Positions 1-64,000 of a DNA stretch of 64,000 bases are shown piece after piece. The position numbers and the translations under genes are program-made. The stretch is from Lunularia cruciata. Its lineage: Eukaryota > Streptophyta > Marchantiopsida > Lunulariales > Lunulariaceae. Below the pieces are notes generated by a model. The model was not told the origin of the DNA. It searched no databases and was given only the letters and a program-made list of their open reading frames with translations. The stretch lies in NCBI GenBank assembly GCA_948567375.1, contig OX419762.1, positions 32,741,465 to 32,805,464 of the forward strand. Reading direction: 5' to 3'. Each line of letters opens with the position of its first letter. Positions within the stretch are counted from its first letter, which is position 1.

Positions 1-2132
1 AATCAACACCAAACTAACTTGACACCATTTGGTGTTTATCTACTCCTAAGTTACAGGGATGAGATCAAATTGTGTCTCCTATCCAAAGCTACATGGGTAT
101 AGCTATTAGTCTACCAATCACTAGGACAACAAAATCATTAATCCCTAATTCAAGGGGATGGGTTCTCAAATCCACCTCCAATTTAGCAAATTGTCACTCT
201 CAATTGCAAATTTGACCTCCCACTCGTAGATCTGCTTCATTGATCAATGAAATTGAACACCCCGTCTCAATTTGACCTCAATCTTCACCAAATTTTGGCA
301 ATGCTTCCGCACATTTTCTACCTCATTGTCAAATTTACAACAAATCACATAATGCTTCCGCACATAATTACTCTCACAAGTATGACCTAAATTAGAGATT
401 CTTATGACAAATGATCTATTTGAAATAATCAAAAGATTGAAATAACATTCTTTGAAGACCGACTAACCTACTCTATATATGATTCTTTCGGAAAGAAACA
501 ATCATGATATGATTTATGCAAGGAATATGATGATGCAGATACTCCTATAAAGTACAACTCTTAAATAGGTTGGAAAAGAAGGAAATCAAAATTCTAGATA
601 GACCTATTCCGGGTGTATATAGATTTCCTCATCACTTCAACTCTGAATGATAAGTGAATGAATTCCTAATATACCACATCAAAGATATGCAAATTTTGGT
701 TAAGGAGTTGCACTTAAATTGCAAAAGCAAAGGCCTATGAGCAAAGTTAGTTTGTCTTTTTAAGACATTTTGCTCCAAGGACTTCCCATACAATGCAATA
801 CTAAGATTTCTATAACTAAGTTATAATTACACTTATGGACTGTTTAACCTTGCTACTTCATGGTCCCTTCCTATTTGGACCAATTGCATGTTGTCTTGCC
901 GGTAAGCTTACCGGCGAGACACGTTGCCACTATCTTATAACCACATCAAAGTTTGTGGATAAATCTAGCAGTTATCGTCTATACTTGTCCCAGTGTGATG
1001 TGACATGTTCAATGCAAGATATATGCTCAGTGAGCTTCTCTGATACCACCTCCTTTACATGCCACGTCAAACATTTGTTTTGAACGCTTATAATAGTGGA
1101 TTGCCTTTGACTAGTGATATGGTTTCATGGTTGTGCTGACATAGGAACGTTCACATGATCACTGGTCCAAGCAGGAAGAACTCTGTGCACAGACAGAGAA
1201 TGACTTATCAACAGCAGGACCGTTAGGGTTCTAGACCTAACTCAAGTCCAGGGGTATACTTTTGAAGTGCATCCCCAGAGAGCTCACTTCTCTAATGTCA
1301 AGCCTTTGAGTTCTTGGCTATGGTGGATAGAGGCCGGCGAGCGTCACCTGGATTCTCTTAGCTATAGTGGGTGTGGCTTGATTGTAATTAGTGCCCAATT
1401 GTTAGCAGTTTATAGAGTGATAGATCAAGTATTGATCTGAGTTGAGTTGATTTGAGTGTTGTAAACAATCTGATTATTGTGGCACTTTTGAGTCTATGTA
1501 TGACTTATGTGTGAGTTGTGCTTTTATAGTGTATGATATTGACAATGATGTATGTTGTGTAGCAATGTATATATGCATGATAACCATACATAATGGTGTG
1601 TCACCAACTCTTTACCTTGTAAGGTGTAAAGACCCATGTGGAAAAGATGTTCAAGGACTATGATTGGACCAATTGGGATACTTATGATCATATTTACACT
1701 TAAGATTACACATGCTTTATCCATCCCTTTGTTGACTATTCAATACCAATTGAGTCATGAAAGTGATTAGCATTTAAGGATGGTTGTATTTTGAGGCTAT
1801 TTGAGACTAGTTTTCCATATCCACTTTTATTATATAGGCTTCTGTGTACAATCCATGATAAAGATAGAAAGGCATTTTACTTACCACTCAATCGATTGGC
1901 ATGTGATCCCTTGGATAAATTAGCATGATTCTTATTCATCATATCCCTACAATGGTATCTTTGTTACACTAGAGGGTAGCATGTGGGGCAAATAGAAGTG
2001 GTTGCTAGATTTTTTAGAATCCAAGTGAAGGATTTTTCCACCCTCCAAGAAGAGTCTATTTGGGCTATAAAGATAGGTTGAACCACAAGTTACTTCAAAT
2101 TCTACTGCATAATGATAGCGGATAAAGTTGGA

Positions 2133-2242
2133 GAGTATAGTATAATAGCACAATCCCTACATCCTTTGTGAATAATGATGGTGTAGGATAGTGGTTTGAG
2201 TTAGATAGTATAGTATAGTAGCACCATCCCTACATCCTTTGT
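2133..2242. repeat. Imperfect direct repeat, ~38 bp unit
   Basis: Two imperfect copies at about 2133-2170 and 2203-2242 share the core ATCCCTACATCCTTTGT, preceded by a TATAGTATARTAGCAC-like stretch. The period is about 72 bp. No function is apparent. Confidence 0.6.
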
Positions 2243-2350
2243 CTATACCAGCTAGTCCTACTAACAAAACTACCTTTATCTTGTGTTTATTACATCCTTT
2301 GGCCAAAGAAGGAGCATCATTAGAGGTCTTAGATTGTTAGTTGAAGGAGC

Positions 2351-2443
2351 CTTATATCTTGATATATTGCTTTTTCCACATATGTTATGCATTCCCCCTT
2401 ATACCTTGATATAATGCTTTTTCCACATATGTTATGCATTTCC
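2351..2443. repeat. 47-bp tandem duplication
   Basis: Two adjacent copies, 2351-2397 and 2398-2443, differ at only a few bases. Both contain GCTTTTTCCACATATGTTAT. This looks like a simple recent tandem duplication in non-coding DNA. Confidence 0.85.
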
Positions 2444-2981
2444 CTATGCATCTTGTGAGGGATGGTTTATGAGCATCTTAGAGATTCCTTCCAAGCAAAT
2501 AATCTCCCTAATGGTCTCATTGAGGTATTTTAAATGGTTGTAGCAATAGCAAGGAGAAATTTTTTATATCATATAGTCAAGTGGTAGGTGCTAGTTGACT
2601 TCTTGCAATGGAGAGGAACACAAGAAGCATTATATTGGTTGCTATTAGGAAGGCCTTTGTGCATCTTGTCAGCAATACCTCCAATATAGTTCTCACTTCC
2701 AACAACACCCAATCTACATTTTTGTAAAGTTTGCATTGTTTTCTTTATTTTTGTAAAGCAAAGGGAGGATATTAGTATGCTGTAGAGGAGGAAACCTTTT
2801 GTTCAAGCATACTTTGGATCCATTTTTGTACATGTTGAAGCAAAAAGAACTGAGCTATGAAAATTCACAAGGTATGAAGAAGAAGGTACAAAGAAGGAGG
2901 TATGAGGAGCCCAACTACAAAAAGAGTCCAAACACAAAGAAGACAAGCAAAAATGTTTTAGAGCCAAAGATCATAAGATGA

Positions 2982-3830
2982 TTGGAGAGAACAATTTTTC
3001 AAGAGAAAGAAGATCAACTCCAATTTCCAAAGCCTAAGGCTTTTGAAGGAAAGAGTTTATTAGTTGCAATGGAGAATTTTGTGTTTGATTGTGAGTTTGA
3101 GTGGAACTTTAAAGTTACAAATCTTTTAGATGATTGGAGATGGATCTTCTTGACTTTGAGCCAATTGGAAAGAGTGGCAAACTTTGGTGGTGGTTCCAAG
3201 TAGAATAAGCTCAATGGCAATTTTTTTCCTAATCTTTATGTGGGAAGACTTAGAGTGCAATAATAGGGGGATTCCAAGTAGCAAATGTTATGCAAGCAGC
3301 ACAAGATACATTTACAAAATTGAAATAGTTAGTTTTATGAGGAATTACATAACCAGTTCTAGAACATCATGATGCAAATTCTAAATATCCATGAAGACTT
3401 AGAGTGCAATAATAGGGGGATTCCAAGTAATGAATGTTATGAAATCAACATAAGATACATTTACATAATTGAAATAGTTAGTTTTATGAGGAGTTACATA
3501 ACCAATTCTAGAACATCATGATGCAAATTCTAAATATCCATGAAGGAGAAGTGTTTGATTGGTTCATGAGAGGATTAAAAGCATAAACCAAATTGGCAAT
3601 AACCATGCATGAATGAAAATATCTAGAAGAAACCATGTAATTGCCAAGCACTTTGGTCCTCACAAACCTAAAAACACATCAAGCAAGAGTGGAGGAGCCA
3701 ATGTTAATGGAGACAAATGTCATCCAGTAGACACCACTTGGCACTACAGATGGGGAAAAGTCAAAAGTAGTAGTTGCTTCTATTGTTGCTAACCTACTAC
3801 CAACCAATAAAAATTTCCATTTACTAAAAG
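2982..3830 (+). pseudogene. Decayed Ty3/gypsy gag fragment (family A-like)
   Basis: The reading frame from 2982 contains FPKPKAFEGKSL, then MENFVFDCE and VTNLLDD. These correspond to FPKPKVFEGKNL, VENFVFDCER and ATNLQDE in the gag of the young element at 27.6 kb. Downstream frames contain FMRNYITSS and a decayed counterpart of the young gag segment at 28030-28250. Frameshifts and stops break the frame. No LTR was found to its left, and a copia LTR begins where it stops at 3831. It is therefore a truncated, dead fragment of a chromovirus capsid gene. Confidence 0.7.
3244..3540. repeat. 149-bp tandem duplication inside gag relic
   Basis: The block starting GAAGACTTAGAGTGCAATAA at 3244 is repeated from 3393 with about 90% identity, ending near 3540. 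Both copies encode the same degraded gag segment with FMRNYITSS-like or FMRSYITNS-like peptides. The duplication therefore occurred in the relic rather than being part of the original element. Confidence 0.85.
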
Positions 3831-4102
3831 TGTTGAGACTCCAAGCTCTCTATTGGTATGAAATGCATTAGGGTTGGATTGAACTAGTATAGCATTTCAC
3901 TCATATGTAGTTTACCTGTTATAATGATAGTTAGAAAGCTATGGCCTATGTGATGTATTAGGTTCTTAACTATCTTCCATGCGGGTAGAACATTCATCTC
4001 TGATTTGTATATATACTAGGGAGCATTGCCACCCTACTCATTCTCTTGATCATCTCCACTCTCTCTGTCTCTCTTTCTTGTGTGAGTTTGGAATTCTTGA
4101 CA
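3831..4102 (+). repeat. Putative copia 5' LTR
   Basis: The segment begins TGTTGAGA and ends TTGACA, the usual TG...CA pattern. It contains a TATATATAC TATA-like stretch near 4008 and a CT-rich stretch after it. It is followed at once by TGGTGTCAAAAC, a degraded match to the initiator-tRNA primer site TGGTATCAGAGC. No second copy is in the window, so the left end is a guess based on the TG start. Confidence 0.5.
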
Positions 4103-4114
4103 TGGTGTCAAAAC
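4103..4114 (+). promoter_or_regulatory. Primer binding site, tRNA-Met type (degraded)
   Basis: TGGTGTCAAAAC directly abuts the CA that ends the LTR. It differs from the canonical plant site TGGTATCAGAGC at A-to-G and G-to-A transitions. Confidence 0.5.
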
Positions 4115-4834
4115 TATAGAGAGTGAGAAGAGCCTTGGATGCATGCTGGTGCAAGGAAAGCAAGAGAGGTGTAGCTTGGAGAAAGCAATCCTTGCTATAA
4201 TGCAATAGTAGGATAAGTTCTTGAATGTAGATTTTCATTAGTTAGAAGATGGTGAAGAGAAGCTTAGACAATATGCATTGCCAAAACTTTTTTTTCATTT
4301 TCAAGGGCCAAGATGATATTCTTTTGACCAAAATGACATCACCCAACCTATTAGGGTTTGTCATCTTAAGAAGGCTCAAATTTAGCTATCTATCAAGTTT
4401 CATTGTGACTGGAGATTTTGATGACAAATTCTTCAAACACAATATCGTCCAAATGGAACCTCCCTAGATTCCATCTACAAGAAATATAACTAGCAATAAG
4501 GGTGGGAGTAGGGCTAATTAGGGTGAAATTCTATCAATTTTAGGGAGTCAGTTTTTTTTTGCCTTCAAACTCTAAAATCCATGTTTTCTTGGCATGTTTT
4601 ACCTTTGAGCACAACATCATGGAGGTCTTTTCCTATAAGTTGTTCTTTGAATGAGTGTTTTTCCCTATGTTTCATGATACATTCATGACTTTCTTGTCTT
4701 CTTTTAGGGTCAATGAATGTACACGTTTAGAAAGGCATAGAGTTGAGAGTAAATTTGACAACATGCATGAGGAAGTTATGTTCAATTGGAGTAAAAGACT
4801 AGCAATTAAAATATAATTTTTGGAATAAAGATCA

Positions 4835-7800
4835 ATGATTGCTGAATTTAGTGTGAGTTCCATCACAAGCAAGAAGCTTGACAAGCACAACTATGATATA
4901 TGGAAATTGTGCATTAATTATTTTCTTATGGGACAAGAAATGTGGGAACTTGTCACAAGGAAGGAGATGATAAATGCTAAGAGGTGGGAAAATGGAAGAA
5001 ATGAGCCAACCAGGTCTTGCATTACCTTATAATTTCCATTTTTGCCTCTATGTGTGGCTATGTTCAAAATCCAAAGGCAGTGCATGGGAGGTGATTGTAA
5101 GGTGTTTGAGACATCTACCAAGGTGCACAAGGTGTAGTTGAAATAGAAGCTTAATATTGTCAAGAAAGAGTTACAATTTGTGAACAATTACAATTTGTCC
5201 ATAAGGAGTATTGTTGACCAAATCGGAAGCATTGGAATCATCATAGATAATGACAATTTGAGCATGATCACTTTAGAAGGTTGTGTCCCAAGTTCCAATC
5301 TTTTCAAATGCTGATTGTTGTTCATGAGACTTTTCCTTCACTTCAAGATCTGACCATTATGATACCCACATTTTTTTGGTTTTGGTAGAATTGAGAATAA
5401 AATTAGTTATTTGAAGTGGAAAGAGTTAGAAAAAGAGTTAGTATGTAGGTTAAGTCTATATAAATCTAGGTATGAATAGTACAAGAAGGAATTGGATCCA
5501 TTGATGAAGAATCCAATCCAATGATAATAAACCAATCCAATCCGAGTTACTTTGGCTCTAGAGGAGAGACAATTCAATCCAAGGATACTTTGCATTGGAA
5601 TGAAAGTTGGGAGGTGAGGATTAATTTGGGCCTACATCATGGTGATTACTAGTCCAAGTTGTGTGAGTTATATCTTGTTGGAAATATCTCTTTTAGGGCT
5701 TTCTATTGATACCCAAGCCATGAGTATAAAAGGTTTGTAGCCAAACTTACAAGCATTTGAAGTTCTAGAGTAGATGCAAAATACTTTGGGTTTGGAATTG
5801 AAGATACTTTGCCTCAGGTTGAAGAAGACCCAATCCAATGCAATAAGACATCAAAGTGCAAGTGGATTCGGTTGGTTACCCAAGTCATCTAAGAGACTTA
5901 GAATATGAGAGAAGGATATCGTTAGGATGTCTATGACCTCAATTGCAATGCAGATTGAAGAGGAGATAATAGTAGAGTTAGATGATGAACTCAAAATGCA
6001 AGAGGCACTTGTAGATAACTCAAGTGAAGAAGCTAGAATAGAAGTTGTACTTGGATTAAGTCTCAGTATTTGTAGTTACAGATCTGAAGTAGTAGGTTTG
6101 TAATAAGAGTTTCTTTGTATCTACAACATAATAGGAAGCAATTGTAATAGTTCATTTATTTAGGTATTTTTTTTAATTTTCAAGTGGTCTAGCTACTTAG
6201 AGGAGTCAATCAGAGCATTTTGTATTCAATTATGAGCAAAATATTATTAAATAAAAGTGTTGATGAAATGCTCATCATTTTTGCTTAATTCCAAGTATCA
6301 ATGAATGCCTTTATCTATGAGTGTATGAAGGAATTCAGATGGCAATTGAGAGAACATTAGATGTTAGGATTCTATAAGTCTATATTCCATTTTGTGTGAT
6401 CCTAAGTGGAGAGCATCCAAATCATTACCTTGATGGATCCATGAGAACTTGTAATAGTCCAAGGACAAGAGAACTCTAAGAGAGAAAACATATATTTCAC
6501 ACTTAATCCTACGATGCCCTAAAGGAGCACCTTCTCTTTATTATATAACGAAAGAGGATCTCCTCCAAGGAAACTCCACCATAGGATTAAGTACATGGAT
6601 AGGTGACCTGTTAGCAAGCTCCACCCTTAGATTGCTTGCTTGGATGGGTGACATGTTGGTCCTGGTCTCATCTGACTGGTCAAATAGGCTTTGACCAAAG
6701 GGAATCTTTTAGGGAATCTTATTGTAGGAATCTCAAAATCACGTGGGTAAGGTATTGTTGGAAAGCTCTTGGTGAGACAAGCCAAGGGGGAAGGAAGGTC
6801 AACCTTGCCTCCATTTTGGTTTGGGGGGGGGAGGGAGGGGGAATTTGCACATTTTTTATGCTTAATTCATCAGTTTAGGCCTCCAAAATTGCCTCTAAAG
6901 TTTTCAGGCCTACTTTGGCTTTTGCACTATTAGTAAAAGTGCTCTTTTAGTGAAAATTCTATCTGATCTACTTTCTCCATCATATCTTCTAGATTTCACC
7001 ACCCCAAGTTTCACCTCTAGATCATAAGCCTAGCTATTGATTCTAAAGTTTCTAAATATGTTTTGGTTTCTAGCCTATTAGAAGTACTCTTTTGATGATA
7101 CCTCTGTATGATCTACTTAGTCTATACTGTATAACATTCTTTCAGATATTACCAAACCAAATTTCATCTCTAGATCATCTGTCTAGCTATTGGTATTACA
7201 GAACTATAGTATTGTCAATGTTTGTCATATGTAGCCATAGACAGCAAGATGATACAAAGAATCTTTGAATTGGGAAGTTGTACCTTTGATAGAGGAGTGG
7301 AATACAATTCCAAGGTGAAGTCACTTTGCATGCAAAGTAGCCATCTTTGTATCAACTGAATAATCACAATTAATGTCATTTGGACTATAATTAAAGAATT
7401 ATGATTTTGAGTGATGATTATTTGTAGTAAAACTTCTAATGAGTGTTTGCTACACTTTTCTGGGTGTTGTCTATGCCCAAGAGTTTAAAGATGAAACCTA
7501 TAGAACTATTAAGTTACTTTCACTTTATATTTGAACATTCTCGACTTGTATCTATGTACGAATGAATGACTACTCACACACCATTGCAAAAGCAATATAT
7601 GTTGGGTTGTCACAACCACCTTGTTGGTAAGTGAAGAGATGCAATTGATAGGAAACCAATCTTCAAATTTGTAGTAGCAAGATCAAGCTTTGTATGTAGA
7701 TGCAACAAGAGGTAGGAGCCACAAACATGGGAGTTTCCTAAACAATGGTAATGGAGGAGGTGCACCCAATCATAGACATCAACATCAACAACAAGTTGTT

Positions 7801-8133
7801 ACCAACACCAAGGACCGGACTAACCACAATAGAATCAAGATTCAAACGTGAGTAGAGGCTACATCTCCCTTGGGAAATGTAACTATTGTGGTACAAAAGC
7901 TATTATGCTTTTGATTGTCACAAGAGGCAACAACACAATATAATGCTGGTCGAGGCTACATTGCTCACCAAAATTTTGCAACTTGTGACTTTGATGACTG
8001 TGATTGTCTTGAAGAAGAAAACTTGCTAAGAATGACCTATGTGATGGGGACTAAGGTAAAACCCACCAAGGGGTGGTACATTGATTTTGGAGCCAACAAC
8101 CATATCACAATTCACAAAGCCAAATTGCAATGA
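4835..8133 (+). pseudogene. Copia gag and protease start, broken by a solo LTR
   Basis: The N-terminal frame contains KLDKHNYDIWKLCINYFLMG followed by WELV, typical of the copia capsid domain (a KLxGxNYxxWK-type start). Around 5220-5290 frames read VDQIGSIGIIIDNDNLSMITLE, as expected for the middle of copia gag. After the LTR insertion, 7630-7860 encodes EEMQLIGNQSS and NNGNGGG with a His-rich tail. A CCHC knuckle is split by a one-base shift near 7895. The frame at 7915-8133 ends with WYIDFGANNHIT, matching the copia protease motif WYxDSGAxxHxT with the catalytic Ser lost to Phe. Several stops confirm a pseudogene. Confidence 0.7.
6450..7200 (-). mobile_element. Solo LTR of family B (minus orientation)
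   Basis: This 751-bp segment is the reverse complement of the LTRs at 11709, 32769 and 42013. It ends with the inverted tips TGTAATAG...TATTACA. It is flanked by perfect 5-bp duplications GAACT at 6445-6449 and 7201-7205, so insertion was by integrase and the internal part was later lost by LTR-LTR recombination. It contains the family's G-rich homopolymer (about 6824-6841) and interrupts the copia relic. Confidence 0.9.
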
Positions 8134-10917
8134 TATGTAAGTAATAGTTTGTTTTTATGGAAATACTTGTCAAGAATGGTTGAATACAAGGTAAAAGTAA
8201 CAAACTAGTTGTTTGATCACATATTTTACCTCTTGAGTAGAAAAAACACCTAGAAGAGGATATTAAACACCACTAGATGTCTAAGAATACTTGAAATGTT
8301 CTTCAGCATTGGTCTACTTAGACTCAATCGTGATGATTCAATTGATATGAAGATGTCTACTTCATCATGAAATCACTCCTCTTGAAATTTCATTCCACTC
8401 TTCTACAAGGTACAAGTTTCAAATGGGAGTAATTTTGCATCAACGTCAAGTTCTTAAGTACAAAGTTTGAAGACTAACAATGCTATAGTTCTAGAGGAAA
8501 TGCTGATCATTGGCCTTCATCTCCAAGATATACTTCAACTCATCTAGATCAACTACTCTTCTTAGGTCAAAGTGAAAGTGATATGGCATCTACTTCCTCT
8601 TAGCCGTTATCATGAAATTCAACCCAAAATAAAAATGTGCTACAAATGACACAAAGTAGTATAGTAGTAAATTTATGCACTATTGCATCACCATTTGCTG
8701 AGTTTGCTAGTAAAAGCATGTTGCCTAGCTCACATTCACTCATGTAAACATTAGATGGAATACCATTGCTTGGCATTTGCTAACATATGTGGTTTGATTG
8801 GGTGGGGTTGATGATGCTTCTCTTCATCCAATTGCTATACATCTTCACTTTATACATGTCCTTCTTCATGGCTCTAAAACCTATGGCTTAACTTCTTCCG
8901 TTTCTTCTGAGTCATCACACTTTTGTTCAAAGGTGATTCCTCTGGGCTTGCATGCCTCTACTCCCAACACTAGTTTCCAATCTTCTTTTGTCCATTGTGT
9001 AGGATTGCCTTTTTTTTCTTCTCCTTGAATGCCTTCTTCATACTTACTTGCTGCAATTTCTATCATGAGTTTTGGTAGAATGAGATTCCAATTCCATGCA
9101 AGGAAGATGACTCGTAGCTTAACTAGTAAATCAATACATGCCAACATATCTAATATCCAAATTACTGAGTTCTTCATTGAAATTTTAGGTGTTTCCTTTC
9201 TTCCCTTTGTCTACATCATCCTATTCTTGTGAATATAGGCTCTTAAAAAGAAGAAACTAACCTTACATTCTTGCACTTGTCTATGCTTCCAAGCTAATTC
9301 CAAATGCTTTGAGCTAATCAATGTAACTTTGTCACTCCTTCACCCCCCTTTATCATGTTAGGAATTCTTGATCCTTTGTCAAACACAAGTTCATAGGGGT
9401 TAAATGCCACTCTCCCTAGTCCCTGTCAATCTCAATCCACATGAGTCAGCTATTTTGTTATAGTATCTTTGATAATATCATGTGGCCCCTATTCAATTCT
9501 TAGTCCAAATTGCCTTGGGTCAGGTCTTTAACCCGTCTAAGCCAAAGTTCCTTGGCTCCTACCTTCTCAGTCTTACAACCCAAAGTGAATGCATCCTTGG
9601 ATTGGAAACCTTATGTGCACAAAGCAAGTTTAGGAATACTAGATCAAAATCTCCTTACTCAAGTTGCCATTCCTCCTATCGTGTATTTACTCAAATTGGA
9701 TTATTCATCAATTGATCCAATTAGTACCACTACTCCTCTTATGAACTTATAAGAAAAAGGCGACTGCGTAGGAAAAATGAAGGATGGGAAGACCCCATCA
9801 AGCCCTACAAGGGAGAGACAAAAAAGGTAACATGGGGCTAAGCCCCAATAGAGTCTGTATGAGAAATATAGACATATTCTACATATTAAGTCCGTTTCTA
9901 GAACTCTTTCTACCCCAAGTAACTAATTTTCCTCTAATTTCTATCAAAAATAGAAAATATGAGTATCATACATTCCCTTCTTCAAATGTGAGCATTTGGG
10001 TTTCTACTTTACCTTTGGTCATTTAATTTCCAATAGCAACATACCCGCTATCCATTTACTCTCATGGCAAAGGGGTTTGTAGGCCATGCACTTTAATTTG
10101 TACACCTAGATCCTGATCATTCTTTAGCACTCTAGCATTATAGAGCAGGTAGGCACTCACTATTACATAAGCAAAGGCCTTGCAATGTTGTCATTAGGCA
10201 AAGTCACTCTCCCACATGCCAAAAGATCCATTTTCCAATCACTTTCTTCTACATCACACATGCCTGTTGATTGCCAATGGTTATCTTGTAGGTAATGGCC
10301 CTTGGCAACAAGTGCTATTAGAGATAAGTGTCATTGGTGGCAAGTTCAAATTGTGGTGGCACTTCCCTCCAAGTGCCAAGATGGTACTTGGCACTTTGGC
10401 CCATACACCTCATCTATTGGGACCCCAAGTGCTACACATCTTGCAAGTACTCTAAATGATCCTTCACCACTCCAAGTATTGAACATCCTTAAGCACGTGG
10501 GATCATTCTACCTTCTCTAAGTACTTCTCATATCCTTTGTGACACAATTTTGCTTGTCAACTTAATACTTGACCTTGTAGCTCAAGTGACCTCCACACTC
10601 ATTCTTCTTGTCAGCATACAATATTATGTTACATCACTTTGAATGCTAAACATCCTAGCTTGCCAGGGTCACACCTCCAAGTACCTCTCCATCTGAGGCA
10701 CTTATCCCAATAATTATAATTCTAGACTTTTCTATGGCTATCTTAGCACTTAAGCTAGATATGATCATCAAAAGCAATTTTGAAGAAATGGGAGTAGCAC
10801 AATTATAGGAATCTTGACTAAAATTCTTTCTCAAGCCAAGTAAACAGTCAATTGTGCAAGGATTGTACCATAGCTCCTCTTTCTCCTATAGCCTCCCATA
10901 TTTCCCACTAAGATTGA
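8134..10917. other. Unassigned repeat-like DNA, no gene recognised
   Basis: No known protein motif was found. The longest frame, 8881-9177 on the minus strand, contains a stretch reading NPTQWTKEDWKLVLG that looks protein-like but that I cannot assign. Frames at 9482-9752, 9784-10026 and 10216-10520 show nothing recognisable. One copy of the short dispersed repeat lies at 9757-9867. The left end of A-old begins at 10918. Confidence 0.5.
9757..9867 (+). repeat. Short dispersed repeat, copy 1
   Basis: It begins AAGGCGACTGCGTAGG, continues with GGATGGGAAGACCCCATCAA, and contains the palindrome GGGGCTAAGCCCC near 9834-9846. Related copies are at 47328, 47865, 56273 and, inverted, 59382. The nature of the repeat is unknown. 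Confidence 0.8.
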
Positions 10918-11336
10918 TGTAAAATTGTAAAAGACCAAGACCAAGGAGAGAAATAAGAGAATGGAAGATCACACTAGGACACTTGAGTGTGAGAATCTCC
11001 AAATGCTTGGCATGAGCTTCGGCTTTGGTATTTATAGGAAGTATACAAGGCTCTTGAGAAGCTTCTCAAGAAGCTTCCTTGAACCACTTTCTTAGAGTGC
11101 AAGCCACGTTAATCAGGAAGCTTCTCAAGAAGCTACCTTCTAGAGGCCGTCTACTTGGCATGCAATCTAAGTTAGTTGGAAGCTTCTAGAAGCTACCTAT
11201 TTGGAGTGCAAGTTAAGCTAGCTAGGAAGCTTCCCAAGAAGCTTACTATATACTTCTAGAATATTTTAGGCTACTTTGGCTTATTCTCTACTTCATTAGC
11301 CTTACTAACTATGTTGCTAAACTCCATATTGTTACA
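10918..11336 (-). repeat. A-old 3' LTR
   Basis: It is homologous, on the minus strand, to the A-young LTR at 26913. In plus orientation it begins TGTAAAATTGTAAAAGACC and ends TTGTTACA. It contains many AAGCTTC-type palindromes, including a three-module heat-shock-like array at 11178-11192. On the right it continues into the chromodomain of the same element. Confidence 0.85.
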
Positions 11337-11708
11337 TATTCCCCTAGCATTAGTTGGTGATGTCCTTGTCGCCATTGAAGCTTCAAACTCATGGATGGCC
11401 ATCTGTGCATTTTGGAGGTGAGAAAGAGATTCCCATGTGGTATCATGAAGGGGATACCCTTTCCAAAGGACCTTGTGCTCTGTATGTTGCTGGCGTCCTT
11501 GTTGAATGTGGCAACATGCAAGTATATGATCAACTTCATACTCCTCATGATCATTGATATAGATGGAGGAGGAGGAAGAGGTTGGAAACAAGAGTAAAAA
11601 ACAAGATTGGTTAGAAGCACATGGTTCAACTTGGAAAGGTGAAAGATAGGGTATATGCACATATGATAGGGTAAGGCAAGTCCATAAGCAATAGGAGATA
11701 TGATTGGG
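11337..11708 (-). pseudogene. A-old pol C-terminus with chromodomain
   Basis: Minus-strand frames show INDHEEYEVDHILACCHIQ, then EHKVLWKGYPLHDTTWE and HLQNAQMAIHEFE. This is a chromodomain (EYEVxxIL...VLWKGY...TWE) nearly the same as that at 31913-32090 in A-young. Just upstream are SPIAYGLALPYHM and HLSKLNHV, the end of the integrase region. The frame is shifted once, between two overlapping frames. It is cut at 11708 by insertion of element B1, and the missing upstream part resumes at 33503. Confidence 0.85.
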
Positions 11709-12441
11709 TGTAATACCAATAGCTAGCCATATGATCTAGATGTGAAATTTTGGTTTGGTAACATCTAGAATGATGTTATACATGATGATCAAAATAGATC
11801 AGATAGAAGTATCACCAAAAGAGTACTTTTACAAATAGAGCAAAAACCAAAATAGACTTGAGAACCTTAGAACCAATAGCTAGACATATGATTCAAAGGT
11901 GAAAATTGGTTTGGTAATATCTGGAAGGATGTTACACATGATGGACTAAACAGATCAGAAAGAGGTATCACCAAAAAGGAACTTCTACTGGTAGAGTAGG
12001 AACCAAAATATGCTTGAAATCTTTGAAGGCAATTTCAAAGACCTAAACGGATGAATTAGGCCTCGAAAATGTGCACATTCCCCCCCAATGGAGGAGAAGC
12101 TAGCCTTCCCTTCCCTCTGCTTTCTCTCATCAAGAGCTTTCCAATGGTACCTTACGTGATTTTGAGACTCCTACAAGAAGATTCCCTAAAAGATTCCCTC
12201 TAGTCAAAGCTTGTTTGACCAACCTTACAAGACCTAGATCGACATGTCACCCATCCAAGTAAGTAATCCAAGGGTGAAGCTTGCTGACATGTCACCTATC
12301 TGTGCGCCTAATCCTATGGTGGAGCTTCCTTGGAGGAGATCCTCTTTGTCTATATAATAAAGAGAAGGTGCTCCTTTGGGGCACCAAATGTTGAGTGTGT
12401 AATTTGTGTTTTCTTTCTGCTCTTGTCCTTGGAGTATTACA
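11709..12441 (+). repeat. B1 5' LTR
   Basis: It begins TGTAATACC and ends GTATTACA, giving 8-bp inverted tips. A TATA-like TCTATATAATAAAG lies near 12348. Internally it has two imperfect copies of a ~156-bp unit (ACATCTAGAATGATG... and ATATCTGGAAGGATG...) and a C7 tract near 12080. It is homologous to the segments at 6450, 32769, 36749, 39779, 42013 and 43325. Confidence 0.9.
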
Positions 12442-12442
12442 A

Positions 12443-12455
12443 TGGTATTAGAGTG
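12443..12455 (+). promoter_or_regulatory. B1 primer binding site (tRNA-Met type, mutated)
   Basis: TGGTATTAGAGTG follows the LTR end by one base. It matches TGGTATCAGAGC with C-to-T changes, identifying this LTR as the 5' copy. Confidence 0.75.
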
Positions 12456-13500
12456 AGTGTCTTAGTCCAAGAGAGTGGATCACCCCTCTTGGAAGAGCAC
12501 AAACTACTAAAATTGAGTAATTTGAGGTGGAGAACATAGAGTAATTGCTAGACTTAGGAAGGACTTTAGAGAGTGGACGGGATGGATGCACCGAGAGAAC
12601 AATTCCCCGCACCTAGCTTTCCATTCCCAAATCCATTCCGCATCAAGGTTATGTACATCTAGCATGAGAAAATGAGGGTATTGCTAGTTTATCACTTTGG
12701 CACAGAATTCATGGATAGGGTGATGAACTCACCAAACCCGGTGATTCTACCTGTGGTGATATATGACAAAGAGTAGGATTTGACAATCTACATTCTATTA
12801 TGATAATATGGATGTAAATGTCCCAAATCCTCTTCCTTTCAACACTCAAGTAGAAATCCGTTATGTTGTGAGACCAAAAGTGATGTTTAGAGATTTTGTG
12901 GTTAGGAATTTTGGCAAGGAGTATTATCAACAAGCGGAAGCTTTTGAGATCCCAATGGTAGTTCCGATAGTTCATGCGCCTTCAAGAGTGATTATATTGA
13001 CTTTGTATTAAAGTAGACATTAGCAATTGAGTGTTGCACAAACCATGGATCCGTAGTTACAAGAGCTTTTGCAAGGAATGCAAGGGATGTTAAATGAATT
13101 TTGAGAGATTAAGATGACCATGGAGACATTACAAAATCAAGTGCAAATCCTCAAGAACGATCAAGCCATGCAAGAAGAAAAGCCATCTCAAAACCCAATA
13201 CCTACGACTGAAGTACTTAGAGAGGCACCTATGCCTTTCAACCCTATCAACGATGAAGCCACATTGCTACTCTAGATGAAGAAGACCTACAACATTGAGG
13301 CTTACAAGGGGCAGCGTATGATGGGAGTAGTGGAAAATTAGATCTCAAGAATGAATCGATATTTTTGATTGTTTTCAATAGAGATCACAAAGCATGCTAT
13401 AGGCGTGTTTTCATGTGGGTACTTGATCGATAAAGCCCTCACATGGTATGTTGCTTGGGAACAATCTATGTTGGTAGAGAGAAGGGAGGTCACATTGTCA
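12456..13500 (+). pseudogene. B1 leader and gag N-terminal part
   Basis: Frames around 13040-13500 read LQELLQGMQGMLNEF, a coiled-coil-like stretch, then MTMETLQNQVQILKNDQAM. Further on are YNIEAYKGQRMMG and DKALTWYVAWEQS, typical of Ty3 capsid (an ALTWY motif before the CCHC region). In-frame stops at several points make it dead. The frame disappears at about 13500, where GC-richer minisatellite DNA begins. What appears to be the rest of the same gag resumes near 23541 (PLVDSMQMAQTRLWGLRQ). Confidence 0.65.
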
Positions 13501-13559
13501 TCGGGAAAATAGCCCACGTGTACCCTTGAGGCTTTTGGGCTTTGAGGTAAAGGACTGGA

Positions 13560-13850
13560 AAGAAAGGGTTTGGAGAGAAAGGCCTGCTGGGAGAAAGGGA
13601 GAATTATCAAAGGGCTAGGGCTTGGCCAGGAGAGAAGGGGAATTTTTGAAAGTGATTGCTGGGCAGAAATTGGGAGAGAACGGCCTGCTAAAAAAACAAG
13701 AGAATTATCAAAGGGCTAGGGCTTGGCCAGGAGTGAAGGGGAATTTTTGAAAGTGATTGTTGGGCAGAAATTGGGAGAGAAAGGCCTGCTAGGAAAAAGG
13801 GAGAATTATCAAAGGGTTAAAGCTTGGCCAGGAAGGAGAGAAATTTGGGA
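13560..13850. repeat. ~101-bp tandem repeat, about 2.5 copies
   Basis: The motif GAGAATTATCAAAGGG recurs at about 13600, 13701 and 13802. Each is preceded by AGAAAGGCCTGCT-like and followed by CTTGGCCAGGA-like sequence. It lies directly left of the 89-bp array and shares its GGAG-rich composition. Confidence 0.85.
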
Positions 13851-13857
13851 AATTTTT

Positions 13858-14514
13858 GAGTTGGACAGGAGAGGTTTTGGCAGGAGGAGAAATTCTCAAG
13901 AAGCTGGAGGGTTTGGACAGAGGAACACACACAGGGGGAAATTTTTGAGTTGGACAGGAGAGGTTTTGGTAGGAGGAGAAATTCTCAAGAAGCTGGAGGG
14001 TTTGGACAGAGGAACACACACAAGAGGGAAATTTTCGAGTTGGACAGGAGGGGTTTTGGCAGGAGGAGAAATTCTTGAGAAGCTGGAGGGTTGTACAGAG
14101 GAACACACACAGGAGAGAAATTTTTGAGTTGGACAGGAGGGGTTTTGGTAGGAGGAGAAATTCTCAAGAAGCTGAAGGGTTTGGACAGAGAGAGAATGTG
14201 CAGGAAATTTTGAGTTGGACAGAGAGAGAATGTGCAGGAATTTTTGAGTTGGATAGGAGAGGGTTTGGCAAGTTAGAAATTCTCGAGAACTGAAAGGGCG
14301 GACAGAGGAAGACACACAGGAGAAGGAATTTTTGAGTTGGACAGGAGGGCTTGAGAGTGCAGGGGAGAGAAATTCTCAAGAACAGAAGGGTTTGGACAGA
14401 GAGAGAATGTGCAGGAATTTTTGAGTTGGACAAGAGAGGGTTTGGCAGGAGAGAAATTCTCAAGAGTGAAGGGTTTGGACAGAGAGAGAATGTGCAGGAA
14501 ATTTTGAGTTGGAC
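13858..14514. repeat. ~89-bp minisatellite array
   Basis: Units start GAGTTGGACAGGAGRGGTTT and contain GGAGAAATTCTCAAGAAGCT and GGAACACACACAGG. Units begin near 13861, 13950, 14040 and 14129 (period 89-90), then shorter variants with AGAGAGAATGTGCAGGAA run to 14514. The unit length is not a multiple of three, yet long frames exist on both strands. I regard these as by-products of the repeat. The array is split by the LTR element at 14515 and resumes at 22345. Confidence 0.9.
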
Positions 14515-15206
14515 TGTAACACCCATTTGTGCATGTGTGTGGTATTGTGATATTTAGCTTGGTATTACAAGTACTTAAGAGATATTATTTATATAGAGAT
14601 AAAGGATGGTTCTATATTAGTCATGGTTAGCTAAAGTTAGTCATAGCTAAGATAGATGGGACCTTACTTTAGAGGAAGTAGAAAAGATGAGCACCACTAT
14701 TTTGGATTTTAGTGTGTTGACTTGGTATTATTCCTAGGTGTTTGGCTTTGGGGAAAGAGTTGAGAACTCTTGGGCCCGCAAGCCTTTTTGTTTTGGATTC
14801 TTCTTTAGTCCAAGGATAGCCCATGTGAAGGAATCCTTGCTTTAGTGGTTGGGTCAAGATAAGACCACATGCTTAGGGGAATATGCCCATGTGAATGGAT
14901 ATTCCTTTCTACTTTTTGACTTTACTTGACTTTTAGTCTAGTAACTTGAGTTACTACGGTAATTAGTAACTTTGGTACGTAACTATTTCACAAGTATATA
15001 AACAAGGAGTGAGGAGGTACTCATCATCCTTTCATTTGCAACTATCTCTCTCTCATTGAGTTCTCTAGTGAGCAATGTCTTGAGTCTTGGAGTGTTAGCC
15101 TTGGAGGAGTATGATGGAGTTGGGGTTCCTTGCCTTCTTAGTCCATGGTGCGCTACCATAATAGCCATCAGAGGTTCATCCTGAGTGAGAGACAGGCCGG
15201 CTCACA
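14515..15206 (+). repeat. 5' LTR of the intact Ty3 element
   Basis: It starts TGTAACACCC and ends GGCTCACA. A TATA-like AAGTATATAAAC at about 14992-15003 probably drives transcription. A short palindrome GTAACTTGAGTTAC lies just upstream at 14941-14954. It matches 21653-22344 base for base except one site. Confidence 0.95.
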
Positions 15207-15210
15207 TTTT

Positions 15211-15230
15211 TGGTTCCGTTGCCGGGACCT
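15211..15230 (+). promoter_or_regulatory. Primer binding site, tRNA-Asp-like
   Basis: TGGTTCCGTTGCCGGGACCT lies four bases after the LTR. It resembles the plant Tat/Athila-type site TGGCGCCGTTGCCGGGGA, which is complementary to a tRNA 3' end. The exact tRNA was not confirmed. Confidence 0.75.
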
Positions 15231-15247
15231 CTCTAGAAGGCAAGATA

Positions 15248-15418
15248 ATGTTCCGCGTCCAATTCTACATTAGGCAGAAGGAGGCTATGAGAGCTCACTT
15301 GGAGAGAACATTAGGAGAGGAGAGGGCTGAACTTATGTTAGAGAACCAAGATCCATTTGTATACCCTGTAGTTCATTATGATGTCTTTGAGGTGATTTTG
15401 TACATCTTGTACACATGA
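15248..15418 (+). CDS. Leader mini-ORF 1, PFVYP motif
   Basis: The frame is open from 15185, but that start lies in the LTR/primer site, so the ATG at 15248 is preferred (56 aa). The product begins with a basic FRVQFYIRQKEAMRAHLE stretch and ends with DPFVYPVVHYDVF and ILYILYT. The C-terminal part resembles the end of leader mini-ORF 2 (EPFVFPRVDY...VMYILY, 16543-16707). The frame precedes gag-pol in the element's RNA. Function is unknown. It could be an upstream regulatory ORF or a remnant of a duplicated coding region. Confidence 0.4.
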   Translation: MFRVQFYIRQKEAMRAHLERTLGEERAELMLENQDPFVYPVVHYDVFEVILYILYT

Positions 15419-15481
15419 GAGGAATTGGAGAGATTGTGTGAGGTGGATTGCAGATTTTGGGGATTAAGGTGATTTTGGGCA

Positions 15482-15514
15482 AAATCTCAAGTTTGAGATC
15501 TGGACTTGAGATTT
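15482..15514 (+). other. Leader hairpin, 10-bp perfect stem
   Basis: AAATCTCAAG (15482-15491) pairs with CTTGAGATTT (15505-15514) across a 13-nt loop. It lies in the untranslated leader of the intact element, where dimerisation or packaging signals are found in related elements. Its role is unproven. Confidence 0.45.
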
Positions 15515-16042
15515 CTACACATGATAGCTTGGGTTATCTTTCAATTAGCACACTTGAAATTATTGAGAGAGCTTCTATGCGCACTGGGCTAGAATTTTTG
15601 AAAGTTGATAGGGTAAAGTGCTCCCGCAACTGCATGCTCTCTGGAAAATTGTACAGAGTCTGCCATTTCTTCAATGTTTAGTGAATTGTCCTGAAAATTT
15701 CCAAGAAAATTCAGTGCATTGTATCCTACCTGGTGCCACAAAAATTAGAGAGAGATCATTTTTGCGCAGTGCGTTATGAGTTTTTGAAGTGAGGGGGGTG
15801 GTTTTCAGACCAAATCTAAAATATGGGTGCTGAATAGAAAGGTGTCTAGGCCAAATGGCTCGATGAAAAGATCTAAAATTTTGCAGGGAGGGACTCCCTA
15901 GAGTTGTGATCAAGTGTGGAAAATTTCAAAGGACTGTGACATATTAGTTGGGAGATTTGAGTGACATTGTGAGGAAGGGTCAATTCTGCAGAGTGGAGAT
16001 CTCATGCATGAGAAGTTTGAGATCAACAAAAAGCATGTTTGA

Positions 16043-16540
16043 GTGTTTAGATTCATCTTGGGGAACATGGAGAGTCATCAAGAGTGGAAATTGAGATTAT
16101 GCAAGGTTCCCCAAGGGTTTGAGGTGATTGTAGGGGTGGATTTGAGGAAAAGAGAGTTTACAATAGAATTTGAAGAGAGTGTTGAGAGGATCCAAAAACC
16201 TACACCACTTGGAGGAAAGAGTGAGTCTAAGTGCTTTCTATGTGGAGAGAAGGGACATAAGGCAAGTTCATGTCCATTGACCTTTGAGAGCAAGAGATTG
16301 AGGGAAAGGAGAGGCTTACTTGACTTGGGTTTGCATGTTGGACCTTCTTCACCAAGATTGGGAGGGAGAAGATCTAAGACCAAGGAGTTGTGTGAGGTTT
16401 GTGGAGTTGAAGGACTTCCAAAAGGACATGAGTGTAGTGGAGTAAAAGCACTTTTGGAAACTTTGGTGAAGGATCTTGGAGAGAGTCTTAATACAGCTAC
16501 AGAAATACTACCACCTTCATCAGCTAGTTCTCAAGATTAG
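16043..16540 (+). CDS. Extra leader ORF with CCHC zinc knuckle
   Basis: This 165-residue frame lies between the primer site and gag-pol. Near residues 64-77 is a canonical retroviral-type knuckle CFLCGEKGHKASSC (C-X2-C-X4-H-X4-C). Near residues 117-131 a second Cys/His cluster reads CEVCGVEGLPKGHEC. The N-terminus contains KLRLCKVPQGFEVIV and RKREFTIEFEESV. The gag-pol frame has its own knuckle, so this is an additional nucleic-acid-binding ORF, not the normal nucleocapsid. Its stop overlaps the start region of mini-ORF 2 (TAGTGATG). It may be a captured or duplicated gag-like gene. A chance frame is unlikely given the intact knuckle. Confidence 0.6.
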   Translation: MFRFILGNMESHQEWKLRLCKVPQGFEVIVGVDLRKREFTIEFEESVERIQKPTPLGGKSESKCFLCGEKGHKASSCPLTFESKRLRERRGLLDLGLHVGPSSPRLGGRRSKTKELCEVCGVEGLPKGHECSGVKALLETLVKDLGESLNTATEILPPSSASSQD

Positions 16541-16542
16541 TG

Positions 16543-16707
16543 ATGGAGATAATCTTTCAACTTATGGATAAACTATCCATGAGAGTTAGATTAATATGCA
16601 CTCTAGGATTTGATGTTGCTATAGAAATCTTGGAGCAACCTGAACCTTTTGTGTTCCCTAGAGTGGATTATTCTCAGATGGTGTTAGTCATGTATATACT
16701 CTATTAG
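16543..16707 (+). CDS. Leader mini-ORF 2, PFVFP motif
   Basis: A 54-residue frame begins two bases after the preceding stop. It contains LGFDVAIEILEQPEPFVFP, followed by RVDYSQMVLVMYILY. The pattern L-E-x-x-x-PFV-aromatic-P-x-V-x-Y, ending YILY, is shared with mini-ORF 1 at 15248. The start follows the zinc-knuckle ORF so closely that the two may be translationally coupled or parts of one ancestral protein. Function is unknown. Confidence 0.4.
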   Translation: MEIIFQLMDKLSMRVRLICTLGFDVAIEILEQPEPFVFPRVDYSQMVLVMYILY

Positions 16708-16777
16708 TAATAGAGTGAGAGAAAAAAAAAGAGGAAAAAAAAAAATTGAGAGAAAAGAAAGATAGTGAGGGGTTAAG

Positions 16778-19700
16778 ATGGGGAAACTTCCGGTTTTCTT
16801 TGGCAAGGATGGAGAAGATGTGGAGGCCTTTGTGAGAGACTTCAAGAGAGCTTGCATAGGAAACAATGAGAGGAGGAAGAATGAGTGGGCCTCATTATTA
16901 CCAGATTTCTTTGAGGATGCAGCACTTACATGGTATGAGTCAGAATACCAAAAGAGAGAGAGGAGAGAGGGGGAAGAGGAGTCTTGGGAGACTTTGACTT
17001 CAGCACTCATTGAGAACTTTCTTCCTGATGAGAGTTATGAGAGATTGATGAGTGAGGTTACATTTCTCAAGCAAGGAGATGGAGAGAAAGTGAGAGTCTA
17101 TGTGGAAAGAGTGGAAAAATTGGAGTCCAGATTTCGCATAGTGTTGAGGAAGGGTGGGGATGATGTGGAGACTACAATGATTGGCATAGGGGCCATGCTC
17201 ACCAAGAATTTTGTGGGAGGATTGAGACCACAAATTAGAAGCAAGGTGAGATATGAGAAACCTTCTTCCAAGGTTGAAGCTATCAAGATCGCAATTCGTA
17301 TGGAGGAGAGTTTGGAAGGGGATGAAAGTGATTTGGTGGTGAAGGAGGTTGTGCATCCTCCTCAAGGCTACAAGTATGGTGGAACTTCTGATACTTTGGT
17401 GACAAGGGTTGCACCACAAGTAGTAGTTGCTCCAGTTCTTGCACCTCCACCAAAAGATCCACTCCAAACCATCACAGAACAACTTGCGGATCTCAAGATC
17501 AATGTGGTGCAATTATGGGAGAAGAGAGAGGTGGATCAGAATGTAGGGAGAGGGCCTAGGAGTTATGGAAACCATCCATATAGAGGAGGCCAACCAGCCA
17601 ACAATTTCAATGATAGAAATTGTTTTGGTTGTGGGGGAAGAGGCCATATCCAAAGGAATTGCCCAAATTCCACTTACCATGGAGGAAGGGGTTATGAGGG
17701 AGCCAATAGAGGGAAAGAGGGAGGTAGTGAAACCCAAGTGGCTCCTAATCCCAACAAAGGTAAGGGGATAGCATCCATAGATGTGGTTGAGAGCAAGTAT
17801 GAGAAGGGAGAGTGCTCAAACTCCAAGGGTCCTAATTTGGAGCTTTTGGCACAAGAGAAGAAGAGAGCTCATTTTGCAGAGGATGTTCACTCTTCTCAAG
17901 GATTTACTTCAAGCAAGGATACTCCTATGTCTACTAGGAGCACTCGCACCTCAACACCATCAACAACAAAGACTCCAAGGAAGAAGTTGGGGATGGAGGA
18001 CTTCTTGATCTCCAAGCAACAATGGAACTACAATGTGTTGGAGGATGTTGGTAGTCACAAGGCTAACATCACAGTGGGCCAATTAATTGCTTTGAACCCT
18101 ACCTTGAGAAAGGAGCTTAGAGGTGGTTTGAGTTCTACAAGGAGCAAGAAGAAGAAGAAGGCAAAAGTTCCAATATCAATGGGGGTGGTGGATGCCAAGC
18201 CAGCACCATGGGAAGCTTGTGAATATGCCTCCAAGATTGATGTGAGAGTGAATGGTCACAACATCAAGGATGCATTGGTTGATGGAGGATCAGCAGTGAA
18301 TGCCATGTCAGAAAGGTTGATGAAGAAGTTGGGTATGATACCCTCAAGAGCTTCAACATTTGTGGTGAGCATGGCAAACAAGCAACAAGTTCGACCAGTA
18401 GGAGTGATGGATAAGGTGGTAGTTTCAGTTATGGGAGTTCAAAATCTCATGACTTTCCAAGTCTTGAAGGATTCAAGCTATGACTTACTTCTTGGGAGGC
18501 CATGGTTGAGAGCAGCACGCACAACTGATCGATGGCACAAAGGGTACTTAAGGATTGGGCCATCAAACCATAGAGTCACTGTTCCTGTGACTAACACCAC
18601 CAACACCTCACATTCAGATACCCCATCTTCTGATTATTGGGAATCTGATTCAAAAGGAGGAGCTTCAGGTGTGGACACAAGCATGGAAGAGGAGACTTCC
18701 ACGGAGGAGGATGAATCTGAATCTGATTCAGATGTGTATCCTTTGTGTGCTATGGATTTTGCACCTAAGCCAGAGGTTTTGAAGGACCCAGATAAATCAC
18801 CATTGACACTTGAGGAGGTAGAGAGAAGGTTATCTACCCTCAAGTATGGCCCAAATGTTACCAAGGAGGAGAAGGTGAGATTTGAGGAGATTTTCTGCAA
18901 GTTCATCCATGTGTTTGCTTTTAGTTACAAGGATTTGAAGGAAGTCACCTTGGAGGAGCACAAGATAGAGGTGGAGTCACATGCAAGACCAATCCGCCAA
19001 AAGCAACGTCGCATTAGCCCACCAATATCTTTGGTTGTGAAGGAGGAGATTGATAAGCTCAAGGAGGCTGGATTTATCTTTGAGGTGGAGAATTCAGAAT
19101 GGGTGTCTCCAATTGTCATTGTGAAGAAAAAGAATGGCAAGCTTCGGGTATGTGTGGATTACAAGAAGCTCAATGCTGTTACCAAGAAGGACTACTACCC
19201 ATTGCCATTCATTGATGAGATCTTGGAGGAGGTTGCAGGTCATGAGAGGTACAGTTTTGGAGATGGTTATAGTGGATATAACCAAATCAAGATTGCACCA
19301 GAGCATCAACAACTCACCACATTCACCACACCTTGGGGAACTTACGCTTTCAAGGTCATGCCTTTTGGGCTTTGCAATGCTCCAGCCACATTCCAACGGT
19401 TCATGAACAAGGTATTTGAACCTTTCATTGGGAAATTTGTGAGAGATTTCATTGATGACTTTTGTGTCTATGGGAGCAAGGAGGAGCACTTTGAGCACCT
19501 AATCAAAGTCTTGCAACGCTTGGATGAGGCAAATGCATCACTCAACCCAGAGAAGTGCATTTTTGGATGTGAAGAAGGTCTACTTTTGGGGCACATCATC
19601 TCCAAGGATGGAATAGCAGTTGATCCTGAGAAGGTGAGGAAAATCTCAGACCTTCCATTCCCTTCAAGCTTGACAAAGTTACGCCAATTCTTGGGAATGG

Positions 19701-21604
19701 TTGGGTACTATAGGAGGTTCATCTTCTCATTTTCCAACAAGGCTTATGCATTGACCATCTACATGAAGAAGGGTGTAGATTACATGGTGATTTTGGAAGA
19801 CAAGGAGGCTCTCAAAGCTTTTGAGGAGCTCAAGCAATCCCTTGTTGTAGCTCCAATTCTTGCTAAACCTGATTGGAGTAAGCCTTTCATCCTCTACACT
19901 GATGCTTCTAATGTAGCTATAGGATGCACTCTTAGTCAATTAGACCAAGATGGGCATGATCATCCAATAGCTTATGCTAGTAGGCAGATGGTTTCAGCAG
20001 AGAAGAACTACTCTGTCACAGAGAGAGAAGGGTTGGCAGTGATCTTTGGTCTCAAGAAGTTTAGACACTACTTGATTGGAGGGAAAGCCACGATTGTCAC
20101 GGATCACAAGGCTTTGAAGTACATCTTCAACAAGCCTAATGTTGAAGGGAGACTAGCAAGGTGGATGATTCTCTTGTCTGAGTATGACTACACAATTGAG
20201 GATAGGCCAGGAAAGAAACATGCAAATGCTGATTTGTTATCTAGAGCCTATGATCATGATGGAGATGAGCCAGTAGATGATTCCTTCCCAGATGAGGAGC
20301 TCATGACAATCTCAGTCACTCAAGAGGTTCCAATGGAGTACAAGGAGATTGTGGATTTTGTGACAAGAGGTAACTATCCAGAAGGGATGCATGCTAGGGA
20401 GAGGAAGGCCCTTGCAGCAAGATCTAGACCTTACACAATGGTGGATGATATTCTTTTTCACCAAGGAGCAGATGGTCTACTTCGAAGAGCAGTGGGTAAG
20501 GAAGAGTCTATCCTACTCATAAAGGAGTTTCATGAAGGTTTAGTATGTGGAGGACACTTTGCAGGAAAGGTGACTGCTTTCAAGATTCTAGATGCAGGTT
20601 ACCATTGGAGAGGGATTTTCAAGGATTGTCTTGATTATTGCAAAACTTGTCATGTTTGTCAAGCTTTTGCTAGAAAGTCTACATCCACTCCACCACTTAG
20701 ATCAATTCCATTGCTAGGACCCTTTGAGAAGTGGGGAATTGATTTTGTAGGACCTCTCAATAGAACCCCAAGGAACAATCGGTACATTGTGGTAGTTACT
20801 GATTACCTTACCAAGTGGGTTGAGGCTAGACCATTGAGGGATAAGAATGAAGATGAAGTGGGTAGATTTCTTTATGAACGCATTATCACTAGGTTTGGAT
20901 GCCCTTTGGAGTTGGTTTCTGATAGAGGAGGAGAGTTTACAGGAAGCATTACTACAGCCATGCTACGACATTTCTCTATCACACATAGAGTAACTACATC
21001 CTATAAGCCAAATTCCAATGGCTTGGCAGAGAGAACCAATCAGACCTTGTGCATGATGTTGGCCAAAGATGCAGAAATGGAGGGGGCTAAACATCATTGG
21101 GACAAGAGGATTCATGCAGTTTTGTGGGAGTATAGGACAACCATGAAGACTTCCACTGGATATTCTCCATTCCAATTGGTGTATGGTATTGAGTCTACCT
21201 TACCTATTCACTTTGATCTTCCTACCTTCCAAAGCATTCATAGGAGATTGAAGAAAGCACAAGGAAGTGATGCAGAGAAGTCAAGGAAGGATCAACTCAT
21301 GGAGTTGGAAGAGGCAAGAGCAGTTGCTATGGTTCGAGTGGAGCAAGCCCAAAGGAAACAAAAGGAGAGCTATGACAAGAGGCAAGGCAAGAAGAAGGTG
21401 GAGCCTTTCAAAGAAGGTGATTGGGTAATGTTGTTTGATTCCATTCGATTCAAGAGAGTACAAAAGAAGTTTTTGCCTAAGTACTTTGGACCTTTCAGAG
21501 TAGAGAAGGTGTGGGGAAATTACACTTATGATCTCAAGGAGTTGGGAGGAAGACACTTTGATAGGATTAACCATGATAAGTTGAAGATGTACCATAGAAG
21601 GTAG
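16778..21604 (+). CDS. Gag-Pol polyprotein, intact, no chromodomain
   Basis: One uninterrupted frame of 1608 residues encodes all proteins needed for retrotransposition. Domains in order: capsid about 1-270; CCHC knuckle CFGCGGRGHIQRNC near 282; aspartic protease with VDGGSAVNAM near 500; reverse transcriptase about 740-960 with VSPIVIVKKKNGKLRVCVDY and the catalytic FIDDF near 890 (usual form YVDD or FLDD); RNase H with YTDASNVAIG near 1040 and TDHKAL near 1107. Integrase has an H-H-C-C finger (about 1251-1294) and catalytic D1321, D1382, E1418, with D and E 35 residues apart. The end carries a GPF-type motif and no chromodomain. The ATG at 16778 follows an A-rich leader. Confidence 0.95.
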   Translation: MGKLPVFFGKDGEDVEAFVRDFKRACIGNNERRKNEWASLLPDFFEDAALTWYESEYQKRERREGEEESWETLTSALIENFLPDESYERLMSEVTFLKQGDGEKVRVYVERVEKLESRFRIVLRKGGDDVETTMIGIGAMLTKNFVGGLRPQIRSKVRYEKPSSKVEAIKIAIRMEESLEGDESDLVVKEVVHPPQGYKYGGTSDTLVTRVAPQVVVAPVLAPPPKDPLQTITEQLADLKINVVQLWEKREVDQNVGRGPRSYGNHPYRGGQPANNFNDRNCFGCGGRGHIQRNCPNSTYHGGRGYEGANRGKEGGSETQVAPNPNKGKGIASIDVVESKYEKGECSNSKGPNLELLAQEKKRAHFAEDVHSSQGFTSSKDTPMSTRSTRTSTPSTTKTPRKKLGMEDFLISKQQWNYNVLEDVGSHKANITVGQLIALNPTLRKELRGGLSSTRSKKKKKAKVPISMGVVDAKPAPWEACEYASKIDVRVNGHNIKDALVDGGSAVNAMSERLMKKLGMIPSRASTFVVSMANKQQVRPVGVMDKVVVSVMGVQNLMTFQVLKDSSYDLLLGRPWLRAARTTDRWHKGYLRIGPSNHRVTVPVTNTTNTSHSDTPSSDYWESDSKGGASGVDTSMEEETSTEEDESESDSDVYPLCAMDFAPKPEVLKDPDKSPLTLEEVERRLSTLKYGPNVTKEEKVRFEEIFCKFIHVFAFSYKDLKEVTLEEHKIEVESHARPIRQKQRRISPPISLVVKEEIDKLKEAGFIFEVENSEWVSPIVIVKKKNGKLRVCVDYKKLNAVTKKDYYPLPFIDEILEEVAGHERYSFGDGYSGYNQIKIAPEHQQLTTFTTPWGTYAFKVMPFGLCNAPATFQRFMNKVFEPFIGKFVRDFIDDFCVYGSKEEHFEHLIKVLQRLDEANASLNPEKCIFGCEEGLLLGHIISKDGIAVDPEKVRKISDLPFPSSLTKLRQFLGMVGYYRRFIFSFSNKAYALTIYMKKGVDYMVILEDKEALKAFEELKQSLVVAPILAKPDWSKPFILYTDASNVAIGCTLSQLDQDGHDHPIAYASRQMVSAEKNYSVTEREGLAVIFGLKKFRHYLIGGKATIVTDHKALKYIFNKPNVEGRLARWMILLSEYDYTIEDRPGKKHANADLLSRAYDHDGDEPVDDSFPDEELMTISVTQEVPMEYKEIVDFVTRGNYPEGMHARERKALAARSRPYTMVDDILFHQGADGLLRRAVGKEESILLIKEFHEGLVCGGHFAGKVTAFKILDAGYHWRGIFKDCLDYCKTCHVCQAFARKSTSTPPLRSIPLLGPFEKWGIDFVGPLNRTPRNNRYIVVVTDYLTKWVEARPLRDKNEDEVGRFLYERIITRFGCPLELVSDRGGEFTGSITTAMLRHFSITHRVTTSYKPNSNGLAERTNQTLCMMLAKDAEMEGAKHHWDKRIHAVLWEYRTTMKTSTGYSPFQLVYGIESTLPIHFDLPTFQSIHRRLKKAQGSDAEKSRKDQLMELEEARAVAMVRVEQAQRKQKESYDKRQGKKKVEPFKEGDWVMLFDSIRFKRVQKKFLPKYFGPFRVEKVWGNYTYDLKELGGRHFDRINHDKLKMYHRR

Positions 21605-21611
21605 AGAGACC

Positions 21612-21633
21612 TTCACTTTGAGGACAAAGTGAA
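21612..21633 (+). other. 3' hairpin TTTGAGGACAAA next to the polypurine tract
   Basis: TTCACTTTG (21612-21620) pairs perfectly with CAAAGTGAA (21625-21633) over the loop AGGA. It begins seven bases after the gag-pol stop and precedes the plus-strand primer tract. From memory, a similar ATTGAGGACAAT palindrome occurs at this place in many plant Tat/Athila elements, so it is probably a conserved signal. Confidence 0.7.
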
Positions 21634-21640
21634 AACTTAG

Positions 21641-21652
21641 TCCGGGGGTAAA
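21641..21652 (+). promoter_or_regulatory. Polypurine tract of the intact element
   Basis: TCCGGGGGTAAA immediately precedes the 3' LTR start TGTAAC at 21653. This is the expected place for plus-strand DNA priming. Confidence 0.65.
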
Positions 21653-22344
21653 TGTAACACCCATTTGTGCATGTGTGTGGTATTGTGATATTTAGCTTGG
21701 TATTACAAGTACTTAAGAGATATTATTTATATAGAGATAAAGGATGGTTCTATATTAGTCATGGTTAGCTAAAGTTAGTCATAGCTAAGATAGATGGGAC
21801 CTTACTTTAGAGGAAGTAGAAAAGATGAGCACCACTATTTTGGATTTTAGTGTGTTGACTTGGTATTATTCCTAGGTGTTTGGCTTTGGGGAAAGAGTTG
21901 AGAACTCTTGGGCCCGCAAGCCTTTTTGTTTTGGATTCTTCTTTAGTCCAAGGATAGCCCATGTGAAGGAATCCTTGCTTTAGTGGTTGGGTCAAGATAA
22001 GACCATATGCTTAGGGGAATATGCCCATGTGAATGGATATTCCTTTCTACTTTTTGACTTTACTTGACTTTTAGTCTAGTAACTTGAGTTACTACGGTAA
22101 TTAGTAACTTTGGTACGTAACTATTTCACAAGTATATAAACAAGGAGTGAGGAGGTACTCATCATCCTTTCATTTGCAACTATCTCTCTCTCATTGAGTT
22201 CTCTAGTGAGCAATGTCTTGAGTCTTGGAGTGTTAGCCTTGGAGGAGTATGATGGAGTTGGGGTTCCTTGCCTTCTTAGTCCATGGTGCGCTACCATAAT
22301 AGCCATCAGAGGTTCATCCTGAGTGAGAGACAGGCCGGCTCACA
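21653..22344 (+). repeat. 3' LTR of the intact Ty3 element
   Basis: It is identical in length (692 bp) and, apart from one base, in sequence to 14515-15206. It is followed by GGAC, duplicating the four bases before the 5' LTR. Confidence 0.95.
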
Positions 22345-22710
22345 GGACAGAGAGAGAATGTGCAGGAATTTTTGAGTTGGACAGGAGAGGGTTTGGCAGG
22401 AGAGAAATTCTTGAGAACTGAAGGGTTTGGACAGAGGAACAATCTAGAGAGAAATTTTTGCAGGTCTGAAGGGCAGGCTGCAAGAGTAGCAAAGGAAACT
22501 TTCACAAAGGTGAGAACAGGATTGAGGAAGGAAGGTTTCTATGGGAAAATGTGGAAAGAGTAATGAAGGACAAAATTGGAGAGGAATTTTTGCAGGTCTG
22601 AAGGGGATTTGCTGCAGAAGTTGCCAAAGGATAATCTCCCAAAGGTGAGGATAGGAGTGAAGAAGAAAGATATTTTTTTTGGGAAGATGTTGTGAAGAGT
22701 GACTGAACAA
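22345..22710. repeat. Minisatellite remainder and two ~132-bp units
   Basis: From 22345 to about 22440 the sequence continues the 89-bp array interrupted at 14514. Two further related units start near 22449 and 22581. Each contains AATTTTTGCAGGTCTGAAGG followed by AAGGTGAG-type sequence and differs from the other by many substitutions. Confidence 0.8.
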
Positions 22711-23523
22711 GCAGTGATAGGAGCTAGTCAGGAAGAACGGGAGGAGAATTTTGAGGTGGCTCAGCTCATTTGGAACAAAGGCAAGAAAAGATTTGAAGTT
22801 GGTTGGCATGTCTGAATGGAGTGAATCTGATCTGCAAAACAAGGCATAGGAGAATGAAGAGGTTCGGAGGGTGAGTTGCCTTGTCTGCTGTCGGACAGAA
22901 TATATGTGAAGTGCTGGCTGAGTTGATGAGCAGTTGCAACCTTAGGGCAGGCATTGTCTTGACTAGAACTATTTGACTTATCCAACCTTGTGAACGTTGT
23001 TGTTGAAACTCCTGTGAATGATGAATCTTGGAAGCGGATTTGAGTTGAGTTGAGAAAAACTCTAACGGATTTGAGTTGAGAAAAACTCCATTCTAGGAAC
23101 TCTCAGTCCGGTCCATGTGAATAGCATAATTAAATGATCTGGGTGCCCGGGTTTATGTTTGGTTAGATCACTCAGTTGTCATTCATTTTATTTATTTTAT
23201 TTTATTAAAGAACCACCTGACCTAGGTCTATGAACTGCCAGATCCCGAACCATAGCTTGAACCTGATGTGAAAATAGAATATGAGACCAAGCCAAGGTAG
23301 AAACCATAACACCAGACTCGGATGACGAGGTTAGTTTTGAAAAAGTCAAGAATAAAAAAAAATAAAAATAAAAACCATCAAGGAGAGCCAACCTCAGGGA
23401 AACTGAAACAACAAGTTCATATAGAGACAAATTCCTGACAATCCAGGAGTAGGGGAGGAATGTCAATCTACGGGAAAGATCCAAAAGAAGGACAGTAGCA
23501 AAAACCTAAGCACAAGCAGCCAT
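22711..23523. other. Unassigned DNA right of the minisatellite
   Basis: No coding region was recognised. The section at 23036-23090 has a short repeat of GATTTGAGTTGAGAAAAACTC. A/T-rich runs occur at 23185-23205 and 23350-23375. With the minisatellite it probably forms one foreign block that entered element B1 between its gag halves, but no target duplication or LTR pair delimiting that block was found. Confidence 0.45.
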
Positions 23524-26500
23524 GTGCTTGGCGCACTCTCAAGACTGAACGTTCCCCACGACAACGTGGACAACAATGCAAGAAGGATTGTTGAAGAATT
23601 TCCATTGGTGGATTCTATGCAAATGGCTCAAACCCGACTATGGGGATTGAGACAAAAGAATAGCGTACAAGAGTATGTGAAGGCATTTCTGGATCTACAA
23701 GTCACAATAATAGACATGAGTCTAGCAAAGGCTCTCGACAATTTCAAACGAGGGTTAAAGGAGCAGATCCGTCAAGAAGTCATGGTGCAAAATCCTTGCA
23801 CGGTATTTGAAGCCATTGCTTGTGCGGAGAGAATAGCATGAGCATTGGGTGGAGGTGAAGGAGTAGTTCCACCTCAAAATTATTGGGCAGAAATGCCACA
23901 CATGGGTGGACCAGTACTGATGGAATTGGGTAACCTTTGATTTCAAGATCAAGGAGCATGACCGCTTCAAGAGGAGCGTGGACGGGTAGAAGAACAAAGA
24001 GATGGAGTCCCATGAGGAGAAGGAACTTGAGGAGAACAACGCCATCGTTACAATTGTGGCCGTATTAGGCACATATCTACCAATTGTTGCACTTGTCTCC
24101 CTAGAGGCTCTCGGCCTTTGTACAAGCAAGCTTTGAACAACATGGAGAGGAGCATTGAAGAAGAGGAGGTGGAAATCACTTTAGAAAACAAAGATTGCTT
24201 GTAAATGTACCTTGCGGCCTTACTGGCTCAATAATGAAGAAGAGAAGCAAGGGAAGGAAGAAGACTAATGCACAAAGATCCCAAAAGGCAACCTCACAAT
24301 TGATTGTTGTGAATGGAGTACTAGAAGGCAATCAAGTGAGAGTATTAATCGATCCAAGAGCAACAAAGAATTTCTTATCTCGCTCTGTTGCAATAAGATT
24401 GGGAATGGATCTAGAGAGAGATAGGAGTGAAGAAGTAGAGTTGCTTAACAGGCAAACAGAGAGGATTGAATCATTACCTAGACGGGTAACACTCTCTGTA
24501 GGAGAATATCAGGAGGCAATTGAGTAGCGAGTGATACAATTAGCTTGTTATGATGCAATCTTAGGCATGCCATGGATAGAGCATTACAACCCTATGGTAG
24601 ATTGGAGGAAGAAAGTAGTGAGAATCCACCAATGGTCAAGCATTAGGGTTAAAGAAAAATCACCCAGGCAAGATTTGCTCTATATGTCATAGTGACGGCA
24701 ACTGTCTGTAAGACCAATAGATGTTTCAAGGGTTTAATAAGAGAAGTCTAGAGTGCACAACTCGATGAACAAGTTCCCGAGAAATTGAAGGCTGTGGTGG
24801 ATGAATTTCAAGATGTATTTCTTGATGATCTACCCACAAGTTTACCACCAAAAAGGAGAGTAGATCATAAAATTAAGACACTCTCGAGGAAGACACCTCC
24901 TTGTAAGGCCCCATATTGCCTATCACCTCATGAATTGGAGGAGTGTTAGACTCAAATTGAGGAGATGCTACAGAAGGGGTTCATCCCAACCTAGCGTATC
25001 ACCATATGGGGCTCTTGTCTTGTTTAGGGTCAAAGAAGGATGGTATAATGCACATGTGCATTGACTATCAAAGTCTCAACCAACAAACAATGAAGAACAA
25101 ATACTCCTTACCTTGCATGGGTGACCTATTTGATCAACTCCATGGAGCGAGATACTTCACCAAATTGGACTTGCAGAGCGGTTACAATCAAATCCAAATT
25201 GCAGAAGAGGATGTGTACAAAATTGCCTTTTGAACCACGTATGGCCACTTTGAATCAAGTTGGCTACAGATGCATTAGGCGTAGCAATAAGAGCAATCCT
25301 ACAACAAGAATGGCATGATGTATGGCATCCAATTGCATATTTCTCTCAAAAGTTGTTACCAATAGAATGCAACTACCACACCATAGAACAAGAAGAGCTA
25401 GCCATTGTTCTAGCAACCAAGCATTGGAAGCACTATTTGGGCAAGAAGGCATTTTTTAGTAGAGACAGACCACAAACCTCTAGTCTACCTCAAGACGCAA
25501 AAGGATCTATCTTGTTGCCAGATTTGGTGGGCAAAGTGGTGACAATGCTTCAACATGTCAATCACCTACGTGGAATGTAAGAAGCAACTTGCAGATGCAT
25601 TCACCCGCATGCCAATGGCAAATAACTTGGTGGTAGAGGTTAAGATTAACCCTGAATTTTGGCCATAGATTTTGGCTGCTACAAAAACAGATTTGCAAAT
25701 TGTAAAAGCGCAATCATCCAAAGGCGTCACCAGCACCCAAGGACTCACCTTTTGTGATGGCAGATTATGGATCCCAAATGTCACAGAATTATGCACCACC
25801 ATTCTAGCAGAATGTCATGATTTGGCCATTGCAGGTCATGTCGGAATGGACAAGACCTTGGATGTAGTCCAGTGCCATCACTATTGGCCCAAGATGAGCA
25901 ACGACGTGATGGACTATGTGCGCAACTGCTTACTTTGTCAATAGAACAAAGCTTCTAATCAAGCTCCTCTAGGGCTCCTTCAACCTCTCCCCACGCCTAC
26001 CCAACGTTGGGAATAAGTGAGTATGGATCTCATCTATGAATTACCCAAGACCACCTCAAGGTTTGACTCCATCAAGATCTTTGTGGATTGGCTCAGAAAA
26101 ATGATTCATATACGCCCTACCACCAAGGATGTGACCGCTCCACAACGAGCTCAATTATACTTAGATGCAGTCTTCTCTCACCATGGCTTGTCCAAAGTAC
26201 TTATCACCAATAGAGGTACTCAATTCACCAGTTTGTTTTGGCAAACACTCTTTGGTTTCTTCATAGCCAAGTTGGCCATGTCCACAGCTTACCACCCACA
26301 AACAAATGGCCAAACAAAGCGGGCTAATTGCACAATTGAAGATATGTTACGCGGCTTCACCTTAGAAGAGCAAGAAAGGTGGGATACCCTACTCTCGTTG
26401 GTGGAATTTGCTTACAAAAATTCAGTGAATACATCCTCCCAAGTCACTCCATTCTTCCTCATGTATGGTGAGCATCCCTTCACACCTTCTAGCTTGATGA

Positions 26501-26912
26501 AGATCCGTCCAATGGCTACCAGGTCGATGCAGTCAATACATTTGTTGCTAGAATCCAACACGATATGGAGAGCGCCAAGCATAGATTACATATTGCACAA
26601 AATTGACAAAAGCAGTATGTTGATGCACACCGTAGGCACATGGAGTTCAATGTTGGAGATCCATGTTGGAGATCAAGTGTGGCTATTGACAACCAACCTC
26701 ACATTAGTTGGACCTAGTAAGCTCAGACCTCGTTTTGTTGGGCCTTTCTTGATTCTTTGTTGCATCGACGCTGTGGCCTATCACCTTGAGCTACCACCAC
26801 ACATGAAGATCCATCTAGTGTTCCATGTTTCCCTACTACACAAATATGCTCCCTGATCAGGCCAAGGTCATTCTACCCAAGACATTCAACCTTGTCCGAC
26901 ACTCATTGATGG
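23524..26912 (+). pseudogene. B1 gag end and pol, decayed and internally deleted
   Basis: It starts in capsid (MQMAQTRLWGLRQKNSVQEY), then a decayed knuckle RYNCGRIRHISTNC near 24050. The protease has VLIDPRATKNFLS (from a DSGAT-type site), and RT contains MCIDYQSLNQQTMKNKYSLP and TKLDLQSGYNQIQI. At about 25254 RT jumps from the GHFE motif to the RNase H region, losing the FLDD active site. RNase H (EWHDVWHPIAYFSQKLLP), integrase finger, core (ITNRGTQFTSLFWQ, YHPQTNGQTKRAN) and GPF motif follow with scattered stops. It is interrupted by A-young after CCGACACTCATTGATGG. The chromodomain continues at 32558. Confidence 0.85.
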
Positions 26913-26981
26913 TGTAACAATATGGAGCTTAGTGACGAAGTTAGTCGGGCTTACGAAGTAGAGAATAAGACAAAATAGCCT

Positions 26982-27215
26982 AGAATATTCTAGAAGCATC
27001 TCAGAAGCTTCTTAGGAAGCTTCCTAACTAGTTAACTTGCGCCCTAAGTAGGTAGCTTCTAGAAGGAAGCTTCTAGAAGCTTCTAACTAGCTTAGCTTGC
27101 ACGCCAAGTAGGCGGCTTCTAGAAGGAAGCTTCTTGAGAAGCTTCCTAGTTAACTTGGCTTGCACTCCAAGAAAGCGGCTCAAGGAAACTTCTTGAGAAG
27201 CTTCAAGGGTCTTGT
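26982..27215 (+). promoter_or_regulatory. Clustered heat-shock-element-like modules in LTR promoter
   Basis: Heat-shock factors bind inverted 5-bp nGAAn modules. At 27065-27084 four modules are perfectly phased (GGAAGCTTCTAGAAGCTTCT). At 26982-26996 three are phased (AGAATATTCTAGAAG). Further pairs lie at 27003-27024, 27125-27143 and 27184-27203. All lie within 260 bases upstream of the TATA box. Three of the four phased modules are preserved in both old LTRs of the family (11178-11192 and 43061-43075). This predicts heat or stress induction. It is inferred, not shown. Confidence 0.6.
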
Positions 27216-27233
27216 ATGCTACCTATAAATACC

Positions 27234-27240
27234 AAGGCCG
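27234..27240 (+). promoter_or_regulatory. TATA box of A-young LTR
   Basis: TATAAAT in CTACCTATAAATACC lies about 95 bases before the LTR end and downstream of the heat-shock-like modules. It is conserved in A-old as TATTTATA on the plus strand (near 42924). Confidence 0.75.
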
Positions 27241-27336
27241 AAGCTCATGCTAGGCATTCGGAGTTTTCCCTCATTCAAGTGTCCCAATGTGAGCTTCCAT
27301 TCTCCTATTTCTCTCCTCGGTTTTGGTCTTTTACAT

Positions 27337-27348
27337 TGGTATCAGAGC
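27337..27348 (+). promoter_or_regulatory. Primer binding site, initiator tRNA-Met
   Basis: TGGTATCAGAGC, a perfect match to the usual plant site, lies one base after the LTR end. Confidence 0.95.
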
Positions 27349-27606
27349 AGGAATGGGATGGATGGAATTTATGGACCACCAAATCCACTTCCGCCAAACC
27401 ATTGGGACTTTCGTGTCCAGATATTACCAAAGCATCGTTTCACACAATTCATCACCTCACGCTTTGGGCAGGATTTTCTACATATGATCACCGTGTCAGA
27501 GGAACCCTTGATACTTCCGGTTGTAACTTATGGAGAACGGTGGATGTGTTGTATCTACGTGTTAATCAACTAGATAAATTGCAGGTAGTAGAATAGAGTA
27601 GTAGCG

Positions 27607-28506
27607 ATGGCGGCAATACCGGATGTTATCCTTGCAATGCAACAACAAATCGATCATCTTACTCGATTGTTGGATGAACGAGACCAGCAACGACGAGAAC
27701 AGATAGACAGAGCGCCATATCGAGATGGAGAAGATCGCATTCGATTTCCGAAACCCAAGGTGTTTGAAGGCAAGAATCTTCCAGGCATAGTGGAGAATTT
27801 TGTGTTTGATTGTGAACGTTACTTTGAAGCCACCAATCTTCAAGACGAGCGGAAACAAATTCTCTTGGCTTCTAGCCAATTGGATGGAGTGGCAAAACTT
27901 TGGTGGCGATTTTGAGTAGAAAGAGCTGAACGACAAATTGTTACACCAATTTTTACATGGGCAGAATTCAAGGATACAATACTTGGTCGATTTCAGACTA
28001 TAAATGCCACCCGAGCTGCACAAGATAAATTGGCGGAGTTGAGGCAGATTGGCTCAGTGAAAAGCTACATCACACAATTTCAGAATATCATCATGCAAAT
28101 TCCAGATATCCAAGAAGGTGAAGTTCTGGATCGATTTGTGCGAGGATTGAAGTCACGAACCAGATTGGAGGTGACCATGCGAGAGCCACAGAATGTAGAA
28201 CAAGCCATGCAATTAGCTGAGCATTTTGATTCCTTAGTTGTGACAACTTGGTCTCGACCTCGACCTACACAAAACCCACCAGTACCACGAGTGGAAGAAC
28301 CGGTACCAATGGAGATTGATGCTATCCAACGAAGACCACTTGGCACAGCAGATAGAGAAAGATTACGACAAAATGGAGGTTGTTTTTATTGTCGCCAGTT
28401 GGGGCATCGCATTGCTGAATGTCCACTCAAGAATGGACGACCTCGACAAGTTGCCCAAGTGGAGGTTGTGGAGCGGAATGATCAGGGAAACGAGGAATCC
28501 CAGTAG
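27607..28506 (+). pseudogene. A-young gag, one clear premature stop
   Basis: The capsid frame begins with a coiled-coil-like MQQQIDHLTRLLDERDQQRR. It contains FPKPKVFEGKNLPGIVENFV and SQLDGVAKLWWRF, then a TGA at 27913-27915. The same frame resumes and continues from 28030 to a CCHC knuckle CFYCRQLGHRIAEC near 28381-28420. At the TGA site A-old reads CAA, so the ancestral codon may have been CGA, lost in both copies by opposite CpG transitions. The frame stops at TAG 28504-28506, where A-old has TAT and would run on to a TGA equivalent to 28534-28536. Confidence 0.85.
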
Positions 28507-28561
28507 GAGATTTCGAGCCGCCTACTGGGAGCTTGATTAGTTCCAATGGGATTGAAGGCTC
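28485..28561 (+). promoter_or_regulatory. Programmed -1 ribosomal frameshift signal
   Basis: The heptamer GGGAAAC (28485-28491) sits in the gag frame as G GGA AAC, the X XXY YYZ form. After a 7-nt spacer a perfect 9-bp stem follows: CCCAGTAGG (28499-28507) with CCTACTGGG (28521-28529) and a 13-nt loop. Loop bases GAGCC (28515-28519) can pair with GGCTC (28557-28561), allowing a pseudoknot. The pol frame is open from 28482, right at the site. Slippage by -1 would join gag to pol ahead of the protease. A-old has the same spacing over 54 bases, with the heptamer mutated to AGGAAAT. Confidence 0.7.
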
Positions 28562-31500
28562 AACCTATGCAAGTTTGCTTCACTTGCAAGGTATGATATC
28601 TAATCGGGGTTGTAGAATTTTGGTTGATTCAGGAAGTTCAGAGAATTGCATGTCTATGCAAGTAGCAAAGGAATTGGGTATTCCTATCAAGCCAATGATT
28701 GGAAGTAGTTTGATGATGGCGGATGGTAGAAAGGGTTCTGCATTCCGCACCTTGCATCCTGTTACCTTCAAGAATGGGAAGGAGTATTTGGAGTGTATGA
28801 GGTTTGTAGTGGCACCTCTACACTATGATATCATTCTGGGTCTACCTTGGCTTGAATGTCATAAGGTTCAATTTGATTGGACCCGACACCAAATTCAAGT
28901 ACAACACCAAGGTAGGAATTTCCGATTAGGTTGTCTGGCACCTCTGAGTAAGACACCTAAGAATAGTCAGTCCCAAGATGGGAAGTTTGTCGAGAAGGTA
29001 GCCATAGAGCGAATCTGGAAGGGAGATGAGTCCCAAGATGGGAAGTTTGCCAGGAAGGCAACCATGGAGCAAGCTCGGAAGAGAGATGAGTCCCTAGAAG
29101 GGAAGTTTGTTAATGAAGCAGCCATAGAGCAAGCTTTAGAGGAAGATAAGTCTGTATTCGCAGTGTGGATCAAGCCGATTGCACAAGAACAATCTAAGGA
29201 GGGCCAAGTGCCGCATCAAGCGACGGTTGATCGGATAGTTCAAGAGTTTGCAGATGTGTTTCCGGATGATCTGCCAAAGGGATTACCCTCTGATCGAGGT
29301 ATGCCCTTCAAGATCGAGTTATTGCCAGGGAGTACTCCAGTGAGTAGACCAATCTATCGGCTCTCACCAAAGGAGTTGGAGGAGTTGCAAACAACACTTA
29401 CAGAGTTGTTGGAGAAGGATTTCATACGACATAGTACCTCCCCTTGGGGAGCACCGATACTATTTGTTCCAAAGAAGGATGGAGGACTTCGTTTCTGTAT
29501 TGATTACCGTGGGCTCAATAAGCAAACCGTGAAGAATGCATATCCCTTGCCTCGGATCAATGACTTGCTTGATCAATTAAGTGGAGCACGATACTTTTCC
29601 AAGCTAGATCTTCATAGCGGCTATTGGCAAATTCCTATTGAAGGAGAGGACGTGAAAAAGACTGCCTTTCATACAAGGTATGGACATTTTGAGTAGAGAG
29701 TTCTACCTTTCGGACTCACTAATGCTCCAGCAGTCTTCATGGATCAGATGCATCGAGTGTTGGAGGGGCTATTGGATCAATCTGTGGTAGTGTTCTTAGA
29801 TGATATCTTAATCTATAGTAAGACAGAGGCAGAACACATGAATCATGTGCGAGAAGTCCTAAGACGACTACGACAGTGGAAATTTTATTGCAAGAAGTCA
29901 AAGTGTGCTTTTTGGCAGAAGGAGGTTACCTTCTTGGGTCATAAGATCTCATCAGAGGGGATCAAGATGGAAGAAGAGAATATCAAGGCCATTATTGATT
30001 GGCCTACCCCGAAGGATGCTACCGAAGTACGAGCGTTCAATGGATTGGCCAGTTTTTACCGACGGGTCATCCACTATTATGCTCACGTGGCTGCACCATT
30101 GACTGACCTCTTGGGAAAGAACTCGAGCTTCCAATGGACCACCAAGCATGAAGAAGCATTCCAGAAGTTAAAGCATATGGTGTCTTCAAGACCCATTCTT
30201 CAACCATATGATCCTCAACTACCTTGTGTGGTTGATTTTGATGCTTCTAACTTTGCAATTGGAGTTGTGTTGCAACAAGAATTTCTAGATGGACTACATC
30301 CTATTGCCTTTGTGTCTCGCCGACTAAATATAGCTGAAAGAAATTACTCTGCTCGAGATCGGGAACAACTTGCAATGGTATATGCCACCAAGGTATGGAG
30401 GCATTATCTCTTGGGGAAACAAGTGATCATGCGAACTGATCACAAGCCATTGTTGCAGACCTTACACCTAGAGCACATGAAGAGTCGACATCATTGATGG
30501 GAAGAGCAACTCCAATTGTTCGACATCAAACTTGAGTACAAACCAGGTCGGATCCATGTCATCCCTGATGCTCTATCACGACGACCTGATTTGAAGTCTC
30601 TTCCTCTCATCGCGGTAGCAATTACGACGGTGTCAATTGATCCCAAGGTTCATAACGAGTTTCGGTTAGCCCTACAGCAAGATCCCTTCTTCCAAATGGT
30701 ACACGGTCGTCTAACAGCACGCGACAAGGAATACAACACCTTCTCCTTCAAGGAAGGCCTTTTATTCCATGCAGACCAGATCTATGTTCCAACCTAAGGT
30801 GATCTTCGACTTGTGCGCCTTCAAGAAGCCCATGATTTACCAATAGCTGGTCACATGGGAGTGGACAAGACCTTGGGCACCCTCCAACGCCAATGGTGGT
30901 GGCCCAACATGACACGAGATGTTCGAGACTTTGTCCGATCATGTGAGAGTTGCCAACGGAACAAGGCCAGCAACTAGAAGCCAAGTGGACTCCTTCAACC
31001 ACTCGCCATTCCATCCGCTCGTTGGGAGCATGTGAGCTTGGATCTCATCACTTCCTTGCCAAAGACAAAACAAGGACACACCGCAATTGTGGTGTTTGTG
31101 GATAAGCTTAGTAAGCAAATCCACTTGGCACCAACCTGTGATACCGTGGATGCTCCAACCTTAGCACAAATCTACTTTGACAATGTCTTCAAGCATCATG
31201 GGATGCCACGTGTACTCATCTCCGACCGTGATCCTCGATTTACCGGGAAGTTTTGGCAAGCACTCTTCCAGATACTCGGCACCAAGCTTGCTTTGTCCAT
31301 GGCCTATCATCCTCAAACTGATGGACAAACCGAACGCGCCAATCGTACATTGGAGGATATGTTGCGGGCCTTTGTCAATGTCCACCATACCAACTGGGAT
31401 GAATGTCTTGTAGCTACAGAATTTGCCTACAACAATTCCAAACAGGCAAGCACTGGATTTTCTCCCTTCTTTCTCAATTTTGGCCAAGATCCGCTTGTTC

Positions 31501-32117
31501 CAGATTCTCTTCTTGCTCCCCCTCCCTCTCAGGTTCCTCATACTTCTACATTCTTGACAACTATATCCCAATCTCTCCAACAAGCCAAATCTCACCTCCT
31601 TGTTGCTCAGAATCGCCAAAAACAATATGCAGACCATCATCGTCGTGATCTCACCTTTGAAGTTGGTGATAAAGTCATGCTATCCTCTAGTAACCTCCCT
31701 CTCCCACTTGATACCCAAGTTCGTAAACTTGCTCCTAATTGGATAGGACCCTTTGATATCACCCACATTATCTCTCCTGTTGCTTATCGTCTTGCCTTAC
31801 CTTGTCACATGCGTATCCATCCTGTCTTGCATATTTCCAAGTTGAAACCCTTTGTTCCTAACCCTTCTTCCTTTTCCTCTCAAGTCCAACCTCCCCCTCT
31901 TCCTGTCCCTATCAATGATCATGAGGAGTACAAAGTTGATCGTATCCTTGCGCGTCGCCATATTCAACGAGGCCGTCACCAACATACGGAGTACAAGGTC
32001 CTTTGGAAAGGGTATCCCCTTCATGATGCTACATGGGAACCTCTTTCTCACCTCCAGAATGCACAGATGGCCATCAAGGAATTCGAAGCTTCACTGGTGA
32101 CGAGGACGTCACCAACT

Positions 32118-32129
32118 AGCGGGGGAATA
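32118..32129 (+). promoter_or_regulatory. Polypurine tract of A-young
   Basis: AGCGGGGGAATA directly precedes the 3' LTR start at 32130. It lies inside the pol coding frame. Confidence 0.7.
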
Positions 32130-32552
32130 TGTAACAATATGGAGCTTAGTGACGAAGTTAGTCGGGCTTACGAAGTAGAGAATAAGACAAAATAGCCTAG
32201 AATATTCTAGAAGCATCTCAGAAGCTTCTTAGGAAGCTTCCTAACTAGTTAACTTGCGCCCTAAGCAAGTAGCTTCTAGAAGGAAGCTTCTAGAAGCTTC
32301 TAACTAGCTTAGCTTGCACGCCAAGTAGGCGGCTTCTAGAAGGAAGCTTCTTGAGAAGCTTCCTAGTTAACTTGGCTTGCACTCCAAGAAAGCGGCTCAA
32401 GGAAACTTCTTGAGAAGCTTCAAGGGTCTTGTATGCTACCTATAAATACCAAGGCCGAAGCTCATGCTAGGCATTCGGAGTTTTCCCTCATTCAAGTGTC
32501 CCAATGTGAGCTTCCATTCTCCTATTTCTCTCCTCGGTTTTGGTCTTTTACA
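32130..32552 (+). repeat. A-young 3' LTR
   Basis: It matches 26913-27335 except for two bases (CCTAAGCAAGTAG here versus CCTAAGTAGGTAG). It is followed by the target duplication GATGG. Confidence 0.95.
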
Positions 32553-32557
32553 GATGG

Positions 32558-32752
32558 CATAGAGGAATATGAAGTGGAGCGTATTCTTCAAAAATGCATG
32601 TGTGGTACTTGCCATCCGCGGGTGTACTATCTAGTATAGTGGAAAGGTTACCCCCTCTATGAAGCAAAATGGGAACCCGCTGCCAATTTGACACATGCAC
32701 TAGTGTTGGTGCAAGCATTTGAGCAACAATTGCATAACAAGGAGTTGCGTCT
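32558..32752 (+). pseudogene. B1 chromodomain remainder
   Basis: It resumes the B1 pol after A-young. Frames contain EEYEVERILQKCMCGTCHP and VYYLV, then WKGYPLYEAKWEP with an in-frame TAG before WKGY. These match EYEVEQSLQNRIRGTRHP and WKGYLLYEAT in B2 (39560-39680). It ends just before the polypurine tract AAAAGGAGTGAGGTC at 32754-32768. Confidence 0.85.
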
Positions 32753-32768
32753 TAAAAGGAGTGAGGTC

Positions 32769-33502
32769 TATAATACCAAGAGCTAGCCATATGATCTAGA
32801 TGTGAAATTTGGTTTGGTAATATCTAGAATGATGTTATACATGATGGTCAAAATAGATCAGATAGAAGTATCACCAAAAGAGTACTTCTACTAATAGAGC
32901 AAAAACCAAAATAGACTTGAGAACCTTAGAACCAATAGCTAGACATATGGTTTAAAGGTGAGAATTGGTTTGGTAACATCTGGAAGGATGTTACACATGA
33001 TGGACTAAACAGATCAGAAAGAGGTATCACCAAAAAGGGACTTCTATTAATAGAGTATGAACCAAAATATGCATGAAATCTTTGAAGGCAATTTTGGAGG
33101 CCTAAAAGGATGGATTAGGCCTCCAAAATGTGCAGATCCCCCCTAATGGAAGATAAGCTAGCCTTCCCTCCCCTCTACTTTGTCTCATTGAGGGTTTCCA
33201 ATGGTACCTTACTCATGTGATTCAGAGACTCCTACAAGAAGATTCCTTAAAAAATTCCCTCTGGTCAAAGCTTGTTTGACCAACCAGATAGGACCTAGAC
33301 CAACATGTCACCCATCCAAGTAAGTAATCCAAGGATGGAGCTTGCTGACATTTCACCTATCTGTGCGCCTAATCCTATGGTGGAGCTTCCTTGGAGGAGA
33401 TCCTCTTTGTCTATATAATAAAGAGAAGGTGCTCCTGTGGGGCACCAAATGTTGAGTGTGTAATTTGTGTTTTCTCTCTTCTCTTGTCCTCGGAGTATTA
33501 CA
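32769..33502 (+). repeat. B1 3' LTR
   Basis: It starts TATAATACC (mutated from TGTAATACC) and ends GTATTACA. It is preceded by the B polypurine tract and followed by A-old pol on the minus strand. It is a few per cent diverged from the 5' copy at 11709, so B1 is older than A-young. Confidence 0.9.
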
Positions 33503-36500
33503 TTGAGTGATATCAAAGGGACCCATCCAATTAGGGGCAAGATTACTAACTTGGGTATGAATTGGGAGAGGTAGGTTACTAGAGAATAACATGACCTTCT
33601 CACCAACTTCAAAGGTGAGATCATGACGATGGTGGTCCGCATATTATTTTTGATGATTCTAAGCAACAAGGAGGTTAGATTTGGCTTGTTAGAGGGACTG
33701 GGGTATGGTGGTCAAGAAAGTTGAAGTATGAGGGACATGAGATGGAAGAGGAGCAAGAAAGGAATCTAGAACAAGCGGATCTTAGCCACAATTGAGAAAG
33801 AAAGGACAAATCCGGTGCTTGCCTATTTGGAATTATTGTAGGCAAATTCTATAGCTACAAGACATTCATCCTAATTGGTATGGTGAATGTTGACAAAGGC
33901 ACACAACATATCCTCCAAGGTGCAATTCGCACATTCAGTTTGTCCATCAGGTTGAGGATGATAGGCCATGGGCAAAGCAAGCTTGGTGCAAAGTATATGG
34001 AAGTGTGCTTGCCAAAACTTTCCAATGAATCAAGGATCACGGTCAAAGATAAGTACACATGGCATTCCATGATAGTTAAAGACCTTGTGAAAGTAGATCT
34101 GTGCTAATAAGAAGTCATTACTAAATTTATTTATTAGTAATGACACTCCATGGGTTTTATTTATTATATACATATCTTTTATTATTAAGCTAGGTTGGAG
34201 CATCCACGATATCAAAGGTTGGAACCACAGTATCAAAGGTTGGTGCCAAATGGATTTGCTTACTAAGCTTATCCATAAACACCATGATTGCTATGTGTCC
34301 TTGCTTTGTCTTGGGCAAGGATGTGATGAGATCCAGACTCACATGTTCCCATTGAGTAGATAGAATGAGAAGTGGTTGAAAGAGTCCACTCAGGTTTTGG
34401 TTGTTAGCCTTGTTACGTTGGCAACTCTCACCCAATCAGACAAAATCTTGGACATCTTGGGCCATGTTAGGCTACCATCATTGGTGTTGGATACCCATGG
34501 TCTTATCCACACCCATATGACTAGAAATTGGTAAGTCATGGGCTTCTTGGAGGCATACAAGTTAGAGATCACCCTTGGCTGGAATATAGATTTGGTCCTC
34601 ATAGAATAGAAGGCCTTCCTTGAAAGAGAAGGTGTTGTACTCCTTGTCACCGTTGTAAGATACCCTTGTACCATCTTAAAGAATGGATCTTGTTGTAGAG
34701 CTGTCCTAAACTCAATTTGGACCTTGGAGTAAATTGACACCATTGTAATTGCTGCCGTGATGAGAGGAAGGGACTCCAAATCAGGTCATTATGATAGGGC
34801 ATTAGGGATGACATGGAATAGACCGGGTTTGTACTCAAGTTTGATGTCAAACAATTGTAGTTGTTCCTCCCATTGATGATGTCAACTCTTAATGTGTTCC
34901 AAATGTAATCTTTGCAACAAAGGCTTGTGATTAGTTTGCATGACCACTTGTTTCACCAAGAGATAATGCCTCCTTGGTGGTATATACCATCGCTAGTTGT
35001 TCTTGATCTTGAGCAAAGTAATTCCTTTCTATTGTATTTAGTCTATGAGACACAAAGGCAATGGAAAGTAATCCATTTGTGAATTCCTATTGCAACACAA
35101 CTCCAATTGCAAAGTTAGAAGCATCAAAATCAACCACACATGGTAGTTGAGGATCATTTGGTTGAAAAATTGGTCTTGAAGACACCATTTGTTTCAACTT
35201 CTAGAATGCTTCTTCATGCTTGTTGGTCCATTGAAAGCTAGAGTTCTTTCCCAAGAGATCGGTCAATGGTACGGCCACATGAGTATAATAGTGGATGAAC
35301 CGTCAATAAAAAGTAGCCCATACTTCATTAGCATCATTAGGATTAGGCCAATTAGTGATGGTCTTGATTTTATTCTCTTTTATCTTGATCCAATGAGATC
35401 TTGTGATCCAAGAAGGTAACTTCCTTCTACCAAAAGGTACACTTTGACTTCTTGCAATAAAATTTCCATTATCATAGTTGTCTTAGGACTTCTTGTGATT
35501 CACATGTTCTACCTCTATCTTGCTATAGATTAAGATATCATCCAAGAACACCACCACGTACTGATCCAACAGTCCATTCAACACTCGATGCATTTCATCC
35601 ATGAAGACTATTGGAGCATTAGTGAACCCAAAAGTGAAGACTCTCCACTCAAAATGTCCATACCTTGTGTGAAAGGTAGTCTTTTGCACATCCTCCCTAT
35701 CAATAAGGATTTGCCAATTCCCCTTACAAAGATCCAACTTAGAGAAGTATTGTGCTCCACTCAATTGATCAAGCAAGTCATCATTTCGAGGCAAAGGGTA
35801 TGCATTCTTCACTACTTGTTTATTGAGCCCATGGCAATCAATACAAAAATGAAGTCCTCCATCATTCTTTGGAACAAATAGTACTGTTGCTTCCCAAGGA
35901 GATGTACTATGTTGTATGAAATCATTCTCCAACAATTTTGTAACTTTTGTTTGCAACTCCTCCAACTCCTTTGGTGAGAGCTAATAGATTGGTCTACTCA
36001 TTGGAGTACTCCCTATTAACAACTCAATCTTGAAGGGCATACCATGATCAGAGGGTATACCTTCATCATATCATCCAGAAACACATCTGCAAACTCTTTA
36101 ACTATTTGATCAACCGTTGCTCGATGAGGCTCCTAACTGTCCCTAGATTCTCTTTGTGCAATCCGTTTGATCCACACCATAAAAATAGAGTTATCTTCCT
36201 CCAAAGCTTGCTCTATAGCTGCTTTACTGACAAACTTCCCATCTAGGAACTCAAGTTCCTTCAAGGCTTTCTCTATGGCTGCTTTCCTAACAAACTTTCC
36301 ATCTTGGGACTTTTCTTCCTTCAAAGTTTGATCTATGGCTGCTTTCCTTACAAACTTCTCATCATGAGGATTCTCTTCCTTCAAAGCTTGCTCTATGGTT
36401 GCTTTCCTTACAAATTTCCCATCTTGGGATTGACTATTCTTAGATGTCTTACTCAAAAGTGCCAAACAACCTAATTGGAAATTTCTTACCTTAGTGTTGT

Positions 36501-36748
36501 ACTTGAATTTATCGTCGGATCCAATCAAATTGAACCTTATGAGATTCAAGCCAAGGTAGTCCTAGACTGACATCATAGTGTAGAGGTATCATTACAAACC
36601 TCATACACTCCAAATACTCCTTCTACCATCTGCCATCATCAATCTACTTCCAATTGTTGGCTTGATAGGAATATCCAATTCCTTTGCTGATTGCATGGAC
36701 TTGCAATTCTTTAAACTCCCAAGTTCAACCAAAATCTTACAACCATGA
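33503..36748 (-). pseudogene. A-old pol: integrase to protease, decayed
   Basis: Reading on the minus strand from 36748 downwards: a protease relic; a repeated linker with four DGKFVRKAAIEQAL-like units (36430-36190); and RT with FVPKNDGGLHFCIDCHGLN and VVFLDDILIYSK at about 35530. RNase H and the integrase finger follow in broken frames. The integrase core has MECHVYLSLTVILDSLESFG in a shifted frame, then NLAPNWMGPFDIT near 33510. Frameshifts and stops occur throughout. It is cut by B1 at 33503 and by B2 at 36748. Confidence 0.85.
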
Positions 36749-37460
36749 TGTAATACCAAGGCTTAGCCATATGATCTAGATGTTTAATTTGGTTTGGTAA
36801 CATCTAGAATGATGTTATACATGATGGTCAAAATAGATCAGATAGAAGTATCACCAAAAGAGTACTTCTACTAATAGGGCAGAAATCGAAATAGACTTGA
36901 GAACCTTAGAACCAATAGCTAGACATTTGATTTAAAGGTGATAATTGGTTTGGTAACATCTGGAAGAATGTTACACATGATGGGCTAAACAGATCAGAAA
37001 GAGGTATCACCAAAAGGGGACTTCTACTAATGGAGTATGAACCAAAATATGCCTGAAATCTTTGAAGGCAATTTCGGAGGCCCAAACGGATGACTTAGGC
37101 CTTGAAAATGTGCAGATCCCCCCCCCCCCCCCCCAATGGAAGAAAGGTTGGCCTTCCCTCCACCCTGCTTTGTCTCATCAAGAGCTTTCCAACGGTACCT
37201 TACGTGATTCTGAGATTCCTACATGAAGATTCCCTAAAAACTTCCCTCCGGTCAAAGCTTGTTTGACCAACCAGAGAGGACCTAGACCAGACAGGTCACC
37301 CATCCAAGTAAGTAATCCAAGGGTGGAGCTTGTTGAAATGTCACCTATCTGTGTCCCTAATCCTATGGTAGAGCTTCCTTGGAGGAGATCCTCTTTGTCT
37401 ATATAATAAAGAGAAGGTGCTCCCTTGGAGCATCGAATGTTGAGTGTGCAATCCGTGTTT
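36749..37460 (+). repeat. B2 5' LTR, 3' end missing
   Basis: It begins TGTAATACCAAGG. It shares diagnostic variants with the 3' LTR at 39779, such as GCTTGTTGAAATGTCACC and TGTGTCCCTAATCC. It contains a run of 17 C at 37118-37134. Sequence leaves the LTR consensus after GTGTTT at 37460. Confidence 0.9.
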
Positions 37461-39763
37461 GTCCATACTTGGATAAGTATGTTATGTCTTCTTGGATGAT
37501 ATCCTATTATATAGTAGCACAATAACAGAACACAAACAACATCTACGAGAGGTCCTCCAGATTCTCATACAAAATCAATTGTACGCCAAAATCTCAAAGT
37601 GTGAGTTTGGCAAGTCTGAAGTAGACTACTTAGTGCATAGAGTAAGTGTAGAGGGCATTCAAGTATTGACAGATAAAATAGAGGTCATTCAAAAATGGAG
37701 TGCCCCAAAAGATCAGACTCAACTTAAGAGCTTCTTGGGGTTGACGGGATTCTATCATAGATTTGTCAAGGACTTCTCCAAGGTGGCACAGCCTTTAACG
37801 GCACTACTTGGCAAGGGGAAGAAGTGGACATGGGGAACCGCACAAGAGTTGGCCTTTCAAGAATTGAAGGCCGCCTTGCTACATGCACCAATCTTGAAGT
37901 GGTATGACCCAAAACGTCCAATCAAGTTGGCTACAGATGTATCAGGCGTAGCAATAGGAGCAGTCCTACAACAAGAGTGGCATGATGGATGGCATCCAGT
38001 TGCGTATTTCTCTTGAAAGTTATTACCGGCAGAGCGCAACTACCACACCATAGAACGAGAAGAGCTGGCCATCGTTCTAGCAACCAAGCATTGGAAGCAC
38101 TACCTGGGCGAGAAGGCATTTGTAGTAGAGACAGATCACAAACCTCTAGTCTACCTCGAGACACAGAAGGATCTATCTTGTTGCTAAATTTGGTGGGTAG
38201 AGTGGCAACAACGCTTCAACATGACAATCACCTAAGTGGAAGGCAAGAAGCAACTTGCAGATGCATTCATCCGCATGCCAATGGCCAACAACTTGGTGGT
38301 AGAGGTTAAGATTAACCCTAAATTCTGGCAAGAGATTATAGATGTTACAAAAACTGCTCCACAGATTGTAGAAGCACAATCGTCCAAAGGTGTCACCAGC
38401 ACCCAAGGACTCACCTTTTGGGATGGCAGATTATGGATCCCAAATGTCCCAGAATTACGCACCACCATTCTAGCGAAATGTCATGATTCGGCCATTGCAG
38501 CTCATGTCGGAGTAGACAAGACCTTGGATGCAGTCAAGCGCCATTACTATTAACCCAAGATGAGCAACGACGTGATGGACTATGTGCGTAGCTTCCTACT
38601 TTGTCAACAGAACAAAGCTTCTAATCAAGCTCCTACAGGGCTCCTTCAACCTCTCTCCACTCCTACCGAACGTTGGGAACAAGTAAGTATGGATCTCGTC
38701 TGTGAATTACCCTAGACTACCTCAAGGTTTGACTCCATTGTGATCTTTTTGGACCGGCTCAGCAAAATGATTCATGTACTCCCTACCACCAAGGAGGTGA
38801 CCTCTCTACAACTAGCTCAACTATACTTAGATGCAGTCTTTGCTCATCATGGCTTGTCTAGAGTACTCATCACCGATAGAGGCACCCAATTCACCAATTT
38901 GTTTTGGTGAACACTCTTTGGTTTCTTCAAAACCAAGTTGGCCATGTCTACAGTTTACCACCCACAAACAGATGGCCAAATAGAGTGGGCTAATCGCACG
39001 ATTGAAGACATGTTCCGTGGCTTCACCTTACAAGAGCAAGAGAGGTGGGACACCCTACTACCATTGGTGGAATTTGCTTACAACAATTCAGTGAATGCCT
39101 CCACCCAAGTCACTCCATTCTTCCTCATATATGGTGAGCATCCCTTCACACCTTCTAGCTTGATGAAGATCCGTCCAGTGACTACCAAGGTTGATGCAGT
39201 CAACACATCTGTTTCTAGAATCCAACAAGGTGTGGAGAGCGCCAAGCACAGGTTACAGATTGTGCAAAATTGACAAAAGCAATATGTTGATGCACACCGT
39301 AGGCACATGGAGTTCAATGTTGGGGATCAAGTGTGGCTATCAACAACCAACCTCACATTAGTTGGATCTCGTAAGCTCAGACCTCATTTTATTGGGCCTT
39401 TCTCGATTCTTCGTCGCATCGGTGCTGTGGCCTATCACCTTGAGCTACCACCACACATGAAGATCCATCCAGTGTTCCATGTCTCTCTACTACGCAGATA
39501 TGCTCCCCGATTAGGCCAAGGTCCTTCCACACAAGACATTCGACCTTGTCCGACACTCATTGATGGCACAAAGGAATATGAAGTGGAGCAGAGTCTCCAA
39601 AACCGCATCCGTGGTACTCGCCATCCACAAATGGAATATCTAGTACAATGGAAAGGTTACCTCCTCTATGAAGCAACCTAGGAACCCGCTGCCAATTTGG
39701 CGCTTGCACCGGTGTTGGTGCAAGCATTTGAGCAACAATTGCGCAACAAGGACGTTGCGTCTT
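37461..39763 (+). pseudogene. B2 pol, RT core to chromodomain
   Basis: It starts at the RT motif PYLDKYV and, after a one-base deletion near 37488, reads FLDDILLYSSTITEHKQHLR. RT thumb (FLGLTGFYHRFVKDFSKVAQ), RNase H (LATDVSGVAIGAVLQQEWHD), and the integrase finger follow. The integrase core has LITDRGTQFTNLFW and YHPQTDGQIEWANR, then the GPF motif. A chromodomain (EYEVEQSLQ...YLVQWKGYLLYEAT) ends the gene. In-frame stops include those near 38014, 38186, 38551, 38712, 38908, 39271 and 39678. It is useful as the reference for what B1 lost at 25254. Confidence 0.9.
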
Positions 39764-39778
39764 AAAAGGAGGGAGGTC

Positions 39779-40781
39779 TGTAATACCAAGGGTTAGCCAT
39801 ATGATCTAGATGTGAAATTTGGTTTGGTAACATCTAGAATGATGTTATACATGATGGTCAAAATAGATTAGATAGAAGTATCACCAAAAGAGTACTTCTA
39901 CAAATAGGGCAGAAACTGAAATAGACTTGAGAACCTTAGAACCAATAGCTAGACATATGATTTAAAGGTGATAATTGGTTTGGTAACATCTAGAATGATG
40001 TTATACATGATGGTCAAAATAGATTAGATAGAAGTATCACCAAAAGAGTACTTCTACAAATAGGGCATAAACTGAAATAGACTTGAGAACCTTAGAACCA
40101 ATAGCTAGACATATGATTTAAAGGTGATAATTGGTTTGGTAACATCTAGAATGATGTTATACATGATGGTCAAAATAGATTAGATAGAAGTATCACCAAA
40201 AGAGTACTTCTACAAATAGGGCAGAAACCAAAATAGACTTGAGAACCTTAGAACCAATAGCTAGACATATGATTTAAAGGTGATAATTGGTTTGGTAACA
40301 TCTGGAAGGATGTTACACATGATGGACTAAACAGATCAGAAAGAGGTATCACCAAAAGGGGATTTCTACTAATAGAGTAGGAACCAAAATATGCCTTAAA
40401 TCTTTGAAGGCAATTTCGGAGGCCTAAATGGATGAATTAGGCCTCAAAAATAAGCTTTGTCTCGTCGAGAGCTTTCCAACGGTACCTTACTCACATGATT
40501 TCGAGATTCCTACAAGAAGATTCCCTAAAAGATTCTCTCCAGTCAAAGCTTGTTTGACCAACCAGATAGGACCTAGACCAGACAGGTCACCCATCCAAGT
40601 AAGTAATCCAAGGGTGGAGCTTGTTGAAATGTCACCTATCTGTGTCCCTAATCCTATGGTAGAGCTTCCTTGGAGGAGATCCTCTTTGTCTATATAATAA
40701 AGAGAAGGTGCTCCCTTGGGGCATCGAATGTTGAGTGTGCAATCTGTGCTTTCTCTCTTCTCTTGTCCTCAGAGTATTACA
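39779..40781 (+). repeat. B2 3' LTR, enlarged
   Basis: At about 1000 bp it is longer than the usual ~735 bp, because an internal 156-bp unit is present four times instead of two. A G/C-tract region near 40447 has been lost. It ends AGAGTATTACA and is followed by CATGA. Confidence 0.9.
39831..40298 (+). repeat. 156-bp tandem units inside an LTR
   Basis: The start CATCTAGAATGATGTTATAC recurs at 39831, 39987 and 40143. A diverged fourth unit CATCTGGAAGGATGTTACAC begins at 40299. The spacing is exactly 156 each time. The first three units are nearly identical, so the amplification is recent. Other B LTRs have only one CATCTAGAATGATG-type and one diverged unit. Confidence 0.9.
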
Positions 40782-42012
40782 CATGATAAGATATTTAGCT
40801 TGCAAGTGAAGCAAATTTTCATAGGCTGAGCCTTCAATCCCATTGGAACTAATCAAGTTCCTAGTAGGCAACTCAAAATCTCATATTGAGGTTCATCATT
40901 TCCTTGATCATTCTGCTTCAAAAATTCCATTTAGCCAACTTGTTGAGGTCACTCATTCTTTATTTGAGACTTAGCAATATGATGTCCAACTTGGTGACAA
41001 TAGAAACATCCACCATTTTGATGCAATCTTTCATGATCTGTTGTGCTAAGTGGTCTTTGTTAGATGGCATCGATCTCCATTGGTGTTGGCTCTTCCACCC
41101 GTGTGTAGTGTATGGGTGGGTTCAAGGAGAGCCAAAGTCAAGACCAAGTTGTTATAACCAAGGAATCAAAGAGCTTAGTTAACTGCATGGCTTCCTCCAC
41201 GTCCTTGGGCTTATGCATAGTTAATTCCACTTTGGTGCGTGACTTCAAGCCCCTCACAAAGCGATCTAGAGCTTCTCCATCTAGTATATCTGGATTGCAT
41301 GATGGTGTTCTAGAATTGAGTGATATAGCTTCTTATATAGCCAATCTGCTTCAATTCTACCAATCTATCACATGCAACTTGTGTGACATTTATGGCTTAG
41401 AACCGCCCAATTATTGCACTCTTGTATTCTTCCCATGTCAAGATTGGCATAACAAATTTCCGCTCAGCTCGTTCCACTTGGAATTGCCACCATAGTTTTA
41501 CCACTCCATCTAATTGGCTTGAGGCAAATAGAATTTGTTTCCTTTCATCTTGAAGTTTTGTTGCTTCAAAGGAACGTTCACAATCAAACAAAAAAATTTC
41601 CACTACATTAAGAAGATTTTTGCCTTCAAATACCTTGGGCTTTGGAAATTGGATTCACTCTTCTTCTTTACAAACTGGTGCTCTCTCTACCTACTCTTGT
41701 CATTGACGGTCTTATTCATCCAACAATTGAGTAAGATGCTCAATTTGTTGTTGCATAGTAAGGATAACTCCGGGCATTGCCGCCATGGCTACTACTTTAT
41801 CACACTATCCCCAACTTATCTAATTTATTAAATACATAGATGCAAAACGTCCACCGTTCTCCATAAGTAACAAGAAAAAGCATCAAATGTTCCTTAGAAA
41901 AGGTAATCATATGAAAAGAATCTTGCCCAAAGCGTGAGATGATGAATTGGGTGAAATGATGCTTGGATAGTTCTTGGACACAAAAATCTCAATGGTTTGG
42001 CGGAAGTGGATT
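40782..42012 (-). pseudogene. A-old gag, decayed
   Basis: Minus-strand frames read FLFDCERSFEATKLQDERKQ, then SQLDGVVKLWWQFQVERAER near 41450-41600. A decayed CCHC knuckle CFYCHQVGHHIAKS lies near 40985-41020, followed by the gag-pol junction at 40860-40920. The order is the same as 27400-28600 of A-young. Over the 54 bases spanning the frameshift site the two copies align without gaps. It is bounded by B2 on the left and the solo B LTR on the right. Confidence 0.85.
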
Positions 42013-42763
42013 CATAATGCCAATAGCTAGACATATGATCTAGAGATGAAATTTGGTTTGGTGACATCCGAAAGGATGTTATACATGATGTACTAAGTAG
42101 ATCAGATAGAGGCATCATCAAAAGAATAATTCTACTAATAGGCCAAAAGCTAAAACATGCTTGGAAACTTTAGAATCAATAGCTGTGCATATGATCTAAA
42201 GGTGAAACTTGGAGTGGTGACATCTAGAAGAATATAACATATGATGTGGAAAGTAGATTAGATAGAGGTGTCACCAAAAGAGCACTTCTACCAATAGGGC
42301 AGAAGCCAAAGTAGGCTTGAAAACTTTAGAAGGCAATTTTGGAGGCCTAAATGGACAAATTAGGCCTCAAAAATTTGTGACCCCCCCCCCCCCTCCCCCA
42401 TGAACTAAAGATTGGCCTTCCCTCACCCCTAGGTTGTCTACTCAAGAGCTTTTCAACTGTACCTCACCCATGTGATTCTAAGATTCCTACAAGATGATTC
42501 CTTAAAGATTCCCTTTGGTCAAAGCCAGTTTGATCAACCAAATGGGACCTGGACCGACATATCATCCATCCAAGCAAGTAATCTAAGGGTGGAGTTCATT
42601 GACAGGTCATCTATCCATGTACCTAATCATATGGTGGAGCTTCCTTGGAGGAGATCCTCTTTGGCTATATAATAAAGAGAAGGTGCTTCTTTTGAGCATC
42701 AAAGGATTGAGTGTGAAACTTGTGTTTTCTTTCTTAGAGTTCTCTTGTCTTCAGAGTATTACA
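42013..42763 (+). mobile_element. Solo LTR of family B in A-old leader
   Basis: It starts CATAATGCC (decayed TGTAATACC) and ends GTATTACA. It contains a C13TC5 tract at 42381-42399. It splits the A-old sequence equivalent to GGACCACCAAATCCACTTCC of A-young. The target duplication is blurred (ATT shared). No internal B sequence accompanies it, so it is a solo LTR. Confidence 0.85.
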
Positions 42764-42822
42764 ATTTGGTGGTCCATAAATTCCATCTATACCATTCATG
42801 CTCTGATACCAATGTAAAAATG
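42764..42822 (-). promoter_or_regulatory. A-old leader and primer binding site
   Basis: On the minus strand the site TTGGTATCAGAGC (GCTCTGATACCAA at 42810-42822) directly follows the LTR. It then reads ATGAATGGTATAGATGG as in A-young. The intact tRNA-Met site orients A-old. Confidence 0.85.
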
Positions 42823-43219
42823 TAAAAGACCAAGACCAAGGAGAGAAATAGGAGAATGGAAGATCACATTGGGACACTTGAGTGTAGAAAACTCCAAATG
42901 CCTAGCATGAGCTTCAACTTTGGTATTTATATGCAGCATACAAGGCTCTTGAGAAGCTTCCTTGAGCCGCTTTCTCAAAGTGCAAGCCAAGTTAACCGGG
43001 AAGCTTCTCAAGAAGCTTACTTCTAGAAGCTGCCTACTTGGCATGCAATCTAAGCTAGTTGGAAGCTTCTAGAAGCTACCTACCTAGAATGCAAGTTAAG
43101 TTAGCTAGGAAGCTTCCCAAGAAGCTTTCTATATACTTCTAGAACATTCTAGGCTACTTTGGCTCATTCTCTACTTCATTAGCCTTACTAACTACATTGC
43201 TAATTTCCATATTGTTACA
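42823..43219 (-). repeat. A-old 5' LTR
   Basis: In plus orientation it begins TGTAAAAATGTAAAAGACC and ends TTGTTACA. The 8-bp extension at the start matches the LTR at 10918 and not A-young. A three-module heat-shock-like array GGAAGCTTCTAGAAG lies at 43061-43075. Confidence 0.85.
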
Positions 43220-44578
43220 ACTGGATTAACCCACTGACAATAGTCTAAAAGATCAGTGGTTCATTGCACATGGTGATTGCTTTAGAAAATTCTGCCCATA
43301 GTGTGAAATAATACTTTGGATGATTGTAATACCAATAGCTAGAAAGATGATCTAGAGATGAAATTTGATTTGGTAACATCTACAAAGATACATGAGGGAC
43401 TAAGTAGATAAGCTAGAGGTATCACCAAAAGAGTACTTCGACTAATAGGCCTGAGATCAAAACATGCTTGGAAACTTTAGAATCAATAGCTAAGCATATG
43501 ATCTAATGTAGAAACTTGGGGTAGTGACATCTAGAAGGATGTTACACATGATGGAGAACGTAGATCAGATAGAGGTATTACCAAAAGAGCACTTCTACTA
43601 ATAAGGCAAAAGCCAAAAATAACCTAAAAACTTTAAAGCCATTTTTGAAGGCTTAAACGGATGAATTAGGCCTTGAAAATGAAAGATTCCTCCCTCTCAA
43701 GTGATAAAAGCTTACCTTCTCCCCCATGATTTGTCCTTTGAGAGCTTTCCAGTAGTACCTTACCCATGTGATTTTGAGCTTCCTACAAGAAGATTCACTA
43801 AAGATTCCCTTTGGTCAAACCTATTTGACCAACTAGACAAGACAAGGATTGACATGTCACCCATCCAAACAACTAATCCAAGGATGGAGATTGCTGTAGG
43901 TCATCAATCCATGTATCTGATCCAAGGGTGGAGTTTCCTTTGAGGGGATCCTCTTTGCTATGTAATAAAGAGAAGGTGCTCCTTTGGGGCATATGAGGAT
44001 TGAGCGTGAAATATGTATTTTCCCTCTTGAAGAGCTCTCTTGTCCTTGGAGTATTACAATTATATGGACACAAGAATCCCAAAGGTCTTAAGGGACATAT
44101 ATTTGATAGTCCATAGATTCCATCCAATTCATTCTTGCTTTGATACCAATGTAAAAGATAGAAGAGGAAAATAGGAGAACGTAAAATCAAAATAGAAGAT
44201 CACACTAGAATTCTCAAGTGAGTGAAACTCCAAATACCTACCATGAAGTTGGGCTTTGGTATTTATAGTGAAAAAATACAAGGCTCTTGAGATGCTTCCT
44301 TCTCAAAGCTGCCTCCTTGGAATGCAACTAAGTTAGCCAAGAAGCTTCTTACTTGCTATACAAGCTAAGCTAACTATTAGTTTGGTGTACAAGTTACCCA
44401 ATTTTTAGAAGGTACTTGTAAGCTTCAAAATTAGAAATTTCCTAAAAATTTCTAAAACATTCTATCAAGAGGCTTCCTAGATACTTCTAATATTCTTATA
44501 ATTATTAGTTATATTTTGCTTATTTTACTAACTCATTATCATCAGTTAACTCCTCTACTAACTCCATATGAATTATAA
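43220..44578 (-). mobile_element. Second old A-like element, 5' end only
   Basis: A minus-strand LTR at about 44150-44578 (plus-strand TGTAAAAGATAG to CTCCATAT) is preceded by a primer-site relic (GCTTTGATACCA). Leader and gag-start sequence (44059-44149 and 43220-43324) parallels A-young 27340-27530, including the counterpart of GGGCAGGATTTTCT. It is split by a solo B LTR (43325-44058). The rest of the element was not found left of A-old, so it is truncated at about 43220. Confidence 0.7.
43325..44058 (+). mobile_element. Solo LTR of family B in the second A-like relic
   Basis: It starts TGTAATACC and ends GTATTACA (734 bp), with the TATA-like CTATGTAATAAAG near 43958. The flanks ATGAT (43320-43324) and ATTAT (44059-44063) may be a 5-bp duplication with one change. 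It is more diverged than the other copies. Confidence 0.85.
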
Positions 44579-45427
44579 GGAGCGTATTTGCTTTGCCACA
44601 TTATAATGTTTTGACAATAAGCAAACACTTTACAAGTGAGGTATGTAGTCAAGAAATGTGCTGGTTGGAAATGAGGTTATATGGAAGTGCACCAATGCAT
44701 AATATACTTTTCCAATTATTTCAAGAGAGAAGTACATATGGTAACACTTGTAGGGTTTCTTGCGGAAGGTCCATGGGTATTGATTTCACACATAGAGTCC
44801 CGTGGGCACTTTTTGAGTTACACTCTCTTAGATACTACAATTCTTGAAATTAATTTGGTCACATTCGTCTAGATCAGAGAGGGATCTCTTGCTAGCACAA
44901 ATGACATAGCAGGAACGTATGAAAATATTCCATTGGTTGGATGCCAGAGGCAAATTTCCATACAATAAACTTGTCATCTTTCTCCGGCTTCATATGATGA
45001 TGAAAAACCCGAGCTTGAGTAGTACTATGTCCTATTCACAAGAGATGGTATTATATCACATAAGTCTAGACTTACACAAAGTTCCATTAATGCAATATCT
45101 TGATGACTTGGGGTCATAATGATTTTACTATCTCTATCTAGATGAATGTGACCAAATGAATTCTAGCATCTAAGAGAGTGTGCAACCAAATTATTTTCAA
45201 GAATTTTAGCACCCATGGATCTTCTGCAAGAAACCCTACAAGTATAACCTATGGACTTCTCTATTGAAATAATTGAAAAAAAGTATATTATGCATTGGTG
45301 CGCTTTTCTGTAACCTCATTCTCCAACTAGCACATTTCTTCACTACGGCCCTCATTTGTCAATTGTTTTTCTTGTCAACACATTACAATGTGGGGCAAAG
45401 CAAATAAACTCCTCATAATAATATGGA
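44570..45427. repeat. Large inverted repeat (foldback), ~310-bp arms
   Basis: The left arm (about 44570-44885) and the reverse complement of the right arm (about 45130-45427) share long blocks. These include CACCAATGCATAATATACTT, CTTGTAGGGTTTCTTGC, ACACTCTCTTAGAT and AATTTGGTCACATTC. Identity is roughly 75-80% by eye with small gaps. The spacer is about 240 bp. No transposase frame was recognised. It could be a foldback/MITE-like element or an inverted duplication beside the LTR, and its transcript would form a long hairpin. Confidence 0.8.
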
Positions 45428-46076
45428 GGGTGGGTAGCTCTAAGGAAAATGTTCCTAGTTCCTTCCTTTTGCTTTCTTAGACCTAATCTTCCCTTAATAT
45501 TATGAGCCACATGACTTTCTTAACCATAATTACGGTAGGTTGGATCAAGCTCCGTTTTGTTATGTGTATGCTTCTGTTGCAGAATCTGGCTTGGGTGATT
45601 ATGATTGCTGCCCTTAACATGCACATTGATTATTCTCTTTGTGTTTAAAGTGGCAAAATACAAGAGATTCGGCTGAATATTAGCAGTTACATCCACGATA
45701 CAAAATGACCACCTTGAAAAATCGCACAGAGTTCCAAAGTCAAATATGTTTTATTTTTGAAGAGTGTGATAGTTTCTACTGCATGAAAATACTGTTAAAG
45801 AACTCCATCGAAGGAAAAGCTGATCAGATATGCACCAAAAATGGGCTACCGCTGCACGAGTCTAAGTTGCCCAATTACGAAAGGAGAACGAGTCTTGTAC
45901 TCTAAATTATCATCGGAGATCTTCCTGTAAACTCCACAAACTTCAATCACTAGAATGTCGAAACCAAGCTTGATCATGCACTTTTATAGTGACAAACAGC
46001 TGGTCATTGACGCACTAGCTAGCTTAACTTACTTAAATCGTCGGGGACCGCAACGGTTGCATACACTATCCACTTC
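45428..46076. other. Intergenic, no gene recognised
   Basis: The boundary between the retrotransposon cluster and ordinary genic DNA lies here. A short plus-strand frame at 45705-45905 has no recognisable motif. The right end includes the likely 3' untranslated region of the minus-strand nuclease gene. Confidence 0.5.
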
Positions 46077-46610
46077 TCATGGATTGACAATGTCGTTGTT
46101 CAGAATGCTCCCGTTAGGATACTGGATGTAATAGTTTATGCTCGTAGGTCGACCGGGCTCAGCGGTTCCGTAGTTCAAGCGGAACCAGATCTGAACTACG
46201 CCTCCAGCAAGTACAGCATCGTTGATATTCCTCTCGACGTCTGCTGCAAATACTCCACGATTGATGTTCGGGTTCTGTGGGAAGATATTCCAGTTAACGC
46301 TTCCCAGTCCGCCTTGATTTTTGCCAATGATATGACCAGCGTCGTCAGTGGCTCGTCCTGCATCTCGAGCAAATGTTCTAACGGCAGCGTTAGTTGCTGT
46401 CCCTCGGCCAAGATTGGCAGCCGTGACCGTTGCGTACACCCACTCGACGACTGTGAGACTAGGACTGACTCGCCCTCTGGCTGTGCGAGTATGATATTCT
46501 TGAATGGGCTGCTGAGGATTCTGTGGTGCAACCGTGCCTTGTGCAGTAGGCATAGCATTAAGCCACACATCTGCCCCTATGGGCCATGGTTTTGTAGGAC
46601 GAATCAACAT
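46077..46610 (-). CDS. DNA/RNA non-specific endonuclease-like protein (NS_2 type)
   Basis: This single-exon frame of 177 residues has base composition near 50% GC, unlike the neighbouring repeats. The central motif DDAGHIIGKNQGG (residues about 92-104), followed by NWNIFPQNPNINRG and a Glu in DVERNI, matches the His-Me-finger layout (D-x-GH, then Asn and a distal Glu) of the Endonuclease_NS_2 family. Members cut DNA or RNA and are common as domains of bacterial polymorphic toxins. No signal peptide is visible from this Met. The frame is open upstream to a TGA, so an upstream exon is possible. A eukaryotic gene of bacterial or fungal-like type suggests horizontal acquisition. Activity and role are inferred only. 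Confidence 0.65.
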   Translation of the reverse strand: MLIRPTKPWPIGADVWLNAMPTAQGTVAPQNPQQPIQEYHTRTARGRVSPSLTVVEWVYATVTAANLGRGTATNAAVRTFARDAGRATDDAGHIIGKNQGGLGSVNWNIFPQNPNINRGVFAADVERNINDAVLAGGVVQIWFRLNYGTAEPGRPTSINYYIQYPNGSILNNDIVNP

Positions 46611-47220
46611 TGCCTCAACACTAAGCGCTTCCCAAATTCCTACTTGAGAAAGACCAGGATACCTACACCAGCGAGGTTGCGACTCATTTCAGTTGCACAT
46701 GGCCTCAGTCCAGAGTGCTAGCGCTCAAGCTCCGTTGAGCCCGGGAGTTAATGTCTCAGATGTTCATATACTATGAAAGCTTGTCCGGGAGGTCTTAGTG
46801 ACTGCTCAAATACAGATTTCAAACTGCAAGCCTGATAAGCATTTTAGACATCCATTCTTTATACCCAAATCTCCTTGAACTGTAGGATCATCAGATCTAC
46901 TCAAGTCAAGCTTTTCCTCAGCTGCAACTGCTCAGGCTGGTTATGCCAAATGGCATCGGGGGCCTCAGTCAAACTTCTCACATGACAAAAGTCGGGATCA
47001 TTCTTGGTCTTCATCAAGACTTTTGTCAACAAAAGAGGTAAACTTTCCAGCACAGTCGTGATAGGATGATAACCTCAGTATTTTACTAGGTGCCTTCGCC
47101 AAAAAGCCACATACTCTCCACCAACCCAAGCTAAGGCAGTGAGAATGGTTGAAGACCCGATACAGCGTGTAACATTCCTACACAATTTCATGGGCCAACA
47201 AGTGTCCAACATGCGGTCGA

Positions 47221-47256
47221 TAAAGTTCCAGTGTATTTCTATACACTGGAACTTTA
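47221..47256. other. Perfect 16-bp hairpin
   Basis: TAAAGTTCCAGTGTAT (47221-47236) and ATACACTGGAACTTTA (47241-47256) are exact reverse complements with loop TTCT. It is not followed by a T-run and lies in non-coding DNA 70 bases from a dispersed-repeat copy. Confidence 0.8.
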
Positions 47257-47327
47257 CAACTGCGGTGCTGTAACCAGACGGAAACGGAACTCTACGTGGC
47301 AAAATAGATAAAGTTGCTTTAAGTGTA

Positions 47328-47400
47328 AGGCGACCGCGTAGAAAACACGCGATAGAAAACACGAAGGATGGGAAGACCCCGTCAAGCCGTACAAGGTTCC
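47328..47400 (+). repeat. Short dispersed repeat, copy 2 (partial)
   Basis: GGCGACCGCGTAGAAAACAC, then GGATGGGAAGACCCCGTCAA and GCCGTACAAGG. The palindromic end is missing. Confidence 0.8.
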
Positions 47401-47864
47401 TTTAAGTAGTCGATGACATGTGGATAACACGGTAGCAATTGTAAGCCCAATTTTGTTGACAAACTCAAGAAGAAACAGCGTTTTCAAGGTTGGACAGGCT
47501 TAAAGTGATCACAAGAACTGCACCCCAATCAAAGCACTTTACAATGAGCATGTCTTCCGTATTATAAACTTGAGATAAACTATACAGAAGTTGTATATGT
47601 TCTTATGCATTTTTTCCTGTATCATTGACAGATTACAATGGAAACTAAATCTTAAATACGACAGACTGCAGAGAGAGCATGATACTGTTATAAGTCAACT
47701 CCACATTGAATGAACATAAATTTGGCTATCTTTGGGTCGATAACGGTCGAAACAACTATTGTATCGGTAAGGGATCGGGCAACCAAAAAAATGTATGTAT
47801 TTTCGGTTTTCCATCACTAGATTTATGGAGCCGGAGTCCTCAGTTGTTTATTTAGTGAAACGTA

Positions 47865-48537
47865 AAAGGGCGACCGCATAGAAAAAACGAAGGATGGAAG
47901 ACCCGTATCAAGCCTCAAAACAAGGGAGTGACGAAAAAGGTAAATGGGCTAAACCCCAACACAGTCTAGATGAGAAATCAGCACTATGAGAAATTTGCCC
48001 TAGTGCACCTAAGATATTAGAGCTATGCAAGTGGTGTGGTCTGCAAATAACCAGAACATCCTAAGAAGCATCACCTAGTGTGATTGCTCTCTTATGGATT
48101 ATATCAACAGTTGTCCCCTGCAGAATATGTCTAAAATATGTTACAAAGTATGAAAGTGAGAGTGGTACTCCTGGCACCTAACATGAAAAGCTATAGTGTC
48201 CTCCCTTACAAATGTGTCGAATGATGTATCCATAGCTCCATATAACTCTAAGGCTAGAAAAACAACGAGGTGACCACGACACATGCCCATCTACTTGGAG
48301 ACCTTGTAACCTGTTGCTGATCTCACTGCCCATCTAGAGAGAACGGTAAGCACTCCCTCCGAAACAATATCCCGCATAGGATCTATAACCATGACATCTG
48401 CGATAATTACCATGATCATCCCCGGATCTCACCGCCCATCTAGAGAGAACTGAAATCACTCCCTCCAAAACAATATCCTGCCTAGGATCCATAACCATGA
48501 CATCTGCGATGATTACCTGATCATCCCCCGACCAAGT
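47865..48537 (+). repeat. Long dispersed repeat, copy 1 (~670 bp)
   Basis: It begins with the short repeat (GGGCGACCGCATAG, a mutated palindrome TGGGCTAAACCCC). It then aligns over several hundred bases with 56273-56820, sharing AGTGTGATTG, CTCCATATAACTC and CATGACATC-type blocks at about 70% identity by eye. Inside it a ~106-bp segment is tandemly duplicated (starts 48319 and 48425, GATCTCAC[TC]GCCCATC). No coding frame was recognised. Confidence 0.75.
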
Positions 48538-50343
48538 ACACTTTAGTGGAAAGTGGATGTACTAGTAATTTCATTCAAGATCCTACAGCTGGAGCGGCAG
48601 GTCACACAAGTAATCAAAATTCGATAGTGTCCGGGCACTGTCGAAGAAGTGACCAAGTTTTTGACCAAATTCTAGCAAGGCGCTGTCTAACAAGTACGTG
48701 ACATTATTAGTACGGCTCTGGCTCAGCGGCATCATATCCACGAGTTCAAGTTACTGCTCACCACTGCTCACCCTGATATGAACAATATGGGACTGTTTAG
48801 GAGTTTATCAAGCCGATCAAATCCAAGGCATCTGAATAAAACTAGAATTCATTTTCAGTGCAAAGACTTCTGTCTAAAGTTGCTAACCAAAAGGCGTCAT
48901 CTAAATTTCACTGCTATTCACCGAGCCAAGCTGATTGCAAGATTGGTCGACCGAAGGGAAGTACCTTGAAAGTTTCCTCCACCGTTTGATGGGCCAATCC
49001 GTGCTGGAAAAGGTAGCCAATAATTATTTGCGTACTATTTAACAGGTTGAACGTAGCCTTTCCACGCAGGATGTGGATGAAACTTTTAGTTAAGCGGAGT
49101 AACTCTTCCAAGTATTGTTTGCTTGCTCTACGTCATATCCTTCACAAAAACATGTTCATTCTTGTTCCAACCACTATTTAAAAAGTTCATCTCCGGTAAC
49201 TCAGGGAATGTGAGAAAGGGAGAAGATATCAGAAGTCTTGATACGTTGCACTGACTTAAACTGTGAGTGTATTCAACTCATTGATGTAATTTCAGTGTAT
49301 CAAGGCACAAGGGGCACGGATTGGATTCCTTCTCCGAGGAATGTAGTGTCAATCCATTTAAAAAGACTCTGGTGACATTCTCACCAGCTTGTCATTTGGC
49401 AGGTTCCTTGCATTGAAATTCAGTTCAGCCAATATAAGAGTTAATTACTTGATTGAGCAATCACTAGTTAATTCCTCTGCAGAATTTGTGTCAATCTCTC
49501 TTATCGCTTTTACTCTGGAGCATTTATTTATTATTATTAATTTATTAAAGACCTAGTGGGAACCGTGAAATTGGTCTTGATGTCTAAACCCCAACTTTCC
49601 ACTGTACTGTATTTGCACCAAATTACAGTCGATGCTTGAGTCTTCATGATGCCGAGTACTACCGTAGTCCTTTTCCTGCAGTTTACAAGTAACTACAGTA
49701 ACGAAGTTCAGCCAGCTTTTGACCATGAACATCCCTGATTTGCTCCATTCCCTAAGGACATCTCAAATACTTGAAACCTGAATTCATCGTATTCCTCTCG
49801 ACAGATTGTTCCAACAATGCATGTGGAGAAAAGCAAAAGACCAGTGCGCGCATACTGGAGTGAGTGAAAAATCAAATTCGCTATATCTCACCAGAATGAT
49901 CTACTATCACCATTTGTCACCCTTGAATCATTCGGCGATCTTTAAATCAGCTTCTCAGTTTCTGGAAGTCGGGAAAAATTGTAACTCTAGGAATGACAGA
50001 CGTTCTTTGCAAACTTAGCTGTTCTCTACCATAACTTCTCCAGACTTGTATTATCTCTGAAATTTCGACAGGAAGCCTTCTTGTTCGAATAACTTGGAAA
50101 TTGGAAGCTTGTCATCGCCGTTTCTCTGCAGGTGCCTGGGAATTCTGTTATCAACTCGGTTTCAACCTTGTTTCCGCAAGCGCACTAGCGGAAAGACCTT
50201 GGATTGCACATGGGAAATTTTCAAGGAGTAACGCAAGGGTTTAAGGATGTAGCTCAGTTCAGTGCGTCAATGGTTCCAGTCTGCTAAAATGTCTACGTCT
50301 TGTGGGGTTTCCTTGCTCAATTGTCTAGACCACATCTCATGCG
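48538..50343. other. Intergenic, upstream region of the 59K gene
   Basis: No protein motif was recognised in frames such as 48778-48969 or 49806-50018. The right end should contain the promoter and 5' untranslated region of the gene at 50344. An ATG five bases upstream of the chosen start (50339) is in another frame and would make a short upstream ORF. Confidence 0.5.
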
Positions 50344-53300
50344 ATGTACAACTCTAGCCCTCCAATTTTGCGCCATGGTCCTCCTCTGCCATCGTCACAG
50401 CAATTCCAACGTTCCTCTTTGCCTCCGGGGGACCCACTATGGCAGAGGGTGAAATTGCAAGAGCACCTCGCCAGTCTTTTGCAAAATGTCGCTCTTCTAA
50501 AATCAATGTGAGTCTGCCTTCACCCTTCACCCGACGTGTTCTGCTGTGCTGTGTTTTGGTTTGCTTGAACGTTCTCTCTGCTTCATTTTTAACCGGATTA
50601 GAGGAGAGTAGGTGATTCTTGCTATACTTCTCTGAGCGCTTATGGTGATGTGAGTGAAAAGAATGAACGATAGTTGTTTGCCAGCAGACGCACTTCAATA
50701 AGGTGGTATGAACAATTTTACACGGCTGAAGCGTGCACCTGTTTCAGAGGGAATGAATTGGAGGGTATACGATTATTGCAAGCCCGGCCTGATGTTCATA
50801 AGGACGAGTCAGAAGAACGTAAAACTTCCACTGATGAGTCCGCAACGACCGATCGAACATCCAACCTGGGGTTTGCGTCTGGCCCGGTCGCTGCTCGGAA
50901 AGAGCTTGTGCTCAAAGCAGTGGAAGAAAGTTGTAAGGTGTGTCCAGAGTCGGTATCTTTTACGATACAAGCAGCCAAACAATTGCAGGACATCGTAAAA
51001 GTGCAGCTGAAGCCGCTCCAGGAAGTTGTTGATGGAACTGCTGGGCCAGAAAAAGCAGCCGCTGTCGCAAATCTTTTATCTAGAAGGCGAAAATTGTTAC
51101 GCAACAGAAGATGGAGAAGTCGGAAAAGAAGACGTGTAGCCGAGGCCCTACAGAAGGTACTCAAGGTTCAAACTGTGGGAGGTTAGAGGTTTTGGTAACA
51201 AATCTTCGGTAGGATGAAGTCTGTAGGTCATTACTATCAGCTGTTTGCATAAACTTCTTGAAGTCTAGCTCTTAGGTGCATCGGGGTTACAGAGTCAAGG
51301 TTAAAAGTGACGTCCAACGAGTACCGAATGCGTTAATGACGCAAGTCACCGTTGGATGCCTTGCCTGAGTTTTCAGCTATTTCTGCATTTGCAGGAAAGA
51401 GACCGCTATGAAGAAGCTGATCGTGAGGCCGATGAATGGAGGGCGAAAGAAATCGCAAAGTCTATAGCCAAGCGGAAGGTGACATGTCCTCTTGTAGATG
51501 GACTTGTTGCTAGAAAGTATTTCCTCGCTAACTTGATGCAATACACTCGGCGTGCGCATGACCATTCCATTTTCGTCCTAGTACCAAATCTGTCTTGGCT
51601 AGATGCAGCGTTGTTTACTCCCAGACATGGCTCTGTTCTTAGCAACCTTACATGTTAGCAGCACCTATCTGTGAGGCACGTCCTCCGGGCTTTTCAAGGA
51701 TTTCCTCATTAATTCGACTTTGAAATTACTGTCTTGACCTATCGAAGTTTTTGAGGTCTCACATAGCAAGGAATGCAAATTTCAGATGGAGAAGATGAAA
51801 GTGCTGGCGAAGAAAAAGGCTAAAGAGGAAAAGGCTAGACGGCAAGAAGAGGTTGGTTGGTTTCAAATTTTTATCTCATTGGTACAACGCAGCTACTGTA
51901 CAGGTTAATTTAACGAGTTCTGTATTCCATGGCTCAATATACTGCAGGAAAATAGTGTGGATAAGGAAAGTTGCGGTTCATGACCCAATTTATTTGCTTG
52001 AGTATATTTTTGGACTAAAAAATCTTTGCATTGTCAATCCTAGATGGATATGGTTACTCTAGTGGAGAAGCTGCACGAACTGAGAGTTCTTCGTATTGCC
52101 AAGTTGAAGAAACAAGGTTTTGAAGTTTTTGAGGTGTCACATAGCATGTTTAAAAATAATACACCACTCCTTGATAGAGTTGCAAATGCTCCTCGTCTTT
52201 CCGTCTCGCTGTTCATGTGTTGATAGCGTGTTCAAGATGGAAGTTGGAGTTCACTTTAGAAGAAAGTAGGTCTGCAGATTGAGTCTATCTAACAGGGTTG
52301 TACATAAATTACTATGATAACTTGACTAAGCTGCCTGCCAGATCTTGAGTCGGATGGTGGTTGTGTTAGATATTTGAGCTCATCAACCTGGGAGATCTAA
52401 ATTTTCTTCTCAACAGGTCGCTTCTTTCCTGAGGAGGATGACCAATTGATGGAAAGAGTCAAAGCAGTGGTGGCGGAGGAAGAACGCCAAGCTGCTTCAG
52501 CAGCCAACACGAATGCAGCTGCCACTGCCATATTAAATGCGGAGGAAGCCAGAAAGGCTGCTACTGGTTTAGCAAGTTCTTCCAAAGTCGAAGGCACTGA
52601 AGAACCTTGGCGTTTGTCTGTCAATGTACCGAGTTCGGGTATGCCGGACACTGAAAATATTCTTGACAGCAGCTCGAACAGGAGTGCGAATGCTGGTAAA
52701 GTCGGTGATAGCCTAGCTCAAAATCGACCTAACAAACAAAGGAATGGCTTGCTTGAAGGATACGAAGGACTCTCAGCTGCGTTTCAACATTATTATCTTG
52801 GGAGCAATTTCAACATGGGAACATTGATTGAGGTATGGTCCATTCTTTACGAGGGAGAATGGTATGGAGCTCTACTCTGACCGTAATTATTTAAGCCCTT
52901 CTCATAAATGTGCAGTTATTGCTGAACAGGTTGGACGGACTCTCTAATCATGTTGAAGTTCTTACGGTGATTCACCATCTACCGGTTTGATTGGTCGTTT
53001 TCTTTTAGTACAGACAGAATTTCAACTTCACTGTTCTAATCATACAGTACTGGATTGTATATTCAGGTTAGACAAGGTTGGGACGCGTTCATTATGCCGG
53101 GAGGCAGGTATGTGACACTCCCATCATATTCCATTGCAGTGATGTACGAAGATACTGCCGCATTTAATAAGAAGTAGCCATGATATGCCTGATCTTACAG
53201 GGTTGATGCTGATAGAGATTGAAAGGAGTACGAGTTAGCTAAGTTTTGCAGAAGATCCTATAATGGTTATCTAGTCATTTGCAAGATGAAGAGCTTCGAA

Positions 53301-53584
53301 ATGCTTAACACAAGCGAATTGATGGAATTGGTCCGAGCTCGTTGCTCAGAAGATATGTTCCTACTTTTAGGCCGAGAGGATAATGCTTTTAATTACTGGC
53401 TTCGAGTAGCGAAGTCTACAATGTTGACTTGGTGTGTTAGTTCCAATCTCGTAATCCGTTAAACATATGTAGCAGCCGTATCCCGCAACATTGGGTTGAA
53501 GCTCCACCATCTTCAGATGCAGCATGGGCTTCATACCTTGTAAAGCCAAGGCCCAAGAAAAGATGCAGGCGAACAGTGCAGTAA
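50344..53584 (+). CDS. U11/U12-59K: U11/U12 snRNP 59K protein (PDCD7-like), 8 exons
   Basis: This is a component of the minor spliceosome U11/U12 di-snRNP, acting in the nucleus. Predicted exons: 50344-50507, 50748-51156, 51395-51478, 51786-51851, 52044-52116, 52417-52832, 53067-53107, 53476-53584. All introns are GT-AG and the phases agree, giving 453 residues. The N-terminus is Pro-rich (SPPILRHGPPLP). The middle is basic (RRKLLRNRRWRSRKRRR), followed by a long charged helix (KKKAKEEKARRQEE). Then comes IAKLKKQGRFFPEEDDQLME. The C-terminus has LIEVRQGWDAFIMPGGSRIP, then HWVEAPPSSDAAWASYLV, the characteristic PDCD7 end. The exact start is the weakest part. The identity rests on the two C-terminal blocks. 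Confidence 0.8.
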
Positions 53585-56272
53585 AAGGCCTTGGTGAGGT
53601 GAGCCAAAAGGGTCTGTTCGCAAATCTGAACACGATACAGTTAAACGGTTGTTTTTCTGACTTCCCTCCGGGAGTGGTTTATTCCGTTTGAGACAACAGT
53701 TATTGCAGCTAAGGAGGTCCTAAGACCAGAAGCTGTTCTTCCGCAGGTCTTTCCGGTTACGAGGCCAGGAGCTTGTGAAGAGTTTTCCAGTTCAGCACCG
53801 GAACATGAAGCAGTAAATCGTCAGCTTAAATCTAGTGGTCGGTACTGTTTAGGCCAACATGTGAAGGGCGGGGAGCTATTTCCTTCTCGTCCGCCTGTTT
53901 TGAAGGTAGGGGAACAAACTTCATATGGGTTCAGACTTCCAGTCAAACACTTGGAACTGTGAGCATGGTTTTGAGCTAATTCTCCTTTCTTCTAACCATC
54001 TTGTTGCACCTCGTAGGTATGAGCATCCGCTGTAAAGCTGTAAATATCGTTCCCTGGTTTAGTTCGACAACCTACAGTGAGGCTATCTAGTCGCTGGATC
54101 GCCGGTGAATGTGTATAGATGCTCCATTCTTCCCTCTCAAGAATCAATTTTTATTGCTTTTTTACTTTCAGTCCTTTCGAGTATAGCATTGAGCATATCT
54201 ATGGGACTGAACCTGCTTTTTACTACAGGACATCCAACAAACTGAAATTGCAAAGACATTTTTAGAGGAGGATGTAGCGAACACTCCTGCAGGAAGGTTG
54301 TAAATGTTGACACCTAAATTGTAAACAGCTATGACAGGAACGTTGATAGCTAGCGAGTTATCTGACATTAGTAGCAGAATGTTGACAGATTACTACAAAG
54401 ATTGTATCTGACAACCCTCATGTCGTCGCGAAGTATCGCTGAGGCAGGCTGAGCTACTAAAGAACGAAGTAACGAGGAAAGAGAAGCTGGTGGTAACTTT
54501 CTGTTGTCGAACATCAAACCTCTACTGAAGAGGGACGTGAGCCCAGACTTCTGTTACCTCGATGAATAGTTTCATACACCTGAAACCGGCAAGCAACTAG
54601 ATCCTGTTGTTTTCATCAGTAAGCACTCCCGTTGCTTCCTCACCACCGAACTCAAAATACTGTAGAGACCTATCTGTTTAAGTTGTTTTGGGGCTTATCT
54701 GCTTGTAGGTTCTGCCTTGTAGGTTTCGCCTTTGAAGATAGTATTACGATGCGAAAATGGCTGGTCGACTCGTTTTTCTCCTTAACCAGCGTGGTTTTAG
54801 CGTGTAGATCTCTTTTATTGTAACCCGTTCGTGGGCTTCTCTGTTGTCGGAAGTATAAGCATGACATGCTCTTGAACTGGATGTACCAGCAGCAAATTAT
54901 ATCTTATGGTAGTCGAATAATTCCTTACTGCCAAACAGATATAAGGATAATAAGGACCAAGGGATTCTTTACATTATAGTAGATTTAGTCTTTAGTTCGT
55001 GTATACACGGTGATATGTAGGTTCTTGAGACATTATTCCCTGAGAGAAAATTCTCTGCGGGACGAAATCAAGTCTTTACATTTTTCTTCAGAATGTCACA
55101 ATGGCTATGTTAAGCACCCGTCATGATCGGTGCATAGTAGGTGATGAGAAGCTTTCGGAGGTTTCTGTCTGTTCCTTGTGGCATTCAGCAATTCTTTCAC
55201 TTTGGATTGAATTCAGTATCACATTGGTACCTTCATGATGCGCTTCTCTTACGTCGAGGACTTCTTCTGTGTGCAAGGGCTTTCTCTTCTTGAAGAGTTA
55301 TGACAATCTTCAGGTCGCCTGAATCTACGGGTATTAACAATGTCTGAGAGGGTGAGACGATAGCGATAGTGTCACATGGAGGTGTCTGAAGCATGCATCA
55401 AAGGGCCCACGTAGAAACTGATACAGCATGAACGCTTTCGTAGATAAAATCCGTGTAGATAGCTCTTCCTTTCTGTCCGAGTCGTGTACGCGGATCTTAG
55501 TAAACCTCTTAACAGTTCTTACCAATATTTGGCTTTCGCATGCCTTTATTCCAGATAGGGATCTCATGGGGCTTAGCAGCATCCTCGGCGCTTCAATCAA
55601 ATGGACGGACGAGGAAACGGAATCATTTTAGTATGTAGAATCGCAACAGAATAGTATACGGTGGTTCACAAGAGAGGTGATTTCATGATTGGTCCCCTTC
55701 AGACATGGACGTAAGTATTGGGAGTTGTGTGCAGCTGGGACCATCTCGTTGACTACATCAGGAAAAGGCTGCCCAAGCTGACAGAAACCTGAACATTTGT
55801 GCCCGCCAAACGTGGACTTTCGCCCATGCGGTGAATCCCCCAAGCGAAACTAATTGGACTCGTCTTCCGCGCTTTGTACCAAACATGTTTGTGACGAGAC
55901 GATGGAGGCATGGAACATACACGAGTACTGGTTTCTCGGAACGACGATCTTGCAACGAAGGTCATGGGAATGTCTCTACAAGGATAATGAGCCGAAATTC
56001 TCAGGGAATGTTCCGAGTGTAACTTCCGTCGTGAAGTTAAACAATAAAGAATTTCAAAAGGGCACGTAAAGATTTCGTAACTCGTTTCCGCAAAGCGTTT
56101 TATGTATGGTCCCATAAAACTTTACGGCGCATGTAATAAGGTGAGCTATGAAAATTCGCCACTCAACCCATTCTCCTTAAATCGTTATATGGGTAGCAGG
56201 ATCTTACGGTTGATGAATATGCAATTTAGTCAATCCCATTAGGGGTTTCCATTTTAGCCATTTTATGGAAGA
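53585..56272. other. Intergenic downstream of the 59K gene
   Basis: No recognised gene. A frame without an ATG at about 53644-53959 (REWFIPFETTVIAAKEVLRP, then PVTRPGACEEFSSSAPEHE) reads protein-like, but it has no known motif and no convincing splice sites. It may be an exon or 3' untranslated sequence. Other frames (54632-54823, 55428-55631, 55753-56115) show nothing recognisable. Confidence 0.45.
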
Positions 56273-56820
56273 AAAGGGTGATCGTGTAGAAAACACTAAG
56301 GACAGGAAGACCCCACCAAGCGTACAAGGGTGAGACAAAACAAGTAAAATGGGGCTAAGCCCCAATAGTGTCGGAATGAAAAATCTGCACTATTGCACTT
56401 AAGATATCCAAGCTATGCAAGATGTACTGTCTACAAACAATTGGAGCATCATAAGAAACATCACATAGTGTGATTGTTCTCTTATAGATTGGATTAGCCA
56501 TTGTCTTCTATAGAGCAATGGACACACATTGTCTGATGGACATACGTTGTCTAAAATATATTACAAAATATGAGAGTGAAAGTGATATCCTTTGTGCCTA
56601 ACAGAGTAAGCTCTCATGCAAATATGTCTAGTGTTATATCCATTACTCCATATAACTCCAAGGCTAGAGGAACAAAGAGGTTACACCCGTTGCATACTCC
56701 TATACTTGGAGACTTTATGAGTTACTGATGCACTCGCTGCCCATCCAGGAGGATGGGTAATCATTCCTTTTGAAATTGTATGACACGGAGGGTTCCTAAC
56801 GATGACATCCACTATTGTCA
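56273..56820 (+). repeat. Long dispersed repeat, copy 2 (~550 bp)
   Basis: It begins AAGGGTGATCGTGTAGAAAA, carries the palindrome GGGGCTAAGCCCC near 56350, and aligns with 47865-48537. With that copy it brackets the 59K gene as direct repeats about 8.4 kb apart. Confidence 0.75.
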
Positions 56821-59800
56821 CCTTGTTTCAATCAAGCTTACACCCAAGTAGAATGCAAATTCTTTTACATAGCAAATCTTGTTGAATTTAATCTTCAGAT
56901 GAAGGTAATCATGTACAAAAGACTAAAAACTATAATCAGATTGACATCATTACAAGATTTGCCATCATTTGCATGCACGAGGTTGAGTTCAACTTGACAA
57001 TGTATTGTACGATAGCATATCAAATGTATTAACTTTGCGTAATGCGGTGGCGAAGAGCAGTATCTATCTCACCAAACTATATTGTGGTAAGATATTAGTG
57101 GCAAGGAGTCCACCCACGGAATTCGTAATCATTCCATAACCTTTCTTAGTGTAGCAAAGTAAATTAGTTAAGCGACTAACAATGGTCTATTTTCTCCTTT
57201 TTCTATGAAAAACACGAACTTATTTTCTACACCACCTGTACACTTCCAATATGAAGTAATGATTTTTGAGTCTTCTAAGTCCCCTACAACACGTGATAGT
57301 TTTCCATGATCGTTTACATAATTGACAATTTTGCTATTACTTTTTCTAAGACTATATATATAACTAATAGGTGGAGGGGGCGGGATATGACCTCACCCGC
57401 ATAATCATCTCGTAAACAAGAGAATTTAAACCTCTAGATACTTTCCCTCAATAATGTGGAAAATAAGGAATCTATTTCATTACACCATCTCACGTGTTCG
57501 ACATCTAAGTATTGAGTTTACTGCAAGACTATCTCTCCAAATTTCCTATTGTGTCTTGCAATCAATAAATATAGATGGAGAAGAGTTTACCAATACACCC
57601 GCTATGTTTACAGCTTCTACCTAAACACGATTCTCTAATCATGCATTACTTGACATAATTTGAGTTTTCTCTGGTAGGATTCTATTCATCCGTTTTGAAA
57701 CTACATTTTGATAGTTAGGGAATACCAAGATTAGAAAAATGGTTATGTTGCCCCATACAGTATCTCTTAAGCATGCTCCCAAGGATAAGCTTCCAACGGG
57801 CGAAAAACAATGAGTGAAAAAAATTAACCCGGGAACTTATTCGATTGTTCCCATCTTCGTATATGTCTATATTGGCTAAGGACCACGTAACCGTCTCCAT
57901 CATCAGGGAGTCACTTCCACCCAACAAAGCATCCAATAGTGCCCCAAGAGCACCGGGAAAATGCAGAATCTGCTTGGCATCGGCCTCATAAGACATCACC
58001 CGTGACTATTCTGAAGACAGATCATGACCCCAACTAGAGATATGTATCCCAATCAATTGTAAGCATGGCATGGGGAGGATTCAGTCTGCTGTAATACAGA
58101 AAAAGTTTCATGTAGAGGAACTCAGAGTAAGTTTCAATATGCCCTTGTGGACTAAGTATTGGTTGAATTGATGTGCAGTATTTCTGAGACTATTTTGAAA
58201 CTAATTGATTGCAACTCATTCCAATTAAAGTCCTCCAAATTGGTCTTACAGTGGATGGTACGAATTTGGGTTTTTGGTGGTAGTCATTGCGGTTTTCACC
58301 ACAGCCAGCGAATAGGTGTCTTCTTTGTGAGTTTGTCAAATCACGTTTATGACCATAACTAATGTCCAGTCACGGGAACTAAGACTTCACCAGAAGCCCA
58401 TGAACACTAATCTCTTGACAAAAATGAGTACAGCGGTTTGGGTTCGCTGTCGGAGCAACCATGTAATGGAAACGCTGTTGTCTACTGCTCATTAATCCAG
58501 ACAATCGTCTTGGAATTGAACGCGCAGAAGTGCATGAGAACGGTGATTTCCTTGTTTGATGGATTAAAAGGTCATAAAATTCCGTTTCAAATAATCCCAC
58601 ATCGAGTATGACAAAATTTGCACTTGGGAATACCCATCACCACACTTCCAACGTTAACCGTTCTAGAATCCACTACATCCAGAATGTGACATGAGACTCT
58701 AATTTGATATGGCTGAGATTTCAATAAATAGTGCTTTTATTTCACAGAGTTACTCGTTGAAATGCTTCCAGATTATTGATTACGTGAACATGCTTTAGAT
58801 CTTTATCTGGAAAGACAAATGGCCACGACAGGAAAGAATAATTGTTCTGAAAGTAGGTTCATGGATTCTGAAGTCCTCATGACTACCATTGCATAGCTGT
58901 TCGTGGAAATAGGTTGCGAAGTTATCCTATCCAACGACAGAATCAGTCAACAAGACCGCAGAAACAGCACACAATATCTGGTCGTTTCAAGGACTGCGTG
59001 AGTACCTAGTTATAATAGGAAATGCTCGAGCAATGCCGTCGACGTTTCACACGAACTGTACTGCCATAGCGAGTTTGACGAGAAAACCACTTTACTTGTT
59101 TGACTTGAATACGAGCACACTGTGCACTAACAGCTGCGATATGCAGCTGTTTGCTCAATAATGGCATCATGTCAACGAAAACTCTTGAGAGCCATCTCTT
59201 GGATTTCATCATAAGAAGTTGGTGTCGGTATTTCCCAACTTGAACGCACTTAATGGATCAGGCCAAAATCATAAATGAAATGTTCAATATCTGAACCAAC
59301 AAGTGGAAGTATGCAACTTCTTTGTCTGTATAATCAAACTCTGTCCGGGTGACGTGAGCTTCGCCATCCGAAATATAGCCTAGGTAACACGGGGCTTAGC
59401 CCCATGTTACCTCCTACGTTTTATCCTTGTACGGCTTGATGGGGTCTTCCCATCCTTCTTGTTATCCTACGCGGTCGCCTTTCTGTAAATATAGCCTTAG
59501 TATCTCATAAGAAAAATCACCGACTTCGCGTATAAAGGCACGAAAACTTGATTACTCTGTTAGAGATAGGGAAAGAGAAGTATGACATCTACCCGTCACT
59601 GTGCGAGTCTGGAATCATCCATTGCGTTAACATACAGCGGTCAACATATTTTGTCAACCAGTGGCTAGTACGGCCAGTAAGCCTGGTCGCAAGAACCTGA
59701 GGCCATCATAAACGCCGACCAGTCGAGGAAGAAAACTCCAAAGTGAAAAGCGACAAGCATATCCGAAGGCAGTTCCTAGGGGGGTTACGTCATGTGTTGA

Positions 59801-61328
59801 ATGTGATGAAATAGCTCTAGTTTACAATATGATGCTCGTGCGCCTTCTATCGTCTATGCGGGCATTGGAAATGATTCTTACTTTTTATTGCATGTATGAA
59901 CGTGTGTCTATAAGATGGTCGGGATTTTCGATGTGTCATAAATTTGTGATCTGTCTTACCCAAATGTGTAGCAGTGTTGGAAAGTCGTTGCTGTGCACTG
60001 TCGTATTGCTTTTCACGAGACCATCGACGTTACTACAAAGAGTCTTGGGTACTCACGCCATATGTTCTTTCGTTCTTTCTCCTGAGATGTCTGAGACTCG
60101 AAATACTGGCTTCATCACTAGAATCTAGGGGATTCCATGACTGAGATTTCTGACTGCACAAATTCTAGATCTCCTGCCGCTGTGTTCTGTGAATGTATCC
60201 TCGATTTGGAGAGTGTAATGGTAACACAGAAAAAGAAACAGACAAAAAAATGACCGTTTCTGCTTACTAAATCCTTGAACTAATGTAGAGTAACCATTGT
60301 TTTCATGAGCTAGGTAGGAAGAGGTAAAGAACCACAAATTCTGCAACGTCTTACGTACTGTGATCATATTGTTAGCTTTCCCCTGCAAAATCATAACTTG
60401 CATTTGATCAGACAAGATGCGAGCCCAGTGATATTGATCTGTATTCAGATTTTGGACCTCTGGTCGCTACGAGTTAGCCATAGGGTCAAGTTGAGAAGAC
60501 GTGCTTGCCTCGGAGGTGACATGAAGTGCATCAGGAAAGCTTTACTGCCGCCTCGGTTCTTACCACCGGTAAGTTCTCTCATACATCCAGCTAATAAGCT
60601 CTTCCGAATCACTATGTTAAGTTCCTTGTGATCAATTCATCCGTTTAGACAGTGTCTGGAAATCTTAGACATAAGTATAGCTCTACATGGAGAATCGAAG
60701 GATGTTGGTCGTGTCATCATGAGATCAAAGCGATCAAAAGAACCTTGGTCCTTTTTCTGTGATATGCGTCCCAAGAGAGGTCGGCAGCCAATGATCATGC
60801 AAATAGCATAATTATCTGTGTAGTGTTTTAGTCCAATACTAATCCAAAGCTTGTGATTCGAGGCAAATTAGCAAATTAGCACCAATACTTCGAAGGACGC
60901 GTATAAACATAATCATTTATAATGAGCTGATGTATATTAGTTTCCTCCTACATCTTTTGTCGTTCATCGAGTTTGAGGCCTAAGTTTCAGCTCAGCTGGC
61001 TCATTCGTTAATGGTTTCCCTCCCCTAAATCGTTCGATTCTTCGGCTAATTGAGTCCATTTTCTTTACGGGAAAGCTTTGAAGGCTTTCTGGTCTTCTTT
61101 GTCCTGCAAAATCTTCACGCACGTCCCGCACGTAGATCCATGGTCCGAGATAGAAAGGAACTTCTTGAGCTTCTAATGTAGCACTGCAGCAAGACCTTTG
61201 CTGCTTATAATTCGAAGCATCCACCATCTATCTCCTAATCCCAGGTATCGTCTCTCATACTAAAGTATGCTACTCAAAAACTTGGAATTCGACTTCGGCA
61301 CACTGACTTCATCACCCTCTCCTTGCAG
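56821..61328. other. Intergenic, mostly featureless
   Basis: No gene could be supported. A minus-strand frame at 57715-57999 begins with a stretch (GALGALLDALLGGSDSLMME, then TVTWSLANI) resembling one armadillo repeat. With no neighbouring repeat or splice structure it is only a hint. Frames at 59006-59212 (-), 59829-60128 (+), 60125-60415 (-) and 60964-61227 (-) are unassigned. A short dispersed repeat in inverted orientation lies at 59382-59481. The right end should include upstream exons or the promoter of the Kelch gene. Confidence 0.45.
59382..59481 (-). repeat. Short dispersed repeat, inverted copy with long palindrome
   Basis: Read on the minus strand it gives GGCGACCGCGTAGGATAACA, GGATGGGAAGACCCCATCAA, GCCGTACAAGG and the palindrome. 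Here the palindrome extends to 15-bp arms with one mismatch (59382-59396 with 59398-59412), centred on GGGGCTTAGCCCC. Confidence 0.85.
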
Positions 61329-64000
61329 CTTGCAAGAACTTTATGGAGCAATCCCCCTGTGATCCAACCGACGGCTACTGATGTCCCTTTTGTTACTTGC
61401 ATGCAGAGTTCTGGGTCTACGAGAACCAAATTGAAGGACCGAATACGGAACAGCTTCTCCTCCTCTCATGAAGAGGATACAAGTGCAAGATCGTCATTTA
61501 GCACCATGCCAGACGAGTGTGGTGTTGCAAGGTCTCTGTCAGACATAATTAGTGAACACGAATGGGTTCGTCTACATCTTGACGAGCCTTTGCCTAGTCC
61601 TCGCTCCAAGGTTGGTAAAATATTGCATTCAATTTTGGCTACTGGATTGAAGTCTGTCTGAGTGACTGATTCGTTTAAAGGAAGTTACAACTGTCGCCCG
61701 AGATTTCAGTCCTCGACGTCTCGATTGGTAGGTCCTGAAATCCAAATTCTAGTGACATGCATTACCAATACCTATCTGATAATCTGCTAATAAGCTGCTC
61801 ATTACTAAAAAATATATATCATAATTTCTTCAGATTCTGAAGCTTAGACTGTATCAACTGACGCCGTTTCGTTGAGAACCCACAGCATGGTGCAACGGGA
61901 ATAGGGGAACGGATGTTCGTTGTCGGGGGCAGATCGGCAGAGGGGATACTTGGTGACATCCAGGTCCCATTCTCAACACATGACTTTGCTGCAATGATTT
62001 TGTGTACGTGAAAGATTTTGTTCTCTAACCCTACTACATGAATTTCAACGAGCTTGTCGAGATTTGTCAGGATATCGCAATACTGTAGTAAGAACGCATC
62101 TACAACGATGTCACGTACAAGACTGTCAAGATGCAGCTTAAAACTTTCTGATGATTTTTTGAAGGTTCTGGATACACGTGAGTTACTGTGGAGGGAACTA
62201 TCCAGTGACGCTGGAGGGAGTCCAAAAGTACCTTCTCCTCGCTTTGTTGGACACTTTGTGGTACTTATCAAACGAGCTTTTAAGTTTTGTCTTAATTTCC
62301 GGCCTGGTTTGAGTTCTTAGAATTTCTACTGCTGCAGACACATAAAATCAGAGAATTGAAATCTGTCCTGAACTTCAAAAAGATCCTAGTTTCTTTGACA
62401 ATTTCTTGTTTCTTTATGGCGGTGTTGGTTGGTTTAGGGTCAGTGGAAGAACCGGCTAGTGGTGGTTGGAGGAGAGCTCGAGGCTAAAACCTCTTTTGTT
62501 AAAGGTAACGAGGAGGAAGCCGATCGTCATCTTTCCGTTGCAAGGACGCCGTAAATTCTCACCAAAATGACTTATTGACACTAAACTTATTGGAATCAAT
62601 GGAAATTAGCAGTTAATTATTTGTGAATCTTGCTGGACGACATGTGGCAGTACATGCATTCGATTTCGAATCCAAGAGCTGGTCCGTTCTTACTTCAAGT
62701 GGTGAAATCCCAGTGAGTTCTCCTGTTCCACCTTTCAAGCGCACTGTTTACAAATTTCATGAGTTCCGAAAATCAAAATACTGTTTATCCTGACCCTGAA
62801 CGGTCTCTCAAGGAAGAATTCTTATGTAGCAAATATTTTCGCATCAGAAAGAAGATGACTTCCGGTTGTTCCATCGAAATAGCCCTCCAAATCCGTTAAG
62901 TATCGCAACTCAGAGTACCTTCATTGACATCACTCTTTAGCATTGCAGCCAGCTCGTATCGGCCAAAGTGTAGTGCAGGTGGACTCGAGACTCATCATGT
63001 TTGGGGGGGAAGATGCGAGCGGAAGGATGTTAGACGAACTTTACGTTCTTGATCTCGAAACCTTCTTTTGGGATGCCCCGAAAACAGCGTAATTTTAATC
63101 TCTAAAAGCACTTTCAACTTTGCTGTCTTGTCTCACGCAACTACCATAAAATCAATGATCAACCTAGTGGTGGAATATGATCCGGCTTATCCGGCTAGTG
63201 AGTTTTTCAAAGCTTCACGACTGTGCTAGGGTAGTGTCTCCAGTCTAAGAAAATTTTGGATTTCTTATGGTTATCCAGTACGGATTGACCAAGCGTACTT
63301 TGATTATCAGGGATTTCTCTTACTTTGTGTGATCGGAACAATCATGCAGGGGTTTGAAGCCAGCTCCTCGGAAGTTCCATGCAGCAGGATGTTACGGAGA
63401 AAGATATATGTGGATTTTTGGAGGCAAATCTTATGCAACTTACTACAAGGATGTCTTCTGCCTTGACCTCAACACGGTACATGCTAGGCCAAAAGCCTGC
63501 GCATTTCCATCCTCCTGTTACCTCGTCTAGTAAATAGTAAGCTACATCAGTACACTTCCTCCCAATCATTGGAAATTAGCTTCCTTATCCGTCACTAATA
63601 TGAAAGAGATTTACGATTCCACAGATGGAATGGACTAGAGAGAAGACAGCTGGTTCGTTGCCTCAGGTTGGGCGGGCTCGACATGTTGGGGTGATGGTGG
63701 AGAGAAGACTGTACTTTGTAGGTGGAGAGAATCGCGGTCAGGGTAAGTGTACAGTGAAACAATATGTTCAGAAACCAATCAATGCCGACTGTACTGAGGG
63801 GCCCCTTCTATTATCTTGACATATATCTGCTGCAGAAATGGTAGATACCTTGATGCTGGATGTTGTAAAGCGCGAGTGGTCGACTGTTACGACGATCGAA
63901 CCTATGTCTCCGCTTGCTCATGATGTAAGCCAAACTTCTTCAAGAACTTCCAAAGATCTACATCGTTCAAAAGTGCAGAATTTTTTAATTCAGTCCTTCA
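61329..64000 (+). CDS. Kelch-repeat protein related to plant ACBP4/5, partial
   Basis: Nine exons with matching phases: 61329-61610, 61886-61963, 62165-62260, 62438-62504, 62651-62712, 62949-63088, 63350-63476, 63625-63742, 63836-63924 (353 codons). Kelch blades, each ending in GG plus a distal Trp, read ATGIGERMFVVGGRS; WKNRLVVVGGE; VHAFDFESKSWSVL; QSVVQVDSRLIMFGGEDASG followed by DELYVLDLETFFW; YMWIFGGKSYATYYKDV; and RRLYFVGGEN followed by VVKREWS. The order and the sequence SPLAHD resemble the Kelch half of plant acyl-CoA-binding proteins 4/5. No acyl-CoA-binding domain is visible upstream. The first exon (Ser-rich linker, EWVRLHLDEPLPSPR) starts at an acceptor, so the gene begins further left. 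It continues past the window. Likely a cytosolic protein-interaction scaffold. Confidence 0.75.

Follow-up and report, generated by a model that had tools for sequence, protein, structure and literature searches.

The gag-pol junction of a chromovirus found in Lunularia cruciata contains an 80-nt stretch that is, judging from its sequence and from that of its relatives, very probably a programmed -1 ribosomal frameshift signal making Gag-Pol. The element lies within a 64,000-nt stretch of contig OX419762.1, hereafter called the window. Its gag and pol frames are offset, and a slippery heptamer, a short spacer and a stem are found at the place where they overlap. The same arrangement is present in recently inserted copies, and both frames have coding character.

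Organization of the element and of its gag-pol junction

Between its LTRs, which differ by 2 mismatches, the element carries gag, protease, reverse transcriptase (RT), RNase H and integrase in this order, with a C-terminal chromodomain, as is the case for chromoviruses of the Ty3/gypsy type (Table 1). It is surrounded by a 5-bp target-site duplication, GATGG. The gag product comprises a capsid-like domain and a CCHC knuckle. The pol domains were assigned with Pfam, and the chromodomain was recognized by its match to solved chromodomains. Y, W and Y of this chromodomain are aligned with identical residues of a CDYL chromodomain, and presumably belong to the aromatic cage. The primer-binding-site-like sequence TGGTATCAGAGC is presumably of the initiator tRNA-Met type. 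The window copy is broken, with one internal TGA in gag (27913) and four stops in pol (29694, 30495, 30795 and 30975). Counted from the heptamer, pol has a length of 1236 codons, and its first ATG, at 28593, is situated upstream of the protease core. The whole element has inserted into an older chromovirus. The two flanking parts of the latter correspond to one continuous copy near 39.5 kb.

Other repeats were observed in the window. A separate Ty3 element at 14515-21952, with LTR stretches (14515-14814 and 21653-21952) that are 100% identical, has an uninterrupted 1611-aa gag-to-integrase ORF (16769-21604) and no chromodomain match; in this recent element, located near the two-frame one, a single frame is used. 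At 39781-40392, a 300-nt stretch is matched three times at 156-nt spacing, corresponding to a 156-nt tandem repeat. A gag remnant of a further related family occupies 3008-3760 and includes a 149-nt direct duplication (3244-3392 and 3393-3541). A heptamer followed by a 7-bp stem at 3753, in this remnant, was rejected as a chance occurrence, since it is located before any zinc knuckle and in a decayed frame.

Table 1. Coordinates, in the window, of the element, its junction and the related junctions
Feature	Position	Strand	Remarks
5' LTR	26913..27335	+	TG...CA, 423 nt
Primer-binding-site-like sequence TGGTATCAGAGC	27337..27348	+	adjoins 5' LTR
gag ORF	27607..28506	+	ATG 27607, TAG 28504-28506; 299 codons plus stop
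pol	28482..32195	+	-1 frame relative to gag; end stop 32193
3' LTR	32130..32552	+	423 nt; overlaps end of pol
Conserved block	28479..28532	+	almost no non-deamination divergence among older copies
Slippery heptamer G_GGA_AAC	28485..28491	+	gag-frame codons CAG GGA AAC
Spacer	28492..28498	+	7 nt before 9-bp stem
Stem 5' arm	28499..28507	+	holds gag stop TAG 28504-28506
Loop	28508..28520	+	13 nt
Stem 3' arm	28521..28529	+	exact reverse complement of 28499-28507
Second-family junction	24183..24233	+	AGAAAAC 24183-24189, 7-nt spacer, gag stop TAA 24202-24204, pol -1
A-old junction	40860..40920	-	same -1 offset, gapless alignment; seen as inverted repeat

The heptamer in the gag frame, the 7-nt spacer and the perfect 9-bp stem, as described in the original prediction, can be read directly from the letters, and the position assigned there to the whole unit (28482-28561) is correct. 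Pol, which had been described as open exactly from the heptamer, is indeed in the -1 frame but is open one codon earlier, from 28482. The junction is organized like a retroviral-type -1 signal, in which an X_XXY_YYZ heptamer, read in the zero frame, lies within the overlap and is followed by a stem 5-9 nt downstream. The heptamer had also been rightly presented as functional elsewhere, G_GGA_AAC being named among the most shift-prone sequences (PMC5009743). The stem gains a tenth pair from 28498/28530, giving 10 bp with a 6-nt spacer.

To estimate the contribution of chance, we considered heptamers made up of three identical bases (XXX), followed by AAA or TTT and by a final base other than G, and looked for a Watson-Crick stem 5-9 nt on with a loop of 3-20 nt. 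Both strands of the window contain 313 such heptamers, and the one at 28485 alone (1/313) is followed by a stem of at least 9 bp, with 5 having at least 8 bp and 11 at least 7 bp. In 2.56 Mb simulated from local composition, a stem of at least 9 bp was obtained at 3 of 6139 heptamers. The probability that heptamer and stem occur together by chance is very low.

Folding of the isolated 44-nt hairpin gives -18.8 kcal/mol with a z-score of -3.05, and the 81-nt stretch has a z-score of -2.12. In the 81-nt fold, another helix, 28496-28502/28547-28553, beats the hairpin by 1.8 kcal/mol. Since this competing helix is absent from the folds of short stretches of the second family (see below), we favour the hairpin as the predicted structure. 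The suggested 5-bp pseudoknot (28515-28519 with 28557-28561) can indeed pair, and does so in 42 to 50 of the 52 older rows defined below, mostly through unchanged letters lying partly in the search pattern, but the second family gives it no support.

Conservation and decay of the junction among copies

The genome (566 Mb, 74 contigs) was searched for copies of the element. The 25-mer 28533-28557 has 6958 matches with at most 2 mismatches, and the reversed control has 0; the family is very numerous, with thousands of copies. Ninety loci were read, namely 30 of the best 40 matches to the window copy (40 of 4942 candidates scored), 30 of the best 40 matches to A-old, an older copy in the window (40 of 5316 candidates scored), and the first 30 exact 25-mer matches on contig C1. 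The window copy (L001) and five near-identical neighbours of L049 (L050-L053 and L060) were left out before the counts. Rows less than 3% divergent were called young; there are 32 of them, representing 31 distinct copies, as L066 is the same place as L012. The older set comprises 52 rows, including A-old and two near-identical neighbours, L038 and L039, and is biased, since 25 rows were picked because they resemble A-old and 27 because they match 28533-28557 exactly. On contig C1, at ~12.67-13.43 Mb, several near-identical old copies (L049-L053 and L060) are found ~70-180 kb apart, an array that looks like segmental duplication rather than transposition.

The young copies display a well preserved junction. 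GGGAAA is present in all 32 rows, as GGGAAAC in 28 and GGGAAAT in 4. Since the C to T change in the latter gives TGA as the first codon read in pol after slippage, the last base of the heptamer is constrained by both frames. All 10 pairs of the extended stem are kept in 27 rows and a single pair is lost in the other 5 (9 pairs left), while the gag stop is TAG in 31 rows and CAG in 1. A net frame change between 28420 and 28620 is absent in 32/32 rows (31 distinct copies). The original prediction, relying on the gapless alignment of A-old, held that the offset is not a private indel, and this is borne out by the other young copies, 31 of 31 of which keep it. One-frame relatives, named there as evidence that would speak against the signal, do not occur among the young rows. 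Stops were surveyed in 35 rows, i.e., the 30 best matches including the window copy, plus L061, L066, L070, L078 and L090. The TAG at gag codon 300 is common to 34 of these, and the other gag stops recur in few rows or in one. Gag is open to its stop in 2/35 rows and the stretch of pol that was read (524 or 638 codons) is open in 10/35, with no row having both fully open.

The most frequent changes in older copies are C to T or G to A. They have strongly affected CpG and CHG sites, on either strand, with a mean of 61% of copies changed per CHG site. This pattern, seen in L031-L060 and L061-L090 over 28000-29450, is the footprint of DNA methylation and deamination. Counts were made on non-deamination differences common to at least 5 of the 52 older rows. 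Upstream gag has 98 such differences in 485 nt, of which 65 are at gag third positions. For pol, 12 of the 28 differences in 28611-29000 and 24 of the 42 in 29001-29400 are at pol third positions. This distribution, marked in gag up to the heptamer and leaning to pol further down, indicates that both frames are or were translated.

At the junction itself, not one such difference was counted among the 52 older rows, either in the overlap 28485-28506 or in the whole block 28479-28532, and 28507-28610 has 4. The divergence rate of the block is 0.017 versus a mean of 0.073, though not uniquely so, since 10 of 1152 other segments are equally low in the 52 rows (0/1152 in the 25 A-like rows and 53/1152 in the other 27). 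The gag third-position rate falls to 0.029 in 28479-28506, versus 0.13-0.21 in larger bins, and the pol third-position rate to 0.013 in 28507-28532, versus 0.05-0.09. When pol third positions are scored in 45-nt bins, 28507-28551, which is partly inside the search pattern, is the lowest of 20 (0.009), and the next ones are 29317-29361 (0.015) and 28777-28821 (0.017). These comparisons show a conservation of the junction that exceeds what coding predicts.

The frame relation at the junction is kept in 39 of the 51 readable older rows. GGGAAAC or GGGAAAT is found in only 12 of the 52 older rows; many older copies carry AGGAAAY, and A-old itself has AGGAAAT and an eroded stem. At 28485, A is present in 33 rows and C or T in 4. 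The G to A change is expected at this position, because CAG 28483-28485 is a CHG site. On the other hand, only 5 older rows show the corresponding decay on the other side of the site (C to T at 28483). Decay alone may therefore be an insufficient explanation of the A, which may already have been present in some older source copies. In a tree of 82 copies, constructed from non-deamination sites and leaving out copies with at most 1000 readable bases, G at 28485 is dispersed over the clades and is also found in one of the deepest pair, which would fit an ancestral G. The 27-mer is otherwise intact in 211 copies, and a hand count of the first 100 gives CAG in 74, CAA in 22 and TAG in 4. Within the family, stem pairing is no better than after shuffling (461/520, against 457 on average; 256/2000 shuffles reach this value). 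In the proposed check of conservation and covariation, heptamer and stem were seen to be kept in young copies, within-family covariation was not detected and the first heptamer base varies in older copies.

A second chromovirus family and protein relatives

A second, distantly related family is represented in the window by the older chromovirus at ~22.4-26.9 kb, whose gag and pol likewise overlap with a -1 offset. Three copies, i.e., this one and two others (L091 and L092), could be aligned with the first-family junction, and both families have AAC as the A-site codon, four codons to the gag stop and a 7-nt spacer. The 5' arm at the stem position is decayed in the window copy, where the stem is not formed. 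L091 and L092 possess an 8-bp stem at the place homologous to the first-family stem; 8 pairs at a fixed start, G-U allowed, are reached by chance in ~0.9% of simulated sequences. As isolated structures, these stems are not unusually stable (z-scores of -0.83 and -1.29). A search pattern for the second family, with RR at two variable bases, one R in the last gag codon and the rest fixed, has 249 genome matches. By hand count, the first 100 contain GGAAAAC (G_GAA_AAC) in 92 cases, GAAAAAC in 6 and AGAAAAC in 2. In other viruses, G_GA is described as a naturally occurring P-site variant, or intermediate motif (PMC5009743).

The stem was compared between families using six sequences, three per family, and 500 shuffles, which ignore relatedness. 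Pairing is observed in 97.9% of stem cells, and 7 cells are changed on both sides, a value as high as which was reached in 0/500 shuffles. Sliding the stem arms reduced pairing to only 21-52%. Of the five measures, two remain within the ordinary range, namely the double-change pairs (3; 77/500) and the further pair types (5; 457/500). Two compensatory changes, C-G to G-C and G-C to A-U, separate the families, and a third changed pair, which varies within the second family, is decay-like. Covariation of the stem thus appears good but not broad, as it consists of one contrast between two families. Within the second family, no covariation was detected, A-C mismatches being close to the expectation under independence (15/78). 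The pair counts, made by hand on 78 of 415 matches, are G-C 25, G-U 19, A-U 19 and A-C 15, and these changes look like methylation-type decay.

Relatives were then sought among proteins. The start of pol has 788 protein matches; among the best 120, the four closest over most of the length (P0001, P0005, P0006 and P0007), which are 43-48% identical, begin within or just before the protease. The gag domain PF03732 is found together with RT in 10 of these best 120, the top one being ranked 30th, indicating that single-frame elements occur in other lineages. Queries with gag yielded 57 distinct relatives, two from Klebsormidium nitens and the others mostly unnamed. None of the 57 has a protease among its listed Pfam domains (7 of the 57 were rescanned). 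For one-frame gag relatives, which had likewise been named as contrary evidence, this is a partial test, because the length limits of 343 and 532 aa exclude whole gag-pol fusions. No DNA-level relatives outside this genome were found in viral contigs or genome contigs.

As in both families, the gag end N-x3-Q is present in 31 of the 57 relatives, and 27 of the 57 have E-N-x3-Q; for comparison, a final Q is seen in 4 of the best 120 pol matches. A few of the 31 ends may be coincidental. Among the 26 gag relatives without N-x3-Q, 18 are weaker matches (P0158-P0177). P0133 and P0135 were left out of the alignment of gag relatives, and their ends were counted. P0124 and P0012 come from contigs of identical length (17,020), as do P0148 and P0015 (67,994), which suggests a separate gag and pol on one contig per pair. 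We lean slightly towards a scenario in which a cassette made of G_GRA_AAC, a 7-nt spacer and a stem whose 5' arm contains the CAG-UAR gag end would be ancestral in a chromovirus lineage extending from streptophyte algae to land plants, with [E/G]-N-x3-Q at the gag end as its protein footprint. The window family would then have changed G_GAA_AAC to the canonical G_GGA_AAC.

Proposed mechanism, alternatives and significance

According to the proposed mechanism, most ribosomes would translate gag through to the TAG at 28504-28506, and a minority would be held by the stem while GGA and AAC occupy the P and A sites. The held ribosomes could slip back one base on G_GGA_AAC, the tRNAs re-pairing, and would enter the pol frame with CGA as the next codon, resulting in Gag-Pol. 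We infer the slippage, its efficiency and the tRNA re-pairing step from this arrangement.

Alternatively, pol could have its own start at a downstream AUG, reached by re-initiation or internal initiation, and the overlap would be incidental. The gag stop and pol overlap by just 25 nt, and the ATG at 28593, before the protease core, is present in 29/32 young rows, as would suit such a start. This ATG is, however, missing in 14 of the 51 readable older rows, and in 9 of these its middle base has changed from T to C, a change other than the usual decay. In the second family, the pol frame of L091 and L092 contains no ATG between the heptamer and the position equivalent to 24258, whereas an ATG is present in the window copy. 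Since separate initiation would also leave unexplained the conserved synonymous sites and the stem, both upstream of the ATG, we consider it improbable. A fusion of the gag and pol frames by splicing, in some of the transcripts, is very improbable: although this is known in plant Ogre elements (PMC6317226) and the ~175 nt between the zinc knuckle and the protease core offer room for a short intron, the heptamer, the spacer and the stem common to two families would have no explanation.

The offset could also be a fixed ancient indel, with pol supplied by other elements and with heptamer and stem being a coincidence. The fact that gag and the pol stretch are both open in 0/35 rows is in line with this reading, which we nevertheless find scarcely credible. 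Indeed, the terminal gag TAG is common to 34/35 rows whereas other gag stops are sporadic, the third-position lean in pol suggests that the pol frame has been under selection, the arrangement is retained in the second family, and heptamer plus stem are very unlikely to coincide by chance.

The programmed -1 signal that we prefer, in agreement with the original prediction, resembles retroviral -1 gag-pol sites of the G_GGA_AAC class and the -1 sites of animal LTR retrotransposons, with the same succession of heptamer, short spacer and stem and pol in the -1 frame (PMC5009743), but the host of the window element is a plant. Sroscv4 and Sroscv5, LTR elements of the choanoflagellate Salpingoeca rosetta, in whose names we read "cv" as chromovirus, differ in that they are non-plant and have a 6-bp motif, with no stem described in the excerpts of PMC6875170. 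In plants, most LTR element groups are described with Gag and Pol in one ORF (PMC6317226). Beet chromoviruses of the Reina, Tekay, CRM and Galadriel clades are, like this element, Ty3 elements with a chromodomain, gag, protease, RT, RNase H and integrase, but their gag and pol form one continuous ORF (PMC3605345). The +1 arrangement of sireviruses and of one other type of two-frame plant element is not the one found here, where pol is in the -1 frame. A chromodomain with an aromatic cage characterizes the Tcn1 clade. Such a cage is also reported in Chlamyvir and Galadriel (PMC6317226).

The original prediction considered a single gag-pol frame as common among plant chromoviruses, which holds for beet (PMC3605345) and Selaginella (PMC3350952), but a two-ORF element, SM-Tcn1, had been described in 2010 (PMC2864245). 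This Tcn1-like chromovirus of Selaginella moellendorffii has 5704 bp, 440-bp LTRs and two ORFs, with a gag of 323 aa and a pol of 1238 aa that includes protease, RT, integrase and chromodomain (PMC2864245). It is similar in size to the window element, with its 423-bp LTRs, 299-aa gag and 1236 pol codons. On the other hand, the excerpts of PMC2864245 report no primer-binding site for SM-Tcn1, and most members of the Tcn1 clade are self-priming, without a tRNA primer-binding site, whereas the window element has TGGTATCAGAGC. The word frameshift has 0 occurrences in the main text of PMC2864245 on SM-Tcn1, and, in the excerpts of PMC12786077, ribosomal frameshifting is named only as a general strategy. 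Our search of CC-licensed PMC papers, as represented by their excerpts, found no report of a -1 signal in a plant chromovirus.

Collectively, the frameshift mechanism is classical and of a known kind, and the host group and the shared gag ending seem new. Since most plant LTR groups are described with one ORF, the way in which Gag is kept in excess is a live question. If our reading is true, the -1 signal would give one plant lineage the retroviral answer to Gag excess, and the gag end N-x3-Q would constitute a simple handle for finding such signals in other genomes.
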